Shown: piece by piece, positions 1 through 64,000 of the stretch
Layout: every line of letters starts with the position of its first letter
Position numbering within the stretch: the first letter of the stretch is position 1
Origin: Gemmatimonadaceae bacterium
Lineage (GTDB): Bacteria; Gemmatimonadota; Gemmatimonadetes; Gemmatimonadales; Gemmatimonadaceae
Direction: 5' to 3'
DNA length: 64,000 bases
Assembly (NCBI GenBank): GCA_022843265.1
Contig: JALHNZ010000009.1
Coordinates: forward strand, 1 to 64,000
Notes under the pieces: generated by a model
Told to the model about the DNA's origin: nothing
The model's input: the letters and a program-made list of their open reading frames with translations, nothing else
The model's database searches: none
Program-made: the position numbers and the translations under genes

Positions 1-1
1 G

Positions 2-331
2 TGCGCCGCGGTGTACGGGCGCTTTTACGAGCCGCTGCGGCACAACATCAAGGCGTTGCATCCGGCACTTGATGCGTGGATGATTGTTGAGGGGTACGGA
101 AAAGTGCTCGGTCGGCCACAACTGGACCTGGCACGACGGGAGCTTTGTGTAGTGGCCGCTTGTGCCATTGCTCGGCAGGACCGACAGCTGCATTCGCATC
201 TGCACGGTGCACTTCACGCCGGTGCATCACCAGCTCAGGTAGACGCGGCGTTGCTCGCGATTGCCGATTTGCTGGACTCGGATGATGTCAAACGATACGT
301 GGGCCTCTGGGCTCGCGTGCAAGGGAAATAG
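2..331 (+). CDS. Carboxymuconolactone decarboxylase-like (AhpD fold) protein, 5'-partial
   Basis: The frame is open to the window edge, so the true start probably lies upstream; the first visible start is the GTG at 11. The visible part is a compact all-helical domain with the pattern of the CMD/AhpD family (LARRELCVVAACAIARQ, then HLHGALHAGASPAQVDAAL). The CxxC-H peroxidase motif of true AhpD is absent, so peroxidase activity is not supported. It ends 3 bp before obgE and is probably co-transcribed with it. The family call is fairly safe; the substrate is unknown. Confidence 0.7.
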   Translation, partial: CAAVYGRFYEPLRHNIKALHPALDAWMIVEGYGKVLGRPQLDLARRELCVVAACAIARQDRQLHSHLHGALHAGASPAQVDAALLAIADLLDSDDVKRYVGLWARVQGK

Positions 332-334
332 CGC

Positions 335-1366
335 ATGTTTATCGATCGCGTCATCGTGAAGGTTGAAGCGGGCACCGGAGGGTCGGGCGCCTGCTCGTTC
401 CGTCGCGAGAAGTACTATCCGATGGGTGGTCCGGATGGTGGCGATGGCGGTCGAGGCGGCGACATCATCGTGCGCGGCGACAGCAACCTTGCCACGCTCC
501 TCGACTTCACCTACCGGGATTCCTGGATTGCCGAACGCGGTGAACACGGCATGGGCTCCAACATGACGGGGCGTTCCGGAAAAGACGTGATTCTTCCCGT
601 GCCGCCTGGCACCATCGTGCGCGAGAAGGACACGGGTGAGTTTATCTGCGAAGTGATGGGCGACGGCGAGGAGCATATCATTGCCAAGGGCGGTCGCGGC
701 GGCAAGGGAAATGCGTTCTTTGTGACCGCAACCCAGCAGGCACCCCGCAAGTGGCAGCCGGGCGAAGAAGGCGAAGCGCGCGTTCTTGAACTTGAGCTCA
801 AGCTCATCGCCGACATTGGTCTCGTGGGGCAGCCGAACGCCGGCAAAAGCACGCTGCTCTCAGTGATTTCCGCGGCGCGTCCGAAAATCGCGAACTATCC
901 GTTCACCACCTTGTCGCCCAATCTTGGCGTGGTGCCGCTGAGCGATCACCGGACGTTCGTGGTGGCCGATATTCCCGGCATTATTGAAGGCGCGCACGAA
1001 GGCAAGGGGCTCGGACTGCAGTTCCTGCGGCACATTGAGCGCACCCGCGTGTTGGCGTTCCTGCTGTCCATTGAATCAGAAGACTGGCAGGCCGAGCTGG
1101 ATCAGCTGCGGCATGAAGTACGTGAGTACTCCGAGGAGCTGGCGCAAAAGCCGTATTGCGTCGTGTTCACCAAGTGCGATTTGCTCGGCGAGTTGTTTGT
1201 GCCCGAAATCAGCGCCCCTGGTGCATTCGGGATGTACGCCGTGAGCGCACCTGGTCGCCTTGGTCTTGATGTGTTGCTCGATGCGTGGTGGAAGCGTTTG
1301 CTGTCGCTCCGCAAGGAAGAAGCGGCCGCGGCGCCACCGGCACGCGTTGATATCATGCTGCCCTGA
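335..1366 (+). CDS. obgE: GTPase Obg/CgtA
   Basis: Essential P-loop GTPase acting in 50S ribosome maturation and stress control. The glycine-rich Obg fold fills about residues 1-158 (GGDGGRGGDIIV, GGRGGKGNAFF). The G domain follows: G1 GQPNAGKST near residue 166, switch region NYPFTTLSPNLG, G3 DIPGIIEGAHEGKGLG and G4 TKCD near 281. At 343 aa it is the short form without the C-terminal OCT extension. The ATG at 335 has a purine-rich AAGGGAA upstream. Obg usually follows rplU-rpmA; here the upstream neighbour is a CMD-like gene. Confidence 0.97.
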   Translation: MFIDRVIVKVEAGTGGSGACSFRREKYYPMGGPDGGDGGRGGDIIVRGDSNLATLLDFTYRDSWIAERGEHGMGSNMTGRSGKDVILPVPPGTIVREKDTGEFICEVMGDGEEHIIAKGGRGGKGNAFFVTATQQAPRKWQPGEEGEARVLELELKLIADIGLVGQPNAGKSTLLSVISAARPKIANYPFTTLSPNLGVVPLSDHRTFVVADIPGIIEGAHEGKGLGLQFLRHIERTRVLAFLLSIESEDWQAELDQLRHEVREYSEELAQKPYCVVFTKCDLLGELFVPEISAPGAFGMYAVSAPGRLGLDVLLDAWWKRLLSLRKEEAAAAPPARVDIMLP

Positions 1367-1376
1367 CGCATTGCTC

Positions 1377-2435
1377 ATGGCACCCGACGCTCTGCATAGC
1401 GCGACGTGCGACGCGCTCGCGCTATCACTGATGTCGGGCGTAGGTCCCTCGGAGCACAAGCGTCGTCTGCTCATGCATGGCTCAGCGGCGCGAGCGCTCG
1501 GTGAGTTCAGTTCGCACGAGGTGCAACAGGCGCGCTCGCGCGCGGCAGCCTATCTGGAGCTCACCGAGCGCGTTGGTGCCCAGTGCGTGTTGCCGTCGCA
1601 TGCATCGTACCCGCCCTCGTTTCACGCCCTTCACGCGCGGCCGCCTGTGCTGTGGCTTCGTGGCACCCCCGCGTACGCCGCGCAGCGCAGCGTCGCAATC
1701 GTGGGCACGCGCACTGCGTCGCCGGCGGGACTGCGGTTCGCCCGCGAGTTGGCGGAGGCCTGCGCCGGCGCGAATATCGCCGTGGTTTCCGGACTGGCGC
1801 GCGGCGTGGATGGTGCGGCGCATCTTGGGGCGCTGAACGCTCGCGGCACAACGGTCGCTGTGCTCGGCACCGGTGTCGACGTGCCGTATCCACCAAGACA
1901 TCGTGCGCTGCAGGAGCGGGTCGCTGAAGAAGGGCTGCTTGTTTCTGAGGTGCCGCCCGGAGAGCGTGGACATGCAGGCACCTTTCCGCAGCGTAATCGG
2001 CTCATTGCCGCGTTGGCGGAGATCACGGTCGTGGTCGAAGCCGGACGCGAGAGCGGGGCACTCATCACCGCACGCGTCGCGCACGAGCTCGACCGCACGG
2101 TGTGCGCGGTGCCGGGATCGGTCTATGCGCCTGAATGCGTTGGATCGAACGCGTTGTTGCAAGCCGGTGCGCAGGTGCTGTGCTCGCCCGACGATCTGCT
2201 CGATGAGCTCAAGTTGCCACGCCGCGCTGCGCAGTCCCCACAACTGGACGGCGATGCCGCTTCGTGTTGGGACGCGTTGCAGCAAGGAGTGGCGGACGTG
2301 AGCATCATTGCCCGGCGTGCTGAGCTCGACGTGCGTCGCGCAAACGTGGCGCTTGCCGTCCTTGAGTTGTACGGCCTGGTTGAGGTGGACTTGAGCGGCA
2401 CCGTGCGGCCTCTCGTCTCGGTTGCCAGCGGGTGA
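1377..2435 (+). CDS. dprA: DNA-processing protein DprA
   Basis: Binds incoming single-stranded DNA and loads RecA during natural transformation. A central Rossmann-like fold carries VGTRTASPAG, SGLARGVDGAAHLGAL, the FPQRNRLIAAL segment and VVEAGRESGALITA. A C-terminal winged-helix-like segment (about 285-350) is also present. The ORF track begins at 1260 inside obgE; the ATG at 1377, 10 bp after the obgE stop, gives a normal 352 aa protein. It overlaps hemW by 4 bp (GTGA), so the genes are translationally coupled. No other competence genes are nearby. Confidence 0.95.
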   Translation: MAPDALHSATCDALALSLMSGVGPSEHKRRLLMHGSAARALGEFSSHEVQQARSRAAAYLELTERVGAQCVLPSHASYPPSFHALHARPPVLWLRGTPAYAAQRSVAIVGTRTASPAGLRFARELAEACAGANIAVVSGLARGVDGAAHLGALNARGTTVAVLGTGVDVPYPPRHRALQERVAEEGLLVSEVPPGERGHAGTFPQRNRLIAALAEITVVVEAGRESGALITARVAHELDRTVCAVPGSVYAPECVGSNALLQAGAQVLCSPDDLLDELKLPRRAAQSPQLDGDAASCWDALQQGVADVSIIARRAELDVRRANVALAVLELYGLVEVDLSGTVRPLVSVASG

Positions 2436-3547
2436 GCACCGAGCGATTCGTATATGTGCACGTGCCATTTTGTGCGCGCCGGTGCAGCTACTGTGATTTT
2501 GCCATTGCCGTTCGAAAGACGGTTCCGGTTGCAGAGTATGTGGCCGGCATTGCGCGAGAGCTCCATGTGCGGGGCGTGTTGCCGGGCCCTGTAGATGCGA
2601 TCTATCTCGGTGGAGGAACACCTTCGCGACTTGGCGGCGACGGTGTTCGCGCGTTACTCGACACGATCCGCACGGTGCGGTCGCCGGAGCCAACGGCGGA
2701 GTGCACGATCGAGGTTAATCCAGAAGACGTGACCGCGGCCGATGTGCGTGCCTGGATGTCGGCCGGCATCAATCGCGTGTCGCTTGGCGTGCAGTCGTTC
2801 AGTGATCGCGTACTGACATGGATGCATCGCGTGCATGATGCGTCAGCCGCAGTGCGTGCCATGGACACGCTTCAAAACGCGGGACTCACTGACATTTCAG
2901 TCGACCTGATATTCGCGGTACCCAGCGAGCTGGAACGCGATTGGGAACGTGATGTGGCGCTGGCGTTGGAACTGCAGCCCACACACGTCTCGCTCTATGG
3001 CCTGACCGTGGAATCGGGCACGCCACTTGGCCGGTGGACATCCCGCGGCGCCGTGCTGGAAGCTCCTGAAGAGGCGTATGAACGGGAGTTTCTGCATGCG
3101 CACACGTCGCTCTCTGCGGCGGGCTTTGAACACTACGAAGTGTCGAACTACGGGCTGCCGAACCATCGCGCCCGACACAACAGTGCCTACTGGCAAGGCG
3201 TGCCGTATCTGGGACTTGGTCCCTCGGCGCATGGCTTTGACGGCACCCAACGCCGCTGGAACACCGAGGCCTATGCGTTGTGGGAGCGACAGCTCGCACA
3301 GGGCGTGGATCCGGTTGGCGGGTCGGAAACGCTGTCTAATGAGAACCGCGTGGCGGAAACCGTGTATCTCGGGTTGCGCACGACCGATGGCCTGTTGATC
3401 ACCGATGCGGAAGGTGATCTGGTGCGTCCGTGGGAGGAGGCCGGCTGGGTTTTTCGTGATCCATCGAGGCGCCTTCGGTGCACGGCGCTGGGCTGGCTCC
3501 GGCTTGACTCGATGGCCAGCGCGTTGACAGCACACCGAAGTCCTTAG
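2432..3547 (+). CDS. hemW: Heme chaperone HemW (radical SAM, HemN-like)
   Basis: A 371 aa radical SAM protein of the HemW group, which delivers heme to target enzymes rather than acting as coproporphyrinogen dehydrogenase. The N-terminal CARRCSYCDF supplies the Cx3Cx2C cluster ligands near residue 14. It is followed by IYLGGGTPS, EVNPEDV and RVSLGVQSF, typical of the group, and by the C-terminal HemN domain (YWQGVPYLGLGPSAHGF). The GTG start overlaps the dprA stop. The short N-terminus, with no extra cysteine upstream, favours HemW over HemN. Confidence 0.93.
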   Translation: MSTERFVYVHVPFCARRCSYCDFAIAVRKTVPVAEYVAGIARELHVRGVLPGPVDAIYLGGGTPSRLGGDGVRALLDTIRTVRSPEPTAECTIEVNPEDVTAADVRAWMSAGINRVSLGVQSFSDRVLTWMHRVHDASAAVRAMDTLQNAGLTDISVDLIFAVPSELERDWERDVALALELQPTHVSLYGLTVESGTPLGRWTSRGAVLEAPEEAYEREFLHAHTSLSAAGFEHYEVSNYGLPNHRARHNSAYWQGVPYLGLGPSAHGFDGTQRRWNTEAYALWERQLAQGVDPVGGSETLSNENRVAETVYLGLRTTDGLLITDAEGDLVRPWEEAGWVFRDPSRRLRCTALGWLRLDSMASALTAHRSP

Positions 3548-3553
3548 TACACT
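3524..3553 (+). promoter_or_regulatory. Sigma70-type promoter of hrcA, apparently leaderless, with an overlapping dyad
   Basis: TTGACA (3524-3529), an 18 bp spacer and TACACT (3548-3553) form a good promoter inside the 3' end of hemW. The expected transcription start falls at about 3560, next to the hrcA ATG at 3561, and no Shine-Dalgarno fits. An imperfect palindrome, CCTTAGT-AC-ACTTAGG (3542-3557), covers the -10 box and could be an operator. It is not the classical CIRCE sequence. Confidence 0.65.
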
Positions 3554-3560
3554 TAGGGTT

Positions 3561-4601
3561 ATGGCATTTTCAGAGCTCAGCGAGCGGGAACGACACGTCC
3601 TTGAGGCCGTGATTCAGGCGTACGTTGCAACGGCCGAGCCCGCCGGATCGCGTGTGTTGTCACGGCGCTTTGCGCTCGGCGTCTCACCGGCCACGATTCG
3701 CAATACGATGAGCGACCTGGAAGAGAAGGGGTTTCTCTACCATCCGCATACGTCGGCGGGTCGCATTCCGACGGACAAAGCGTATCGTGTCTATGTCGAT
3801 TCGCTGATGCGCGTGGAATCCATCTCCGCCATGGAGCGAGATCAGCTTGCCGCGCAGATCTCGGCCGGCGGTTCGGCCATCGAAGCGATTCTGCGCTGTG
3901 CCGCTCAGTCGCTTGGTGTGCTCACGCAGGAACTCGGTGTGGCGATGGGTCCGCGTTTCGATCGCGCCATTTTGCAGCGCATCGAGCTCGTGCGCGTCAC
4001 GTCCGAGCGCATTCTCATGGTGCTGACGCTCGGTGGTGGTTCGGTGCGCACCATTTTCGTCGAGGTGCCGGGCACCATCGCCGATGAAGCGTTGGTCGAA
4101 GTCACGATTGTGCTGAATGAACGATTGTCGGGGCTCACGCTCGACGAAGTACGCGCTTCACTCAGCAGCCGGTTGCGGGACGTGCCGGGCTCACTGAATG
4201 CCACGGCGCTGCTGAACATTTTTGTGCAGGAAGGCGAGCAAGTGTTCGCGCGCGCCGCCGAACCCACGGAGAATGTGGTGTTGGGCCAGGCATCGCTCCT
4301 CGCTGAACAACCGGAGTTTGCAACCGGCGAACGGATGCGGCAGTTAATTGAGTTGACGGAACGTCGTCAGGAGTTGGCGACGCTGCTGCAGTCGCGGGCG
4401 GGCTCGTCGGGGCTCAATATCACAATCGGGAACGAGCACGGCGCCCCGGGCATGGATGCGTTCACGGTGGTGACGGCCGAGTATCAGGCGGGTTCGTTGT
4501 CGGGCGTGATCGGTGTGATTGGCCCGACGCGCATGCCGTACCACAAAGTGGTGGCGCTCGTATCGCACACGTCGCAGCTCGTTTCTGATTTGCTCAGTTA
4601 A
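3561..4601 (+). CDS. hrcA: Heat-inducible transcription repressor HrcA
   Basis: Winged-helix repressor of chaperone genes (normally acting at CIRCE elements), dependent on GroEL for activity. The N-terminal HTH region reads [21 protein letters not shown], followed by [28 protein letters not shown], diagnostic of HrcA. The GAF-like and inserted dimerisation domains fill the rest of the 346 aa. The ATG lies about 8 bp after a -10 box, pointing to a leaderless message. dnaJ follows after 17 bp. Its own CIRCE targets (groE, dnaK) are not in the window. Confidence 0.96.
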
Positions 4602-4618
4602 GACTTTCCAGACATCAC

Positions 4619-5749
4619 ATGGCTGATTTTTATACAACGTTGGGCGTCGCGCGCGATGCGTCCGATGAGGACATCAAGAAGTCGTATCGCAAGCTTGCGA
4701 TGCAGTGGCATCCCGACAAAAACGGTGGCTCAAAAGACGCCGAAGAAAAGTTCAAGTCGATTACCGAAGCATACGATGTGCTGCGGGATCCGCAGAAGCG
4801 CGCCGCCTACGATCGGTACGGCGAGGCCGGGCTGCGCGGTGGCGGCGGTGGCGGATTCGAGCATGTTGATCTGTCGGAAGCGCTCAACATTTTCATGCGC
4901 GACTTCGGTGGATTCGGCGATATGTTCAGCGCCGGCGGCGGTCGTCGTGGCGGCGGACCACGCGCAGGCACGGATCTTAAGTTGCCGCTGTCGCTCACGC
5001 TCGAGGAAGTGGCAACGGGTGTCGAGAAAACGGTGATGGTGAAGGTGCTCGACCCCTGCGACAAGTGCGAGGGCAGTGGTGCTGAGCCAGGGTCCAAGCC
5101 GACCACGTGCAACACGTGCGCTGGCGCGGGCGAAGTGCGTCGGGCGCAGCGCTCGTTCTTCGGACAGTTCGTCAGTGTTGCGCCGTGCCCCACCTGTGCG
5201 GGTGAAGGCGTTGTGGTCGCCAGCCCGTGCCGCAGTTGTCGCGGCGAAGGGCGTGTGCGTGGCGAAAAAACGGTGCGTATTCAAGTGCCGGCTGGTGTGG
5301 CCACAGGTCAGTACATGACGCTGCGTGGAGCCGGCAACGTGGGGCCGCGCAGTGGTCCGCGTGGCGACATTCTTGTGGTGTTCGATGTCAAGGAAGACGA
5401 TCGTTTCGAGCGCGACGGCGAAGATCTTTTCTGCGAAGCGTTGGTCACCTATCCCCAGTTGGTATTCGGTGCCGACATCACCGTACCTGGTGTCACCAGT
5501 GAAATTTCGCTGCGCGTTCCGGAAGGCACGCAAAGCGGCACGGTATTTCACCTGCGTGGACGCGGCTTGCCGCGCGTGAATGCCACCGGTACAGGCGACT
5601 TGCATGTGCGCGTACAGCTGTGGACGCCGCAGGAACCGTCAGATGAAGAGACCACGCTGTTAAAGCAGCTTGCCGCCATGCAGGGCACCACGCCGCCGCA
5701 GCGCGAAAAGAGCATCTGGTCCAAGATGAAGGAAGCGTTGGGTGCCTGA
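4619..5749 (+). CDS. dnaJ: Chaperone protein DnaJ
   Basis: Hsp40 co-chaperone that stimulates DnaK ATPase. The 376 aa have the full type I layout: a J domain with the HPD tripeptide in WHPDKN (about residue 32), a Gly/Phe-rich linker ([22 protein letters not shown]), four CxxCxGxG zinc motifs ([32 protein letters not shown]) and the C-terminal substrate-binding domain. It directly follows hrcA, with no grpE or dnaK between, and its last 8 bp overlap prmA. Confidence 0.97.
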
Positions 5750-6584
5750 GACTCCGTGGACCGCGGTGCGAGTGCGCCCAAGCAGTCAGGCTGTTTCCGT
5801 ACGGAGTGCGCTCATGCAGGCGTTCTTTGACGCGGGCGCGCAAGGTGTGCATGAAGACGGTGAACAACTCGTCACACACTTCCCGCCTGATACCGATCTG
5901 CAGCACGTGCGTACCGTGTTGAACGCGGCAGATGCCGGTGTGCAGATCGATGTGGCGGACGTCCCGCCGATTGACTGGACGGAGTCGTGGAAGACCAGCA
6001 TTGATGCGCATCAGGTCGGCACGCTCGTCGTCACACCGCCCTGGCTGGCCGACCAGTACGACGCAGCGACCACCATTGTCATTGATCCGGGAATGGCCTT
6101 TGGCACCGGTGAGCACGCCACCACGCGCGGTGTGATGCGTTTGCTTGGCGCCGTGTTGCATCGCGGCGATACGGTGGCAGATCTTGGCGCCGGGAGTGCG
6201 GTGCTTGCGATCGCGGCGGCAAAGCTTGGCGCTTCGCGTGTGTACGCCATCGAGTTGGATGAAGAGGCCATTCCGAATGCGCACGAGAATGTACAGCGCA
6301 ACAACGTCGCGGATGTCGTCCACGTCTTTCAAGGTGGCGCTGAGGCCTTGCTTCCGCTTGTGGCTCCCGTCCGCATTGTACTGGCCAACATTATTTCGTC
6401 GGTGTTGCAGGAGTTGTTGCCGGTGATCGACGCCTCGATCGAGCGTGGTGGTGCCGCTGTTCTCAGTGGCATCCTGCAGGAAGAACGCGCGCACATGGTT
6501 GAGGTCCTCACGGCGGCTGGCTGGCGCATCACCGCTGAAGACGCGGAGGACATCTGGTGGAGCGTGGCGATAGCGCGGGCCTAG
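5742..6584 (+). CDS. prmA: Ribosomal protein L11 methyltransferase PrmA
   Basis: SAM-dependent enzyme that trimethylates L11. An N-terminal substrate-recognition domain (about 1-80) precedes a class I methyltransferase fold. Diagnostic segments are [32 protein letters not shown] (motif I) and LANIISSVL (motif IV). It starts with GTG at 5742, 8 bp inside dnaJ. The order dnaJ-prmA-rsmE is widely conserved and supports the call. Confidence 0.94.
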
Positions 6585-6586
6585 CG

Positions 6587-7279
6587 GTGTTCTTCACCTC
6601 CGAGCCGCTCGTTGCAGGTACCATCTGTACGCTCGGCGAGGACGAAGCGCGCCACATGAAGGTGCGTCGCATCGATGTGGGTGCCACGATTGGTCTCTGC
6701 GACGGCGCCGGCGCCGTTGCGGAAGGGCGCCTGGTGCGACTGGCCAAACAGGGAGCGCAGGTGGAAGTGTCGCAGGTGCGTCACATCGCACCGGCGCGCC
6801 CGGTGCATCTGCTGGTACCCGTGGCGGATCGCGATCGGCTGTTGTGGCTGGCGGAAAAAGCGGCCGAGCTGGCGTGCACCAGTTGGCGGCCGGTGCTGTG
6901 GCGTCGCTCGCGGAGTGTGTCGCCACGCGGCGAAGGGGTCACGTTCCAGGCGAAAGTTCGCGCACGTATGCAGGGAGCACTCGCGCAATCGCACGGCGCA
7001 TGGTTGCCGCAACTGTTTCCGGAAGCGCCGATTGAACGCGCGATTCAGGCCGCACCAGAAGGTGTTCGCCTGGTGCTCGACGCCGGCGGACTGCCGCTCG
7101 CTCGGTCGCCGATTGCCGCGGGCGATGTGATGATCGCCGTTGGACCTGAGGGTGGCTTCGAGTCCGACGAAATCGACGCGCTGCACGCCGCCGGGTTCGT
7201 GTCCGCCGGCCTGGGGGACACGATTTTGCGTTTCGAAACGGCGGCTGTCGTTGCGCTGGGGATCATTCGCGCGGGGTAA
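6587..7279 (+). CDS. rsmE: 16S rRNA m3U1498 methyltransferase RsmE
   Basis: SPOUT-family methyltransferase for U1498 of 16S rRNA. A short N-terminal PUA-like domain (EARHMKVRRIDVGATIGLCD) precedes the knotted domain, with VGPEGGFESDEIDAL and LRFETAAVVALGII as SAM-binding signatures. The ORF track starts at GTG 6557 inside prmA. GTG 6587, 3 bp after the prmA stop, puts the expected FFTSEPL at the N-terminus and gives 230 aa, so it is preferred; the longer form cannot be excluded. Confidence 0.93.
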   Translation: MFFTSEPLVAGTICTLGEDEARHMKVRRIDVGATIGLCDGAGAVAEGRLVRLAKQGAQVEVSQVRHIAPARPVHLLVPVADRDRLLWLAEKAAELACTSWRPVLWRRSRSVSPRGEGVTFQAKVRARMQGALAQSHGAWLPQLFPEAPIERAIQAAPEGVRLVLDAGGLPLARSPIAAGDVMIAVGPEGGFESDEIDALHAAGFVSAGLGDTILRFETAAVVALGIIRAG

Positions 7280-7291
7280 CGTTTCGAGTGC

Positions 7292-7323
7292 ACCCGCGCT
7301 GCAGTGTCAGGACCAGCGCGGGT
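7292..7323. terminator. Hairpin between convergent rsmE and nhaB
   Basis: Perfect 10 bp inverted repeat ACCCGCGCTG...CAGCGCGGGT (7292-7301 and 7314-7323) with a 12 nt loop. It sits exactly in the 44 bp between the two stop codons. There is no long T tract, but the position fits a bidirectional terminator. Confidence 0.65.
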
Positions 7324-8832
7324 TCAGGGCAACAGGAACATCACGGCCAGCAGCCCGGTGACGGAGAGCGTCATCGCGTACGGCATCGCCATGAGCACCA
7401 TGCGACCGTACGACAGGCGAATGAGTGGTGCCAGTGTCGACGTGAGCAGAAACAGAAACGCCGCTTGTCCGTTTGGCGTGGTGACGCTGGCGAGATTTGT
7501 TCCGGCGTTGATGGCGATGGCCAGTCTGTCGAACTGCGCGCGTGAGATGTCACCGGCGAGAAACGCGTTGTGTACTTCCGTGATGTAGATCGTGGCCACA
7601 AACACATTGTCGCTGATAGCCGACAAGCCGCCGTTCACCAGATACAAGGCGCCGGTCTGTGTGGTTCCTTCCAATGTGAGGACCGATCGCACCAGCGGTT
7701 GGAACAAATGCTGATCGTGAATCACGGCCACGATCGCAAAGAATACGACCAGTAGCGACGTGAAGGGTAGGGCTTCAGTAAAAGCCTTGCCGAGCCGGTG
7801 CTCTTCTGTCACGCCGTTGAGCGCGGTGGCAAGCACAATGACTGCCAAACCGATCAGCCCCACTTCGGCCACGTGAAATGCGAGGCTGAACACGAGCCCG
7901 ACCGCGATCAGCCCTTGCACCCAGAGCATGACTACTTCCTGAGAGGAACGATGGGCCTCGGTGTGCTCTTCGTACGCATTGAGAATCGTTCGCACTTTTT
8001 CAGGCAGTTGGTCGCCAAAGGAAAAAATGCGAAAGTGTTCAACGGTGACACACGTAATGAACCCCACGATGAGCGCGGGAATTGACACCGGCATCATCTG
8101 CACGAAGAACTCCTGAAAGTCCCAGCCGGCAACTTTGGCAATCAGGAGATTCTGCGGCTCACCGACCATGGTCGAGACACCGCCAAGCGCAGTGCCCACC
8201 GCCGCATGCATCATCAGGCTGCGCAAAAAACCACGGAACACATCCAGGTCGGACCGGTCGAGCTCTCCGATCTCGTCGTCGCCGGTGACATCATGCTCCT
8301 GATGGTACTGCTTGCCCGAGGACACTTTGTGATAGATCAGAAAAAATCCGTGCGCCACGGTGATGACCACAGCCGTGACGGTCAGTGCGTCGAGAAACGC
8401 CGAAAGCACAGCGGCGACTGCGCAGAACAGCAGCGACAGCACCGCTTTGTGCTTCACCCGCAGCAGCAGTTTCGTGAAGGAGTACAACAACAACTCCTTC
8501 AGGAAATAGATGCCGGCCACCATGAACATCAGCAGCAGAATCACCGGGAAGTTCTGCACCACTTCGTCGTACACCGTCTCGGTGCTGGTCAGGCCCATCA
8601 CCAGTGCTTCGAGCGCGAGCAATCCGCCGGGTTGCAGCGGATAACACTTGAGCGCCATCGCGAGGCAGAAGATGAACTCAAGGATCAGGATCCAGCCCGT
8701 GATAAACGGACCGGCGGTCACAAGAAGCAGTGGGTTGACGATCAGGAAGCCGACAATGGTGAGCTTGTACCAATCGGGGGAGTTGCCAAGGAAATTATCT
8801 GCGAGCGAAGCCGCGAGCGTTGGCCTTGGCAT
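7324..8832 (-). CDS. nhaB: Na+/H+ antiporter NhaB
   Basis: Polytopic inner-membrane sodium/proton antiporter for Na+ extrusion and pH homeostasis. The 502 aa match NhaB from end to end in my recollection of the family: [53 protein letters not shown] and [17 protein letters not shown], with about ten or more hydrophobic segments. The ATG at 8832 has no strong Shine-Dalgarno. It stands alone on the minus strand, upstream of lpxR in reading direction only by distance, not coupling. NhaB is best known from Gammaproteobacteria, so transfer is possible. Confidence 0.93.
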
Positions 8833-8968
8833 TCAGGCCAGTCCGCGCATCAAGAAACGATCCGGCGTGTGCATGCGGTCGGGTCAGAAGAGGTGGGGGG
8901 CGGCGCAGTTTTGGCACAGGAGGGACTGCCTGGGGAGGCGTGCCCACAACGCTAACCCGTGGTACGCC

Positions 8969-10021
8969 TCACCGTGAGGGGGACCGCCGGGGTGGCAACA
9001 AGACGCCAAAGCTGATGCCGCCAGTGCGATGCGCGGCGCCTCCTCGAAAGGCGGGCGACGTGTAGATGTGCGTGAGCTCCACGTAGCGCGTCGCCGACCG
9101 GTACACGAGGCCAATCTGCTGTCGATACACCGTACGCGATACATCGCCACTGGCGATGGTGTACGGGCTGCTCCGATTGAAGAGACCGCCTTGCAAGGTG
9201 GCGTCGTAGCCAACGACCTGGAGCTGTGGCTTCACATACGCGAAGATTGCGCGGGCGGTGCGAGCCGCCGGTGGCGTGACCGAGGGAGCCGCCGGTATCG
9301 AAGAGGACGCGTCGGAGCGCAGTCTTCCGGCGCGCAGCGTTGTGCCGATGATTGCGGCGGTGTGAAAGGTCCCCGCGCGCACGCTCGCTGCGGCCGACAC
9401 ATCTGCACGTCGCCCGACACGCTGCAACACGCGCTCTGTCGCTATTTCATAATTGAGGATGACATCGTTGTGAATCTGATGCGTCCAGCCCATCGGGATG
9501 GTGTTGCCCGTCTTGCGGTGCAGGTAGGTCTGAATCTCGCGCCCACCGGCCGCCGGACCGATCACACCAAGCGTCAGCGACGACGTGGTCAGACCACCCG
9601 TGGTTGTGTCGTTCGCAATCACGAACGCGCGAAGCTGTTTCGTGCCGGCGTACGGTCGATCGCCGACCGGGATCGTCGCTTGTTTGAGATCGCGCGACGT
9701 GTACCCGTTGTCTTCGAACGCCACGCCGAAACGCCGACGCGAATGGGACGGAGCAAAGAGCAGTTGCTCGAAGAGGCGAGCCTGCAATCGCGGGTGCACC
9801 ACTTCAATGAGGATGCCCTGCGTGTAGAAACGATCAGTCGCCGTAAAGAAGTCGTTCTCGTAGGTGACGCGCCAGAACGCGTCGGCAGACACGGCGCGTT
9901 CTGTTCCGGTACTCTGAATCGCCTGCGACAGCACTGCGCGTGGCAGCATGGAGATCGTCAGTATCAGCGCAGTGCAGGAAATGGCCTGCAGGTAACGCGC
10001 GGTGTTGGCGAGATTTTTCAT
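8969..10021 (-). CDS. LpxR-like lipid A deacylase (DUF2219 outer-membrane protein)
   Basis: Predicted outer-membrane beta-barrel related to LpxR, the lipid A 3'-O-deacylase. Visible family signatures are YENDFFTATDRFYTQG near the mature N-terminus, GDRPYAGTKQL, LGVIGPAAGGREIQTYLH and GWTHQIHNDVILNYE (Asn-Asp and His candidates for the active site). The TTG start at 10087 in the track is unlikely. ATG 10021 places a signal peptide (MKNLANTARY... ALILTISMLPRAVLSQA) at the N-terminus and gives 350 aa. Activity on lipid A is inferred from the family. Confidence 0.82.
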   Translation of the reverse strand: MKNLANTARYLQAISCTALILTISMLPRAVLSQAIQSTGTERAVSADAFWRVTYENDFFTATDRFYTQGILIEVVHPRLQARLFEQLLFAPSHSRRRFGVAFEDNGYTSRDLKQATIPVGDRPYAGTKQLRAFVIANDTTTGGLTTSSLTLGVIGPAAGGREIQTYLHRKTGNTIPMGWTHQIHNDVILNYEIATERVLQRVGRRADVSAAASVRAGTFHTAAIIGTTLRAGRLRSDASSSIPAAPSVTPPAARTARAIFAYVKPQLQVVGYDATLQGGLFNRSSPYTIASGDVSRTVYRQQIGLVYRSATRYVELTHIYTSPAFRGGAAHRTGGISFGVLLPPRRSPSR

Positions 10022-10222
10022 GTTCTCCGTACGCCGGTCACGTGCTTTCCGGATCGCTTGGTGACGCACTGTCGTGATTATGCGCAACGGAGCGCATCAC
10101 GCGCGCGCGCATGTGTGACGCGCTTGTGACCTGCGGGATATTGATCCGTGATGGGCGGATGGAGTTTTGACGTGTCATAGTCTTTCTCCGTCAGAAACCT
10201 CCTTCCGACTCCACACACCTCC

Positions 10223-13200
10223 ATGAACAGCCGTTTGAATTGCCTCGTGCGCTGCACGTCGGCTTTGGTTTTGTTCGCCAGCGTCGCACTCAGTGCGCCG
10301 ATCGGCACGCTTCGCGCTCAGGCCACCGAAGGCTACATCAGTGGGTTTGCGCGTGACTCCGCCGGTGCGCCGATTACCGACGCCACATTGATTGCGCGTA
10401 ATGCGTCCACTGGCTTTCAGGAGACGCGTCGTACCGACAACACCGGTCGTTTCGTGTTTGCGCAGCTTCCCATTGGTGGTCCGTACACAATTACTGCGCG
10501 CAAGCTTGGCTTGCAGGCGGAGTCCCGCACCGGCATCACGCTGAATCTCGGCGACCGCGTCACGCTCGACTTTGTGTTGCGCAGCGCGGCGCAGGAACTC
10601 GCGACGGTAGAAGTGCGCGGCGATCGCGAGGCCAAGCGCAACGAACGCGTGGGCGCCAGCTTCGTCGTCGATCAGGCAAAAATCCGGGAGCTGCCAATCG
10701 CTGACCGTAGCTTTGCCGATCTGTCGATCATTGCGCCCACCACGTCGCGGTCGGGCACGGGCGGCATTATTACGTCATCATCGTCCATTTCCGGCAGTCG
10801 AGTATCGAGCACGGACATTCGCGTTGACGGCGTGCAGCAGAAAAACACGCTGTGGGGCACAGGTTCCGGACGTGGCCCGTACTCCCTCTCCGTTGAAGCC
10901 ATCCAGGAGTTTGAGGTCGTGACGAACGTGTACGACGTCACGCAGGGGCGGCAGGGAGCAGGCGCGGTGAACGTGGCCACTCGCAGCGGTACCAACACGC
11001 GCACCGGATCGTTCTTTCTGTACAACCGGAATCAGGCGCTGACCACGAATACCAACTTCCTCGGACAGGCGGTTACGGATTTCAGCAACTACCAGTGGGG
11101 CGGAACGCTCTCCGGTCCGATCATCAAGGACAAGCTGCACTTCACCGTGGCCTTTGATCGCCAGGATGTAACAGAGCCGTTCGTCGCGCTGAGCGTTGAA
11201 AATCAGGCCGACTGGACGCGCTTGCAGGTGAGCCCGGATTCCGTCACGCGCTTTCTCAACATCCTGCGCAATCAGTATGGCTTGCCGGAAGGGCAGCAGA
11301 CGGGTGTGTTCAATCGCGGCAACGCGTTGAACACTGTGTTCGCGCGTGCCGACTGGTCGATCAACGATCGTCACCGCCTCACGATGCGCCACAACTTCAG
11401 CAACTTCTCCTACGCCAACTCGATTCCCGATCGCGAACTGTCGGTGCTGGAGAGCCGCGGCAATCAGGCGTCGCGCGAAAATCAGTTCATGACGTCGCTG
11501 AAGTCGAGCATCGGAACGTCTGGCACCAACGACCTTCGTATCGCCTTCACCGATCGTATCCTGGAGAATCAGGCCAACACGCGTTTGCCGCGTGCCTGGG
11601 TGACCGTGGCGTCCACGCTGCCAGATGGCCGCACCGGCAACCCGCAGATCCTGCAGTTTGGTGGACAGCGCACAAGCCCCGAGTTGCAGACTGAACGCTC
11701 GCTGCAGTTGGTGAACGTCACGCGATTCGAGCGCGGCAATACGGCCTGGACATTCGGTACTGACAACTCGTTCAATGACCTGTCGATGTTCGTCTCCATC
11801 GAAACCGACGGCCTTTTTCAGTTCCCGAATCTCGCCGCGTTGGAAGCGCGTCGCCCGTCATCGTACGCGCGCCTCGTGCCGTTGCAGGATCTTGAGCCAA
11901 TCATGTCGCAGAAGGTGTTTGACGGCGGACTGTTTGCGCAGGGAGAGTTTCGCCCGACATCATCGTTGGTCATTGCGGGCGGATTGCGCTACGACGTGAC
12001 GGCGTTTCTGACCGGCGCCAACTTCAATCAGGCGGCGTTCGATGCCTTTGGCGTGCGGAGCGACAAGAAGCCCGTCAGCGGGCAGTTCCAGCCGCGTGGC
12101 CAGGTCACATGGAACATCGGATCGCGCGGAACCGACGTGCTTCGCGTTGGTGGCGGCCTGTTCACCGCACAGCCGCACTACATGTCGCACATCAACCACC
12201 TGCTCAATGATGGTTCGCAGCTTGGTGATCTGCTGCTGACGGGCGCGGCGGTGCCGACGCCCGATTTCGTCAGCTATCGCCAGAACTTCGCGAACGTACC
12301 GGGCATTCCGGCGGGCAGTGCGGCGCGTCCGCAGTACCTGAACGTGTTCGCGGATGATTTCCGTGTGCCACAAACATGGAAGGCTGACCTTTCGTATCAG
12401 AAGCGCATGTTCGAAGGCCGCCTCACCATGGGCGTGACCGGTCAGTACGGCGATACGCGCAACAACTACCGCTACGTCGACCTGAACTTGCCGGAACCGG
12501 CCTTCCGGTTGTCGAACGAAAACAATCGTCCGGTATTCGCACCGGTCGCCGTGATCACGAATCCAGCACAGGCCGGTGCAGCAGGCCGCGCGGCCATCCG
12601 CCCGTTCAAGCAGTTCCAGCGCGTGCTGGAGTTCCGCTCGGATGCGGCCTTGGTGCAGCGTGCACTGATTTTCGATGGAACGCTGGTGCTGCCGCGCGGG
12701 GGTAACCTCGGTGGCTCCTTCACGTTCAACGAAACGCGTGACAATCATTCGTACAACTGCTGCATTGCGATCTCGTCCGTCTTCAATCCGGTCCCGGGTG
12801 ATACCCGAGACCTCGCCTGGGGACCGAGTGCCACGGACTTCCGCCATAAGCTCGTGCTGTTCGGTTCCACGCCGGAAGTGCTCGGCGGCCGTTTCAGTGT
12901 GCGCGTAATCGGTCAGTCGGGTGGCAACTGGTCGCCGACGGTAGCACAGGACATCAACTACGACGACGTCGGACAGGGTGGATCGTTCGCGAATGCCAAT
13001 GACCTCGCGTTCATCTTCGACCCGAGTCGTCCAGGTCTCGATCCGGCGTTTGCCGCCGCCATGCAAACGGTGCTTGATAACCCGAACAATCTCGCGGCGG
13101 ACTACCTGCGTGAGAACCTCGGCTCAATCGCCGGTCGCAGTGCCGTACGCAATCCGTTCGTCACGCAGATCGATCTGCGATATGCGCAGAAGCTGCCGTC

Positions 13201-13435
13201 CGTGCGCGGACAGAGCGCGGAGTTGACGGTTGACGTGTTCAACTTTGCGAGCATGATCAATCACGGCTGGGGTGGACAGCGCGTGGTGCCCGGCGCGAAT
13301 CAGACGCTGCTGCGCACCGCAGGATTTGATGCGGCCTCACAGAACTATCGCTACACCGTGAACCAAAACTTCGGCCAGAGTGTGCTGGCTGGAAACCGGT
13401 ATCAGGTGCAGGCCGGCGTGCGCTACAACTTCTGA
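10223..13435 (+). CDS. TonB-dependent outer-membrane receptor with carboxypeptidase-regulatory-like N-domain
   Basis: 1070 aa. A Sec signal peptide (SALVLFASVALSAPIGTLRAQA) precedes a CarboxypepD_reg-like beta-sandwich (about 38-115, YISGFARDSAGAPITDATL). Next come a plug domain (about 150-260, IRVDGVQQKNTLWG, GAGAVNVATRSGTNTRTGSFF) and a long 22-strand-type barrel ending in the aromatic GVRYNF. This is the Oar/SusC-like architecture that imports ligands using TonB energy. The substrate cannot be read from the sequence, and no SusD partner or regulator is adjacent. It is flanked by a divergent gene upstream and a strong hairpin downstream, so it is probably monocistronic. Confidence 0.93.
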   Translation: MNSRLNCLVRCTSALVLFASVALSAPIGTLRAQATEGYISGFARDSAGAPITDATLIARNASTGFQETRRTDNTGRFVFAQLPIGGPYTITARKLGLQAESRTGITLNLGDRVTLDFVLRSAAQELATVEVRGDREAKRNERVGASFVVDQAKIRELPIADRSFADLSIIAPTTSRSGTGGIITSSSSISGSRVSSTDIRVDGVQQKNTLWGTGSGRGPYSLSVEAIQEFEVVTNVYDVTQGRQGAGAVNVATRSGTNTRTGSFFLYNRNQALTTNTNFLGQAVTDFSNYQWGGTLSGPIIKDKLHFTVAFDRQDVTEPFVALSVENQADWTRLQVSPDSVTRFLNILRNQYGLPEGQQTGVFNRGNALNTVFARADWSINDRHRLTMRHNFSNFSYANSIPDRELSVLESRGNQASRENQFMTSLKSSIGTSGTNDLRIAFTDRILENQANTRLPRAWVTVASTLPDGRTGNPQILQFGGQRTSPELQTERSLQLVNVTRFERGNTAWTFGTDNSFNDLSMFVSIETDGLFQFPNLAALEARRPSSYARLVPLQDLEPIMSQKVFDGGLFAQGEFRPTSSLVIAGGLRYDVTAFLTGANFNQAAFDAFGVRSDKKPVSGQFQPRGQVTWNIGSRGTDVLRVGGGLFTAQPHYMSHINHLLNDGSQLGDLLLTGAAVPTPDFVSYRQNFANVPGIPAGSAARPQYLNVFADDFRVPQTWKADLSYQKRMFEGRLTMGVTGQYGDTRNNYRYVDLNLPEPAFRLSNENNRPVFAPVAVITNPAQAGAAGRAAIRPFKQFQRVLEFRSDAALVQRALIFDGTLVLPRGGNLGGSFTFNETRDNHSYNCCIAISSVFNPVPGDTRDLAWGPSATDFRHKLVLFGSTPEVLGGRFSVRVIGQSGGNWSPTVAQDINYDDVGQGGSFANANDLAFIFDPSRPGLDPAFAAAMQTVLDNPNNLAADYLRENLGSIAGRSAVRNPFVTQIDLRYAQKLPSVRGQSAELTVDVFNFASMINHGWGGQRVVPGANQTLLRTAGFDAASQNYRYTVNQNFGQSVLAGNRYQVQAGVRYNF

Positions 13436-13454
13436 CCACAGAACGGGTGAGATG

Positions 13455-13491
13455 CGAACGACCGCAGTCTGCAACAGACTGCGGTCGTTCG
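13455..13491 (+). terminator. Perfect 17 bp hairpin terminator after the TonB receptor
   Basis: CGAACGACCGCAGTCTG and its exact reverse complement are separated by a 3 nt CAA loop, 20 bp after the receptor stop. No poly-T run follows. It is probably a transcript-end or mRNA-stabilising hairpin. Confidence 0.75.
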
Positions 13492-13618
13492 TGCTTCGCT
13501 GCGTGTGCTTCCTTGGCGACTAGCGGGAACCACTTGGCGTACCGTCTGAGTCGTCGGCGGCGGCATGTACGCAATAGGTTTCGGGTTGGAGTCGAACCGC
13601 CACCCCATCCGCCGATCC

Positions 13619-13975
13619 ATGTCAAATTCCAGCTGCATCTTCTGCCGTATCGTCGCCGGTGAGATACCGGCCACGATCGTGGCGCAATCCGACTACGGCA
13701 TCGCATTCCGGGATCTGTCGCCGCAGGCGCCGGTCCACGTGTTGGTGATCCCTCGGCGCCACGTGGTGTCGCTGGCTGAGGCGAGCGGTGCCGACGCTGA
13801 TCTCGCCGAGCTCGGAGACCTTCTGCGCCTGACCGGAGAAGTGGCTCGAGTGTCGGGCGTGGCGGACGCCGGCTACCGGGTCGTGGTCAATACGGGTCGT
13901 GAGGGCGGGCAAACGGTGGGTCATTTGCATTTCCACGTGCTGGGCGGCCGCCCAATGGCGTGGCCTCCGGGCTAA
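13619..13975 (+). CDS. HIT family nucleotide-binding hydrolase
   Basis: 118 aa histidine-triad protein (HINT/PKCI-like), expected to hydrolyse nucleoside phosphoramidates or adenylated species. The N-terminal CIFCRIVAGEIPATIV is typical of the HINT branch. The C-terminal GQTVGHLHFHVLGGRPM contains the HxHxH active site. The ATG at 13619 is preferred over 13565 in the track because family members begin just before the CIFC motif. The gene stands alone between a terminator hairpin and the rpsU promoter. Confidence 0.93.
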   Translation: MSNSSCIFCRIVAGEIPATIVAQSDYGIAFRDLSPQAPVHVLVIPRRHVVSLAEASGADADLAELGDLLRLTGEVARVSGVADAGYRVVVNTGREGGQTVGHLHFHVLGGRPMAWPPG

Positions 13976-13989
13976 GGGCTGAAAAGCCC
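13976..13989 (+). terminator. Short GAAA-loop hairpin after the HIT gene
   Basis: GGGCT-GAAA-AGCCC immediately after the stop codon, followed by CGTATTTC. A small but tight tetraloop hairpin; possible weak terminator. Confidence 0.4.
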
Positions 13990-14011
13990 CGTATTTCGCC
14001 TGAAACGCGCC

Positions 14012-14040
14012 TTGACCCACGTGTCTGGGAGTGGTAAGCT
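14012..14040 (+). promoter_or_regulatory. Sigma70-type promoter of rpsU
   Basis: TTGACC (14012-14017), a 17 bp spacer and TAAGCT (14035-14040). Transcription should start near 14047, giving a 5' UTR of about 60 nt. That UTR contains a 7 bp stem (GCGGCGA-ATT-TCGTCGC, one G-U pair). The upstream in-frame starts at 14031 and 14043 lie inside or before the transcript start. Confidence 0.65.
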
Positions 14041-14095
14041 ACATGGCTGTCGGTACATCACTTACGCGGCGAATTTCGTCGCTCAACGGCCCCAC

Positions 14096-14100
14096 GGGAG
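14096..14100 (+). promoter_or_regulatory. Shine-Dalgarno deciding the rpsU TTG start
   Basis: GGGAG at 14096-14100 lies 8 nt before TTG 14109, the ideal distance. The start selected gives the family-standard [13 protein letters not shown]-terminus. Confidence 0.75.
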
Positions 14101-14108
14101 AGTTTGGT

Positions 14109-14294
14109 TTGTCGGAGATTATCATCCACGAGGACGAGAACTTCGAACGCGCCCTCAAGCGGTTCAAGAAGAAAGTCGAAAAGGCCGGAATTCTGTCCGA
14201 CCTCCGCAAGCATCGGCATTATGAAAAGCCGAGCGAGCGTCGTAAGCGCAAGCTGAACGCTGCGATTCGCAAGAACCGTCGCACGCGCGTCTGA
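14109..14294 (+). CDS. rpsU: 30S ribosomal protein bS21
   Basis: Small basic ribosomal protein (61 aa from TTG 14109) that sits near the anti-Shine-Dalgarno region of the 30S subunit. [26 protein letters not shown] and the Arg/Lys-rich tail [18 protein letters not shown] are characteristic. The ORF track extends upstream to GTG 14031, which would add 26 residues encoded partly within the promoter. The TTG start fits family length, the Shine-Dalgarno and the promoter. yqeY follows after 11 bp, a common neighbour. Confidence 0.94.
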
Positions 14295-14305
14295 GCGCGG
14301 CCTCC

Positions 14306-14755
14306 ATGGCCGAGCTCGCTCCATTGTTTGCGCAAATTCAGGACGACCTCACGGTCGCCCGCCGCGCGCAGAACAAGGATGCGTTGCTGTTACTCGGAAC
14401 CGTGCTCGCTGACCTTCGCAATCGCGAGCTCGAGCAGCCAGAGCCGCTCACGAACGATCAGGTGATCGACGTGATCCGCAAAGGCATCAAGCGGCGTCGT
14501 GAGTCGCAGGCCATGTACGAAACGGGCGCGCGTCCCGAACTCGCCGCCCGAGAAGCAGCCGAGGCTGCGAGCCTCGAAGCGTATCTCCCGCCGGCCGTCT
14601 CAAGCGATGAACTGCGTTCCGCTGTCCGGGCCGCCATCGCGGGTGGTGCCGCCAACATGGGTGCCGTAATGGGGCGCGTTGTGTCACAGTTCAAGGGTCG
14701 CGCCGACGGCAGCCAGATCAGTGCCATCGTCAAGGAAGAGCTGGCGTCGAAGTAG
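14306..14755 (+). CDS. yqeY: GatB/YqeY domain protein
   Basis: 149 aa helical protein sharing the tRNA-binding tail domain of GatB; its exact role is unknown. Family landmarks are LTNDQVIDVIRKGIKRRRESQAMYE, EAASLEAYLPPAVS and a C-terminal NMGAVMGRVVSQFKGRADGSQISAIVKEEL. The rpsU-yqeY pair is conserved in many phyla and often lies next to dnaG, which is two genes downstream here. Confidence 0.93.
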   Translation: MAELAPLFAQIQDDLTVARRAQNKDALLLLGTVLADLRNRELEQPEPLTNDQVIDVIRKGIKRRRESQAMYETGARPELAAREAAEAASLEAYLPPAVSSDELRSAVRAAIAGGAANMGAVMGRVVSQFKGRADGSQISAIVKEELASK

Positions 14756-14791
14756 TAGGTACGCACCATTCAGGGCAGGACTGCCGCGCCG

Positions 14792-17227
14792 ATGAACGCC
14801 CACGCGCTTTCAATACTTGAACTGTCCCGGATTCTTGTGCACGTGAGTCACCGTGCGCATTCGAGTCCCGGTGCAGCTGCTGTACGCGCGCTGTCGCCAA
14901 GTAGCGACCAAAGCTGGCTTGAAAACGAGCACCAGCGCGTGTCGGCCATGCGCACGCTCATCACCGGCGAACCAGCGTGGAGTGCCGAGCAGATCCCCGA
15001 GCTTGCAGCGCCGCTCATGCGCCTGCGTGTGGAAGGTGTCAGCTGGACCGCGCCTGAACTGCTGCAGGGTAGCACCTTCCTGCGCTCTAGCCGGCGTACT
15101 CGTGAAGCGTTGCGTGACGTGCGTCGCAATGCGGTTGCACGTGCAGTGTTGCAGTCGTTTGCCGACCAGCTCATTGAAGCACGCACGGTTGAAGACGCGA
15201 TCGCCCGCGCCATCAACGATGACGGTTCGGTGCGCGACGATGCGACACCGGCGCTCCGAAAAATCCGCCAGGAGCTGCGTCGCGCCGAAGGTGAACTGGT
15301 GCGGCTGCTTGAACGGGAAATGGGCAAGCTCGAATCACATCATCAGGTGAGCGATGCCTCGGTCACCATGCGCAATGGTCGCTGGGTGATGCCTGTGCGG
15401 CGCGAGGCACGCGTGGTTGTGGGTGGTCTCGTGCACGATACGTCGGGCACCGGAGCGACAATCTTTGTCGAACCTCCGGCTGCGGTTGAGTTTGGCAATC
15501 GATTGCGCGAACTCGAGCTCGATGAGCAGCGCGAGATCGAACGCATCCTTCGTGAGATCACGGCGTTGTTGCATCCGCTGTATCAGCCGCTCAGGGATGC
15601 ATTCGCCGCAATGGTCGCGCTTGATTCGCTGTTGGCGCGCGCGCGTTACGCCGAAGATGTGCACGCCGGCCACGCCGAGTTCGGTGCGGCGTCGAGTGGC
15701 TGCGAGTTTGTGCACGCGCGCCACCCGCTGCTGCTTGCGCAGGGCATCAACGTGGTGCCGTTCACGCTCGCGCTCGATGCCGGCGAACGCACGCTCCTTG
15801 TGTCTGGCCCGAATACGGGCGGCAAGACGGCGCTGCTCAAGGCGATCGGCTTGCTGGCCGTGATGGCACAGTGTGGCGTGCCCGTGCCCGTGGCGGGCGG
15901 AAGTCGTTTGCCGGTGTTCGATGACGTCTTCGCCGATGTCGGCGACGAGCAAAGTCTCGAAGCCAGCCTCTCAACATTCAGTGCGCACCTCAAGCATCAA
16001 GGCGAGATCCTCCGTCTGGCCACGCACAACTCACTTGTGCTGATGGACGAGGTGGGATCGGGCACTGATCCGTCGGAGGGCGCTGCGCTTGGCGGCGCAA
16101 TTCTTGAAACACTCACGCGACGCGGCGCGATGACGGTTGCGACCACGCATCTTGGCGCGCTCAAGCTGCTCGCCACGGAAGTGCCGGGTGTTGTGAATGC
16201 GTCATTGCAGTTTGATGCCGCGTTGCTCGCTCCGACGTATCGGTTGATCAAGGGCGTGCCGGGTCGTTCGTACGGCATCTCCATTGCTCGTCGCTTGCAG
16301 CTACCCGAGCCTGTGCTCACGCTCGCCGAATCACGATTGCCCGCTGGCGAGCGCGATCTCGCCTTGCTGCTGGCGGATGTTGAGGCGCGTGAAGCCACAC
16401 TCGCCGAACGCGAGCTTGAGGCGGATCGTGAGGCGCGTCGCATCACGTCGCGCATTGCCACGGTGAGCGACCGCGAGAAAAAGGCCCGCGAAAAAGAAAA
16501 GGAACTCGAGCGATCCTCGCGTCAGGAAGCGCGTAAGTATTTGCTGGAAGCGCGCGCCGAAGTGGAGCGTGCGATTGGTGCGGTCAAGGCCGCGGCGGCG
16601 GACGCACAGATCAGTGCCGAGATGATCGACGCGAAAGCGCGCGAAGCGCGACGCGCGATCGAAGAAGCCGCGTCGGGACAGCAGCAGGCGGTGGCCGCCA
16701 TGGACGCGCGCGCGTCCAAAACGCGTCCCGTAGACAGTGCGCGCGTGACTACGGCGCGCAAGCATACCAGCACTGAGAACAAGCCGTTGGTGCCTGGTGA
16801 CGCGGTGCTCGTTGGTACACTCGCAGACAAGGCGGGCACGGTGGTGGATGTGCGGGGTGCGAGTGCGCGCGTACTTGTGGGTTCGCTCACCCTCGCGGTG
16901 CCCATCAGCACGCTCACACGCACCGCTGCGCCGCCTCCACCAGCCGTTCGCGTGCCGGTCATGGGAGACGTGCCTGAGGTTGATCCCGTGCGCGAGGTCG
17001 ATTTGCGTGGCATGCGCGTGGATGAACTTGAGATTGCTCTCATGCAGGCGCTCGATGCGGCCGTGCGCAATGACTTGCGCGAGCTGCGCATCATTCACGG
17101 CAAGGGCACCGGTGCGTTGCGCGAACGCGTGGGTGAAATGCTGCGTGGTGACTCGCGCGTTGCCACGCACCGGCTCGGCGGGTGGAACGAAGGGGGCGCC
17201 GGCGTCACAATGGCCGAGCTGCGCTAA
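14792..17227 (+). CDS. mutS2: Endonuclease MutS2
   Basis: 811 aa MutS paralog that acts on branched DNA or collided ribosomes rather than in mismatch repair; it lacks the mismatch-recognition domain. A core/clamp region (about 1-280) precedes the ATPase: Walker A SGPNTGGKTALLKA near 338, LVLMDEVGSGTDPSEGAALG (Walker B) near 420. A long charged coiled coil (about 510-640) follows. The C-terminal Smr nuclease domain has VDLRGMRVDELEI and IIHGKGTGALRE. ATG 14792 is the only sensible start. dnaG follows after 12 bp. Confidence 0.96.
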   Translation: MNAHALSILELSRILVHVSHRAHSSPGAAAVRALSPSSDQSWLENEHQRVSAMRTLITGEPAWSAEQIPELAAPLMRLRVEGVSWTAPELLQGSTFLRSSRRTREALRDVRRNAVARAVLQSFADQLIEARTVEDAIARAINDDGSVRDDATPALRKIRQELRRAEGELVRLLEREMGKLESHHQVSDASVTMRNGRWVMPVRREARVVVGGLVHDTSGTGATIFVEPPAAVEFGNRLRELELDEQREIERILREITALLHPLYQPLRDAFAAMVALDSLLARARYAEDVHAGHAEFGAASSGCEFVHARHPLLLAQGINVVPFTLALDAGERTLLVSGPNTGGKTALLKAIGLLAVMAQCGVPVPVAGGSRLPVFDDVFADVGDEQSLEASLSTFSAHLKHQGEILRLATHNSLVLMDEVGSGTDPSEGAALGGAILETLTRRGAMTVATTHLGALKLLATEVPGVVNASLQFDAALLAPTYRLIKGVPGRSYGISIARRLQLPEPVLTLAESRLPAGERDLALLLADVEAREATLAERELEADREARRITSRIATVSDREKKAREKEKELERSSRQEARKYLLEARAEVERAIGAVKAAAADAQISAEMIDAKAREARRAIEEAASGQQQAVAAMDARASKTRPVDSARVTTARKHTSTENKPLVPGDAVLVGTLADKAGTVVDVRGASARVLVGSLTLAVPISTLTRTAAPPPPAVRVPVMGDVPEVDPVREVDLRGMRVDELEIALMQALDAAVRNDLRELRIIHGKGTGALRERVGEMLRGDSRVATHRLGGWNEGGAGVTMAELR

Positions 17228-17239
17228 GGTGAGCGCCGC

Positions 17240-19135
17240 ATGATTGGCGACGAGGTGGTCGAACGCGTTCGTGAAGCGGCTGATATCGCGCAGATCATTG
17301 GCGAGTATGTGAAGCTCAAGCGCGTGGGCACCGATTTTCGCGGCCCGTGTCCGTTTCATCAGGGCAAGAATGCAAATTTTTCCGTGTCGCCCAAGCGAGG
17401 CCAGTATCACTGTTTCGTGTGCAACGAAAGCGGTGATGTCATCACGTTTCTTCGCAAACGACTCGGGCTCGACTTCACGTCGGCGGTAAAGCTGCTTGGT
17501 GAGAAAGTTGGTATTGAAGTGATCGATACGCCCACACGCGCGCACGCACCTGATCCGAATGAACCGAACTGGTCAGTGCTGGCGAGCGCGGCGGCGTTTT
17601 TCACCGGGCAGCTGCGCGATGAAACAATGGGCGCCGAAGCACGCGCCTATCTGGCTGGACGGGGTCTTGATGACAAGGCCGTTGAGCACTTTGGTATTGG
17701 CTTCGCGCCGCGCGACGGTCAGCTGCTGCTCAAGCATCTCTTTACGCTCGGATTTGATCATGACCGGCTGAAAGACGCCGGCTTGCTCGTGGTGCGCGAA
17801 GAGGACACGACGACCCGCCCGCGTTTTCGCGGCCGTCTCATGTTTCCGATTCTCGACGAACTCGGACGGCATGTGGCATTTGGTGGACGTGCCCTTGGTG
17901 ACGAGCCGCCCAAGTATCTGAACTCTGCCGAAAGCGGCGTGTTTCAGAAGCGCCGCGTGTTGTACGGCATGCAGCTCGCGCGTCAGGCGGCTCGGCGCGC
18001 GCAGCGCTTGCTTGTGGTGGAAGGGTACCTCGATGTGATTCGTGTGTCGCTCGGAGGCATCGAGGAAGTGGTGGCACCGCTCGGCACCGCGCTGACGGAA
18101 GAGCAAGCCGCACTCATTGTGCGCTACGCGCCGGAAGTGTTCCTGCTGTACGACAGCGATGAAGCCGGACTGAAGGCGACGTTCCGCTCGGGGCTTGAAC
18201 TGCTGCGCCACGGTGCGGCCGTACGCGTGGTCTCACTGCCGCAGGGCGAAGACCCTGATACGTTCGTGCGTGCGAAGGGCGCGCCCGCGCTTGAGACAGC
18301 GCTGCGCGATGCGATGGATTTTTTTGATGTGCAAGTGGAGTTGCTCGCGCGGCGCGGCTGGTTCGCAGATTTGCATCATCGTCGTCGCGCGGTTGATAAG
18401 CTGCTGCCAACTATTCGTGCCACGAAGGATCCGATCACGCGTGACTTGTACATCGCGCGCCTGGCCGAAGCGTCGTCGCTTGATCGCACGCTGATTCTGC
18501 GCGAAGCCGACGAACCCACCCTTCCGGTATCGCGCAGCCGTGCGCTCGCGGTACGTAGCGACGCAGCGGCTCCGCCGGACGCCCAGCAGCCGCCACCGCC
18601 CATGGATGACGCGCCAAGCGTTCCGAAGCGCGAATGGGTCGCCAAGGGTCAGTGGAAGGGGCGTGGCCGCCCGCAGGGCCCTGAGTGGCTATCGACCGCG
18701 TCTCCGCCGCGAGCGCGGGCTGATGAAGATCCGATTGAACGCGAACTGGTGCGCGTTATGCTGCGCGAGCGCGCCTGGGTCGAGCGTATCGCCGAGCGCT
18801 ACGGTCCCGAGGGATTCCGTGATGCACGCCTCGCGACGCTCTTCCGGGCGCTGTTGGCGCACCAGCCTGACGCGGAGCTGTCGGATGTACTGGCCGGCGT
18901 GGATCAGGAAGTGATCGAGCTTGCCGAATCACTGCTGTCGCAAGTTGAGGCGCCATCCGATATTGAGTTCGCCCTCCGAAAGCTTGAACTGCGTGCACTC
19001 AGCCAACAGATCTCTGACATACAAGAGCTGATCAAGCAGGCATCTCCGGAAGAGCGTCCGGCGCTCATGGCGCGACAGACTCGACTGGCGCGCGATCGGC
19101 AGGCGTTGCTGCATCCAGGATCCCGCGGCCCTTGA
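17240..19135 (+). CDS. dnaG: DNA primase DnaG
   Basis: 631 aa primase that makes RNA primers at the replication fork. The N-terminal CHC2 zinc-binding domain has CPFHQGK near residue 37 and YHCFVCNESGDVITF near 58. The catalytic core includes GFAPR, GRLMFPILDELGRHVAFGGRAL and the TOPRIM segment VVEGYLDVIRV (Glu near 260) with LLYDSDEAG. A proline-rich linker (about 430-480) leads to the DnaB-interacting helical domain. Unlike the classical rpsU-dnaG-rpoD operon, a zinc-ribbon gene follows instead of rpoD. Confidence 0.96.
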   Translation: MIGDEVVERVREAADIAQIIGEYVKLKRVGTDFRGPCPFHQGKNANFSVSPKRGQYHCFVCNESGDVITFLRKRLGLDFTSAVKLLGEKVGIEVIDTPTRAHAPDPNEPNWSVLASAAAFFTGQLRDETMGAEARAYLAGRGLDDKAVEHFGIGFAPRDGQLLLKHLFTLGFDHDRLKDAGLLVVREEDTTTRPRFRGRLMFPILDELGRHVAFGGRALGDEPPKYLNSAESGVFQKRRVLYGMQLARQAARRAQRLLVVEGYLDVIRVSLGGIEEVVAPLGTALTEEQAALIVRYAPEVFLLYDSDEAGLKATFRSGLELLRHGAAVRVVSLPQGEDPDTFVRAKGAPALETALRDAMDFFDVQVELLARRGWFADLHHRRRAVDKLLPTIRATKDPITRDLYIARLAEASSLDRTLILREADEPTLPVSRSRALAVRSDAAAPPDAQQPPPPMDDAPSVPKREWVAKGQWKGRGRPQGPEWLSTASPPRARADEDPIERELVRVMLRERAWVERIAERYGPEGFRDARLATLFRALLAHQPDAELSDVLAGVDQEVIELAESLLSQVEAPSDIEFALRKLELRALSQQISDIQELIKQASPEERPALMARQTRLARDRQALLHPGSRGP

Positions 19136-19223
19136 TGAATCCAGATCTCGTCGGACAGGCGCTCCCTGCGCTATGTTCTACGTAGGAGTCATTGACAGTC
19201 CCCGTTCAGATTGGAGGGTAGGC

Positions 19224-19967
19224 GTGCAGCCGGAACTCGTAGCGTTGCTGGCAGTGCAAGAGGACGACGGCGCGATTCGCCTGATTGAGCGTGACCTGGC
19301 GGCGCTTGCACCGCGCATCGCCTCGCTGGACAAGGCGCGGCAGCGTGTCCACGACGAGGTCGAGCGCTCACGCGTCGCGATTGAGCGGGAAACAGAGCGG
19401 TATCGCACGCTCAGCCAGCGCATCACGGATCACCGTGAGAAGCACGAGAAGAATCTGGCCACGCTTGATCAGGCGCGAAAACTTCGCGAGGCCACGGCGG
19501 CCATGGCGCAGGTTGAAATGGCGCGTCGCGTTCTGGCCGAAGAAGAGAGTGAGCTGGCAGGAATGGCGCGCCGCCTCGGCGAAATGACGTCCGCGCAGGA
19601 AGCGCATCGCTCGGCGGCGGCGGCACTTGAGGCCGAGCAGGCGACGGCCCGCGCTGAAATTGCGTCCGAACAGGAGCGCTTGCAGGCGTCGCTGAAAGCC
19701 GCCTTGACCGTTCGCAATCAAAAGGCAGCCGGCGTAAATCCCGGGTTGCTGTCGCGCTACGATCGCCTCGCGATTCGCCGTAAGAGCAACGCGCTGTTTG
19801 CCATCCGCGGACTCACCTGCGGCGCGTGCGATACGGCCATCCCGCTGCAGCGTCGCAATGCCCTCATGGTGGCTGGCCTCATCGATGTATGCGAGGCGTG
19901 CGGCGTGTTGCTCTTCGCCAGCGTTGAGCCGCCGGCGGCTGAGGCATCGGCTGAGGCATCGGCCTGA
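19224..19967 (+). CDS. Coiled-coil protein with C-terminal C4 zinc ribbon (CT398/HP0958-like)
   Basis: A long alpha-helical coiled coil (about residues 15-170, rich in Glu, Arg and Ala) ends in a zinc ribbon, CGACDTAIP...CEACGVLLF, with two CxxC pairs. This is the architecture of the CT398/HP0958 family, linked in other bacteria to RNA or nucleoprotein handling; its function here is unknown. GTG 19224 has GGAGGG 5 nt upstream and is preferred over 19173. The C-terminus AEASAEASA is encoded by a short tandem repeat. Confidence 0.82.
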   Translation: MQPELVALLAVQEDDGAIRLIERDLAALAPRIASLDKARQRVHDEVERSRVAIERETERYRTLSQRITDHREKHEKNLATLDQARKLREATAAMAQVEMARRVLAEEESELAGMARRLGEMTSAQEAHRSAAAALEAEQATARAEIASEQERLQASLKAALTVRNQKAAGVNPGLLSRYDRLAIRRKSNALFAIRGLTCGACDTAIPLQRRNALMVAGLIDVCEACGVLLFASVEPPAAEASAEASA

Positions 19968-19970
19968 GGC
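19937..19970 (+). repeat. 12 bp tandem repeat at the 3' end of the zinc-ribbon gene
   Basis: GGCTGAGGCATC occurs twice in tandem (19937-19948, 19949-19960) with a degenerate partial third copy. It encodes the repeated Ala-Glu-Ala-Ser tail. Confidence 0.7.
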
Positions 19971-19971
19971 G

Positions 19972-20005
19972 CATCGCGCACGCTCAGGATTGAGTGTGCG
20001 CGATG
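19972..20005 (+). terminator. Strong hairpin after the zinc-ribbon gene
   Basis: A 15 bp stem, CATCGCGCACGCTCA with TGAGTGTGCGCGATG (one G-U pair), closes a GGAT tetraloop 5 bp after the stop codon. There is no T tract. It separates the dnaG unit from recJ. Confidence 0.65.
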
Positions 20006-20039
20006 AGGATGCTGCTTCTGCCTGCTACTGCACCGTAGA

Positions 20040-21809
20040 TTGGCTGCCGTGACGACTTCTGCTCGGATGCCCGCCGCCGTCAGATCGCGCCCGACTCCGC
20101 GTTGGGTGCCTGGCGCTGTGCCCTGTCCGGAGCAGGTGGCGAAGTTGCATGCGGAACTGCATTTGCCATCCGTGGTGTGTGAACTGCTGGTGCGTCGTGG
20201 TTACGCCGAAGCGGAAGCGGCACGTCGTTACTTGCGTCCGCGTCTTGAACATCTCTCCTCGCCGAGCACACTAAAAGACTGCGATCGCGTGGTGGACCGG
20301 CTGGTGTCCGCGATTCAGCGTCAGGAAGTGATTTTCGTGCACGGTGACTACGACGTGGATGGCATGTCATCCACCGCACTGCTCACGCGTGTATTGCGCG
20401 GTCTCGGCGCGCAACGTGTCGTGCCGTGGGTGCCCAATCGTCTTACCGATGGGTATGATCTCGGCCCAGCGGGAGTCGCCGCTGCGCGCGCGGCGGGTGC
20501 AACGGTGGTGGTCACGTGCGACTGTGGCACATCAGCCGTTGAAGCGGTCGAAGAGCTTTCGCGCGCTGGTGTCGATGTGATCATCACGGATCATCACTTG
20601 CCGAGCCAGGCGCTGCCTCCCGCCTACGCGGTGGTCAATCCGCGTCGACCGGATTGCGAATCGAGCGACAAGGATCTCGCCGCTGTGGGCGTCGTGTACA
20701 AAATCGCGCTCGCGTTGTGTGACGCGATGGGCGTGTCGCAGGGGCTCGCGCATCAGCAGTTGGACCTTGTGGCGCTGGCCACCATTGCCGACGTGGCGCC
20801 ACTCCGCGGCGAGAACCGCGTGCTCGTGCGGTACGGGCTCAAGTTGCTGGCCGAGACCACGCATCCCGGTTTGCGTGCACTCATTCGTGCGGCCGCCATG
20901 GAGGGCAAGGCGCTCACAGCAGGGCGGGTGGGGTTTGTGCTCGCGCCGCGCCTCAACGCGGCGGGTCGCATTGGTGACGCCAAGCTGGGTTTGTCATTGC
21001 TGCTCGCCGAGCATGATGCCGACGCGAACGTTATTGCGCGCCAGCTTGAAGAGATGAATCGTGATCGACAGACGTTGGATCAGGCCGTATTGAGCGATGC
21101 CATGCGGCAGGTGGATGCGTACGATCTCGATACAACGTTTGGACTCGTACTCGCGAACAAAGGCTGGCACGCCGGAGTGATCGGGATTGTGGCGTCGCGC
21201 ATTGTGGAGCAAACGTGTCGACCCGCCGTGTTGATCGCGATTGATGACGGGATCGGCAAGGGTTCCGGACGATCAATTCCCGCGTTTGATCTTCACGCGG
21301 CATTGGGCGCGTGCTCCGCGCATTTCAGTCGGTATGGCGGTCATCGTGCGGCCGCTGGACTCACGATGCCGGCCGACAGGATTGACGCCTTTCGCGAACA
21401 TTTTGCGTGGCACGCGCGGACTGTTTTGCAGGCCGAAGATCTTGTGCCAGAGTTGCGGATTGACCTGCGCGTAGCGGCGGACCACGTGGGCGACGAACTC
21501 GAAAAACTGCTGCGTCACTTTGAACCGTTTGGCGTGGGCAATGCGGCGCCAACGTTTGCGCTCAACGCGGTGCGTCTGTCCGGCGCACCACGAAAGATCG
21601 GCAAGGACGGACTGCGGCTTTCGTTCAGCCTGCCGCAGCGTACGCTCGATGGTATCGCGTGGGGCATGCCGGTTGACCACGTGCGCATGGATGCATCGCT
21701 CCCGGTTGACGTCGCGTTCCGGCTTGAGCGTGATGACTATCGTGGTGCCAATACGTTGCAGCTGCGCGTGCACGCACTGCGTCAGACCGTTGATCCACAC
21801 ACCGACTGA
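20040..21809 (+). CDS. recJ: Single-stranded-DNA exonuclease RecJ
   Basis: 5'-3' ssDNA exonuclease of the DHH phosphoesterase family, used in recombination and repair. Motifs visible: DYDVDGMSS near residue 101, DCGTS, TDHHLPS (DHH motif) near 181, and a DHHA1 domain with GGHRAAAGLTM. A C-terminal OB domain follows (FEPFGVGNAAPTF). The N-terminus is uncertain: TTG 20040, GTG 20049 and ATG 20067 are all in frame and none has a strong Shine-Dalgarno. rsmD begins within 6 bp of the stop. Confidence 0.95.
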   Translation: MAAVTTSARMPAAVRSRPTPRWVPGAVPCPEQVAKLHAELHLPSVVCELLVRRGYAEAEAARRYLRPRLEHLSSPSTLKDCDRVVDRLVSAIQRQEVIFVHGDYDVDGMSSTALLTRVLRGLGAQRVVPWVPNRLTDGYDLGPAGVAAARAAGATVVVTCDCGTSAVEAVEELSRAGVDVIITDHHLPSQALPPAYAVVNPRRPDCESSDKDLAAVGVVYKIALALCDAMGVSQGLAHQQLDLVALATIADVAPLRGENRVLVRYGLKLLAETTHPGLRALIRAAAMEGKALTAGRVGFVLAPRLNAAGRIGDAKLGLSLLLAEHDADANVIARQLEEMNRDRQTLDQAVLSDAMRQVDAYDLDTTFGLVLANKGWHAGVIGIVASRIVEQTCRPAVLIAIDDGIGKGSGRSIPAFDLHAALGACSAHFSRYGGHRAAAGLTMPADRIDAFREHFAWHARTVLQAEDLVPELRIDLRVAADHVGDELEKLLRHFEPFGVGNAAPTFALNAVRLSGAPRKIGKDGLRLSFSLPQRTLDGIAWGMPVDHVRMDASLPVDVAFRLERDDYRGANTLQLRVHALRQTVDPHTD

Positions 21810-21815
21810 ATCGTG

Positions 21816-22328
21816 ATGCGAATCGTCGCGGGCAGTTGGCGGGGACGGCGTATTGAAGCGCCCAAGGGCACGCTGGTTCGCCCCACGGCGGATCGCGTGC
21901 GTGAGGCGTGGATGAGCATCATGCACGGGGAGTTGGCCGACGCGCTGGTGATTGACCTGTGCGCTGGCTCCGGCGCGCTTGGGCTGGAAGCGCTGTCGCG
22001 CGGTGCGGCACAGGCAGATTTCGTTGAGCAGTCTGCGCTGTCCATTCGCGTGCTGGAGCGTAACATCGAAACGCTTGGCGCGGGCGATCGCAGCACCATC
22101 GTGCGAGCGGATGCCGTGAAACATGTAGCGGGACTCGCGTCTGGAGCGTACGATGTGGCATTCGCTGACCCGCCGTACGCGGATCAAACAGCCATCCTGT
22201 TGGCGGAGCAATGGCTCAAAGTACCGTTTGCACACGTGCTGGGAATTGAACACGCGGCTGCAGTGATTTTGCCCGGAGGCGGCGACACGCGCCGCTATGG
22301 GGACACCGCTCTGACCTTCTATCGATGA
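21816..22328 (+). CDS. rsmD: 16S rRNA m2G966 methyltransferase RsmD
   Basis: 170 aa class I methyltransferase modifying G966 of 16S rRNA. MRIVAGSWRGRRIEAPKG and RPTADRVREAWMSIM form the typical N-terminus, LVIDLCAGSGALGLEALSRGA is the SAM motif and FADPPYAD the catalytic DPPY. A GTG at 21813 is directly in front of ATG 21816; the ATG is chosen. It overlaps coaD by 4 bp, and the rsmD-coaD pair is strongly conserved across bacteria. Confidence 0.95.
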   Translation: MRIVAGSWRGRRIEAPKGTLVRPTADRVREAWMSIMHGELADALVIDLCAGSGALGLEALSRGAAQADFVEQSALSIRVLERNIETLGAGDRSTIVRADAVKHVAGLASGAYDVAFADPPYADQTAILLAEQWLKVPFAHVLGIEHAAAVILPGGGDTRRYGDTALTFYR

Positions 22329-22840
22329 CGTCGCACGCTGGCTCGTCCAATCGCCGTATCGCGCTGTACGCCGGCTCTTTTGATCCGTTCACGCACGGAC
22401 ACGCGGACATTATGCGTCGTGCGCTTGGCTTTGTTGATGAACTGGTGGTGGCCGTGGCGCTCAACGTGAATAAAAAGCCGCTCTTCACCGCGGAAGAACG
22501 TGTGGAGTTTATTCGGGCGTCTGCGGGAAGTGAACCGCGCATCACGGTGCGCGCCTTTAACGGCCTCCTCGTGGATCTTGCGCGCGAGATGAACGCCACG
22601 ATGCTCGTGCGCGGACTTCGTGCGGTAAGCGACTTTGAATACGAGTATCAGATGGCGCTCATGAACCGACACTTGCACGCCGGTCTCGAAACGGTGTTCA
22701 TGGTGCCGTCGAACGAAACCACCTACATCAGCTCAAGCATGGTGCGTGAAGTGGCACGATTCGGTGGCGACATCTCGGCGCTGGTGCACCCGGTGGTCGT
22801 TTCGGCGCTGCAACACAAGTTTGCGTCGCGAGAGTCGTGA
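22325..22840 (+). CDS. coaD: Phosphopantetheine adenylyltransferase CoaD
   Basis: Penultimate coenzyme A biosynthesis step: 4'-phosphopantetheine + ATP to dephospho-CoA. The nucleotidyltransferase T/HxGH motif is [14 protein letters not shown] near residue 17, and the second signature is [11 protein letters not shown] near 137. The 171 aa length is typical. ATG 22325 overlaps the rsmD stop (ATGA) and its stop overlaps the pta start (GTGA). CoA supply sits next to acetyl-CoA/acetyl-phosphate exchange, a logical pairing. Confidence 0.96.
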
Positions 22841-23787
22841 GTAATCAGGATTTTCTGGCGCAGGTGGCAACACGTGCGGCGGCCACGCCGCGCACGATTC
22901 TTTTTCCGGAAGCGAACGACCCACGCGTTCGAGAGGCGGTCGTGCGCCTTGAGGCGGCCGGCACGGTGCGTGCCGTGTTGATCAACGATGTTGGCGATGA
23001 TCCGCGGCTGCCGGCGGTCGCTGATCACTTGTATCAGCGCCGTGCGGCCCGCGGTCTCACGCACGCCGACGCGCTGTCGCTCTCGCGCGATCCCCTGGTG
23101 TTCGCCGACGGATTGGTCGCACTCGGCGAAGCAGACGGCTGCGTTGCCGGCTGCGTGTACACCACGGGCGACGTGATTCGCGCCGCCTTGTGGATGATTG
23201 GCACCTCCGAGGGTGTGCGCACCGTGTCGAGTTCGTTTTATATGGTCGTGCCGCCATTTCGCGGCCGTGGCGATGAGGTGCTCACGTTCACGGATTGTGC
23301 GGTGCTTCCCGAGCCAACGGCTGAGCAACTCGCCGATATCGCGCTCGCCGCCGCCGCAGATCGGGTGCGCATCGTGGGAGACACACCAAAGGTGGCGTTT
23401 CTGTCATTCAGCACCCGCGGCAGTGCGGAAGCGGCAAGCGCAGACCGGGCACGAGCTGCCATCGAGCGGGTCCGTGCCCAGCGTCCTGACCTCGACGTAG
23501 ACGGCGAACTGCAGGCAGACGCCGCGCTGATCGAGAGCATCGGGGCCCGCAAGGCGCCGGGCTCACCAGTTGCCGGACATGCCAATGTACTGGTGTTCCC
23601 ATCGCTCGATGCTGGCAACATCGGGTACAAGCTGGTGGAGCGATTGGCTGGAGCGAAGGCTGTCGGGCCTATCCTTCAGGGGCTGGCGCGACCGGCCAGC
23701 GACCTTTCGCGGGGCGCCTCAGCGGACGACATTGTTCATGTGGCGGCGATTACCGCGTTGCAGTCCGCCGGTGCTCGCAGCGCGTAG
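22837..23787 (+). CDS. pta: Phosphate acetyltransferase (Pta catalytic domain)
   Basis: Interconverts acetyl-CoA and acetyl phosphate. The 316 aa correspond to the catalytic PTA_PTB domain alone, without the regulatory N-terminal domains of enteric Pta. Landmarks are [47 protein letters not shown] and a C-terminal [27 protein letters not shown] phosphate butyryltransferase-like specificity is possible, but these signatures favour Pta. No ackA is in the window. Confidence 0.92.
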
Positions 23788-23835
23788 TCGCGCCAGGCAA
23801 GCGACGGCCACTTCATCTTTGGTGTGGAGATTGAC

Positions 23836-24168
23836 ATGGGTTTTGCGATCGAGCGAGATGGAGATCTGCTTGCAGTGTCCGTGGACGGCCAGCTGGTGGT
23901 AGGGAATCGTCAGGAGTTCAAGCAGCTCGTGCTCGACGAAGTGGAGCAAGGTGCACGTCGGGTTCTGATCGACTTTTCGAACACCGGCTACATCGATAGT
24001 TCGGGGCTCGGTGCACTCGTTTCGCTCGGCAAGCGCATTCGTGAGCGCGGTGGTGAGTTGCGGCTGGCTGGCTTGAACGAAGATCTGCGCACGCTCTTTG
24101 AACTCACGCGTCTTGATACGCTCTTCAAGCTCTATGATGCCCGCGACACCGCGCTCGTCGGCTTCTGA
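23836..24168 (+). CDS. STAS-domain anti-sigma factor antagonist (RsbV/SpoIIAA-like)
   Basis: 110 aa single STAS domain. DFSNTGYIDSSGLGALVSLG carries the conserved serine whose phosphorylation state switches partner binding. The track begins at GTG 23824; ATG 23836 is preferred because GGAG (23826-23829) lies 6 nt upstream. It begins a three-gene partner-switching set (antagonist, kinase, phosphatase) separated from each other by at most one base. The controlled sigma factor is not encoded nearby. Confidence 0.92.
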   Translation: MGFAIERDGDLLAVSVDGQLVVGNRQEFKQLVLDEVEQGARRVLIDFSNTGYIDSSGLGALVSLGKRIRERGGELRLAGLNEDLRTLFELTRLDTLFKLYDARDTALVGF

Positions 24169-24169
24169 G

Positions 24170-24598
24170 ATGAGCGGGGATGCGAGCGCTTCTCGCATGG
24201 AGTGGATCATCGCGTCTGACGTGAGTGAAATCGCGGCGGTCGTGGAGGCCGTCGCCGGCGCGTGTGTTGCCGCTGGCTTTGCCGACAAGGCCTGTCGTCT
24301 GAATGTGCCGGTCGCGCTCACGGAAGCCATGGCCAATGCGATTGTGCGCGGGAACGGCAGCGATGCGTCGCGCCGCGTGCGTGTCAGCGCGTGTATTACC
24401 GATGACACGTTGCGCGTGGAGGTGACGGACGAAGGCAACGGCTTCGATCTGGCGGCGGCCCGCGCTCTGTGTGAGGACCCGGAGTGGGTAGAGCGGGAAG
24501 ATGGTCGCGGCGTGTTTCTGATGCACGCGTTGATGGATAAAGTGGAAACGTGGTGCGATGCGGGGCACACCGTGCGACTGGTGCTGCGGCGCACATGA
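24170..24598 (+). CDS. Anti-sigma factor serine kinase (RsbW/SpoIIAB-like)
   Basis: 142 aa GHKL ATPase expected to phosphorylate the adjacent STAS protein and bind a sigma factor or other target. N box VALTEAMANAIVRGN, G1 box VTDEGNGFD and G2 box GRGVFLMHALMD are all intact. ATG 24170 is 1 bp after the antagonist stop; the longer track ORF (24098) runs into the preceding gene. It overlaps the phosphatase gene by 4 bp (ATGA). Confidence 0.9.
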   Translation: MSGDASASRMEWIIASDVSEIAAVVEAVAGACVAAGFADKACRLNVPVALTEAMANAIVRGNGSDASRRVRVSACITDDTLRVEVTDEGNGFDLAAARALCEDPEWVEREDGRGVFLMHALMDKVETWCDAGHTVRLVLRRT

Positions 24599-26277
24599 AC
24601 ACGCTCGGTGCCGTTCTTGGCGCCTATGGTGCGGCGTCGGGACGCGACGCCGCACTGTTCGAGTGGCGCGCCGCGGATCAGTCGCCGCGTCTGCTCGCGG
24701 CCACCGATGTTTCGCGCGCCGCGGACATGCTTCCGCCCGCGGCGACGTCGGAGGAGGTGTTGCCCTGGGCGCGTGCGAATGGCTACCGGGCTGTTTCGGT
24801 GGGGAGCAACATGTTGCCCACATGGCTTGTGATGGCGCCGCCGCTCGTCGACAACCTGACGGCGCTCGATGCGCACGAGGCCGATGCGATCGATGCGTTT
24901 GTCAGTGACGTCCTGCCGCATGTGCGTCGACTTGTCCGGGAACGCGACGGTGCAACACATGAGCTGGCAGAACGATATGAAGAGATCAGTTTGTTGTATG
25001 CTATCGGTGAACTGCTCGGTAGTGGAGCGTCGGTCGAGTCGGTTGCGTTCACGGTGCTTCGCGAACTCGCGCAAACGGTCGGCGCACCGCGTGGCGCATT
25101 GATGCTGCACGATCCGCTGCGTGATGTATTGGTGCCGGCGGCGTTGCTGGGGATTGCGTCCTCAGAGACAACGATTGTCAGTGCGAACGACGAGCACTTG
25201 CTTGCCGTGCGCGCCTTCCGCAGTGGTGAAACGTTTGTTGAAGAGGGCGGGGCGCTTTCGCGCCTGGGCGCACCGCTCCTCGCGTCTGATGGTGGACCCG
25301 TGCTCGCAGTTCCGATTCGACGCACCTCGGCCAGCGGCACTATGTCGCTTGGCTCGGTGCTACTCGCCGGCCGCGTGGGCGATCCGCCGTTCAGCGCGGG
25401 AGATCGCAAGCTCGTCACGACAATCGCCTCGCAGGTTGGCACCGCACTCCACAACGCGCGACTGGTACGGGCCGCGTTGGAGCAGGAGCAGCTGGCGCGT
25501 GAAATGCGACTGGCGCATGATCTGCAGCTCAAGCTGTTGCCCAATCCGAGCGTCGTCGGACCCGAAGCGCGAGCAGCGGCGCGTGTTGTACCAGCGGAGA
25601 GTGTTGGCGGTGATTTCTACTTGCTGGCCCGACTGGCGTCGGATCGCACGGGCGTGGTCATTGGTGACGTCTCGGGCCATGGCTATCAAGCCGCGCTGGT
25701 GATGGCGCTCGCAATCAGTGCGGCGGCCATTCACGTACAAGCCGTCATTGATCCCGGTGTTGCCCTCGATGCCGTGCGTCGATCACTCGTTGACGAATTG
25801 GAAAGTACCGAAATGTCGATCACGCTCTTCTATGGCGTGATTGATGACGAGAGTTGTGTGCTGCGATTTGCTAACGCGGGACATCCGCACGCATTTGTGC
25901 TGCGCACCAACGGGATGACAGAACGACTTGCCGCACTCGTGCCGCCCCTTGGCTTTTGTGGCGATATTCCCGCGAGTCAGGAAGTCTCGTGGAATACTGG
26001 CGATCGACTGCTGCTCTTCACGGATGGTGTTGCCGACGCACGCAATGCCCAGGGCGAACGATTTGGTGAAGCCGCCGTGCTGCGTGCGGCGCTACAATCA
26101 GACCCGAATCCGGAGAGCGTGCTCGCGTCGGTATTTGACGCGGTGCATGCGTTTGTCGGCGTGACGCCACTCATTGACGATCTGGCAGTGGTCGTGCTCG
26201 ATCGCGCTGGCGTACACGCCGAGTCCATGTCGATGCCTTCACACGAACTGCGATCCATGCGACGTGCGCCCGCGTGA
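24595..26277 (+). CDS. PP2C-type SpoIIE/RsbU phosphatase with GAF sensor domain
   Basis: 560 aa. An N-terminal region of unknown fold (1-125) and a short coiled coil precede a GAF domain (about 140-300, ISLLYAIGELLGSG ... LVTTIASQVGTALHNARL). The C-terminal SpoIIE-type PP2C domain (about 325-545) has ESVGGDFYLL, VIGDVSGHGYQAALVMA, LFTDGVADARN and IDDLAVVVLD, the metal-binding aspartates. It should dephosphorylate the STAS antagonist in response to a signal sensed by GAF. It overlaps both neighbours by 4 bp. Confidence 0.92.
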   Translation: MNTLGAVLGAYGAASGRDAALFEWRAADQSPRLLAATDVSRAADMLPPAATSEEVLPWARANGYRAVSVGSNMLPTWLVMAPPLVDNLTALDAHEADAIDAFVSDVLPHVRRLVRERDGATHELAERYEEISLLYAIGELLGSGASVESVAFTVLRELAQTVGAPRGALMLHDPLRDVLVPAALLGIASSETTIVSANDEHLLAVRAFRSGETFVEEGGALSRLGAPLLASDGGPVLAVPIRRTSASGTMSLGSVLLAGRVGDPPFSAGDRKLVTTIASQVGTALHNARLVRAALEQEQLAREMRLAHDLQLKLLPNPSVVGPEARAAARVVPAESVGGDFYLLARLASDRTGVVIGDVSGHGYQAALVMALAISAAAIHVQAVIDPGVALDAVRRSLVDELESTEMSITLFYGVIDDESCVLRFANAGHPHAFVLRTNGMTERLAALVPPLGFCGDIPASQEVSWNTGDRLLLFTDGVADARNAQGERFGEAAVLRAALQSDPNPESVLASVFDAVHAFVGVTPLIDDLAVVVLDRAGVHAESMSMPSHELRSMRRAPA

Positions 26278-27095
26278 GTGATCGTCCGCCTCCACCGCGC
26301 AAGCGCTTCGGACAACATTTCCTGCATGATTCGCGCGCGCTCGATGCCATTGTCGACGCGCTGGGACCACTTGCCGGAAAAACGGTTGTCGAGATCGGGC
26401 CCGGCCGCGGCGCGTTAACTGATCGACTGGTTGAACGCGCCGGCCACGTGGTCGCAATCGAGCTCGATCGTCAACTCGCCGAACGGTTGCGCACACAGCA
26501 CGCGGCGCGACCACATGTTCGCATTATTGAGGCCGACGTACTCAACGTGCCCCTGGGCGAAGTCGCAGGCGGTCCGTATGTGCTCGTGGGCAACGTGCCG
26601 TATTACATCACCACACCAATTCTCTTCCACGCGCTCCAACAACCGCGGCCCGACATCGCGGTGTATCTGGTGCAACGCGAAGTGGCCGATCGCATGGCGG
26701 CGGCGCCGGCGAGCAAAATCTATGGAGCGTTGAGCGTGAATCTGCAGGCGCTCGCCAGCGTGCAATTCATTCGTGCGGTTGGTGCGAAGAGTTTTACGCC
26801 ACCGCCCACCGTAGAGTCAGCCATTGTACGTGTGATACCGCATGCCACGCCGGTCATTGATCCACCGCTTGAGTCCGTATTCCGCACGTTTGTCATCGGC
26901 GCATTTGGCTTGCGACGCAAGCAGTTGGTACGCGTGCTGCGCACCTTGACGCCACTTGATGCCGAGGCGAGTACGGAAGCACTCGTCGCGTGTGACATTG
27001 ATCCGATGGCGCGAGCAGAAACCCTGTCCCCAGCGCAGTTCGCCCAGTTAGTTCGCGCACTGGTGGCGCGCGGCGTCAGTCTCCGCGGTTCGTAA
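26274..27095 (+). CDS. rsmA: 16S rRNA m6(2)A1518/A1519 dimethyltransferase RsmA (KsgA)
   Basis: Dimethylates two adenosines in the 3' hairpin of 16S rRNA, a late 30S assembly checkpoint. KRFGQHFLHD, VVEIGPGRGALTDRL and VGNVPYYITTPI (catalytic NxPY) are hallmark motifs, with FTPPPTVESAIVRV following. The 273 aa start from GTG 26274, overlapping the phosphatase stop. The 3' end overlaps the convergent rex gene by 20 bp. Confidence 0.96.
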   Translation: MSDRPPPPRKRFGQHFLHDSRALDAIVDALGPLAGKTVVEIGPGRGALTDRLVERAGHVVAIELDRQLAERLRTQHAARPHVRIIEADVLNVPLGEVAGGPYVLVGNVPYYITTPILFHALQQPRPDIAVYLVQREVADRMAAAPASKIYGALSVNLQALASVQFIRAVGAKSFTPPPTVESAIVRVIPHATPVIDPPLESVFRTFVIGAFGLRRKQLVRVLRTLTPLDAEASTEALVACDIDPMARAETLSPAQFAQLVRALVARGVSLRGS

Positions 27096-27714
27096 GCGCG
27101 TACGAGAGGCCTTCGAGCTCCATCGCCATATTCACCGTTTTCACAGCAATGTGCGGCGGCACGTGAAGGCTGGTCGGCGCGAAGCTGAGAATCGCGCGCA
27201 CGCCGGCGGCCACGATCAGGTCCACGACGTCCTGCGCATCGTCGGCCGGAATCGCGAGCACCGCAATATCGACGCGATGCGTCAGCACATCGCTGGCGAG
27301 ATCCGAGATGTTTTGCACGGTGGCCTCACCCCACGGACGACCGATCTTGTCCGGGTTCTTGTCGTACACGCCCACCACCTTGAATCCACGCTGCCGGAAT
27401 CCGCGGTACTCCGCGAGAGCCGAACCAATTTTGCCGGCGCCTACGATCACCACCTGCCACGCCTGGCTCAGCCCCATGATGTCGCGCAGTCGCGTCGAGA
27501 GCTCATGCACCGGGTAACCCAGACCACGCTTGCCGAACGAGCCGAAAAAGGACAGATCCTTTCGGACCTGGGCCGGCGTGGTGCCGCAGAGTTGGGCAAG
27601 CTCGTCACTGGACGCCGTTTTCTGGCCAGATTCGTCCAGGCCCTCCAGATAGCGGAGGTACATGGAGAGTCGCCGGACGGTCGATTCCGCGATTCGCTTC
27701 GAGGAGAGGGCCAT
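27076..27714 (-). CDS. rex: Redox-sensing transcriptional repressor Rex
   Basis: 212 aa NAD(H)-responsive repressor of fermentative and respiratory genes. A winged-helix N-domain (STVRRLSMYLRYLE, SSDELAQLCGTTPAQVRKDLSFFGSFGKRGLGY) is followed by a Rossmann domain (VVIVGAGKIGSALAEY, VVGVYDKNPDKIG). The C-terminal domain-swap helix is present. The track ORF starts at 27891, but ATG 27714 matches the family N-terminus. A perfect Rex operator begins 10 bp upstream of that ATG, so autoregulation is expected. It converges on rsmA. Confidence 0.96.
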   Translation of the reverse strand: MALSSKRIAESTVRRLSMYLRYLEGLDESGQKTASSDELAQLCGTTPAQVRKDLSFFGSFGKRGLGYPVHELSTRLRDIMGLSQAWQVVIVGAGKIGSALAEYRGFRQRGFKVVGVYDKNPDKIGRPWGEATVQNISDLASDVLTHRVDIAVLAIPADDAQDVVDLIVAAGVRAILSFAPTSLHVPPHIAVKTVNMAMELEGLSYALTNRGD

Positions 27715-27723
27715 GTCGGGGGT

Positions 27724-27745
27724 GTTTGTGAAATACTTCACAAAC
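27724..27745. promoter_or_regulatory. Rex operator (ROP site)
   Basis: TTGTGAA-ATAC-TTCACAA (27726-27743) is an exact match to the known Rex consensus TTGTGAANNNNTTCACAA. The dyad extends two more bases per side to 22 bp. It lies just upstream of the rex ATG and about 60 bp upstream of the divergent exonuclease gene. Confidence 0.92.
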
Positions 27746-27806
27746 TTATGTCGCCGCGGCACCGGATTCCAGCGCGGGACGCCTATTCTGGCGCTACTTT
27801 GACACA

Positions 27807-28901
27807 ATGCGACGTTTTTCACGCCCCACCCGCTCAGCAGTTCGTGGCCACCAGCCGCTCGATGCGGCGATTGAGGCGATGCGCGAGCCACTGACCCGCG
27901 CGGCGCCTGAGCCCACGTCGCTCTCGGAACGGGCCGCGCAGGTGCTGTCCGCCGGACCGCGGGACGCGCGATCGCTGATGCGAGAGGTGTGCCGGGTGGA
28001 CCGGCTCACGGAGGAGGCAGCACAGCGCATGGCCGACGTGTTGCTGGGGGCCCGTGACAATTTTGTGCAGCTGGATGACGATCGATGGGCGCTGGTGCTG
28101 GAGGGGGTGCTGTGCCTCGAGGGGGGTGCGCATCATCTCGGGGTCACTCAGCAAGCCCCGCGGTCGGGAGGTACAACAGCCAACGCCGAGCGCGCTGAGC
28201 CGGTCACGACCAGCGTGGGCAACGTGTTGAGTCCGCGTTACGGCAAGCGTGTGCAGCACGAACACGCGACTCGGCTTGTCGACATTCGGTTCGCGGTGGT
28301 TGACGTGGAAACAACGGGCTCACACGCCGGATCAGTGGACCGCATTACCGAAATCGCGATTGTCACCGTGGCGAACGGCGTTGTTGCCGAACCATGGCAA
28401 CAACTCGTGAATCCCGGTCGATTGATTCCGCCATTTATCACTGGGTTGACCGGCATCTCCAATGCCATGGTGGCGAACGCGCCGCGATTCGACGAGGTCG
28501 CTGATGAAGTTGTCGCGCGATTGCAGGGGCATGTCTTCACGGCGCACAACTCGGCGTTCGATTGGCGCTTCGTGGACAACGAGCTGTCGCGTTCGCTGCG
28601 CACACGATTGACGGGCGCGTCGCTCTGCACGGTGCGCTTGTCACGCAAGTTGCTGCCGTCGTTGCCCAAGCGCTCGCTTGATCGTGTCTGCGCGCATTTC
28701 GGCATTCGCATTGACGGTCGCCATCGCGCCGGCGGTGACGCGCACGCGACGGCGCATGTGCTCGTGCGACTGCTCGAGATTGCGCATGAGGCGGGCATCG
28801 ATACGTGGCCGCAGTTGCTTAAACATCTCAACGGATCGCCGAAGCGCACCGTGCGTCCGTCGGCGCTCCCAACCCCCGTTCGTGAGGATACGACCGCGTG
28901 A
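27807..28901 (+). CDS. DnaQ-like 3'-5' exonuclease with extra N-terminal domain
   Basis: 364 aa. The C-terminal part (about 165-335) is a DEDDh exonuclease: VVDVETTGSHAG (ExoI), HNSAFDWRFVDNE (ExoII) and HRAGGDAHATAHVL (ExoIII with His and Asp). It resembles the epsilon proofreading subunit of DNA polymerase III. The N-terminal 130 residues are unusual and contain a possible winged-helix-like segment (ARSLMREVCRVDRLTEEAAQ). It may be the proofreading subunit or a separate repair nuclease. It is divergent from rex and overlaps the next gene by 4 bp. Confidence 0.85.
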   Translation: MRRFSRPTRSAVRGHQPLDAAIEAMREPLTRAAPEPTSLSERAAQVLSAGPRDARSLMREVCRVDRLTEEAAQRMADVLLGARDNFVQLDDDRWALVLEGVLCLEGGAHHLGVTQQAPRSGGTTANAERAEPVTTSVGNVLSPRYGKRVQHEHATRLVDIRFAVVDVETTGSHAGSVDRITEIAIVTVANGVVAEPWQQLVNPGRLIPPFITGLTGISNAMVANAPRFDEVADEVVARLQGHVFTAHNSAFDWRFVDNELSRSLRTRLTGASLCTVRLSRKLLPSLPKRSLDRVCAHFGIRIDGRHRAGGDAHATAHVLVRLLEIAHEAGIDTWPQLLKHLNGSPKRTVRPSALPTPVREDTTA

Positions 28902-29779
28902 CCGCCCCACAACCGCTCGTTCAATCGCGTCAGCTCGGACGCTGGCGCATTCACGCCATTCAAGCCGGTGGCCAGCAGCTCGACGGCGGCGCCATGTTCG
29001 GTGTGGTGCCCAAAACGTTGTGGGAGCGCCGCATTCCGGCCGACGAACGCAACCGCATTCCCATGGGCATGCGCTGTTTGCTCGTGGAGCATGATGATGG
29101 ACTCGTGCTCATTGATACCGGATCCGGCAACAAGGAGAACGAGAAATTTCATCAGATCTACGGCATTGAAAACGCTGGTGCAGACGGTCGCACGAATCTC
29201 GAAGACGGTTTACGCGAGTTGGGTTTTGCGCCGGGTGATGTGTCACTGGTGATCAACACGCACCTGCATTTTGATCACGCGGGCGGCAACACGTGGCGCA
29301 CGCCGTCTGGAAATGTGGAAGCCTCATTTCCGAACGCGCGCTACGTCGTGCAGCGCGGGGAAATGCACTGGGCAACGCACACGAACGAGCGCACAGCCGC
29401 CAGCTACTTTGGCGCAAACTGGGATGCGATTGTTGCAACCGATCGCTTTGATCTGGTGGAGGGCGAGCCCGAAGTGCGGCCCGGCATTCAGCTGCTGCGC
29501 ACACCGGGGCACACGCCGCATCACCAGAGTGTGAAGCTCACATCGGGTGGGGAGACGGCGGTGTTTCTCGCGGACGTCACGCCCACGGCGTCGCACTTGC
29601 CACTGCCGTGGATCATGGGCTATGACGTGGAGCCGCTGGTGACACTCGAATCCAAGCGCCATTTACATGCACAAGCCGCGGCGGGAGATTGGCTCATGAT
29701 TTTTGAGCACGATGCCACGCACGCGTGGGGACGCATTGAACACGATGGCAAGGCATACGCGCTGATTGCGGGGAGCTGA
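28898..29779 (+). CDS. MBL-fold metallo-hydrolase
   Basis: 293 aa metallo-beta-lactamase superfamily hydrolase with the dinuclear zinc motif NTHLHFDHAGGN near residue 125, then TPGHTPHHQSV and FLADVTPTASHLPLPW. A mid-sequence layout similar to N-acyl homoserine lactonases makes a lactonase possible, but the superfamily is too broad for a substrate call. There is no signal peptide, so it is cytoplasmic. The GTG start overlaps the exonuclease stop (GTGA). Confidence 0.85.
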   Translation: MTAPQPLVQSRQLGRWRIHAIQAGGQQLDGGAMFGVVPKTLWERRIPADERNRIPMGMRCLLVEHDDGLVLIDTGSGNKENEKFHQIYGIENAGADGRTNLEDGLRELGFAPGDVSLVINTHLHFDHAGGNTWRTPSGNVEASFPNARYVVQRGEMHWATHTNERTAASYFGANWDAIVATDRFDLVEGEPEVRPGIQLLRTPGHTPHHQSVKLTSGGETAVFLADVTPTASHLPLPWIMGYDVEPLVTLESKRHLHAQAAAGDWLMIFEHDATHAWGRIEHDGKAYALIAGS

Positions 29780-29898
29780 CGCTGAGCGCGAGCGAATACG
29801 CACGGCGGTGATACGTGTCGTCTCATGCGTGAACCTTTGAGAGGCGAGGCGTGTCAACTGTACCGACGCGAAGTTTCCCCGAACGTGCGGAGCGTGCG

Positions 29899-31044
29899 AT
29901 GAAGTGCAGGGCGTTCGTTGCTGCAGTGTTGATGCTCGGCGCCTGTGACTCGCCGCAGATCGAGCAGTCGACCGCGTTGACCGTCACCGTTGACACCAGC
30001 GGTCCGGTACCGGTTGTGAAGGTGTCGGGCGAGGCAAAGGAGTGGTCGCTCGATTCGCTGGCGGTGATTCGCCCCGAACCAACGGTTGGATTCTCGCGCG
30101 TGCGCTCGATTGCGCTGGATCCACGCGGCGGCATCTGGGTGGCAGACGTTGGCGAAAATCGATTGTCGTATTTTGGTGATGACGGGAAGTGGATCGAGGA
30201 TCGCGGTCGTGTTGGCAGCGGGCCGGGTGAGTTTCGCACACCATATGGCATTGCGGTGCATAACGGCGCCTTGCTCGTACACGATATGGAGAACTCACGC
30301 ATGGTGCGGTTCGCACTTGGCGGCGGCTCTGATACATCGTGGGTGATTGGTAGGCGATTGTCTGGCGACGCCATGAGCGTGCGCATCTATCCCAACGCTG
30401 ACGGTCCACTGCTCTTTGATCTCGTCGGCGACACAAGTCCGCCCCGTCGAGTGTACTCGCGTGTTGGCGGCAATGAACGCATTCAGGCGCCACCGCGCGG
30501 TACGCCGTTTGTTGACAGCCAGGAGTGCATGAATGGCGACGCGATTCATTTCTTCGGCTCTCCGTTCTCGCCCATTCAAGTGTCGACTGCGTACGGCAGC
30601 GGCTCTGTCGCCACTGAGGGCGGCGAGTACCGATTGGATTTCTACGATCGCAGTGGAGCGATTGTGCGCACCATCACGCGCAACGTGGCGCGTGATTCGG
30701 TAACGCAGGCGGAGTTCGATGCCGCGAATGCCGACTGGCTGAAATACTCGGCGGAGCACGGCACGGCCAGTTGTCGCGGCACGATCAAACAATACGAGTT
30801 CAAGCCGGCAATCCGCGCGCTGCTGCCTGACGCCGAGGGCCGCCTCTGGGTCGAACGCCGGAAAAAGGGTGGCTTTGTGTATGAAGTCTGGAGGAACGAC
30901 GCGCTCATCGCTCAAGTGCCTGCACCACAACGCGAATCAAACATTCCGCCAGTCATGCTCGGGGATCGCCTCGCGGTGGTCGCAGAATCACCAGACGAGG
31001 GACACGAGGTGCGACTCTATCGCGTGCGGCAGACTACACCGTAG
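29899..31044 (+). CDS. Predicted lipoprotein, six-bladed beta-propeller (NHL-like)
   Basis: 381 aa from ATG 29899. An N-terminal lipoprotein signal (MKCRAFVAAVLMLGAC) is followed by repeats reminiscent of NHL propeller blades: SIALDPRGGIWVADVGENRLSYFGDDGKWIEDRGRVGSGPGEFRTPYGIAV. Related outer-surface propellers are abundant in this kind of genome; no enzymatic site is visible. The track start 29851 adds 16 residues before the signal peptide. Its stop abuts, tail to tail, the stop of the broken gene on the other strand. Confidence 0.72.
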   Translation: MKCRAFVAAVLMLGACDSPQIEQSTALTVTVDTSGPVPVVKVSGEAKEWSLDSLAVIRPEPTVGFSRVRSIALDPRGGIWVADVGENRLSYFGDDGKWIEDRGRVGSGPGEFRTPYGIAVHNGALLVHDMENSRMVRFALGGGSDTSWVIGRRLSGDAMSVRIYPNADGPLLFDLVGDTSPPRRVYSRVGGNERIQAPPRGTPFVDSQECMNGDAIHFFGSPFSPIQVSTAYGSGSVATEGGEYRLDFYDRSGAIVRTITRNVARDSVTQAEFDAANADWLKYSAEHGTASCRGTIKQYEFKPAIRALLPDAEGRLWVERRKKGGFVYEVWRNDALIAQVPAPQRESNIPPVMLGDRLAVVAESPDEGHEVRLYRVRQTTP

Positions 31045-31697
31045 CTACCGACTCGCCCGCAGCGAACGCGGCCTCATCTTCATCTCCGGTCGACGCACAA
31101 TGCGCACCGCGACGTTGGTCTCAGCCGCGCTCGATTGTTCCGGCATGCGCACCATCACGGTCGCCGCACGTTCCACCACGCAATGCATGGTGAGCTCCGG
31201 CGAGCGATACAACGCGCAGTTGGCGCCGTCGGCGGCGAGTATCGGTGGTGTATTCCAGGCGTCGCGCGCAGACGTGAGCGTGATCTGAAATCGTCCCGCC
31301 GGCAGCGGCCAGGTTCGATACTCACCGCGCGCGAGCGCGACGGTGTCGTTGGCCACAAGTTCAATCACCGTCGCACTTACAATCTCTGTGAGACCGCCAA
31401 AATCCACCTCGATCCACGTTTGACCGAAGGCCTGCGGATAGATCCATTCGCGTCACCGGCGGTCCGGCACCTCGCGGCGCCGTTTGCGACCATCACAGCG
31501 GAGTCAGACGATACCACGATCTGCATGGTGGAACGCTCGATCGTCCGTCCCTCGCGCTGCTGCACCGCAACAGGCAGCGCAATCGGTGCGGGACCGTTGA
31601 TGAGGAGCGTGTCCAGTCCAACCACGAGTCGGCTGGGGGTCGCGTCGCGGCAAGCGAGGCCGGTGGACAGCAGAAGCACCAGCAGAAAAGATCGCAT
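31045..31697 (-). pseudogene. Exported protein gene interrupted by a frameshift
   Basis: Two minus-strand ORFs read as one protein. The first (from ATG 31697) begins with MRSFLLVLLLSTGLAC, a lipoprotein-like signal, and runs to about VANGAARCRTAGDAN. The second, in the neighbouring frame, continues sensibly with WIYPQAFGQTWIEVDFGGL and on to the stop at 31045. The shift lies within roughly 31430-31460 and is explained by one missing base. It could be a real mutation, a sequencing error or, less likely, programmed frameshifting. No family is recognised. Confidence 0.6.
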
Positions 31698-31976
31698 CGC
31701 GCTAGAGTAACTCCACGGACGAATTGCTGCTCCGCTTCGCAAGCGCTCAGGCTCGGAACGATGGTGGAAGACGCCAACGGCAATCAGGCCGCGTGAGACC
31801 CCTTGACCTGCGCTCTCAAATCGGCCAGCTTTCGGTGTTGGTGGTAGTACGACAACTCGGCAAGCAGGGCAGCTCAGCGGCCGCCCTCACCCTTTGGCCA
31901 CGATCTCGCGCTGCGAGTCGACGCGCTGATGGAGTTCTCAATGCGCACACGGCGCGCCTCTGTAATCAGGGGCGAA

Positions 31977-31998
31977 CCGTGCTTGTTACGCAACGCGG
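31977..31998 (+). promoter_or_regulatory. Candidate antiterminator hairpin of the infC leader
   Basis: CCGTG-C-TTG pairs with CAACGCGG around a TTACG loop (8 bp with one G-U pair and one bulged C). Its 3' arm (ACGCGG) is also the 5' arm of the terminator, so the two structures exclude each other. Confidence 0.55.
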
Positions 31999-32031
31999 AC
32001 TCCGGACATGGGGCCCGCGTTTTTTGTTTTT
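31993..32031 (+). terminator. Intrinsic terminator (attenuator) just upstream of infC
   Basis: ACGCGGACTCC pairs with GGGGCCCGCGT across a GGACAT loop (10 pairs including one G-U, plus one A-C mismatch). It is followed by TTTTTTGTTTTT. The next gene upstream is on the opposite strand, so the only transcript this can end is the infC leader itself. The infC Shine-Dalgarno begins 6 nt after the T tract. Confidence 0.75.
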
Positions 32032-32036
32032 CTCTC

Positions 32037-32043
32037 AAAGGAG
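32037..32043 (+). promoter_or_regulatory. Shine-Dalgarno of infC supporting an ATC start
   Basis: AAAGGAG lies 8 nt before the in-frame ATC at 32052. No ATG, GTG or TTG stands at a usable distance from it. Confidence 0.7.
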
Positions 32044-32051
32044 CTCGGCGT

Positions 32052-32570
32052 ATCCAGGATTCAACGAAGCGTCCGCCACGGGTGAACCGGCAGATCCGGA
32101 TCAGTCCCGTTCGCGTGATTGGTGCAGACGGCAGTCAGTTGGGCATCATGGAAGTCGATGCCGCGCTGGCCAGTGCGGTCGAGTTGGGCCTCGACCTGGT
32201 CGAAGTCGCTGCGACCGCGCGTCCGCCCGTGGTTCGGATCATGGATTACGGCAAGTTCAAGTTCGAAACAGCCAAGCAGGCCCGGCTGGCCAAAAAGAAG
32301 CAACACGTCATTCATCTCAAGGAAGTGAAGTATCGCCCTGGGATCGACGAGCATGATTTTCTGACCAAGACGCGCAACGCCAAGCGCTTCATTGAAGAAG
32401 GCAACAAAGTCAAAGTCACCCTGATGTTTCGTGGGCGACAGATTACCCACCCCGAGCTTGGACGGGCGGTGGTGGACCGGGTGGCTCAGGAACTGGCCGA
32501 AGTGGCCAAGGTCGAGAGCTCGCCGTTGTTCGAAGGTCGTTCCCTGACGATGATTCTCGCGCCCAAATAA
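32052..32570 (+). CDS. infC: Translation initiation factor IF-3
   Basis: IF-3 prevents 30S-50S association and proofreads start codons. RVNRQIRISPVRVIGADGSQLG (N-domain), ARPPVVRIMDYGKFKFETAKQ and the C-domain KVTLMFRGRQITHPELG are unmistakable. From the ATC at 32052 the protein has 172 aa, the usual length. The track start (ATG 31929) would add 41 residues encoded by the attenuator. A rare start is expected: infC uses ATT in many bacteria, letting IF-3 repress its own translation. It heads the infC-rpmI-rplT operon. Confidence 0.93.
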   Translation: MQDSTKRPPRVNRQIRISPVRVIGADGSQLGIMEVDAALASAVELGLDLVEVAATARPPVVRIMDYGKFKFETAKQARLAKKKQHVIHLKEVKYRPGIDEHDFLTKTRNAKRFIEEGNKVKVTLMFRGRQITHPELGRAVVDRVAQELAEVAKVESSPLFEGRSLTMILAPK

Positions 32571-32600
32571 CGGCGTTCTCATCGATTCTTCGCCAACCGG

Positions 32601-32630
32601 TTCGCCGGATGGATACCCGTAGCATATAAG
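32601..32630 (+). promoter_or_regulatory. Possible internal promoter before rpmI
   Basis: TATAAG (32625-32630) is a good -10 box 9 bp before the rpmI ATG. The matching -35 (TTCGCC, 18 bp spacer) is poor. If used, the message would be nearly leaderless. Confidence 0.3.
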
Positions 32631-32639
32631 CGAGCTGTT

Positions 32640-32837
32640 ATGCCGAAAATGAAAACCCATAGCGGCGCCAAGAAGCGCTTCTCCGTGACTGGCACGGGAA
32701 AGGTGCGGCGTCTGAAGGCCTACAAGAGCCACATCCTCACCAAGAAGAGCTCCAAGCGGAAGCGCAATCTCCGTCGTCCTGCAATCATGACGACCAACGG
32801 AGAAGTCAAGCGTATCAAGCGACTCATTCAGGCCTGA
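32640..32837 (+). CDS. rpmI: 50S ribosomal protein bL35
   Basis: 65 aa, very basic large-subunit protein. [24 protein letters not shown] and the tail [25 protein letters not shown] are standard for the family. It sits between infC and rplT in the conserved operon, so it should share control by the leader attenuator. Confidence 0.96.
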
Positions 32838-32849
32838 GGACACCACACT

Positions 32850-33218
32850 ATGCCACGCGTTAAATCCAACGTTGTTCGCTTAAAGCGTAAGAAGCAGATC
32901 ATGAAGGCGGCTCGCGGCGCCTTCGGCGGCCGCAGCAAGCTCTGGAAGGCCGCCAAGGAAACCGTCGAGCGCGGCTGGCGCTATGCGTATCGCGATCGTA
33001 AGAATCGCAAGCGCGAGTTCCGTCGCCTGTGGATCGTGCGTATCAACGCGGCGGCCCACTTGAACGGCATGAACTACAGCAACTTCATGAACGGTTTGCA
33101 GTCTGCCGGCATCGAAGTGGATCGCAAGATCCTCGCCGATATCGCCGTGCGTGATCCGCAGGCGTTTACGGCGCTCGCTGAGCAGGCCCGCGCGGCGCTG
33201 CAGAAGCAGGCCGCCTGA
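32850..33218 (+). CDS. rplT: 50S ribosomal protein bL20
   Basis: 122 aa 23S rRNA-binding assembly protein. [37 protein letters not shown] forms the long basic N-terminal helix; the globular C-domain has [26 protein letters not shown]. In Escherichia coli and Bacillus subtilis, L20 represses its own infC-rpmI-rplT operon, in Bacillus by leader attenuation, which makes it the prime candidate ligand for the leader hairpins found upstream. GAGGA precedes the ATG. Confidence 0.97.
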
Positions 33219-33233
33219 GTTCTTTGCACGATG

Positions 33234-33272
33234 AACGGGCGGCCCGCGCGACCTTCGCGTAGGCCGCCCGTT
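33234..33272 (+). terminator. Operon terminator after rplT
   Basis: Perfect 11 bp stem AACGGGCGGCC/GGCCGCCCGTT (33234-33244, 33262-33272), with an inner CGCG/CGCG stem in the loop, followed by TGCGTTTC. Confidence 0.75.
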
Positions 33273-33343
33273 TGCGTTTCATCAAGCGCCTGCACGCGCT
33301 TCGCTCGCCATTCGCTCCCTCTCCACTTCCTCCCGGATCCCAC

Positions 33344-34357
33344 GTGACCCTGGACGAGTTTCTCAGCGCCTGTCGCCAACTCGCTGCCGACGCACCAGCC
33401 GCAATCGCGGTGGCGCAGTCGCCCGCCGAGTTCGCGGACGTTCGCACGCAACTGGTCGGACGCAAACACGGCCGACTCGCCGATCTCATGGCGCAGCTCA
33501 CCACGCTCGACGCCGAACATCGCCGCGATGCCGGACGTGCGGTCAACGATGTCAAAGCTGCGATTGAACAGCTGCTCGCTGAGCGTGAAGCCGCCGTTGC
33601 TGCGGCCTCGCGTACAACTGATGCGCTTGACCTCACGATGCCATCGCGTGCACGCTGGCAGGGTTCGTTACATCCGGTCACGTTGGTGATTGACGAGATC
33701 TGCGAAATTTTTCGCGAACTTGGCTTCACCATTGCACTGGGGCCCGAAGCAGAAACCGAGTTCTACAACTTTGGTGCGCTCAACTTTCCGCCCGATCATC
33801 CGGCCATGGAGTTGCACGACACGTTGTATCTCGGAAAAGACACGTTGCTGCGCACACACACATCACCGGTGCAAGTGCGCACGCTGCAACAGTACGCGCC
33901 GCCGGTGCGCGTGCTCGCGCCTGGCAACGTGTATCGTCGCGACTTTTTCGACGCGACACACGCGCCGAGCTTCATGCAACTCGAAGGCCTCGCAGTCGAC
34001 GAAGGCATCAGCTTTGCAGACTTGAAGGCCACGCTCGGCGAGTTCGCACGCCGCTTCTACGGTGGCGCACGCCGTGTGCGTTTTGGTCCGTCGTATTTTC
34101 CGTTCGTCGAGCCCGGTGCACAGATGGACGTGGAAGTGGATCTCGGCGACGGCAAAGGCACGCGCTGGGTCGAGATTCTGGGGTGCGGTATGGTGCATCC
34201 GAATGTGCTCGAAGCCGCTGGCCTTGATAGCGAGCGATACACCGGCTGGGCGTTTGGCATGGGCCCGGCACGTATCGCCATGTCACGTCACGACATTCCC
34301 GATATCCGTTTGTTGTACGATTCAGACGTTCGTTTCCTGGAGCAGTTCGCCCGATGA
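33344..34357 (+). CDS. pheS: Phenylalanine-tRNA ligase alpha subunit
   Basis: Class II aminoacyl-tRNA synthetase catalytic subunit of the alpha2-beta2 PheRS. An N-terminal coiled coil (about 1-85) precedes the catalytic core. RTHTSPVQVRTL and the motif 2-like VYRRDFFDATHAPSFMQLEGL are visible, with WVEILGCGMVHPNVL and a motif 3 region GWAFGMGPARIAM. GTG 33344 gives 337 aa; the track start at 33272 lies in the preceding terminator. It overlaps pheT by 4 bp. Confidence 0.96.
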   Translation: MTLDEFLSACRQLAADAPAAIAVAQSPAEFADVRTQLVGRKHGRLADLMAQLTTLDAEHRRDAGRAVNDVKAAIEQLLAEREAAVAAASRTTDALDLTMPSRARWQGSLHPVTLVIDEICEIFRELGFTIALGPEAETEFYNFGALNFPPDHPAMELHDTLYLGKDTLLRTHTSPVQVRTLQQYAPPVRVLAPGNVYRRDFFDATHAPSFMQLEGLAVDEGISFADLKATLGEFARRFYGGARRVRFGPSYFPFVEPGAQMDVEVDLGDGKGTRWVEILGCGMVHPNVLEAAGLDSERYTGWAFGMGPARIAMSRHDIPDIRLLYDSDVRFLEQFAR

Positions 34358-36804
34358 TAGTTTCGCATGAATGGCTACGGGAGTTTGTCCCCCACTCGCA
34401 GACCGCGAGCGAGGTCGGCGCGCAGCTCAGTCGACACGTGGTGACGCTCGACGGTCTCGAATCACTACGCTCGGATCTCGCGTCGTTTGTGGTGGCCACG
34501 GTGGTCGAGGCGGCAAAACATCCGGACTCTGAGCGCTTGTCGGTCACTAAAGTAGACGATGGTTCGGGCGAACTGCTCGACGTCGTGTGCGGTGCACCGA
34601 ATGTCACGGCCGGCCACAAGTATCCGTTTGCGCGCACTGGCACAGTGATGCCGGACGGACTTGTGATCGCGCGTCGAAAAATTCGTGGCGCCACGTCCAA
34701 CGGCATGTTGTGTTCGGCACGTGAGCTCGGACTTGGACAGGAGCACGACGGCATCTACACGCTCGACACGGATGCGGCACCTGGTACGCCGCTGCTGAGC
34801 GTACTGCCGGTCGGCGACGTGCGACTCGACCTCGATGTGTTGCCCAATCGCCCAGACCTGCTGTCGCATCTGGGTGTGGCGCGCGAGCTGAGTGCGCTGA
34901 ATAGTGTCACGCTTCGTATGCCACCAGAGATTCCCGCGTTGCCGGCGCACGATTCGGTCGGTGCATCGGTGTTTGGTGAAACAGAAGCCACGGCTGATGG
35001 CGTCAGCGTGAAGCTTGAAGACATCACCTCATGCCCTCGTTACATCGCGGTGATCATTCGCGGCGTCACCGTAGGCCCGAGTCCGGAATGGTTGGTGGCG
35101 CGCCTGAAATCGGTTGGGGTACGCAGCATTAACAATGTGGTCGACGCGACCAACTATGTATTGCACGGCTTCGGACAGCCCGTGCACGCGTTTGATCTGT
35201 CCATGCTCGCGGGGCAGCAGATTGTAGTGCGCGAATCGCGTGAGGGCGAGTCGTTGGTCACACTCGACGGTGTGCAACGCACGTTGCACACGGGCACCAC
35301 AGTGATCTGCGACGGCGAACGCCCCACCGCGCTTGCCGGCATCATGGGCGGTGAAGCCAGTCAGGTGAACGAGCACACCACGGATGTGCTGCTCGAAGTC
35401 GCGTGGTTTGACGCGGCGTTTGTGCGTCGCGTGCGCCGTAGTGTGCAACTATCTACCGACGCGAGTTACCGCTTTGAGCGCGGCGTTGACGCCGGGTTCA
35501 CCGGCAAGGCTGCGGGTTACGCCGCGTCGCTGATCGTTGCGGTCGCGGGTGGCACGATCGGTGGTGTGATCGATGTTGGTAGTGCACCGACTGCACCCAA
35601 ACCGGTTCGCTTGCGTGGATCACGTGTGGCCCTCTTGCTGGGCGCCCCGATTGCCGCCGCCGAGATCGAGCGCACACTCGCGTCGATCGGATGCGTCATG
35701 ACCGCCGACGGTGATGCGGCGTGGAACGTGCAGCCACCAACGTGGCGACACGATCTCGGGCTCGAAGCCGATCTGATCGAAGAAGTCGCGCGCCTTATCG
35801 GTTTCGATGCGTTGCCTGATGTGGTGCAGCCGTTCCGTCCGGGCACCGTGCCGGATCATGCCCTGCATGTCATGTCGCGGCGCGTACGCGACGCAGCGGT
35901 TGCCGCGGGGCTCGCGGAAACGCGTCCTATGCCGTTTGTGGCGAGCGCGGCGGACGAGTCGCTGCGCGTTCGCAACCCGCTCGCGGAAGACGAACCGTAT
36001 TTGCGTGGCTCGGTGTTGACCACGCTGGCCACGCGCGCCGAGTACAACTTGTCGCGCATGCAGGGTCATGTGCGTTTGTTTGAAATTGGATCCGCATTTG
36101 TCGCGAGCCTTGATCGTCTGCCGCGTGAAGAAGTGCGCGTGGCCGCGCTGGTCATGGGTGCGGTGCGTCCGCCGCATTTCACCGAACCTCAGCCGCCGTC
36201 GTACGACGCGTGGGATGCGAAGGCGCTGGCCGAAGAGTTGGTGCGTGCCGCATTTCCCGGCGAGCGCGTGATATTCGAGCCGGCTGCGGACGATGTGCTG
36301 TGGCAGATTCGTCTCGCTGGTGCGAACGAAGTGCTCGGCGCAGTGCAGCGGTTGACCATCGATCGCCCCGTGTGGGCGAGCGAAGCCTTCGGCGTGGAAC
36401 TCACGCTCGGTCACATGCCGTCCGCTGACGTGGCGCCTCACGGACAACATGCGCACGGTCAGGGCGCGCCCCGCGCGGGTTCCTCGTGGGCGAGCGTGCG
36501 GTACACTCCTTTGCCCACGTCTCCGGCGGCGTCGTTTGACCTGGCGTTGCTGGTACCGAGCGATGTGTCGGCTGGTCGAGTGGACACGTTACTTCGCGAG
36601 ACCGCGGGCGAGCTGCTGGAGTCGCTCGAATTGTTTGACGAGTTCCGTGGCCCGGGACTGCCGGACGGTGTACGTTCCCTCGCCTGGCGCTTGACGTTCC
36701 GGCATCCGGAGCGCACGCTGCGAGACAAGGAAATTGATGGACGGCGTGCCCGCCTGCTTCAGACCCTCGAACGAGAACTTGGTGTCCGACCCCGTACGTC
36801 CTGA
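34354..36804 (+). CDS. pheT: Phenylalanine-tRNA ligase beta subunit
   Basis: 816 aa PheRS beta subunit, including editing of Tyr-tRNA(Phe). Domains in order: an EMAP-like tRNA-binding domain (about 38-150, VVEAAKHPDSERLSVTKVD), the B3/B4 editing domain (about 210-390, NNVVDATNYVLHGFGQPVHAFD), B5 (about 400-480), a catalytic-like domain and a C-terminal anticodon-binding FDX-ACB domain (about 715-816). ATG 34354 overlaps pheS. Confidence 0.96.
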   Translation: MIVSHEWLREFVPHSQTASEVGAQLSRHVVTLDGLESLRSDLASFVVATVVEAAKHPDSERLSVTKVDDGSGELLDVVCGAPNVTAGHKYPFARTGTVMPDGLVIARRKIRGATSNGMLCSARELGLGQEHDGIYTLDTDAAPGTPLLSVLPVGDVRLDLDVLPNRPDLLSHLGVARELSALNSVTLRMPPEIPALPAHDSVGASVFGETEATADGVSVKLEDITSCPRYIAVIIRGVTVGPSPEWLVARLKSVGVRSINNVVDATNYVLHGFGQPVHAFDLSMLAGQQIVVRESREGESLVTLDGVQRTLHTGTTVICDGERPTALAGIMGGEASQVNEHTTDVLLEVAWFDAAFVRRVRRSVQLSTDASYRFERGVDAGFTGKAAGYAASLIVAVAGGTIGGVIDVGSAPTAPKPVRLRGSRVALLLGAPIAAAEIERTLASIGCVMTADGDAAWNVQPPTWRHDLGLEADLIEEVARLIGFDALPDVVQPFRPGTVPDHALHVMSRRVRDAAVAAGLAETRPMPFVASAADESLRVRNPLAEDEPYLRGSVLTTLATRAEYNLSRMQGHVRLFEIGSAFVASLDRLPREEVRVAALVMGAVRPPHFTEPQPPSYDAWDAKALAEELVRAAFPGERVIFEPAADDVLWQIRLAGANEVLGAVQRLTIDRPVWASEAFGVELTLGHMPSADVAPHGQHAHGQGAPRAGSSWASVRYTPLPTSPAASFDLALLVPSDVSAGRVDTLLRETAGELLESLELFDEFRGPGLPDGVRSLAWRLTFRHPERTLRDKEIDGRRARLLQTLERELGVRPRTS

Positions 36805-37246
36805 AAGCGCTGGTCGCGCGGCGTTTCTCGATCTGGAGACCGTCGTGCGCAACGTGACCGACCAGCTGGCCGGCTTCCGGAGGCGCGCGCTCGCCGCGGA
36901 AGCACAGCTGCGCGATCTGGAGCGTGCGACCGCGCGCGTGGCGGAGCTGGAGCGAGCCGCGCAGGAGGCGCGCGTGCGCGCGCAGGCGCTGGAGCGAGCG
37001 TTGACCGAGGCAGAGCAGGCGACCGCGCGAGCCGTGGCGGAGGCCGCGGCCGCAGCCGTCGCCGTCGCGTCGGCCCCCGTTGCCAGCGTAACGGGGCCCG
37101 GAACTGATGCGAGGGAAGACGCCGCACTCTCAGCGGAAAATGCCGAACTCCGTGAGCGCTTGCACGAGGCAGCCGAACGCACGCGGTTAATTAGCGAGCG
37201 CGTACGATTTCTGCGTCAGCAGCTCGGCAATGGAGGCGACAAATGA
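36782..37246 (+). CDS. Hypothetical coiled-coil protein before zapA
   Basis: 154 aa from GTG 36782 (track start 36734 is deeper inside pheT). Nearly the whole protein is a heptad-rich coiled coil of Ala, Glu and Arg (about 15-95), an Ala/Val-rich linker and a second helix (AENAELRERLHEAAERTRLISERVRFLRQQL). It overlaps pheT by 23 bp and zapA by 4 bp. Its position in front of zapA suggests a divisome or ZapB-like partner, but that is inference; no family is recognised. Confidence 0.6.
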   Translation: MSDPVRPESAGRAAFLDLETVVRNVTDQLAGFRRRALAAEAQLRDLERATARVAELERAAQEARVRAQALERALTEAEQATARAVAEAAAAAVAVASAPVASVTGPGTDAREDAALSAENAELRERLHEAAERTRLISERVRFLRQQLGNGGDK

Positions 37247-37554
37247 GCGACCGGCGAAACGTCGTGCGGGTCCGCATCGTGGGCGAAGAGTACACGCTGC
37301 GCACTGAAGCCAGCGAACGGCATACCCGGGCCGTGGCTGAGCACGTGGACAAAGTCACGCGTGCGATCCTCGATAGCGGCTCGGTCGTGGAGACGCATAA
37401 GGCCGCCATTCTGGCAGCGCTTCAGATCACTGACGAGCTCTTCAATGAGCGAATCGCGGCAGACGCGTTGGCCGAAGATCTGAAATCGTTGGCTGGCGAC
37501 CTGCGGCCGCTGCTGCCCCCCGCCAAGCGTGGCGACGAAGTCGGCCCTGCTTAG
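37243..37554 (+). CDS. zapA: Cell division protein ZapA
   Basis: 103 aa. The N-terminal VRVRIVGEEYTLRTEASERHTRAVAEHVDKV is the ZapA FtsZ-binding head, followed by a coiled-coil stalk (AAILAALQITDELFNERIAADAL). It cross-links FtsZ protofilaments at the division ring. It overlaps the preceding coiled-coil gene (ATGA). The pheT-zapA linkage is also known in Firmicutes. Confidence 0.9.
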   Translation: MSDRRNVVRVRIVGEEYTLRTEASERHTRAVAEHVDKVTRAILDSGSVVETHKAAILAALQITDELFNERIAADALAEDLKSLAGDLRPLLPPAKRGDEVGPA

Positions 37555-37563
37555 GGCCGAGTC

Positions 37564-37585
37564 GCGCGGGCTGACCGGCCCGCGC
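37564..37585 (+). terminator. Hairpin after zapA
   Basis: Perfect 8 bp stem GCGCGGGC/GCCCGCGC with a 6 nt loop, 9 bp after the zapA stop, without a T tract. The remaining 160 bp to rny contain a TTTATA/TATAGG box at 37667-37674 but no convincing -35, and no other recognisable element. Confidence 0.5.
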
Positions 37586-37746
37586 ATGCCGGCCGGAATC
37601 GCATTCGAAGTTCTACGGTAGTCGGCGGTTGCGGCGACCGAATTTCGCCCGTACGTTCCGGTGTGCTTTATAGGTTGCGCGCCGCTCGGTGTGCAGCGCG
37701 ACCTCGACTTCGAATCCGCGAGTGATCGTGGTGGAGTGATAGATCA

Positions 37747-39333
37747 ATGGAAGGACTTCCGATCACCGCGCTCGTAAGCGCGCTCGGTGTGCTTGCGGCG
37801 GCTGTGGCGTTTATTTTCGGCCGCCGGGCGGGTGCCGCAGCGGAGCGTGAACAGCAGGTGCGCTCGAAGACTACGGCCGAAGACACCGCCAATCGATTGC
37901 TCGATGAGGCCAAGCGCGAAGCGGAGACAATCCGCAAAGGCGCGGTGGTGGCAGGCAAGGAAGAGCTTATTCAACTCCGAGAAGAGTTTGAAGTTGAAGT
38001 GCGCCGGCGACGCGGCGAAGTGGAACGCGACGAGCGACGGATTCAGGATCGTGAAGATCAGCTTGAACGTCGCGTCGAGGGACTCGACGGTCGTGATCGC
38101 GAACTGAAAACGCGCGTCACCGTGCTCGACACGCGTGACGCTGGAATCGCCGAGCGTGAACAAGAGGCCAATCGGTTAGTCGGCGAACAACAGCGTCGCC
38201 TCGAACAGCTGGCGGGATTGTCAGCGGCCGACGCCAAGGCCGAGATTGTTCGTCGTCTTGAAGATCAGGCATTGGCCGATGCGGCGAGCCGCCTTCGTGA
38301 GATTCGTGATTCCGCGAAACGGAATGCGGACCGTGAAGCGCGCAAGATCGTGGCGCTCGCCGTGCAGCGTGTGGCGGCCGAAACCACGGCCGAGACGACG
38401 GTAAGCGCCGTCGCGCTCCCGAATGATGAAATGAAAGGTCGGATCATTGGACGTGAGGGGCGCAACATTCGAGCGTTCGAACTTGCCACGGGTGTGGACG
38501 TGATCATTGATGACACGCCTGATACCGTAGTGGTATCGTGCTTTGATCCCGTGCGCCGCGAGACGGCGCGACTCGCGCTCGAGAAGCTGGTGAGCGACGG
38601 TCGTATCCATCCGGGTCGCATTGAAGAGGTTGTTGCCAAAGCGCGTCTCGAAGTGGACGCCGCGATTGTGGAGACCGGTGAGCAGGCGGCCTATGAAGTT
38701 GGCGTCGCCGGACTGCATCCCGAGTTGGTGCGCCTGATTGGTCGCATGCGGTGGCGCACGAGCTACGGCCAGAATATTCTCGCCCACAGCAAGGAAGTGG
38801 CGTGGCTGGCGGGCATGATGGCCGCTGAGCTCGGACTCGACGTCGCCACGGCCAAGCGTGGCGCGTTGCTGCATGATGTGGGCAAAGTGCTCACGCACGA
38901 GCACGAAGGCACCCATGTGCAGCTTGGCGTCGAAGTCGCCACCAAGTACGGTGAAAACCCGATTGTCGTGAACTGCATTGCCGCGCATCACGATGATGTG
39001 CCGCACGAGAGCGAGGTGTCCGTGCTGGTGCAGGCCGCTGACTCGATCAGCGGTTCACGCCCTGGTGCGCGTCGCGAAGCATTTGAAACGTATGTGAAGC
39101 GTCTTGAAGGACTGGAAAAAATTGCGTCGAGTTATCGCGGTGTGGAACGCGTGTTTGCCATTCAGGCGGGCCGCGAAATACGCGTCGTTGTGACGCCCGA
39201 TCAGGTGGACGATGTGCGCGCCTCGGCGCTGTCTGAAGAAATCGCGCGTCGTATTGAATCCGAGTTGCAGTACCCAGGCCAGATCAAGGTGGTGGTCATC
39301 CGCGAAACACGGTCGGTGGATTTTGCCCGCTGA
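37747..39333 (+). CDS. rny: Ribonuclease Y
   Basis: 528 aa membrane-anchored endoribonuclease initiating mRNA decay. An N-terminal transmembrane anchor (about 4-24, [20 protein letters not shown]) is followed by a long charged coiled coil (about 35-190). Then come a KH domain (about 215-280, [28 protein letters not shown]) and an HD domain (about 340-430) with [15 protein letters not shown] and [10 protein letters not shown] single promoter-like TATAGG lies about 70 bp upstream. Confidence 0.96.
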
Positions 39334-40225
39334 ACGCATCGATGGGGTCGCGCTGGCGGCTCAGATTCGCGAAGAGGTTGCGCGCGATGTCGCAGCGCTG
39401 AGCGCACGTGGTGTGGTGCCGGGTCTGAGCGTCGTGCTTGTTGGCGACGACGCCGCGAGCGCCGTGTACGTGTCCAACAAGGAGAAGGCCTCTAAAGCCT
39501 GCGGCATGCGCGGAGAAACAATTCGACTGCCAGCCAGCACTTCACAGGCCGAGCTGCTCGCGCTGGTGGAGCGACTCAATGCAGATAACGCTGTGCACGG
39601 TATCCTTGTGCAGATGCCGCTGCCGTCGGGCATTGATCCCGATGTGGTGATCCGCCATATCGCGCCGCACAAAGACGTGGATGGGTTTCATCCGGTGAAT
39701 GTGGGAAAGATGCTGATTGGGCACACCGACGGCTTCATGCCATGCACTCCTGCGGGCGTGATTGAAATGTTGTTGCGCTCAGGTGTCGAAACGCGTGGGG
39801 CGGAAGCGGTGATTGTGGGTCGCAGCAACATTGTTGGCAAACCAATGGCGGCCATGCTCGTGCAGGCACGTGCTGGCGGTGATGCAACGGTCACGGTCTG
39901 CCATAGTCGTTCGCGCGATCTCCACGCCCACACAAAACGCGCCGACATCCTGATTGTTGCGGCTGGTCGCGCTGAGATGATTCGCGGCGAACATATCAAG
40001 CCAGGCGCAACCGTGATTGATGTGGGCATGAATCGCGTGGCGGACGCATCGCGTGCGAGCGGATCACGCTTGTGTGGTGATGTGCACTTTGAAAGTGCCG
40101 AAGCCGTGGCCGGGAAAATCACGCCGGTACCGGGTGGTGTAGGGCCGATGACGATCGCCATGCTGCTGCGGAACACGGTGCGTGCCGCGGAACGCGTGGC
40201 TGATTCCCGCGTCGGCACCGCGTAG
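39323..40225 (+). CDS. folD: Bifunctional methylene-THF dehydrogenase/cyclohydrolase FolD
   Basis: Interconverts 5,10-methylene-THF, methenyl-THF and 10-formyl-THF. [14 protein letters not shown] carries the catalytic Lys, [13 protein letters not shown] and the C-terminal [14 protein letters not shown] are signatures, and [15 protein letters not shown] binds NADP. The track start (39212) is inside rny. TTG 39323 (300 aa, 11 bp overlap with rny) matches the normal N-terminus [14 protein letters not shown], although its ribosome-binding site is weak. Confidence 0.94.
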
Positions 40226-41505
40226 TGGCACGCTCGTCCGCGCGTGATGAGCTCGGCGGCGCGTTCGATGACGACGTGCTGTTTGACGCGTCGTCGAACA
40301 CCGCGTTCGTTGACATGACGCCTGGCGCCTCTCCGGAATCCCCACTCGCCGTGCACGATCTCACGTCGGCGGCAAAAGACCTCGTCGAGGGCGCATTTCC
40401 GCCGCTGTGGGTGCGCGGTGAAGTGAGTGATTTCAAGGCGCATCGCAACGGTCATTGGTACTTCGCCTTGCGTGACGCACAGGCGCAGGTACGCTGCGTG
40501 GTCTGGTCGTCGCAAGCAAAGCGTTTGCCTGCGCCGCCAGATGACGGCATGCAAGTGGTTGCACTGGGACAGATGACGGTGTGGCCCGTGCGTGGTGATC
40601 TGCAGTTCTCCGTGCGCTTGCTCGAGGCGGATGGTGAAGGTCTGTGGCGCAAGGCGCTTGAGCGTACCCGTCTTCGTCTCGAAGCCGACGGCCTGCTCGA
40701 CCCGTCGCGCAAGCGTGCACTGCCTGCGGCACCGCGTACTATCGCCGTCATCACCAGCGCCGATGGTGCGGCGCTCCATGACATCATCACGGTGGCGCGC
40801 CGTCGGTCACCAGCGGTGAACATCGTGGTGGTCCCGGCGAAGGTGCAGGGTGAAGGCGCGCCGGAATCATTGGTGGCCGCACTTGATCGCGTCGCGCGGT
40901 GGGCGGATTGTGACGTGCTGATCATCGGGCGCGGCGGCGGTTCGCGTGAAGATCTGTGGGCCTTCAACGACGAGCGTGTGGCGCGCGCACTCGCACAGTG
41001 TCCGGTACCAACGATTTCGGCGGTGGGCCACGAAACCGATATCTCGATCTGCGATCTGGTGGCGGATCTTCGCGCCGCGACGCCGAGTGCGGCCGCCGAA
41101 GCCGCTGTCCCGTCGATTACCGAGCAGCGGGCCCGCCTGCGCGCGCTGGGACGACAGCTCGCGGCCACGGCGCAGCGTCGGCAGCAGCGCGTGACAGCCC
41201 GACTGGAGACTACCCAGCGGCGGATGGTGACTGCAGCCCAACGCGTGACGGAGCGCCGTCAGTCGCGGTTATCCAACGGCGCGGCTCGGCTGGAGTCGCT
41301 GAGCCCGTTGGCCACCCTGGCACGCGGATTTGCGGTAGCGCGCACGGCTGAGGGCGCTACCTTGTCGGAGGTAGGCGCGTTTGCGGCAGGGCAGCGCTTC
41401 GAACTGTGGATGCGCGACGGCGTGGTTGACGCTGAAGCCATCGGCACTCGTGCGCGTCCGGGCGCATCCGGGAATGGGTCGGCATCTGGGGAGGATAGCG
41501 CGTGA
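40225..41505 (+). CDS. xseA: Exodeoxyribonuclease VII large subunit
   Basis: 426 aa subunit of the single-strand exonuclease ExoVII. An N-terminal OB fold (LWVRGEVSDFKAHRNGHWYFALRD, about 62-150) precedes the catalytic core: RTIAVITSADGAALHDII, DVLIIGRGGGSREDLWAFND and ISAVGHETDISICDLVADLRAATPSAAAE. A C-terminal coiled coil follows. The first 35 residues are an acidic extension. GTG 40225 overlaps the folD stop by one base, and the end overlaps xseB by 4 bp. Confidence 0.95.
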   Translation: MARSSARDELGGAFDDDVLFDASSNTAFVDMTPGASPESPLAVHDLTSAAKDLVEGAFPPLWVRGEVSDFKAHRNGHWYFALRDAQAQVRCVVWSSQAKRLPAPPDDGMQVVALGQMTVWPVRGDLQFSVRLLEADGEGLWRKALERTRLRLEADGLLDPSRKRALPAAPRTIAVITSADGAALHDIITVARRRSPAVNIVVVPAKVQGEGAPESLVAALDRVARWADCDVLIIGRGGGSREDLWAFNDERVARALAQCPVPTISAVGHETDISICDLVADLRAATPSAAAEAAVPSITEQRARLRALGRQLAATAQRRQQRVTARLETTQRRMVTAAQRVTERRQSRLSNGAARLESLSPLATLARGFAVARTAEGATLSEVGAFAAGQRFELWMRDGVVDAEAIGTRARPGASGNGSASGEDSA

Positions 41506-41714
41506 GTTACGAAGAAGATGTTGGACGGTTAGAGGCGATTGTGCGCGATCTTGAGCGCGATGATCTCGATCTTGATCGCGCGCTGCGACTCTTCGAGGAA
41601 GGGATTGCGCGGCTGCGGACCGCGTCCGCTGCGCTTGCCGAAGCCAATGGTCGCGTGCAGGAGCTGGTCATGGCCGCAGACGGGACTTTTGCGCTTGAAC
41701 CACGTGACAACTGA
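41502..41714 (+). CDS. xseB: Exodeoxyribonuclease VII small subunit
   Basis: 70 aa helical hairpin partner of XseA. SYEEDVGRLEAIVRDLERDDLDLDRALRLFEEGIARLR is the typical family pattern. GTG start overlapping xseA (GTGA); upstream of a prenyl synthase as in many bacteria. Confidence 0.94.
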   Translation: MSYEEDVGRLEAIVRDLERDDLDLDRALRLFEEGIARLRTASAALAEANGRVQELVMAADGTFALEPRDN

Positions 41715-41745
41715 CGCCCCCGCGCGGCCGCCTGTGCGGCCCAGT

Positions 41746-42648
41746 ATGCCCACGCCAATGCCGTCCGCGAACCGATTCATTGGCGACCGTCTGGCTGTGC
41801 AGCGTTCACTCGACGCATTCTGTGCTCGCTGGCTGACAAGCGTCGCGCCACTCACGGCGGAAGCGATCCGATACGCGCTCCTCGGCGAGGGCAAACGCCT
41901 GCGGGCGATCCTGTTGCTTGAAGCCAGCCGCGCGTGTGGCGGACCGAGCAATGCGTTCGACCTCGCCGCCGCCGTTGAAGTGGTGCATGCCTACTCGCTG
42001 GTGCACGATGATCTGCCGTGCATGGACGACGATGACGTGCGACGTGGTCGCCCGACCGTGCACCGGGTGTATGGTGTGTCGGTAGCCACAGCGGCTGGGC
42101 TGGCAATGGTGCCGTTGGCCGCCAAGTGCGCGTACCGTTCTGCGCGTGAGCTTGGACTGAGCGAAAGCGAGTCCGGAGAAGTGGTGCGTACGCTCATGGT
42201 GGCGTCTGGCGGCGGCGGCATGATTGGCGGCCAGCTGCTCGATCTGGAAGCTGAGGGTGTCGCGCTGTCGCTCGACGCGATGGAGCGCGTGCATCGACTC
42301 AAGACGGGTGCGCTCATTGCCGCCTCTGTTACGCTCGGCGCGCAGGCCGCACGGGCCAGTGCGCAGCGACGGCAGGCGTTGGCGCACTACGGCGCGGCGA
42401 TCGGACTGGCGTTTCAGATTGCGGATGATGTGCTCGATGTCACCGCCACGACCGACGAACTCGGCAAAACCGCCGGCCGCGATCTCGCACTTGCCAAGAG
42501 CACCTACCCGGCGCTGCTGGGTGTGGAGGGAGCTATTGAGCGGGCCACCGCGTTGATAGATGAAGCTTGTTCGACACTCGCGGCGGAGGGGCTCCTGACG
42601 CCCACGCTCGAGCAGTTGGCCCGATATATCGTCGAGCGACGCAACTGA
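41746..42648 (+). CDS. Polyprenyl (farnesyl/geranylgeranyl) diphosphate synthase
   Basis: Short-chain trans-prenyltransferase of the IspA type, condensing IPP with allylic diphosphates. First Asp-rich motif YSLVHDDLPCMDDDDVRRGRP near residue 85; second FQIADDVLDVTATTDELGKTAGRD near 225. The length, about 300 aa, suits FPP or GGPP synthase; product chain length cannot be decided here. GTG 41704, ATG 41746 and ATG 41758 are possible starts; 41746 is chosen. It precedes dxs, so precursor supply and chain elongation are linked. Confidence 0.9.
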   Translation: MPTPMPSANRFIGDRLAVQRSLDAFCARWLTSVAPLTAEAIRYALLGEGKRLRAILLLEASRACGGPSNAFDLAAAVEVVHAYSLVHDDLPCMDDDDVRRGRPTVHRVYGVSVATAAGLAMVPLAAKCAYRSARELGLSESESGEVVRTLMVASGGGGMIGGQLLDLEAEGVALSLDAMERVHRLKTGALIAASVTLGAQAARASAQRRQALAHYGAAIGLAFQIADDVLDVTATTDELGKTAGRDLALAKSTYPALLGVEGAIERATALIDEACSTLAAEGLLTPTLEQLARYIVERRN

Positions 42649-42691
42649 CGGTCCTGTCCGACCATCACGCGTCTCGACCACCCTTTTCCGA

Positions 42692-44590
42692 ATGACCATG
42701 GCTCTCCTCGATCGCATCAAGTCACCAGCCGATCTGCGCTCACTCTCACGAGACGAGCTGCGTACTGTGGCGTCCGAAATGCGCGCCCGGCTGATTGATG
42801 TCTGCTCACACACGGGCGGTCACATTGGCGCGGGTTTGGGTGTTGTTGAACTCACCATCGCGCTGCACACGGTGCTCGACACACCGACCGATCAGCTCGT
42901 CTGGGATGTCGGGCATCAGGGGTATCCGCACAAACTGCTCACGGGTCGCAACGATCAACTCGAAACGCTGCGACAGGAAAATGGTTTGAGCGGTTTTCTC
43001 AAGCGCACGGAAAGTGAGTACGACACGTTTGGCGCCGGTCACGCGGCCACCGCGATTTCGGCGGCCGTCGGTATGGCGGCCGGTCGTGACATCAACGGCG
43101 AAACGTTCAAGGTTGCCGCCGTTGTGGGCGATGGGTCGCTGGGATGCGGCTTGTCGTACGAGGGACTGAACAACGCGGGCCATTCCGAGCGTGATCTGAT
43201 CGTCGTGCTGAATGACAACGAAATGTCGATCGCGCCCAATGTCGGTGCGATGCACAAATATTTGTTGTCGGTGCAGCGCAATCCGCTCTACAATCGCGTG
43301 CGCTCAAAGATTGGCGACATTGTGGATTCAGCGCCCGGCCCGCTGTCTGGCTTGAGCACACTCGTGCGCAAGTGGGAAGAGAGCATGAAGTCATTCCTCA
43401 CGCCGGGCGTGTTGTTTGAAGAACTCGGCTTCCGCTATTTCGGTCCGGTCGATGGACACGATATGGACGCGCTGATCGAAACACTGAGCGCGGTGCGTGA
43501 CTTCAAGGGACCGCGTCTCGTACATGTGATCACGCAAAAGGGCAAGGGATTTCCCGCTGGAGAGAATGGCGAAAAGTGGCATGCGCTGCCGCCCGGTCAT
43601 GATCCAAGCACGGGCAAACAGCGCGCCGTTGCAGTGGCCGGCAATCCGAACTGGACCACGGTGTTTGGCAAAGGTCTCGTCGAGCTCGGCGAAGAAAAGC
43701 AACGCCTGGCGGTCATCACCGCAGCGATGCCGAGCGGTACCGGCACCGGTGCGTTTGGGAAAACGTTTCCGTCGCGGTTCTTTGATGTAGGCATCGCCGA
43801 AGGGCACGCCGTGACCTTTGCCGCCGGCCTCGCCACGCAGAACATCAAGCCGGTCGTGGCGATTTACTCCACGTTTTTGCAGCGTGGCTACGACAACATC
43901 GTGCACGACGTCGCAATTCAGAACTTGCCCGTGACGTTCTGCATGGATCGCGCTGGCCTTGTTGGCGAAGACGGCGAAACGCACGCGGGCTTGTACGACA
44001 TTGCGTACATGCTGGCCGTGCCAGGCATGACGGTCACCGCGCCGTCAAACGGTACGGAAATGCTGGGATTGCTGCGCGCCGGCGTTGAGCATGATGGTCC
44101 GTTCTGCTTGCGGTATCCGCGTGACACGTCACCCGATGTACCGGTGGCCATGCGCGACATTGCGGCCGTGCCGTACGCGACCTGGGAAGTGCCGCGCAGG
44201 GGGCGTGAGTTTGCGATTCTTGCCGTGGGCACCATGGTGAATCAGGCCCTCGCCGCCGCCGAACGGCTGGCCGCCGACGGTCTCGACATCACGGTCGTGA
44301 ACTGCCGCTACCTCAAGCCGTACGACGAAGTCACGCTCAATGCGATTCTATCCGATCATACGCAGGTACTGACGCTCGAAGAAGGCACGGTCGTGAACGG
44401 ATTCGGTTCGTTCATGAGCGCCACGATTGGCCGGCTTGCGCCGAACGTCCGTGTGTCGGTGCACGGCGTCCCCGATCGCATCGTGTACGCGGCGTCACGC
44501 GCCCGGCAGCTGGCGCAGTGCGGACTCGATGTGCAGGGCATCATGGATCGCGTGCGCGCGCTCCACGAATCCGAAGCGATCGCCGGCTGA
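42692..44590 (+). CDS. dxs: 1-deoxy-D-xylulose-5-phosphate synthase
   Basis: First step of the MEP isoprenoid pathway: pyruvate + glyceraldehyde 3-phosphate to DXP, thiamine diphosphate dependent. 632 aa with HTGGHIGAGLGVVELT, DVGHQGYPHKLLTGR, VVGDGSLGCGLSYEGLNNAG (ThDP/Mg motif) and the transketolase pyrimidine-binding domain (FDVGIAEGHAVTFAAGLA, DRAGLVGEDGETHAG). ATG 42692; its stop overlaps nadK by one base. Confidence 0.96.
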   Translation: MTMALLDRIKSPADLRSLSRDELRTVASEMRARLIDVCSHTGGHIGAGLGVVELTIALHTVLDTPTDQLVWDVGHQGYPHKLLTGRNDQLETLRQENGLSGFLKRTESEYDTFGAGHAATAISAAVGMAAGRDINGETFKVAAVVGDGSLGCGLSYEGLNNAGHSERDLIVVLNDNEMSIAPNVGAMHKYLLSVQRNPLYNRVRSKIGDIVDSAPGPLSGLSTLVRKWEESMKSFLTPGVLFEELGFRYFGPVDGHDMDALIETLSAVRDFKGPRLVHVITQKGKGFPAGENGEKWHALPPGHDPSTGKQRAVAVAGNPNWTTVFGKGLVELGEEKQRLAVITAAMPSGTGTGAFGKTFPSRFFDVGIAEGHAVTFAAGLATQNIKPVVAIYSTFLQRGYDNIVHDVAIQNLPVTFCMDRAGLVGEDGETHAGLYDIAYMLAVPGMTVTAPSNGTEMLGLLRAGVEHDGPFCLRYPRDTSPDVPVAMRDIAAVPYATWEVPRRGREFAILAVGTMVNQALAAAERLAADGLDITVVNCRYLKPYDEVTLNAILSDHTQVLTLEEGTVVNGFGSFMSATIGRLAPNVRVSVHGVPDRIVYAASRARQLAQCGLDVQGIMDRVRALHESEAIAG

Positions 44591-45465
44591 TGCGCGTCGG
44601 CGTCATTGGTCATCGTGGATACGCCGGACTTCCCGGCGTACTCGGCGCGCTACTCGATCTGGCGCCCGCGCTCGGCGTAACGCTCGCCTTTGAGGAGGAG
44701 TTGTACGAGATCGCGGAGCAGGGCGAGGCACTGGAAGGGCCAGAGACGCTTGATCTGTTGCTCACCTTAGGTGGTGACGGCACGTTGCTTCGCGGTGCGC
44801 GGTATCTCGCGGGCCGTGACATTCCGATTCTCGGCGTGAATCTCGGTCGCCTCGGCTTTCTGACATCGTGCGGCGGCGATGAGTTCGACGACGCGCTGCG
44901 TCGTTGGGCGCGTGGCGATTACATGGCCGAGCAGCGCATGACACTCGACGCGAAAGCGTTTGGCCTGAATGGTGAACCGCGCGGTCACTGGCGTTGCCTG
45001 AACGACGTGGTGCTGCACAAGGGCGGCTTCGCGCGCGTTGTGCGATTTGGAGTGCACGTGGACGGTGAGCCGATTGGTGCGCTCGGAGCCGACGGTGTGG
45101 TGATTTCTACGCCTACCGGCTCAACCGGCTACAGTCTGTCTGCGGGCGGCCCGGTAGTCGTTCCTACGGTCGAATCCATCATCGTGACTCCTGTTTCGCC
45201 GCACACCCTCGCCATGCGTCCGCTCGTCTTGCCGCCGGATGTTGAAGTCAAGTTGCAAGCGGAAGATGGGCCGGAAGGACTTTTGGTCACGGTCGACGGA
45301 CAGGTCGGTACTACATTCACGGCTGGTGAGACGTTGATCATTCGCCGAGCCTCCACTCCGGTCCGCATTGTCCGCTTCCCAGGCACCTCGTTCTTTGTCC
45401 GCCTCCGTCACAAGCTCGGCTGGGGTGGGCTCAGCGAGCGCGACGGCGTTATCGCACCGGTCTGA
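44590..45465 (+). CDS. nadK: NAD kinase
   Basis: Phosphorylates NAD to NADP. LLTLGGDGTLLRGAR carries the GGDGT motif near residue 62, NDVVLHKGG the NE/D region, and STPTGSTGYSLSAGGPVV the second signature. ATG 44590 follows dxs as TGATG; the track start 44518 is inside dxs. 291 aa, a normal size. It is a common neighbour of recN. Confidence 0.95.
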   Translation: MRVGVIGHRGYAGLPGVLGALLDLAPALGVTLAFEEELYEIAEQGEALEGPETLDLLLTLGGDGTLLRGARYLAGRDIPILGVNLGRLGFLTSCGGDEFDDALRRWARGDYMAEQRMTLDAKAFGLNGEPRGHWRCLNDVVLHKGGFARVVRFGVHVDGEPIGALGADGVVISTPTGSTGYSLSAGGPVVVPTVESIIVTPVSPHTLAMRPLVLPPDVEVKLQAEDGPEGLLVTVDGQVGTTFTAGETLIIRRASTPVRIVRFPGTSFFVRLRHKLGWGGLSERDGVIAPV

Positions 45466-45478
45466 CGGCTCGGGCGGC

Positions 45479-47224
45479 GTGCTGCTCGAGCTTCGCCTTC
45501 GCAATGTGGCCGTTATTGAATCGGTCACGTTGCCGCTCACTGCGGGGCTCAACGTGCTCACCGGTGAGACGGGCGCCGGCAAGTCGCTGATCGTTGGTGC
45601 GCTGGGGTTGCTGCTGGGCGAACGCGCCGCGCCCGATCGTATTCGCGCTGGTGCCGATCGTGCGGTGGTAGAGGCCACGTTTGATGCGGGCACGCGCGCT
45701 GATCTGCGCGAGTGGCTCGACGCTCGCGGTGTTGAATCGGAAGACGACGTCTTGATTCTCAAACGCGAAGTGTCGGCAACCGGACGTTCACGTGCGTGGG
45801 TCAACGGTTCGCCTGTCACGATTGCCGTGCTACGCGAACTTGGCGCACAGCTTGTTGCGGTGCACGGTCAGCATGAGGCGCAGCAGTTGCTCGATACTGC
45901 GGCGCAGCGCGCATTGCTCGATGCCTACGCCGGCGCCGCAGGCGAAGCAGAATGTGTGGCGCAAACGCATGCACGCGTGTTGCAGGCAAAAACAGCGCTG
46001 AGCGAACTGCACAGCAAGCGCGCCAACGCGGCGCAGCGCGCTGATTACCTGCGTTTTCTTGTGCACGAAATCGATGCCGCGAATCTTCGAGACGGCGACG
46101 ACGAGCGCGTAGAAGCCGAGCATCGCCGCCTGGCAAACGCCGAGGAGCTGCGTGCGCTCGCGGCTGGGGCATCGCAGCGACTACAAGATTCCGAAGACTC
46201 GGTCACTGAACATCTCGGCGCAGTACGGCGGCAACTCGCCGCACTGCAGCGGATCGATCCTTCGCTTGAGCGACTGTCGTCCATCTTCGATGCGGCGTTC
46301 TTCGCGGCCGAAGAGTTGGCGCGCGAGTTGGTAGAATACGCCGACGGTATTGACGCTGATCCGGCCCGCCTGCGTGAACTCGATGCGCGACGAGCGGTCA
46401 TTCACCAGCTGTTGCGCAAATATGGCCCTTCGCTGCAGGACGTGTTGCTGGCGGCCAACACGGCACGCGAAGAACTCGCCCTCGTAGACGACGCAGACGC
46501 CGCGCACAACGCGCTGCAGGCTGAGCTCGCGCGGGCAGTTGCGGAACGCGCAGAAGCAGCGGCCGCGCTGTCTGACAAACGCAGCGCGGGTTCCGCTCTA
46601 CTTGCCGCGTCCGTTACGGCGTTGCTCCCGGAGCTTGGCATGACCAGTGGCACGTTCGCGGTACGCCTGACGCCACTGCCAGAGCCCGGTGCAAACGGTA
46701 TGGAATCCGTGTCGTTTGTTGCGTCATTGAATGCGGGTCTACCCGCTGGCCCACTCGACCGTGTCGCGTCTGGTGGTGAGCTGGCGCGCGTGATGCTGGC
46801 GCTCAGTACGGTGCTCGCACGTTTGCAACGCGTGCCAACCCTCGTGTTCGATGAGGTGGACGCCGGTGTTGGTGGGGCGGTGGCCTGGCAGGTCGGCGCA
46901 CTCATGCGCGGGGTGGCGGCGCATCATCAGGTGCTCGCGATTTCGCACCTCGCGCAAATCGCCGCCTGTGCACACCATCACGTGGTCGTCCGCAAGGACA
47001 CGAGCACGGCTGGAGCGGCGGGGCTGACGACCGCGGATACTCAGGTCGTGGACAACGACGAGCGTGTGTTGGAACTCGCACGCATGCTCAGCGGCGATGC
47101 GGATCGCGAGATCAGTCGCGCCCACGCGCGAGAACTGCTCGCACGTGGACAGTCGGTAGTCAGCGTTTCGGAAAGCCGCGGAAAATCCGCAACTCGAGGC
47201 GGTCGCGCGCGAGCGAAGGGATAG
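45479..47224 (+). CDS. recN: DNA repair protein RecN
   Basis: SMC-like ATPase recruited to double-strand breaks. LLELRLRNVAVIESVTLPL and Walker A TGETGAGKSLIVGAL near residue 30, a long coiled-coil middle, and a C-terminal ATPase half (SGGELARVMLALSTVL signature, LVFDEVDAGVGG Walker B, VLAISHLAQIAA). GTG 45479, 13 bp after nadK, gives 581 aa and the family N-terminus; the track start lies in nadK. Its final 65 bp are antisense to the 3' end of the next gene. Confidence 0.95.
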   Translation: MLLELRLRNVAVIESVTLPLTAGLNVLTGETGAGKSLIVGALGLLLGERAAPDRIRAGADRAVVEATFDAGTRADLREWLDARGVESEDDVLILKREVSATGRSRAWVNGSPVTIAVLRELGAQLVAVHGQHEAQQLLDTAAQRALLDAYAGAAGEAECVAQTHARVLQAKTALSELHSKRANAAQRADYLRFLVHEIDAANLRDGDDERVEAEHRRLANAEELRALAAGASQRLQDSEDSVTEHLGAVRRQLAALQRIDPSLERLSSIFDAAFFAAEELARELVEYADGIDADPARLRELDARRAVIHQLLRKYGPSLQDVLLAANTAREELALVDDADAAHNALQAELARAVAERAEAAAALSDKRSAGSALLAASVTALLPELGMTSGTFAVRLTPLPEPGANGMESVSFVASLNAGLPAGPLDRVASGGELARVMLALSTVLARLQRVPTLVFDEVDAGVGGAVAWQVGALMRGVAAHHQVLAISHLAQIAACAHHHVVVRKDTSTAGAAGLTTADTQVVDNDERVLELARMLSGDADREISRAHARELLARGQSVVSVSESRGKSATRGGRARAKG

Positions 47225-48875
47225 GCGAGTCGCTCGCCGACAACGCGACCTCGTGCGCGAACAGCACCTCGAGGGCAAACTTGGACTTGCCGCGCGCAAA
47301 GGCGGCGAGTGTTGAGTAGGTCAATCCAATCGCACCGAACTGTGCGGAGCCGGATCCCGTCTCGAACACGTCGCCCTCTGCCGGTTCGTATCGATCCGCG
47401 CCGAACGAACGGTAGAGCCACGTGGCCGACACGCCGAACTTGTCACTCAGATTCAGACGCGGTGCCACTTCAAGATCCAGCCGCTGTCCGAGTGTGCGCG
47501 AGACCGCCTGCGGCGCACTGAGAAAGAACAGCTCTGGCAGTCCAGCACCGGGCACGCGTACGACCGCGTTGTCTGCCAGCGGCGTAGTGCTACGAACCGT
47601 GGCTGATACCCATGCACGGTTCTTCCACACCAGATCGGTCGTTGCACGCAGCAGCAGCGCATTGACACCGTCGCCCGTGGCCAGTGCAAACGCCTCGTTC
47701 GCCTGCGCGCTGCTGGCGGTACCAAAGCGCCAGCCTGCGGACCCCAATACGCGCACGCCCGAACGCTGGGTTGCCAGTCGCGCCGACTGGTCACCATTCC
47801 ACGTGTCGTAGAGCAGCACGCGTGCTTCGACATCAACGTCGCCCATGCCGGCGCGAAACGCGGAGGCCAGCGTGTCGGCGCCAACACCAAATACCGAGTC
47901 CTGCGCAATTCGCTGCAAACCATTTGTGCCGTACACAAGCACCGCGCCGTTCGGACCGATTGGTGGTAGCGTGGTGGTGGACAGGAACCTCGTGAAGCCT
48001 TCGCGAATGTCTTCAAGTGATTCCGTCACGGCATTGTGCACAGCGCCGCCTTGCACCGGCACAAGCGGCGACCCCACATTCTGATCATTGCCGTACACCG
48101 CGCCCCACGCTTCGCGAAACGAAGCGACACGTGCAGCCAGCGCCTGTGCGGCGGCAGGATCGGCGCGGATCGCGTCACACTCGGAGCCGGCAGTGGAGGC
48201 TCCACAGCTGGCAATCAAGTTGACCAGCCGCGTACGCTCGTTGCCGAGCTGCACAAAAATGCTGCTGTTCGCCGTGTAACTCGCGGGCGACAGAATGCCA
48301 GGATTTTCACCCACATTCGCGCCAGATCCGTTTCGGTTCAGCACCAGGTTGGCGTTGTGCGTGACTTCGACGTACGGCACGCGCACACCCACACTGATGC
48401 GCCGCGTAACTCCAAAATCGGCTTGCAGCGTGGTGGTGGTACGACGCACCGCGCCGCTCGCTTCGAGCGCGCCGAGCGTCAGGTCGAACGTTGGCAGGCC
48501 GGCAAGCGCGCGAATGCCGCTTTGCGCGTTCGCCAGCGCCGGCAACTGGGTCACGCCAAGCGACGGCGTAGCGAGGGCATCGAGGAGTGGAGACCGTGTG
48601 CCGTCGGCGAGCAGTCTTCGATCCCATTGATCCCAGGCGACGCCGATATTCACGCGCAGGCCGCGGGCCGGAATTGGGATCGCGTCCTCACCCAGACCGG
48701 CCACGGGCTGCGCCGACAGGCGAGGCGCCGCACTCGTCAGGAGAAGGCCTGCCAACAGGACGGTTGGTACTACCGCGAGCAAAGCCCGGGCGGAGCGAAC
48801 TTCAGGGCGTCGGGTCAGAAGAATTCGGGTTGATCGCACAGGGGCAAAACGGGCCGTGCGCCAAGTGTCCGGCAT
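47160..48875 (-). CDS. Predicted exported/outer-membrane protein of unknown function
   Basis: 571 aa from ATG 48875 (a GTG precedes it at 48878). After a 30-residue basic region there is a Sec-like hydrophobic segment (ALLAVVPTVLLAGLLLTSAAPRLSAQ). The mature part alternates short hydrophobic and polar stretches (LQADFGVTRRISVGVRVPYVEV, RLDLEVAPRLNLSDKFGVSATWLYRSF), typical of beta-barrel porin-like proteins of environmental bacteria. No family is recognised. The last 65 bp overlap the end of recN on the other strand. Confidence 0.65.
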   Translation of the reverse strand: MPDTWRTARFAPVRSTRILLTRRPEVRSARALLAVVPTVLLAGLLLTSAAPRLSAQPVAGLGEDAIPIPARGLRVNIGVAWDQWDRRLLADGTRSPLLDALATPSLGVTQLPALANAQSGIRALAGLPTFDLTLGALEASGAVRRTTTTLQADFGVTRRISVGVRVPYVEVTHNANLVLNRNGSGANVGENPGILSPASYTANSSIFVQLGNERTRLVNLIASCGASTAGSECDAIRADPAAAQALAARVASFREAWGAVYGNDQNVGSPLVPVQGGAVHNAVTESLEDIREGFTRFLSTTTLPPIGPNGAVLVYGTNGLQRIAQDSVFGVGADTLASAFRAGMGDVDVEARVLLYDTWNGDQSARLATQRSGVRVLGSAGWRFGTASSAQANEAFALATGDGVNALLLRATTDLVWKNRAWVSATVRSTTPLADNAVVRVPGAGLPELFFLSAPQAVSRTLGQRLDLEVAPRLNLSDKFGVSATWLYRSFGADRYEPAEGDVFETGSGSAQFGAIGLTYSTLAAFARGKSKFALEVLFAHEVALSASDSPIPSLARDRLELRIFRGFPKR

Positions 48876-48968
48876 CACGGGGGCAATCGGCTAGATTAGC
48901 CCGATCGTCCAAGCCCGTCAACGCGACGGGTACGCGTGCTGATAGCGTCCTGCGTCCTCAAGGGTTCC

Positions 48969-50765
48969 GTGTCCGACTCTCCTCGCTCCATTCCGTCCGT
49001 GCCGTGGCAGACCACGGGCAATCACTGGCTGTCGCTACCGTGCATTCACCCGGCCAACGGTGCGATCTACGCGCTTGGCGTGTTGCATCGCGGGGCGCGT
49101 GCGGCCGTCGAGTTCGCGGGCGCCCGCGGCTTCGTCGAGGGCGAGGGCACCCCGCTCTTGAAGCCAGTGATTCGCGTGGATGGCGAGGTGCGCGAACTGG
49201 CGAGTGAGGGCATCGCCTGGGAACGCGCCGTTGGCTGGCTGCCCACCTTTACGTGCACGCTCGGCTCACTGCTGCTCCGCGGGACTGTATTCGCGCCGTA
49301 TGGGCGCGATGCCGATATGGCCGGTGCTGTGTACGCGATCACCATCGAGAATCGAGGCACAAACGCGCACCGTGTGGAGCTTGCACTCGAAGGAGTGCTG
49401 GGGCACCGCCAGCAGCGCGTGCGCACGCCGCGCGACTTCGACGATGCGCATCGTGTTGTGCTCGGCCACAACGAGACGATCATCCTTGAAGGGGCGGCGG
49501 TGCCTGGTATGGTGGCGGTTGCGATTGGCGCCGACGGCGAGGCCACGCGTGAAATCGGCGATGACGTGAACGGCGCTATAGCGTTCGCCGTGCGTCGGAC
49601 GCTCACTGTAGAAGCTGGGCAGTCCGTGCCGTGCGCGTTCTACCTCGCTGTCGGACCGGAACGCGACGGTGCGTGTGCCACGGTTGGTGTGTTGCGTCGG
49701 CGTGGCTGGCGCACGCTGCTCGCGGCCACGCGCGAGGCATTGCAGCAGCTGGAGCAGACGACTGGGCAGGATGCCATCGACCGACTCGTCAATCGCAACT
49801 TGCTCTTCTGCTACTTCTACGGTGTCGGACGTGGTCTCGATGACGCGCACTATTATCTCGTACGCACTCGAGCGCCCTGGCATAGTCTCGGCGCGACCGT
49901 GCGTGACTGGGAAGCGCTCATGTGGACGTTGAGCGCCGTGCAGCTGGCCGATAACGCACTCGCGCGTGAGTTGCTTGTGCGAACGTGTGAACTGCACGGG
50001 TACGCGCCGGGCCAGGGCGTGCATTATCTCGATGGTACCTTGTTTGAGCCGGGCTTCGCGATTGAAGGAGCGGCCGCGTATCCGATTGCCGTGGATCGCT
50101 ACATTCGCGCGTCTGACGATGACCAGATCGTGGAAGAGCCTGTGGTTGCCGATACGCTCTACGTGGCAAACGATGATCTGGTCGCGCGTCGTGACGAGCG
50201 GTTGCCGTTGTATTCGACCGAGGTGAGTCCGAGCGGACAGCCGGTACGGTTTCCGTTTACGCTGCACGGCAATGCTGTCGTTGCTGCAGCACTTGACGTA
50301 CTGCGTCGCACGCTCGATGAAGAGGCGGCGCGCGATGTCGAGGACCCGGCCGCAGTGCGCGCCGCCATGCAGCGCCATTTTGCACAGGATCGTGGTGGCA
50401 AAGCGCATCTTGCCGCCGCGATCGATCTGGCCGGTGGGGCGGATCAGGTTGACGATCCCGCGGCTTCTGTGTTGTGGCTTCCGCTGTACGACGCGCTCGA
50501 TCGCGATGATTCGCTGTTCCGGCGCTCCGTTCGTGCCGTGGCGCCGGACGATGGCGGACTCTTGCGTCAGATTGCGCGCTTGCTCGGGCCCGATGGCAAT
50601 ACGGTGTTGCAGTGGCTGCGTCGTGCACCGTTGGATCAGGGGATCGCCGCGTCCGTGGTGGATACTGACGGGCGTGGCGTCGCCGATGGTGGCGATGCGG
50701 CGCTCGCCGGATTGCTCGCGTCGACGGTCTGGTATGCGTCGCACGCACTCGGTTTGCACGAATGA
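48969..50765 (+). CDS. Cytoplasmic glycosidase-fold (six-hairpin) protein, function unknown
   Basis: 598 aa from GTG 48969 (track start GTG 48936); neither start has a clear Shine-Dalgarno. The N-terminal half looks like a beta-sandwich (GNHWLSLPCIHPANGAIYALGV ... YAITIENRGTNAHRVELALEGVLGH). The C-terminal half is helical with repeated hairpins (NRNLLFCYFYGVGRG, TVRDWEALMWTLSAVQLAD, LWLPLYDALDRDDSLFRRSV), reminiscent of (alpha/alpha)6 glycoside hydrolases and phosphorylases. There is no signal peptide. Substrate and catalytic acids cannot be assigned. Confidence 0.55.
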   Translation: MSDSPRSIPSVPWQTTGNHWLSLPCIHPANGAIYALGVLHRGARAAVEFAGARGFVEGEGTPLLKPVIRVDGEVRELASEGIAWERAVGWLPTFTCTLGSLLLRGTVFAPYGRDADMAGAVYAITIENRGTNAHRVELALEGVLGHRQQRVRTPRDFDDAHRVVLGHNETIILEGAAVPGMVAVAIGADGEATREIGDDVNGAIAFAVRRTLTVEAGQSVPCAFYLAVGPERDGACATVGVLRRRGWRTLLAATREALQQLEQTTGQDAIDRLVNRNLLFCYFYGVGRGLDDAHYYLVRTRAPWHSLGATVRDWEALMWTLSAVQLADNALARELLVRTCELHGYAPGQGVHYLDGTLFEPGFAIEGAAAYPIAVDRYIRASDDDQIVEEPVVADTLYVANDDLVARRDERLPLYSTEVSPSGQPVRFPFTLHGNAVVAAALDVLRRTLDEEAARDVEDPAAVRAAMQRHFAQDRGGKAHLAAAIDLAGGADQVDDPAASVLWLPLYDALDRDDSLFRRSVRAVAPDDGGLLRQIARLLGPDGNTVLQWLRRAPLDQGIAASVVDTDGRGVADGGDAALAGLLASTVWYASHALGLHE

Positions 50766-50797
50766 TCACCAGGTCATGACAGATGCGGTGTCGGCGC

Positions 50798-50826
50798 TTG
50801 TAACGCGGCGCCGGCCGGGATATGTT
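50798..50826 (+). promoter_or_regulatory. Promoter of tRNA-Gly
   Basis: TTGTAA (50798-50803), a 17 bp GC-rich spacer and TATGTT (50821-50826). The expected start is near 50833, directly before the mature tRNA 5' end at 50835. Confidence 0.65.
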
Positions 50827-50834
50827 GGGAGCAC

Positions 50835-50907
50835 GCGGGAATAGCTCAGTTGGTAGAGCACAACCTTGCCAAGGTTGGGGTCGCGGGTTCGAGTCCCGTT
50901 TCCCGCT
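50835..50907 (+). tRNA. tRNA-Gly (anticodon GCC)
   Basis: The 73 nt fold into a cloverleaf: acceptor GCGGGAA/TTCCCGC, D arm with AGCTCAGTTGGTAGAGC, anticodon arm with loop TTGCCAA (anticodon GCC), and T arm GCGGG-TTCGAGT-CCCGT. The discriminator base is T and CCA is not encoded. Confidence 0.95.
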
Positions 50908-50941
50908 CTGTGCTGTAGGTTCGTTGGTAGTTACGGGAAGG

Positions 50942-50973
50942 GGAGCGGTGCATGACCGCTCCTTTCGCGTTTT
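50942..50973 (+). terminator. Intrinsic terminator between the two tRNAs
   Basis: Perfect 8 bp stem GGAGCGGT/ACCGCTCC with a GCATG loop, followed by TTTCGCGTTTT. It ends 6 bp before tRNA-Leu, so the two tRNAs probably form separate transcripts, or read-through is partial. Confidence 0.7.
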
Positions 50974-50978
50974 CGGTG

Positions 50979-51062
50979 GCCCGGATGGCGAAACCGGTAG
51001 ACGCGGGGGCCTTAAAAGCCCCTGTCCGCAAGGACATGCGGGTTCGAGTCCCGCTTCGGGCA
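50979..51062 (+). tRNA. tRNA-Leu (anticodon TAA)
   Basis: 84 nt class II tRNA with acceptor GCCCGGA/TTCGGGC, anticodon loop CTTAAAA (anticodon TAA, reads UUA), a long variable arm (TGTCCGCAAGGACA) and T arm GCGGG-TTCGAGT-CCCGC. The discriminator is A and CCA is not encoded. Confidence 0.95.
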
Positions 51063-51086
51063 CTCATCACCACGTAGGAGACCGGC

Positions 51087-51308
51087 TTGCGTACCGTTCG
51101 TGACTCTCAGGGCATCAACTGGATTTGTCTCGAGCTGCCGGAGGTCCCCGCTGATTTTGCGGCGGCTGCGACCACCATACAACCCCCTCCTGTTGCCGTT
51201 GAATGCAACTCTGGCGCCGATCGAGCCATTGTGTTGCTGGCAGAGGATTGGGCGGACGCGTTGTCCGATGACGGACTTGTCGAACACATCGCACGCGCAT
51301 TGCGCTAA
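51087..51308 (+). CDS. Small hypothetical protein (73 aa)
   Basis: Begins with TTG 51087, with AGGAG (51076-51080) 6 nt upstream, so translation is credible. The protein is acidic (WICLELPEVPADF ... IVLLAEDWADALSDDGLVEHIARAL) and has no membrane segment or recognised domain. It lies 24 bp after tRNA-Leu and 91 bp before the propionyl-CoA synthase gene. That 91 bp gap shows no clear promoter. A regulatory or accessory role is possible but unsupported. Confidence 0.6.
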   Translation: MRTVRDSQGINWICLELPEVPADFAAAATTIQPPPVAVECNSGADRAIVLLAEDWADALSDDGLVEHIARALR

Positions 51309-51399
51309 TCCAGCGTTGTTACTGCACTGATCTTGCGCTGATCCTCACTGGGCCGCAAAGTGGCTCAGGTGCGCGTTCACGTCATGGCAAGGGGATGGG

Positions 51400-54300
51400 G
51401 TGGCTACTGGGGAGACGATTGGGCTCGCGGCGGTAGCTCCGCCTGAGCCTCAGCGCAACGCGTTGCGCTCACGAGACGACTGGAACGCCGCGCGCGCAGC
51501 GTGCGAGGCCGATCCGGGACGCTATCACGGCGACATCGCGGCGCACACGCTGCATTGGTTTGATGCGTCCCTCGGGGATCATGGTGCGTGGATCACACAT
51601 GATGAGATCACCGGTGCCTGGGCCGGGTGGGACGCGCAGACACTGCAGCCTCTCGCTCCCACGCGAGACGCAGCATGGCGTCCGTGGAAGCGCGCGTTCA
51701 ACGATGATCACGCGCCGTGGTATCGCTGGTTTGAAGGAGCGCTCACCAACGCCGGCTTTAACGAGGTCGATCGCCACGTGCTCGCTGGGCACGGTGCCGA
51801 GCCCGCGTTTCTCGTGGAAGGCGATCGGTGGGATCAATCGCGAGATAACGGCCGCGGCGCGCCGGTTGTCTCGTATCCGATCTCGCGGAAAGGATTGCTT
51901 GTCGATGTCGCCAAAGCCGCGCTCGCTTTGCGCACACTCGGGTTGAAGACGGGTGATCGCATTGCGCTCAATCTTCCCAACATTCCGCAACAGATCGCGT
52001 GGACGGAAGCGGCCAAGCGCCTTGGCATCTTGTACACGCCGGTCTTTGGTGGCTTCTCCGACAAGACGCTGGCCGATCGCATTCATGATGCCGGCGCACG
52101 CGTTGTGATTACGGCGGACGGCGGCTGGCGCAACGCGCAGATCATTCCATTCAAGGCGGCGTACACGGATCCCGCGCTTGACCAGTACATCGCCGCGGAT
52201 CGTGCGGTGCACGTGGTGCGTGAGGCGCTCGGCGCACTTTCGCTGGACAGCGCGCAGGTTGAGCTCATTACACGCAGCGCTGCCGAGGCGGTCTCGGGTG
52301 AAATCACGGTGGAGCGGCGTGATGCGATGCGTGGCGTTGGTCGCGCGTTGCTTTCGCTGACCGAGTCCGGCGCGCTCGACGCGTCGGACGCGAGCCGCGT
52401 GCGAACGGCGGTGGCGCGTGCGCTTGTTGACGCGGGTTCATCGGTTGAACGCGTGGTCGTGGTGAAATACACGGCCCAGGCCGATGTACCATGGCGCGCG
52501 GGACGTGATGTGTGGGAAGATGAACTGCTCGGACCCGCGAGTACTGCATTGATCGAGGCCGCACGAGCTTTCGGGCATGACGTGTCGACAGAAGCCGAGT
52601 TGCGTGAGCTGCCAGACATCGAGCTGGTGCGCGTGGTGTGGTCTCTGGTTCCACCAGTTCCGGTCGACAGCGAGTTTCCGCTCTTTTTCATCTACACGTC
52701 TGGCTCCACCGGCAAACCAAAGGGCGTGGTGCATGTGCATGGCGGTTGGACCGCCGGCGTTGCGCACACCATGCGCATCGCGTTTGATGCACAGCCTGGT
52801 GATGTGATGTATGTGGTCGCGGACCCCGGTTGGATTACGGGGCAGAGTTACATGATCTCAGCGGCGCTCACGACGCGCACCACCAGTGTGCTTGCCGAAG
52901 GCGCACCCGTGTTTCCGTCAGCGGGACGTTTTGCATCGATCATTGAGCGGTACAACGTGCGCATTTTCAAGGCGGGCGTCACGTTCCTCAAGGCAGTGAT
53001 GCAGGATCCGCAGAACGCCGAAGATGTGCGGCGATACAATGTGTCGTCACTGCGTGTAGCAACGTTTTGCGCCGAGCCCACATCGCCAACAGTGCAGGAG
53101 TTTGGCATGTCGCTCCTCACGCCCTGGTACATCAACTCGTACTGGGCCACGGAGCACGGCGGCATTGTCTGGACGCACTTTTTTGGCAACGGCGATTTTC
53201 CGCTGCGTGCCGATGCGCACACGTATCCGCTGCCGTGGGTCATGGGCGATGTGTGGCTGGCCGATGGTGCGCCTGATGCAGACGGTCGCTTTGCGCCACG
53301 TGTTGCCGACGAGGGTGAAAAGGGTGAGGTGGTCATCACGGCCCCGTATCCGTACCTCGCGCGTACGATCTGGGGTGATGTTTCGTCGTTCAAGGTGGAG
53401 GGCTACGGCGTGTCGTCGCAGTGGCGCGGCGACATTGATCGTTACCGCTCCACGTACTGGAGCCGCTGGCAGGGGCGCTGGGCGTACACGCAGGGAGATT
53501 TTGCGGTGCGTTATCCCGATGGCGGATTCTCATTGCATGGACGAAGCGATGATGTGATCAACGTGTCCGGGCATCGCATGGGCACGGAAGAAATCGAAGG
53601 CGCGATTCTGCGAGACAAACAGCTCAATGCCGATTCACCGATTGGCAACGTGATCGTGGTTGGTGCACCGCATCGTGAAAAAGGACTCACGCCGCTCGCG
53701 TTCGTGACGATTGCACCGGGCCGTCGCCTGACGGCGGATGACCGTCGTCGACTCATTGAGCTCGTGCGCCAGGAGAAGGGCGCGGTTGCGGTGCCTGAAG
53801 ATTTTCTCGAGGTCCCGGCGTTCCCCGAAACACGCAGCGGCAAGTACGTGCGACGTCTCCTCCGCGCACTGGTGGAGGATCAGCCGCAGGGTGATCTCAG
53901 CACGCTTCGCAATCCGGAGTGTGTACCGGCGCTTCAGCGTGTGATTGGCGAATGGAAGGCGCGGCAGCGCATACGTGAGTCGCAGCGCATCCTGGAGCAT
54001 GGTCGCTACTTCCGCGTGCAGTACCATACGGTGGCGCAAGCCAACGGCGAAGCTGTTCGCATGGCGCTGGTCACGGTCACGAACGCGCCGGTGAACGCAC
54101 TCAACGAGCGCGCGCTCGATGAACTCGTCACAGTTGTTGAACATCTGTCGCGCCGGAGCGATGTCGCGGCCGTCATCTTCACGGGTGAAGGAACGTCATC
54201 ATTTGTGGCCGGCGCTGACATTCGTCAGTTGCTGGAAGATGTGCACACCGTTGAAGAAGCCGTCACACTTCCAAACGTGGCGCACCTGGCGTTCCGCACG

Positions 54301-56883
54301 ATTGAACGCATGAACAAGCCGTGCATTGCGGCGATCAATGGTGTGGCCCTCGGCGGCGGTATGGAGTTTGCCCTGGCCTGTCACGTTCGCATCGCGGAGC
54401 AGAAGGCGCTGTTCGGACAGCCAGAGATTCGATTGAACCTGCTCCCCGGGTACGGCGGCACGCAGCGGCTCACGCGCCTGCTGGCTGATCGCGATGGCAT
54501 GGAGGGCGTGGTGCAGGCCGTGGAAATGCTCGTCGGCGGGCGCACCATTACCGCGGGTGAGGCACTAGGTATTGGTGTGGTAGATGAAGTGGTGAGCGAT
54601 GCGCAGGACGTTGTGGCGCATGCCTCAGCCCTCGTGCGCGACTACATCGCCGACCGTGAACACAGCAAGCTCGGCAAGACATTCCGACATGTGCGCGATC
54701 GTCGCGACGCGTGGGAAAAGCCCGGTGCGCTCGATCTGCAACAGGCATTTGCCTTGCCTCCAGTGGTGCGCTTGTTGGAGCAAGCCGAGCGTGTCGGTCG
54801 TGCGACCCACGCGGCGCGCGTGCTTGATGCGGTTGAAACGGGATGGCGAGAAGGTTTGCTCGCCGGTCTCGCGCATGAAGCACAGCTCTTTGCATCCGCG
54901 GTCGTAGACCCCGAGGCGGGCAAGGCAGGTATTCGCGCCTTCTTCGATCGCGCCAGTGCGCCGCTGCCCGTTCGGCGCGGCGCGATCGTTGATGCGGACC
55001 GCGAAGCCGATCTTGCAGCGCGTGGCGAGCTGCTTCCCGTGGGTGCACCGTTCTTCCCGGGACTCACCGCCATTCCGTCGTGGCAGTATGGCCTTGGTGT
55101 CATCAAGGATCCGGATACCGGTGCATCGCGTCACGGTGAACCCGCACAGGTCGAGCAGCAGGTTGTGGTGCCGGTGGAAACACCGGGCCCCAACGACGTA
55201 CTGCTTTATGTGCTCGCGTCTGAAGTGAACTTTAATGACATCTGGGCGATCACGGGCATCCCCGTTTCGCCGTTTGATTCGCACGATCGCGATGTGCAGG
55301 TCACCGGGTCCGGTGGTGTTGGTCTGGTGGTGTCCATCGGCGATGCGGTCAAGTCTGATGGTCGTGTGCGTGTTGGCGATCTCGTCACGATCTACTCGGG
55401 GCAGAGCAGCTTGCTGTCGCCGCTCGCGGGCCGCGATCCCATGTCGGCTGATTTTCGAATTCAGGGCTACGAAACCTTTGAGGGCAGTCATCAGCAATTC
55501 TTGCTGGTGCAAGCGCCACAGTGTCATCCGCTCCCACCAGACGTTACACTCGAAGCGGCGGGCTCGTACATTCTGAATCTCGGCACGATTGTACGCGCAC
55601 TCTTTACCACGCTGCAGATTACGGGCGGCCGCACCATGTTCGTGGAGGGTGCAGCGACGGGCACGGGTCTCGAAGCGCTCAAGACGGCGGTTGCGCACGG
55701 TGTGAAGGTTACCGGTCTTGTGTCGAGCGACGAGCGCGCGCAAACGGTCAGGTCGTTCGGCGCAACAGGCGCCATCAATCGTCGTAGCGCGGGGATTGCG
55801 GACTGCTTCACGATGGTGCCGGGTGACGCCGCCGCCATCGCGACGTGGGAAGCCGAGGGACAGCCACTGCTCGATGCGTTTCGCGCTCAGCACGAGGGCA
55901 AACTCGCGGACTACGTGGTGTCACACGCAGGTGAACAGTCGTTCCCCCGAAGCGTACAGCTGCTCGCCGAGGGTGGATCACTCGCGTTCTACGGTGCGTC
56001 CACCGGCTACCACTTCACGTTCGCCGGAAAGCCAGGTGCGGTGAATGTGAACACGATGTACGAACGAGCTGGCCTGGTTGCCGGTGAAGCCGTGCTTGTG
56101 TACTACGGTCCTGGCCTCGCGGCCGACGCCCTCGTTGATGCTGTCGGCATTGAAGCCATTGAGGCGGCTGCCGCACGACGCGCGCGTATCGCGGTGGTGT
56201 GTTACACAGACGCGCAGCGCGAGTTCGTACGCTCGCTCGGCTTTGGCGATCAACTCGCGGGCGTTGTCGCGCTCGATGAGCTGCGTCGACGCGCGAGTAT
56301 GGAGTTCGATTGGCCCAGCACCATGCCGCCGCTACCCGACGTACGCCGTGATCCCATGGCTTTCAAGGAGGCCGTGCGCGCATTTCAGGAGCGCACGATC
56401 AAGCCGCTCGGACAGGCGGTGGGCAAGTTGCTGCGTTCCTCCGACAATCCACGCGGTGCGCCCGACCTGATCTTTGAGCGCGCCGCGCACGACGCGCTCG
56501 CCGCGTCGACCGCACTGGTGCAGCCGTTCAGCGGACGCATCGTGTATGCGGAAGACATGCAGCACAAGCGCTACAGCTTCTACGCCCCGCAAGTCTGGAT
56601 GCGTCAACGACGCATTCTTCTTCCCACGTGCAGCATTCTCGGCACTCATCTCTGCAACGCCTACGAGGTTGTCCGCATGAATCAGATGCTCGCCGCTGGT
56701 CAGTTGGATGTCACGGCCCCAACCGTGGTCCCGTGGAACGACTTGCCGGAAGCGCATCAGGCCATGTGGGAGAATCGCCACGCTGGTGCCACCTACGTGG
56801 TGAATCACGCGCTGCCCGCAACGGGATTGCGTTCACGCGATGAACTGTACGAAGCGTGGGCTTCGGGGAGCAGCAACGTATGA
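51400..56883 (+). CDS. pcs: Propionyl-CoA synthase (trifunctional 3-hydroxypropionate to propionyl-CoA)
   Basis: 1827 aa fusion converting 3-hydroxypropionate to propionyl-CoA (ATP, CoA and NADPH used). Domains in order: an acyl-CoA synthetase (about 1-850) with YTSGSTGKPKGVVHVHGG near 431, YWATEHGG and RSGKYVRRLL holding the catalytic Lys near 814; an enoyl-CoA hydratase (about 880-1130) with AAINGVALGGGMEFALACH and FGQPEIRLNLLPGYGGTQR; and an MDR-type enoyl-CoA reductase (about 1245-1827) with SEVNFNDIWAITGIPVS and the NADP site VEGAATGTGLEALK. It matches Chloroflexus Pcs collinearly as I recall that sequence. GTG start; overlaps mcr by 4 bp. Confidence 0.95.
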   Translation: MATGETIGLAAVAPPEPQRNALRSRDDWNAARAACEADPGRYHGDIAAHTLHWFDASLGDHGAWITHDEITGAWAGWDAQTLQPLAPTRDAAWRPWKRAFNDDHAPWYRWFEGALTNAGFNEVDRHVLAGHGAEPAFLVEGDRWDQSRDNGRGAPVVSYPISRKGLLVDVAKAALALRTLGLKTGDRIALNLPNIPQQIAWTEAAKRLGILYTPVFGGFSDKTLADRIHDAGARVVITADGGWRNAQIIPFKAAYTDPALDQYIAADRAVHVVREALGALSLDSAQVELITRSAAEAVSGEITVERRDAMRGVGRALLSLTESGALDASDASRVRTAVARALVDAGSSVERVVVVKYTAQADVPWRAGRDVWEDELLGPASTALIEAARAFGHDVSTEAELRELPDIELVRVVWSLVPPVPVDSEFPLFFIYTSGSTGKPKGVVHVHGGWTAGVAHTMRIAFDAQPGDVMYVVADPGWITGQSYMISAALTTRTTSVLAEGAPVFPSAGRFASIIERYNVRIFKAGVTFLKAVMQDPQNAEDVRRYNVSSLRVATFCAEPTSPTVQEFGMSLLTPWYINSYWATEHGGIVWTHFFGNGDFPLRADAHTYPLPWVMGDVWLADGAPDADGRFAPRVADEGEKGEVVITAPYPYLARTIWGDVSSFKVEGYGVSSQWRGDIDRYRSTYWSRWQGRWAYTQGDFAVRYPDGGFSLHGRSDDVINVSGHRMGTEEIEGAILRDKQLNADSPIGNVIVVGAPHREKGLTPLAFVTIAPGRRLTADDRRRLIELVRQEKGAVAVPEDFLEVPAFPETRSGKYVRRLLRALVEDQPQGDLSTLRNPECVPALQRVIGEWKARQRIRESQRILEHGRYFRVQYHTVAQANGEAVRMALVTVTNAPVNALNERALDELVTVVEHLSRRSDVAAVIFTGEGTSSFVAGADIRQLLEDVHTVEEAVTLPNVAHLAFRTIERMNKPCIAAINGVALGGGMEFALACHVRIAEQKALFGQPEIRLNLLPGYGGTQRLTRLLADRDGMEGVVQAVEMLVGGRTITAGEALGIGVVDEVVSDAQDVVAHASALVRDYIADREHSKLGKTFRHVRDRRDAWEKPGALDLQQAFALPPVVRLLEQAERVGRATHAARVLDAVETGWREGLLAGLAHEAQLFASAVVDPEAGKAGIRAFFDRASAPLPVRRGAIVDADREADLAARGELLPVGAPFFPGLTAIPSWQYGLGVIKDPDTGASRHGEPAQVEQQVVVPVETPGPNDVLLYVLASEVNFNDIWAITGIPVSPFDSHDRDVQVTGSGGVGLVVSIGDAVKSDGRVRVGDLVTIYSGQSSLLSPLAGRDPMSADFRIQGYETFEGSHQQFLLVQAPQCHPLPPDVTLEAAGSYILNLGTIVRALFTTLQITGGRTMFVEGAATGTGLEALKTAVAHGVKVTGLVSSDERAQTVRSFGATGAINRRSAGIADCFTMVPGDAAAIATWEAEGQPLLDAFRAQHEGKLADYVVSHAGEQSFPRSVQLLAEGGSLAFYGASTGYHFTFAGKPGAVNVNTMYERAGLVAGEAVLVYYGPGLAADALVDAVGIEAIEAAAARRARIAVVCYTDAQREFVRSLGFGDQLAGVVALDELRRRASMEFDWPSTMPPLPDVRRDPMAFKEAVRAFQERTIKPLGQAVGKLLRSSDNPRGAPDLIFERAAHDALAASTALVQPFSGRIVYAEDMQHKRYSFYAPQVWMRQRRILLPTCSILGTHLCNAYEVVRMNQMLAAGQLDVTAPTVVPWNDLPEAHQAMWENRHAGATYVVNHALPATGLRSRDELYEAWASGSSNV

Positions 56884-59800
56884 GCGAGACAACACCAGGC
56901 ACCGCGGATCGCCGTCGCGCCCCTCGCGGCAGACTCGCAGGCAAGGTCGTGCTGCTCACCGGTGCGGCCGGCAACATTGGCACGCAAATCTCCAGACAGC
57001 TGCTGCGCGAAGGCGCAACTTTGGTGATGAGCGGGCGGGATCAGGCGCGACTCGACACTGCCAAAGCGGCTCTGCGTGAAGAGCTGCACGTACCGGCGTC
57101 ACGCATACTCACCGTGGTGATGGATGGCGCGGAGCCGGGTCAGGTGCGTGTCGGAGTGGAGCAGGTGATGGCGAAGGCCGGTCGTATTGACGTGCTGGTG
57201 AACAATGCCGGATCTGCGGGCCCGAAGTGCCGTTTGCATGATGTGCCATTCACCGCTGGCGAATTGGAAGCGCTCGCGGAAGTGGGTGTGCATGAAAAGG
57301 AGACAGTGAGCGCGGCCGCACGAAATTTGTTCGGCATTGCGTGGAATCTTGTGCGCGCCTGCGTACCGCACATGAAGGCCGGCAGTACCATCATTAACGT
57401 CTCCACCATTTTCTCCCGCACGCAGTACTACGGTCGCTCCGCGTACGTAGTGCCGAAGGCAGCGCTGAATAGCTTCTCCAAGCAGCTCGCTGCGGAAATC
57501 GGGCCGCTCGGCATTCGTGTAAACACAGTGTTTCCCGGCCCGATTCGTTCGGAGCGTATTCGGACGGTGTTTTCGGCCATGGACAAGCTGCGTCATGTCG
57601 ATGACGGTACAACCGCGAAAGAAAACTTTGACCTGATGACGCTTGCGCGCTCAGTAGACGGCGCGCCTCCGGAGCGCACGTTCCCGAGTGTCGAAGACGT
57701 GGCCAACACCATTGTATTCCTGTCGACCGATGAATCGGCGGCGTACAACGGTCACAACTTTGAGGTCACACATGGAATGCGCGTCCGTCAGGAATCGCGC
57801 AGTACATGGGTATCGCGTCCTGAACTGCGCACCGTCGACGGTACGGGAGTGCGCGTATTGCTGGCCGCAGGTGATCAGGTCAAGGACGCGTTGACCGTGG
57901 CCCGTGTACACGCCGGCTGTGGCGCGGAAGTCGTACTGGGTCTCGGCTCCGAAGAAGGTGTGCAGGCGGCGCAGGAAGCGCTCGGCGCCAGTCCCGGTGA
58001 CGAACGCATTCGCCCCGTGTTGCTCGATCGGATGCGTCCGGACACCGTGGACAGCCTGTTCGAGTCCTTGCGACATGAAGATGCGATCGTGCACGGTGCG
58101 ATCATCATGCCGGCGTTCGGCGCGTGGCGTTTCCGTGGTCGATTCACCGATGCATCAGACAGCGACGTGTCAACATTCATCGATGGCGAAATCGCGGGTA
58201 CCATGTTGCTGGCGCGAGCGCTCACCGTGTTCTGGAAAGATGTGGAGCACGAACTGAGCATGCCGCCGAGCATTGCGTTTGTCACCAATGGTGATGACGG
58301 TGCCGGCAACAACTACGCCGATGTCTTGCGAGCCGCCACTGAAGAGTTGTGCCGCGTGTGGCGCGATGAGACCGAGGTACAGCAGGCCTCCGGAGAGCGT
58401 CGATTCGAAGAATGGTCCAACCAGATCATTCGCTGGGGAAATCGCGAGCCGGAAGAGGTGCCGTTTGCGGCCGGGCAATCTGCGCGTTTGCTGTACACGC
58501 GTCGTCGTATTCGACAGGTAAACCTGTACCTGCCGCTTTCCATCGTGCGCGCGACCGGCTCACGTCGCTCCTCGTTTGGCTGGATGGAGAACGTGATGGG
58601 CTTGCACCTGGGTAAGGTTGCGCTCATCACCGGCGGTTCTGCAGGTATCGGCGGACAGCTGGCGCGACTGCTCGCCATCGGCGGCGCGCGTGTCATGCTC
58701 GTCGCGCGTCGAGCTGACCAGCTGAAAGAAATGCGCGACAGCATTGTCACGGAGCTGGAAGACATCGGGTACTACGACGCGCCAGATCGTGTGCAATGTG
58801 TGGCTGATGTGGATGTCGCTGATGAAGCGAGTCTCCGCCGAGCGGTAGACGAAACGCTCGCTGCCTATGGTCGCGTTGACTACTTGATAAACAACGCGGG
58901 CGTTGCCGGCGCGGAGCAGATGGTCGTGGACATGGATGTCGAGACATGGCGCAATACGCTCAACGCCAACCTTGTCTCGAACTATTCATTGATCGAAAAA
59001 ATCGTCCCGATCATGAAGAAGCAGGGTAGTGGATACATCCTGAATGTGTCGTCGTACTTTGGCGGTGAAAAGTACATTGCTGTGCCGTATCCCAATCGTG
59101 CCGACTACGCGGTGTCCAAGGCCGGTCAGCGTGCACTCACGGAAAACCTCGCCCGTTTTGTTGGGCCGGAGATTCAGGTCAACGCAATTGCCCCCGGTCC
59201 TGTTGACGGTGATCGACTGCGCGGTGTTGGAGGTAAACCCGGCCTGTTCGAGCGCCGCGGCAAGCTGATTCTTGAGAATCGCCGACTGAACTCGGTGTAC
59301 AAAGCCGTCATCGACGCGCTGCGCGCCGGTGCGCAGGTCGCAGACCTGCTGGCGCTGTTGCAGGGCAATGATGTCGACGCCATCGCAACCGACGAGAAGG
59401 CACCGGCGGCGTTGCGAAAGCTCGCAGACAGTATCCGCGCGGAATCGCTCGCGGCCGATACAGAAGCCAGCTCGGGTCGTTTCCTGATGACGAGAAGTAT
59501 CGCCCAGCGCCTCGTGGCGCGCCTGCGCCTTGGTGGACGTTTTCTCTCACTGCCTCAGGACGCGCCGCAGTACGACGACGCCTGGTTGCTCGCCATTCCG
59601 GATGCAGTCGAACCCTTTATTGATCGTGATCAGATCAAGCGTGAAGCGAGCAAGATCGGCAAGGGTGTGCTGAGCATGTTGCACCTGCGCAATATGCCGG
59701 GCGAGCTCGAAGTGGCACTGGCCACGGTGTATTTCCTCGCGGACCGTGCCGTGTCGGGCGAAACGTTCCAGCCATCAGGCGGCCTGCATCAGGAGCGCAC

Positions 59801-60578
59801 CATCACGGAGCGCGAGCTGTTCGGTCGTGCGAAGCCGGAGCGCATTGCGCGTATGGCGCAGCAGACGATCTGGCTTGTTGGCGACTATCTGTATCCCCAC
59901 CTTGCGCGTGCCGCGCGACTCGCGCTCGAGTACAGTCACGTGGGACGCATCATGTTGCTGACGCGCACGGCCGAGGCTGCGGCGCAAACGCAGGACTTGC
60001 TGCGCATTGTGCTTGGTAACGAGCGTGTGCACAGCATCGTGGTTGGTGACGATCTCGACGCGGGAATGGACGAGGCACTGCGTGTTGGTGGGCAACCGGC
60101 CGCGGTGGTGTCCACACCGTTCGAGCCGCTACCGCGCGAGCTCTTCAACGCGGATGGTTCGGCTGCGCTCGATGCGGCGGGCTTCGCATCACTTGTGGAA
60201 GAACACCTCACCCATCACTTCCGTGTCGCGCGCAAGGTGTCACTGTTTGACGACGTGCGACTGGTTCTGGTGTCTCCGGACGTACCAGTACACCCCACGC
60301 ACGCCGAGTTCGCGCTCGCAAACTTTGTCAAGACCACGTTGCACGCCCTCACCGCCACGCTCGGCGTGGAGAATGAGCGTCTCGTGCATAACGTGCCCGT
60401 CAATCAGATCAACCTCACGCGTCGCGTGCGCTCGGAAGAGCCGCGTGACGCCCGTGAGCAGGCGGAAGAACAGGAGCGTTTTGCCCACGCGGTGCTGCTC
60501 GCCAGCGCCCCGTTGCCGGATCAGGAAGACAGCCGGTACAGATCGCGTATTTACCGAGGCTTGGCCATCACCGTCTGA
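56880..60578 (+). CDS. mcr: Bifunctional malonyl-CoA reductase (tandem SDR)
   Basis: 1232 aa protein reducing malonyl-CoA to malonate semialdehyde and then 3-hydroxypropionate with two NADPH. The N-half has an SDR with VVLLTGAAGNIGTQ and Tyr-x3-Lys in SAYVVPKAAL near 188. The C-half has ALITGGSAGIGGQL near 580 and ADYAVSKAGQRAL near 742. Each half also contains a second, degenerate SDR-like segment. In the Chloroflexus enzyme the C-half reduces malonyl-CoA and the N-half the semialdehyde. The end, YRGLAITV, also matches. ATG 56880 overlaps pcs (ATGA); the track start 56856 is inside pcs. Confidence 0.95.
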   Translation: MSETTPGTADRRRAPRGRLAGKVVLLTGAAGNIGTQISRQLLREGATLVMSGRDQARLDTAKAALREELHVPASRILTVVMDGAEPGQVRVGVEQVMAKAGRIDVLVNNAGSAGPKCRLHDVPFTAGELEALAEVGVHEKETVSAAARNLFGIAWNLVRACVPHMKAGSTIINVSTIFSRTQYYGRSAYVVPKAALNSFSKQLAAEIGPLGIRVNTVFPGPIRSERIRTVFSAMDKLRHVDDGTTAKENFDLMTLARSVDGAPPERTFPSVEDVANTIVFLSTDESAAYNGHNFEVTHGMRVRQESRSTWVSRPELRTVDGTGVRVLLAAGDQVKDALTVARVHAGCGAEVVLGLGSEEGVQAAQEALGASPGDERIRPVLLDRMRPDTVDSLFESLRHEDAIVHGAIIMPAFGAWRFRGRFTDASDSDVSTFIDGEIAGTMLLARALTVFWKDVEHELSMPPSIAFVTNGDDGAGNNYADVLRAATEELCRVWRDETEVQQASGERRFEEWSNQIIRWGNREPEEVPFAAGQSARLLYTRRRIRQVNLYLPLSIVRATGSRRSSFGWMENVMGLHLGKVALITGGSAGIGGQLARLLAIGGARVMLVARRADQLKEMRDSIVTELEDIGYYDAPDRVQCVADVDVADEASLRRAVDETLAAYGRVDYLINNAGVAGAEQMVVDMDVETWRNTLNANLVSNYSLIEKIVPIMKKQGSGYILNVSSYFGGEKYIAVPYPNRADYAVSKAGQRALTENLARFVGPEIQVNAIAPGPVDGDRLRGVGGKPGLFERRGKLILENRRLNSVYKAVIDALRAGAQVADLLALLQGNDVDAIATDEKAPAALRKLADSIRAESLAADTEASSGRFLMTRSIAQRLVARLRLGGRFLSLPQDAPQYDDAWLLAIPDAVEPFIDRDQIKREASKIGKGVLSMLHLRNMPGELEVALATVYFLADRAVSGETFQPSGGLHQERTITERELFGRAKPERIARMAQQTIWLVGDYLYPHLARAARLALEYSHVGRIMLLTRTAEAAAQTQDLLRIVLGNERVHSIVVGDDLDAGMDEALRVGGQPAAVVSTPFEPLPRELFNADGSAALDAAGFASLVEEHLTHHFRVARKVSLFDDVRLVLVSPDVPVHPTHAEFALANFVKTTLHALTATLGVENERLVHNVPVNQINLTRRVRSEEPRDAREQAEEQERFAHAVLLASAPLPDQEDSRYRSRIYRGLAITV

Positions 60579-60640
60579 TGGGACAGACCACGTAGTTTTC
60601 GGGGCGTTGCAATGCGAGCGGAGTCATTACTTTTCGCCAC

Positions 60641-61636
60641 ATGACAGACGTCGTTGCACTCGCCACTGAATTGCTCTCCATTGACTCGTCCACCGGCCGC
60701 GAACGCGAGGCGGTGGACGTCGTTGGCCGCTGGCTCGTTGCCCGGGGGTGGAACGTCACCCTGCAGGAAGTCGAGCCCGGCCGCAGTAATGTCTGGGCCA
60801 CGCGTGCTGGAGGCGGGGTCACGCTCTCCACGCATCTTGATACGGTGCCACCGTACATCGCGCCGCGTCTCGACGATGGCCGACTGTACGGGCGCGGTGC
60901 ATGCGACGCCAAGGGGATCGCGGCCGCGATGCTGGTGGCTGCGCAGCAGCTCGTGGACTCGGGAGAGGAACGCGTGGACCTGCTGTTTGTGGTCGGTGAA
61001 GAGAAGGGCTCGCCGGGCGCTCGTGCGGCGAACCGCCTGCCAGCTACCAGCCGGTGGTTGGTGAATGGTGAGCCCACGGAAAGCAAACTCGCATCAGGTG
61101 CGAAAGGCGCGCAGCGCGTGATTGTGCGTGTGCGCGGACGTGAAGCGCACTCGGCGTATCCAGAGTTTGGTAGCAGTGCGCTTGATCCGTTGCTCGCGCT
61201 GCTCCCGCAGGTGCGCGATCTCCCGCTGCCGAGCGACGCCGTGCTTGGTATGACGACCAGCAACATCGGTGTGCTGCGCGCGGGGACCGAAGCGAATGTG
61301 ATTCCGGGACTCGCCGAAGCGGAAATCATGATTCGCCTGGTTGGTGACGTGGCACCAGTCAAGAAAGTGTTTGAAGAGTGGGCCAAAGGCCGCGCCGAGT
61401 TGGAGTGGGGCTCGTTCATTCCCGCGCAGCGCTTTCACACGATCGATGGCTTTGACGTCGCACCGGTCGCGTTTACCACGGACATTCCACTGCTCAGCCG
61501 CTGGGGCACACCGCTGCTGTTTGGTCCGGGTTCGATTCACGTTGCGCACACGCCCGACGAGCACATTGCCGTTACCGAACTGCGAGACGCGGTGTCGGCG
61601 TACGTGCGCATCGTGGAGGCATTGCTCGCGACATGA
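60641..61636 (+). CDS. M20-family metallopeptidase/deacylase (DapE/LysK-like)
   Basis: 331 aa zinc hydrolase. Metal and catalytic motifs: LSTHLDTVPPY (His, Asp), GRGACDAKG (bridging Asp), VVGEEKGSPGA (catalytic Glu-Glu) and a late SIHVAHTPDEH (His). The inserted dimerisation domain contains GREAHSAYPEFG. It overlaps asd by 4 bp (ATGA) and is followed by lysC, so it is probably a deacylase of lysine or diaminopimelate synthesis. The exact N-acyl substrate cannot be read from the sequence. A 62 bp gap separates it from mcr. Confidence 0.85.
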   Translation: MTDVVALATELLSIDSSTGREREAVDVVGRWLVARGWNVTLQEVEPGRSNVWATRAGGGVTLSTHLDTVPPYIAPRLDDGRLYGRGACDAKGIAAAMLVAAQQLVDSGEERVDLLFVVGEEKGSPGARAANRLPATSRWLVNGEPTESKLASGAKGAQRVIVRVRGREAHSAYPEFGSSALDPLLALLPQVRDLPLPSDAVLGMTTSNIGVLRAGTEANVIPGLAEAEIMIRLVGDVAPVKKVFEEWAKGRAELEWGSFIPAQRFHTIDGFDVAPVAFTTDIPLLSRWGTPLLFGPGSIHVAHTPDEHIAVTELRDAVSAYVRIVEALLAT

Positions 61637-62721
61637 ACACGCCTCACAAAATTCCGGTAGCAATCCTCGGTGCTACGGGCGCCGTCGGACAGGCGTTCAT
61701 TCGTCATCTTGCGGGACATCCGTGGTTTGAGATCGCAGAAGTCGCCGCGTCGGAGCGTTCGGCCGGGCGCCCGTATCGTGAGGCAGCGCGTTGGTTGGAA
61801 GGGGTGCTGCCGGATGATGTGGCTGCACTGACCGTGCAAGCATGCTCTCCCTCCCAGGTGACATCACCCATCGTTTTCTCGGCGCTCGATTCTGGCGTCG
61901 CGGGTGAGGTAGAGGCCGAGTTTGCGCGCGCTGGACGACTCGTGCTTTCCAATGCGAAGAACTATCGCATGGAAGCAGATGTACCGCTCGTGATTCCTGA
62001 AGTGAACGGTGACCATCTCGGCCTGCTGGCTACGCAGCAAGCGGTTCGTGGCTGGAGCGGCGCGATTGTCACCAATGCCAACTGCGCGGTGACGGTGATC
62101 GCCGCCGCGCTGGCACCGTTGCATGAGTTGTACACCGTGCAGAAAGTTGTCGCCGTCACCATGCAGGCGATTTCCGGTGCTGGGTATCCCGGCGTGCCGT
62201 CACTCGATATTCTCGGCAATGTCATTCCGTATATCGGCGATGAGGAGCCCAAGATCGAGACGGAACTTGGCAAGCTGCTCGGTCGCTTCACCGATGATCG
62301 CATCATCACCGCCCCGATTGCGGTCAGCGCCCATGCGAATCGTGTACCGGTCGAGCACGGGCACACCGTCTGCCTCACGGTCGGCTTTGAATCGGCACCC
62401 ACGGTTCATGAGGCAATGGAGGTGCTGCGCAACTGGCGCGGACACCCGTCGGTGCAGGGACTTCCGTCGGCTCCATTCCCCCCGATCGACGTGCGAGACG
62501 AACTCGATCGTCCGCAACCGCGCCGCGATGTCAACAATGGTCGTGGCATGACGATCACGGTTGGTCGTGTTCGCGAAGACGCCGTGATGGATCTGCGCAT
62601 GGTGGCGATGGCCCACAACGTGGTGCGTGGCGCGGCGGGTGGATCTGTGCTCAACGCTGAAATGTTGTTATCCACCGGTGTGCTGGATCGGGCAACCGGT
62701 GCCCTGCGAGTTGGTTCGTGA
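61633..62721 (+). CDS. asd: Aspartate-semialdehyde dehydrogenase (archaeal/fungal-type)
   Basis: Reduces aspartyl phosphate to aspartate semialdehyde, the branch point to lysine, threonine and methionine. 362 aa with VAILGATGAVGQAFIRHL (NADP fold), catalytic Cys in VTNANCAVTVIAAALAPL near 155, SGAGYPGVPSLDILGNVIPYIGDEEPKIETE and the His region SAHANRVPVEHGHT. This is the second ASADH class, found in archaea and fungi and in some bacteria. The archaeal malonyl-CoA reductases derive from this class, but linkage to lysC argues for a true ASADH. Overlaps both neighbours. Confidence 0.92.
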   Translation: MNTPHKIPVAILGATGAVGQAFIRHLAGHPWFEIAEVAASERSAGRPYREAARWLEGVLPDDVAALTVQACSPSQVTSPIVFSALDSGVAGEVEAEFARAGRLVLSNAKNYRMEADVPLVIPEVNGDHLGLLATQQAVRGWSGAIVTNANCAVTVIAAALAPLHELYTVQKVVAVTMQAISGAGYPGVPSLDILGNVIPYIGDEEPKIETELGKLLGRFTDDRIITAPIAVSAHANRVPVEHGHTVCLTVGFESAPTVHEAMEVLRNWRGHPSVQGLPSAPFPPIDVRDELDRPQPRRDVNNGRGMTITVGRVREDAVMDLRMVAMAHNVVRGAAGGSVLNAEMLLSTGVLDRATGALRVGS

Positions 62722-64000
62722 TTGTCTGCAAGTTTGGTGGCACATCGGTCGCTGACGCAGGGGCGATTGATCGCGCGGCGGGTATCGTAAAAGCCAAGCT
62801 TGATCGCGATCCGGTGGTGGTGGTATCGGCACTATCTGGCGTAACCAACGAGCTGCTTGAGGTCGCGCGACGCGCTGCCGCCGGAGACCTTCTGCTCGCG
62901 GTGACCAACGTGGAGACGTTGCGTGCGCGGCATCTCGCTGAGGCGCAGGCACTGATTGGCGACAGTGCCGAGTACGATGACATGGTGGCCGAAATCAGCG
63001 TAGGGTTCGATGAACTCGCGCATCTCGCCGAAGCGTTCAGCACACTTGGGTTCGTCACGCCTCGCTCGCTTGACGCGGTTGCGGCAATCGGCGAGGTCTT
63101 GTCGTCGCAGATGGTGGCGGCCGCGTTCCGGCATCGCGGTGTACCGGCGGAGTGGGTGGATGCGCGCACGGTGATGATCACCGACGATCACTTCACCCGT
63201 GCCGCGCCGAACGTGAATGCGATTGCCGCGGCGTCTCGCGAGCACATTCGTCCGCTCGTTGCACAGGGTAAGGTTCCTGTGCTCGGCGGGTTCATCGGCT
63301 CTACAACGGGCAACGTGACCACCACACTCGGTCGTGGTGGCTCCGACTATTCGGCGGCCTTGTTTGGTGCAGCGCTCGAGGCGGAAGCGATCGAAATCTG
63401 GACCGATGTAGACGGCATGCTGACTGCCGATCCGCGTGTCGTGCCAATGGCGCGCCTGATTGATCGCATTCGATTTGACGAAGCGGCCGAACTGGCATCG
63501 TTTGGCGCGAAGGTACTGCACCCAAGTACAATCGCGCCGGCAGTACAGCGTGGTATTCCCGTGTTCATTTTCAACTCGCGCCGGCCAGAAGGCACGGGCA
63601 CGATGATCGCGTTCGACGCACCGCGGCATCCGGTGCGCGCGATTGCGGGCAAGCGAAACACCACGCTCGTGAAACTGCGCACCACGCGCATGCTGCTCGC
63701 GCATGGGTTTTTGCGTTCGGTATTTGAAGTGTTCGAGCGGCATCGCACCTCGGTCGACGTCGTTGCCACATCAGAAGTGTCCATCTCTGTCACCCTTGAT
63801 GACCCCGCGCGACTCGACGACATCGTAGCCGATCTCTCGGTGTACGGCGATGTATCGGTCGAGCGATCACGCGGTATTGTGGCCATCGTGGGTGCCGGTC
63901 TTGCCGATGGCACGGCCACGCTCGCGGGCGCGCTGGCATCGCTCGGTGCGATCAGTGTGCATATGGCGTCGCTCAGTGCAACCGGGATCAACTTCACGTT
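62718..64000 (+). CDS. lysC: Aspartate kinase, 3'-truncated by the window end
   Basis: Absent from the ORF track because it has no stop inside the window. GTG 62718 overlaps the asd stop (GTGA) and opens about 427 codons to position 64000. IVCKFGGTSVADAGAID is the kinase signature; VVVVSALSGVTNELLE, GGFIGSTTGNVTTTLGRGGSDYSAALF and WTDVDGMLTADPRVV follow. ACT-type regulatory segments start near residue 300 (TTLVKLRTTRML, and later GIVAIVGAGLADG). Only the last few tens of residues should be missing. Monofunctional enzyme; feedback inhibition through ACT is expected. Confidence 0.95.
   Translation, partial: MIVCKFGGTSVADAGAIDRAAGIVKAKLDRDPVVVVSALSGVTNELLEVARRAAAGDLLLAVTNVETLRARHLAEAQALIGDSAEYDDMVAEISVGFDELAHLAEAFSTLGFVTPRSLDAVAAIGEVLSSQMVAAAFRHRGVPAEWVDARTVMITDDHFTRAAPNVNAIAAASREHIRPLVAQGKVPVLGGFIGSTTGNVTTTLGRGGSDYSAALFGAALEAEAIEIWTDVDGMLTADPRVVPMARLIDRIRFDEAAELASFGAKVLHPSTIAPAVQRGIPVFIFNSRRPEGTGTMIAFDAPRHPVRAIAGKRNTTLVKLRTTRMLLAHGFLRSVFEVFERHRTSVDVVATSEVSISVTLDDPARLDDIVADLSVYGDVSVERSRGIVAIVGAGLADGTATLAGALASLGAISVHMASLSATGINFT

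Follow-up and report, generated by a model that had tools for sequence, protein, structure and literature searches.

The window (the whole 64,000-nucleotide stretch of Gemmatimonadaceae DNA that was analyzed) carries infC, rpmI and rplT, which encode IF3, L35 and L20 and are followed by pheS (Pfam). Ahead of infC lies a predicted RNA leader, whose features are listed below together with the genes, all on the forward strand. The first-pass annotation, with coordinates that start 3′ of the sensor domain, saw only the 3′ part of this leader.

31803–31831: predicted sigma-70-type promoter, TTGACC (31803–31808), a 17-nt gap and CAGCTT (31826–31831)
Near 31838: transcription start expected from the predicted promoter
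31854–31938: sensor (aptamer) domain, presumed to bind L20; match to covariance model R1
31862–31865: AAGC, an AA dimer adjoining a G-C-rich helix, the arrangement of known L20 sites; AAG columns invariant
31866–31887: hairpin H1 (31866–31873 with 31880–31887), with one A-C mismatch in the window; covariation
31889–31935: helix H2, ACCC (31889–31892) with GG(A)GT (31931–31935) and TGGC (31895–31898) with GCTG (31925–31928); 91–94% of cells paired, mostly invariant
About 31902–31919: inner hairpin of H2
31931–31937: GGAGTTC, predicted antiterminator 5′ strand, overlapping the H2 3′ strand
31948–31981: variable hairpin P3 (31948–31952 with 31977–31981, and 31955–31962 with 31967–31974), from folding
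31977–31998: alternative stem of the first-pass annotation, CCGTGCTTG/CAACGCGG, present, unconserved and outside the proposed mechanism
31993–32031: intrinsic terminator, ACGCGGACTCC (31993–32003) with GGGGCCCGCGT (32010–32020), one A-C mismatch; read from the sequence
31997–32003: GGACTCC arm, at once terminator 5′ strand and predicted antiterminator 3′ strand
32020–32031: terminator T-tract T6GT5, TTTTTTGTTTTT; read from the sequence
32040–32043: Shine-Dalgarno GGAG of infC; read from the sequence
32052–32570: infC (IF3), predicted ATC start; Pfam IF3_N and IF3_C
32640–32837: rpmI (bL35); Pfam
32850–33218: rplT (bL20), the presumed autoregulator; Pfam

On the 5′ side of the leader, a minus-strand gene (31045–31742) consists of two overlapping frames with a lipoprotein-like start; the downstream piece of this split gene gave no Pfam match, and a frameshift or assembly error is possible. 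At the other end of the operon, a hairpin between rplT and pheS (33228–33277, −38 kcal/mol) with a T-rich tail is a possible operon-end terminator.

Leaders of infC were taken from 129 loci of relatives and have a common layout. This layout starts about 130 nt 5′ of the terminator with a promoter-like TTGAC, which is followed by the consensus AAGYRG-hairpin-CACCCU-CUGGC..GYGUGCUGCAGGAGUCC, a variable hairpin and GCGGACUCC..GGGGUCCGC-T-tract. Of 118 relatives, 81 have TTGAC at most 80 nt to the 5′ side of the AAG, and none has it in a control window further upstream; the spacing to the AAG is mostly 43–49 nt, and 59 nt in the window. By this comparison, the promoter predicted near 31803–31831 is conserved. 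A start past 32000, or a lack of covariation, had been named beforehand as grounds for abandoning the attenuator; the promoter lies well upstream, and both H1 and the terminator covary.

Alignments of 34 and 96 sequences define the sensor domain. AAG columns are invariant, and H1 shows changes on both sides in all eight of its pairs while 91.5–93.5% of cells remain paired. For the structure as a whole, 87.7% of cells are paired, compared to 39–45% when partners are slid (34 aligned sequences), and the 96-sequence alignment holds 347 double-change cells in the structure against 132 in shuffles. H2 (ACCC/GG(A)GU and UGGC/GCUG) hardly varies across the aligned relatives, so that its pairing is supported by conservation more than by covariation, as expected of a protein site. 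Covariance model R1, built from 34 sequences including that of the window, matches the window only at 31854–31938 (59.7 bits, E 3e-16) and finds the domain in 95 of 95 infC loci searched directly, most of which had no part in building it. Under strict filters and at E<=1e-3, model R2, rebuilt from 96 sequences, matches 170 of 298 genomes, almost all of them with a single match, and the sensor-domain matches sit at infC in every case inspected.

Within the window's family, almost all assembled infC loci have the leader, and most of the other families examined have it too. Among own-family genomes lacking an R2 match, four (G081, G123, G245 and G252) have no rplT match and one (G055) has no infC on the contig; a sixth, G156 (the source of L097), gave a weak match by direct search. 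A second strong R1 match in G191 belongs to a second infC copy in a probably mixed assembly. In one other class (f11), leaders show a terminator and no recognizable sensor domain, and regulation may there be lost or use another site; five of them (L262, L263, L265, L266 and L267) carry a short terminator-like hairpin, GUCCGC-T-tract. A record titled Candidatus Kuenenia (L148, CALQGY020000103.1) holds a Gemmatimonadota-like rplT locus with 78% identity and is probably a mislabelled bin.

Rfam searches, run both at gathering cut-offs and at permissive ones, identified no recognized leader in the window, nor across 16 loci. The Bacillus-type L20_leader model (RF00558, gathering cut-off 58.7 bits) scores 13.6 bits on the window, mostly over the terminator, and reaches the cut-off in none of 200 genomes of the phylum. 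The leader has diverged too far to be recognized by current RNA databases. The first-pass annotation held that the structure resembles neither known L20 leader and may form a new class, and here the comparison leads elsewhere. The RF00558 consensus reads AAGa-AG[H1]CU-C-gCC-Uua-gac..guu-CA-GGc and the Gemmatimonadota domain AAGY-RG[H1]CY-C-ACCC-UC-UGGC..GCUG-CA-GG-AGU. Compared by eye, both contain AAGN, H1, CYC and an H2 closed beside H1 by CC/GG with CA opposite, and both precede infC-rpmI-rplT with an intrinsic terminator downstream. Where the two models match one leader (G024), their AAG registers agree. The differences, apart from the much lower score, are an H1 free to vary in sequence, CACCC in place of CgCC, an additional hairpin, the variable P3, and a predicted antiterminator that forms from the H2 3′ strand GGAGUCC and the terminator arm.

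The best RF00558 match in the 200 genomes, at 33 bits, is itself an infC leader (G097, family f8, L246/L261), AAGCAGAAGCCCACGGCUUCUCGCCUGACGAAC..GUUCGCAGG, and sub-threshold matches fall on six infC leaders (G097, G174, G061, G024, G029 and G016). G178, of the same family as G097, has CGGAC/GUCCG in place of CGAAC/GUUCG, and the G293 leader reads AAGUAGAAGC..GCUUCUCGCC. The 5′ domain of the infC leaders in f8 and f10 comes close to the Bacillus-type consensus, AAGCAGAAGC..GCUUCUCGCCU..CAGG. By sequence, Bacillus-like and divergent leaders hold the same position within one phylum. Individual Bacillus-like 5′ domains were noted in L246/L261, L260 and L264 (f8, f10); in L246, the terminator arm GGGCGGG could, by eye, pair with CCCGCCC 3′ of the sensor, which would make the antiterminator strand a different one. 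Matches to RF00558 in L249 and L250 were set aside as not at infC, and one in the window's own genome (G000:C55, L131) was rejected as a chance terminator with no adjoining infC, rpmI or rplT.

A divergent L20 leader is more likely than an unrelated class, because the layout is common with the Bacillus type and near-consensus Bacillus-type forms occur at the same locus. Judged on the Rfam consensus for the Firmicutes side, the Gemmatimonadota leader is probably related to the Bacillus leader. Alternatively, the leader may be an independent, convergent L20 leader class that mimics the same 23S site without descent from the Bacillus type, with wiring of its own: the helix that binds L20 would contribute its 3′ strand as the antiterminator strand. 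This would fit the failure of all 200 genomes to reach the RF00558 cut-off and the several different scaffolds already known for L20 leaders (PMC7247131); the identical helix order and the f8 and f10 leaders argue against it, and convergence appears unlikely.

An AA dimer together with two G-C pairs in a row is common to published L20 leaders (PMC7247131). In the Gemmatimonadota domain the AAG and CC/GG columns are invariant or nearly so. In relatives' 23S rRNA, used because the window's own genome assembly has none, AAG opens helix 40 on its 3′ strand, UUAAGCAGCC; there too an AA dimer precedes a G-C-rich helix. L20 bound where H1 meets H2 stabilizes the terminator in B. subtilis (PMC6097659). 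Because of these marks, the Bacillus layout and the B. subtilis precedent (PMC7247131, PMC6097659), L20 is the presumed ligand and repression the presumed direction, and by analogy the leader would work like that of Bacillus. The deltaproteobacterial L20 leader candidate of Eckert and Weinberg (2020, PMC7247131) also carries the AA dimer and the pair of neighboring G-C pairs, but belongs to a different lineage and differs in scaffold and gene assignment; neither Gemmatimonadota nor infC is mentioned in the main text of that paper. The L10(L12)4 leader of B. subtilis rplJL (PMC4538822) is likewise a ribosomal-protein leader acting by transcription attenuation, but with another protein and another RNA, so that only the type of mechanism is common to both.

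In E. coli, L20 acts on translation within the operon. Control of rpmI-rplT there resembles the present case in the same genes, the presumed autoregulator and rRNA mimicry, whereas the Gemmatimonadota terminator stands ahead of infC.

The same RNA switch might be operated by IF3, L35 or another factor at the sensor domain, given that the operon encodes IF3 and L35 and that L20 binding is argued from analogy. Against this, the published marks of the L20 site (PMC7247131) are conserved and the layout matches that of the Bacillus L20 leader, which leaves another ligand improbable. For IF3, the infC start codon bears on the question as well. The gene has no ATG; its most likely start is ATC at 32052, in frame, and ATT, ATC or ATA stands at the start position in 86 of 94 family members (relatives L001–L097). 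E. coli infC starts with AUU. As in E. coli, such non-standard codons suggest a second, translational self-control by IF3, which would already give this factor a separate route.

The terminator that the first-pass annotation placed before infC is borne out by direct reading at 31993–32020 plus T6GT5, and ends about 8 nt 5′ of the infC GGAG. The minimum free energy (MFE) fold contains the terminator hairpin, and the 161-nt region 31900–32060 folds into a more stable structure than its dinucleotide shuffles do (z −2.5); a simple consensus terminator scanner did not list the terminator of the window. A hairpin with a T tract is present in the leaders of 117 of 120 relatives, and, by comparison of 116 species, the terminator strands covary (within-species pairing z −20).

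The H2 3′ strand, which reads GGAGUCC in the consensus and GGAGUUC in the window, has its complement in the terminator 5′ arm GGACUCC. Pairing was assessed by comparing duplex energies of each species' own strands with those of mixed-species pairs over 5000 permutations. Own GGAGUCC/GGACUCC duplexes average −13.4 kcal/mol against −12.1 for mixed ones (z −6.8, p <= 0.0002, 116 species); this comparison keeps relatedness in, and equally related control windows give no signal. When a 15-nt window was slid along the leader against the terminator arm, the signal was strongest on the 3′ strand of H2 (z −6.4) and fell to −2.6 in the overlapping window, as a shoulder; all other leader windows gave no pairing signal (z −1.4 to +1.7). 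Position x6-y2 changes from C-G to U-A in four species, and in some relatives the partners are shifted or bulged yet matching, such as GGGUCCGC with GCGGACCC in L008. For a transcript to 32008, the unconstrained MFE fold is the antiterminator (−69.8 kcal/mol, versus −63.4 with H1 and H2 forced); once the terminator 3′ arm is included, the MFE fold holds the terminator. The P3 interval in relatives is more stable than shuffles (mean z −2.25). The long-range GGAGTTC/GGACTCC helix is the predicted antiterminator, exclusive with the terminator, and both are conserved. The attenuator with mutually exclusive helices that had been proposed for the infC leader is thus upheld in kind, being conserved with compensatory changes in much of the phylum.

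The competing helix itself is a different one from that first proposed. The stem CCGTG-C-TTG/CAACGCGG exists, with eight pairs and −8.6 kcal/mol, and overlaps the terminator arm, but it is not conserved. A local attenuator, in which P3 3′ strand CCGTGCTTG pairs with CAACGCGG as antiterminator and no upstream sensor domain takes part, would rest on this overlap. Among 116 relatives the pairing gives z +1.1 (p 0.87), with no within-species preference, and forcing it costs about 4 kcal/mol (−65.5, versus −69.8 with the long-range antiterminator). It would also leave the conserved domain at 31854–31938 and the conserved GGAGTCC unexplained, and is very improbable. An ordinary terminator or untranslated stretch with chance folding and no regulation is scarcely credible: terminators do occur in many intergenic regions, but this one follows a conserved promoter and is directed toward infC, 117 of 120 relatives have it, its partners match on both sides, and covariation contradicts chance.

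The reading very probably correct is that of an L20-type attenuator, in which surplus L20 binding to the sensor domain would free the terminator and repress its own operon. Comparison among relatives establishes the predicted domain, its covariation, the exclusive antiterminator/terminator pairing and the conserved promoter. Without free L20, nascent GGAGTTC (31931–31937) would pair with GGACTCC (31997–32003) around P3, which would bring the antiterminator strands together; the antiterminator would hold the terminator 5′ arm, and polymerase would read into infC. Surplus L20 would bind the AAG/H1/H2 region and stabilize H2, whose 3′ strand overlaps the antiterminator 5′ strand. GGACTCC would thereby be freed, the terminator would form and transcription would end near 32026.

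Transcription attenuation by L20 has been reported as narrowly distributed to Firmicutes (PMC6097659), and no earlier description in Gemmatimonadota was found in the open-access literature. With L20 as the presumed ligand, the present leader would extend this form of control to Gemmatimonadota, with a checkable wiring in which one strand is common to the protein site and the antiterminator. If the class proved to be convergent, one ribosomal protein would have gained yet another independent way of regulating itself. Many diverse natural sequences, and forms bridging to the Bacillus type, are now at hand, so that an ancient, transferred or convergent origin of L20 leaders becomes testable.
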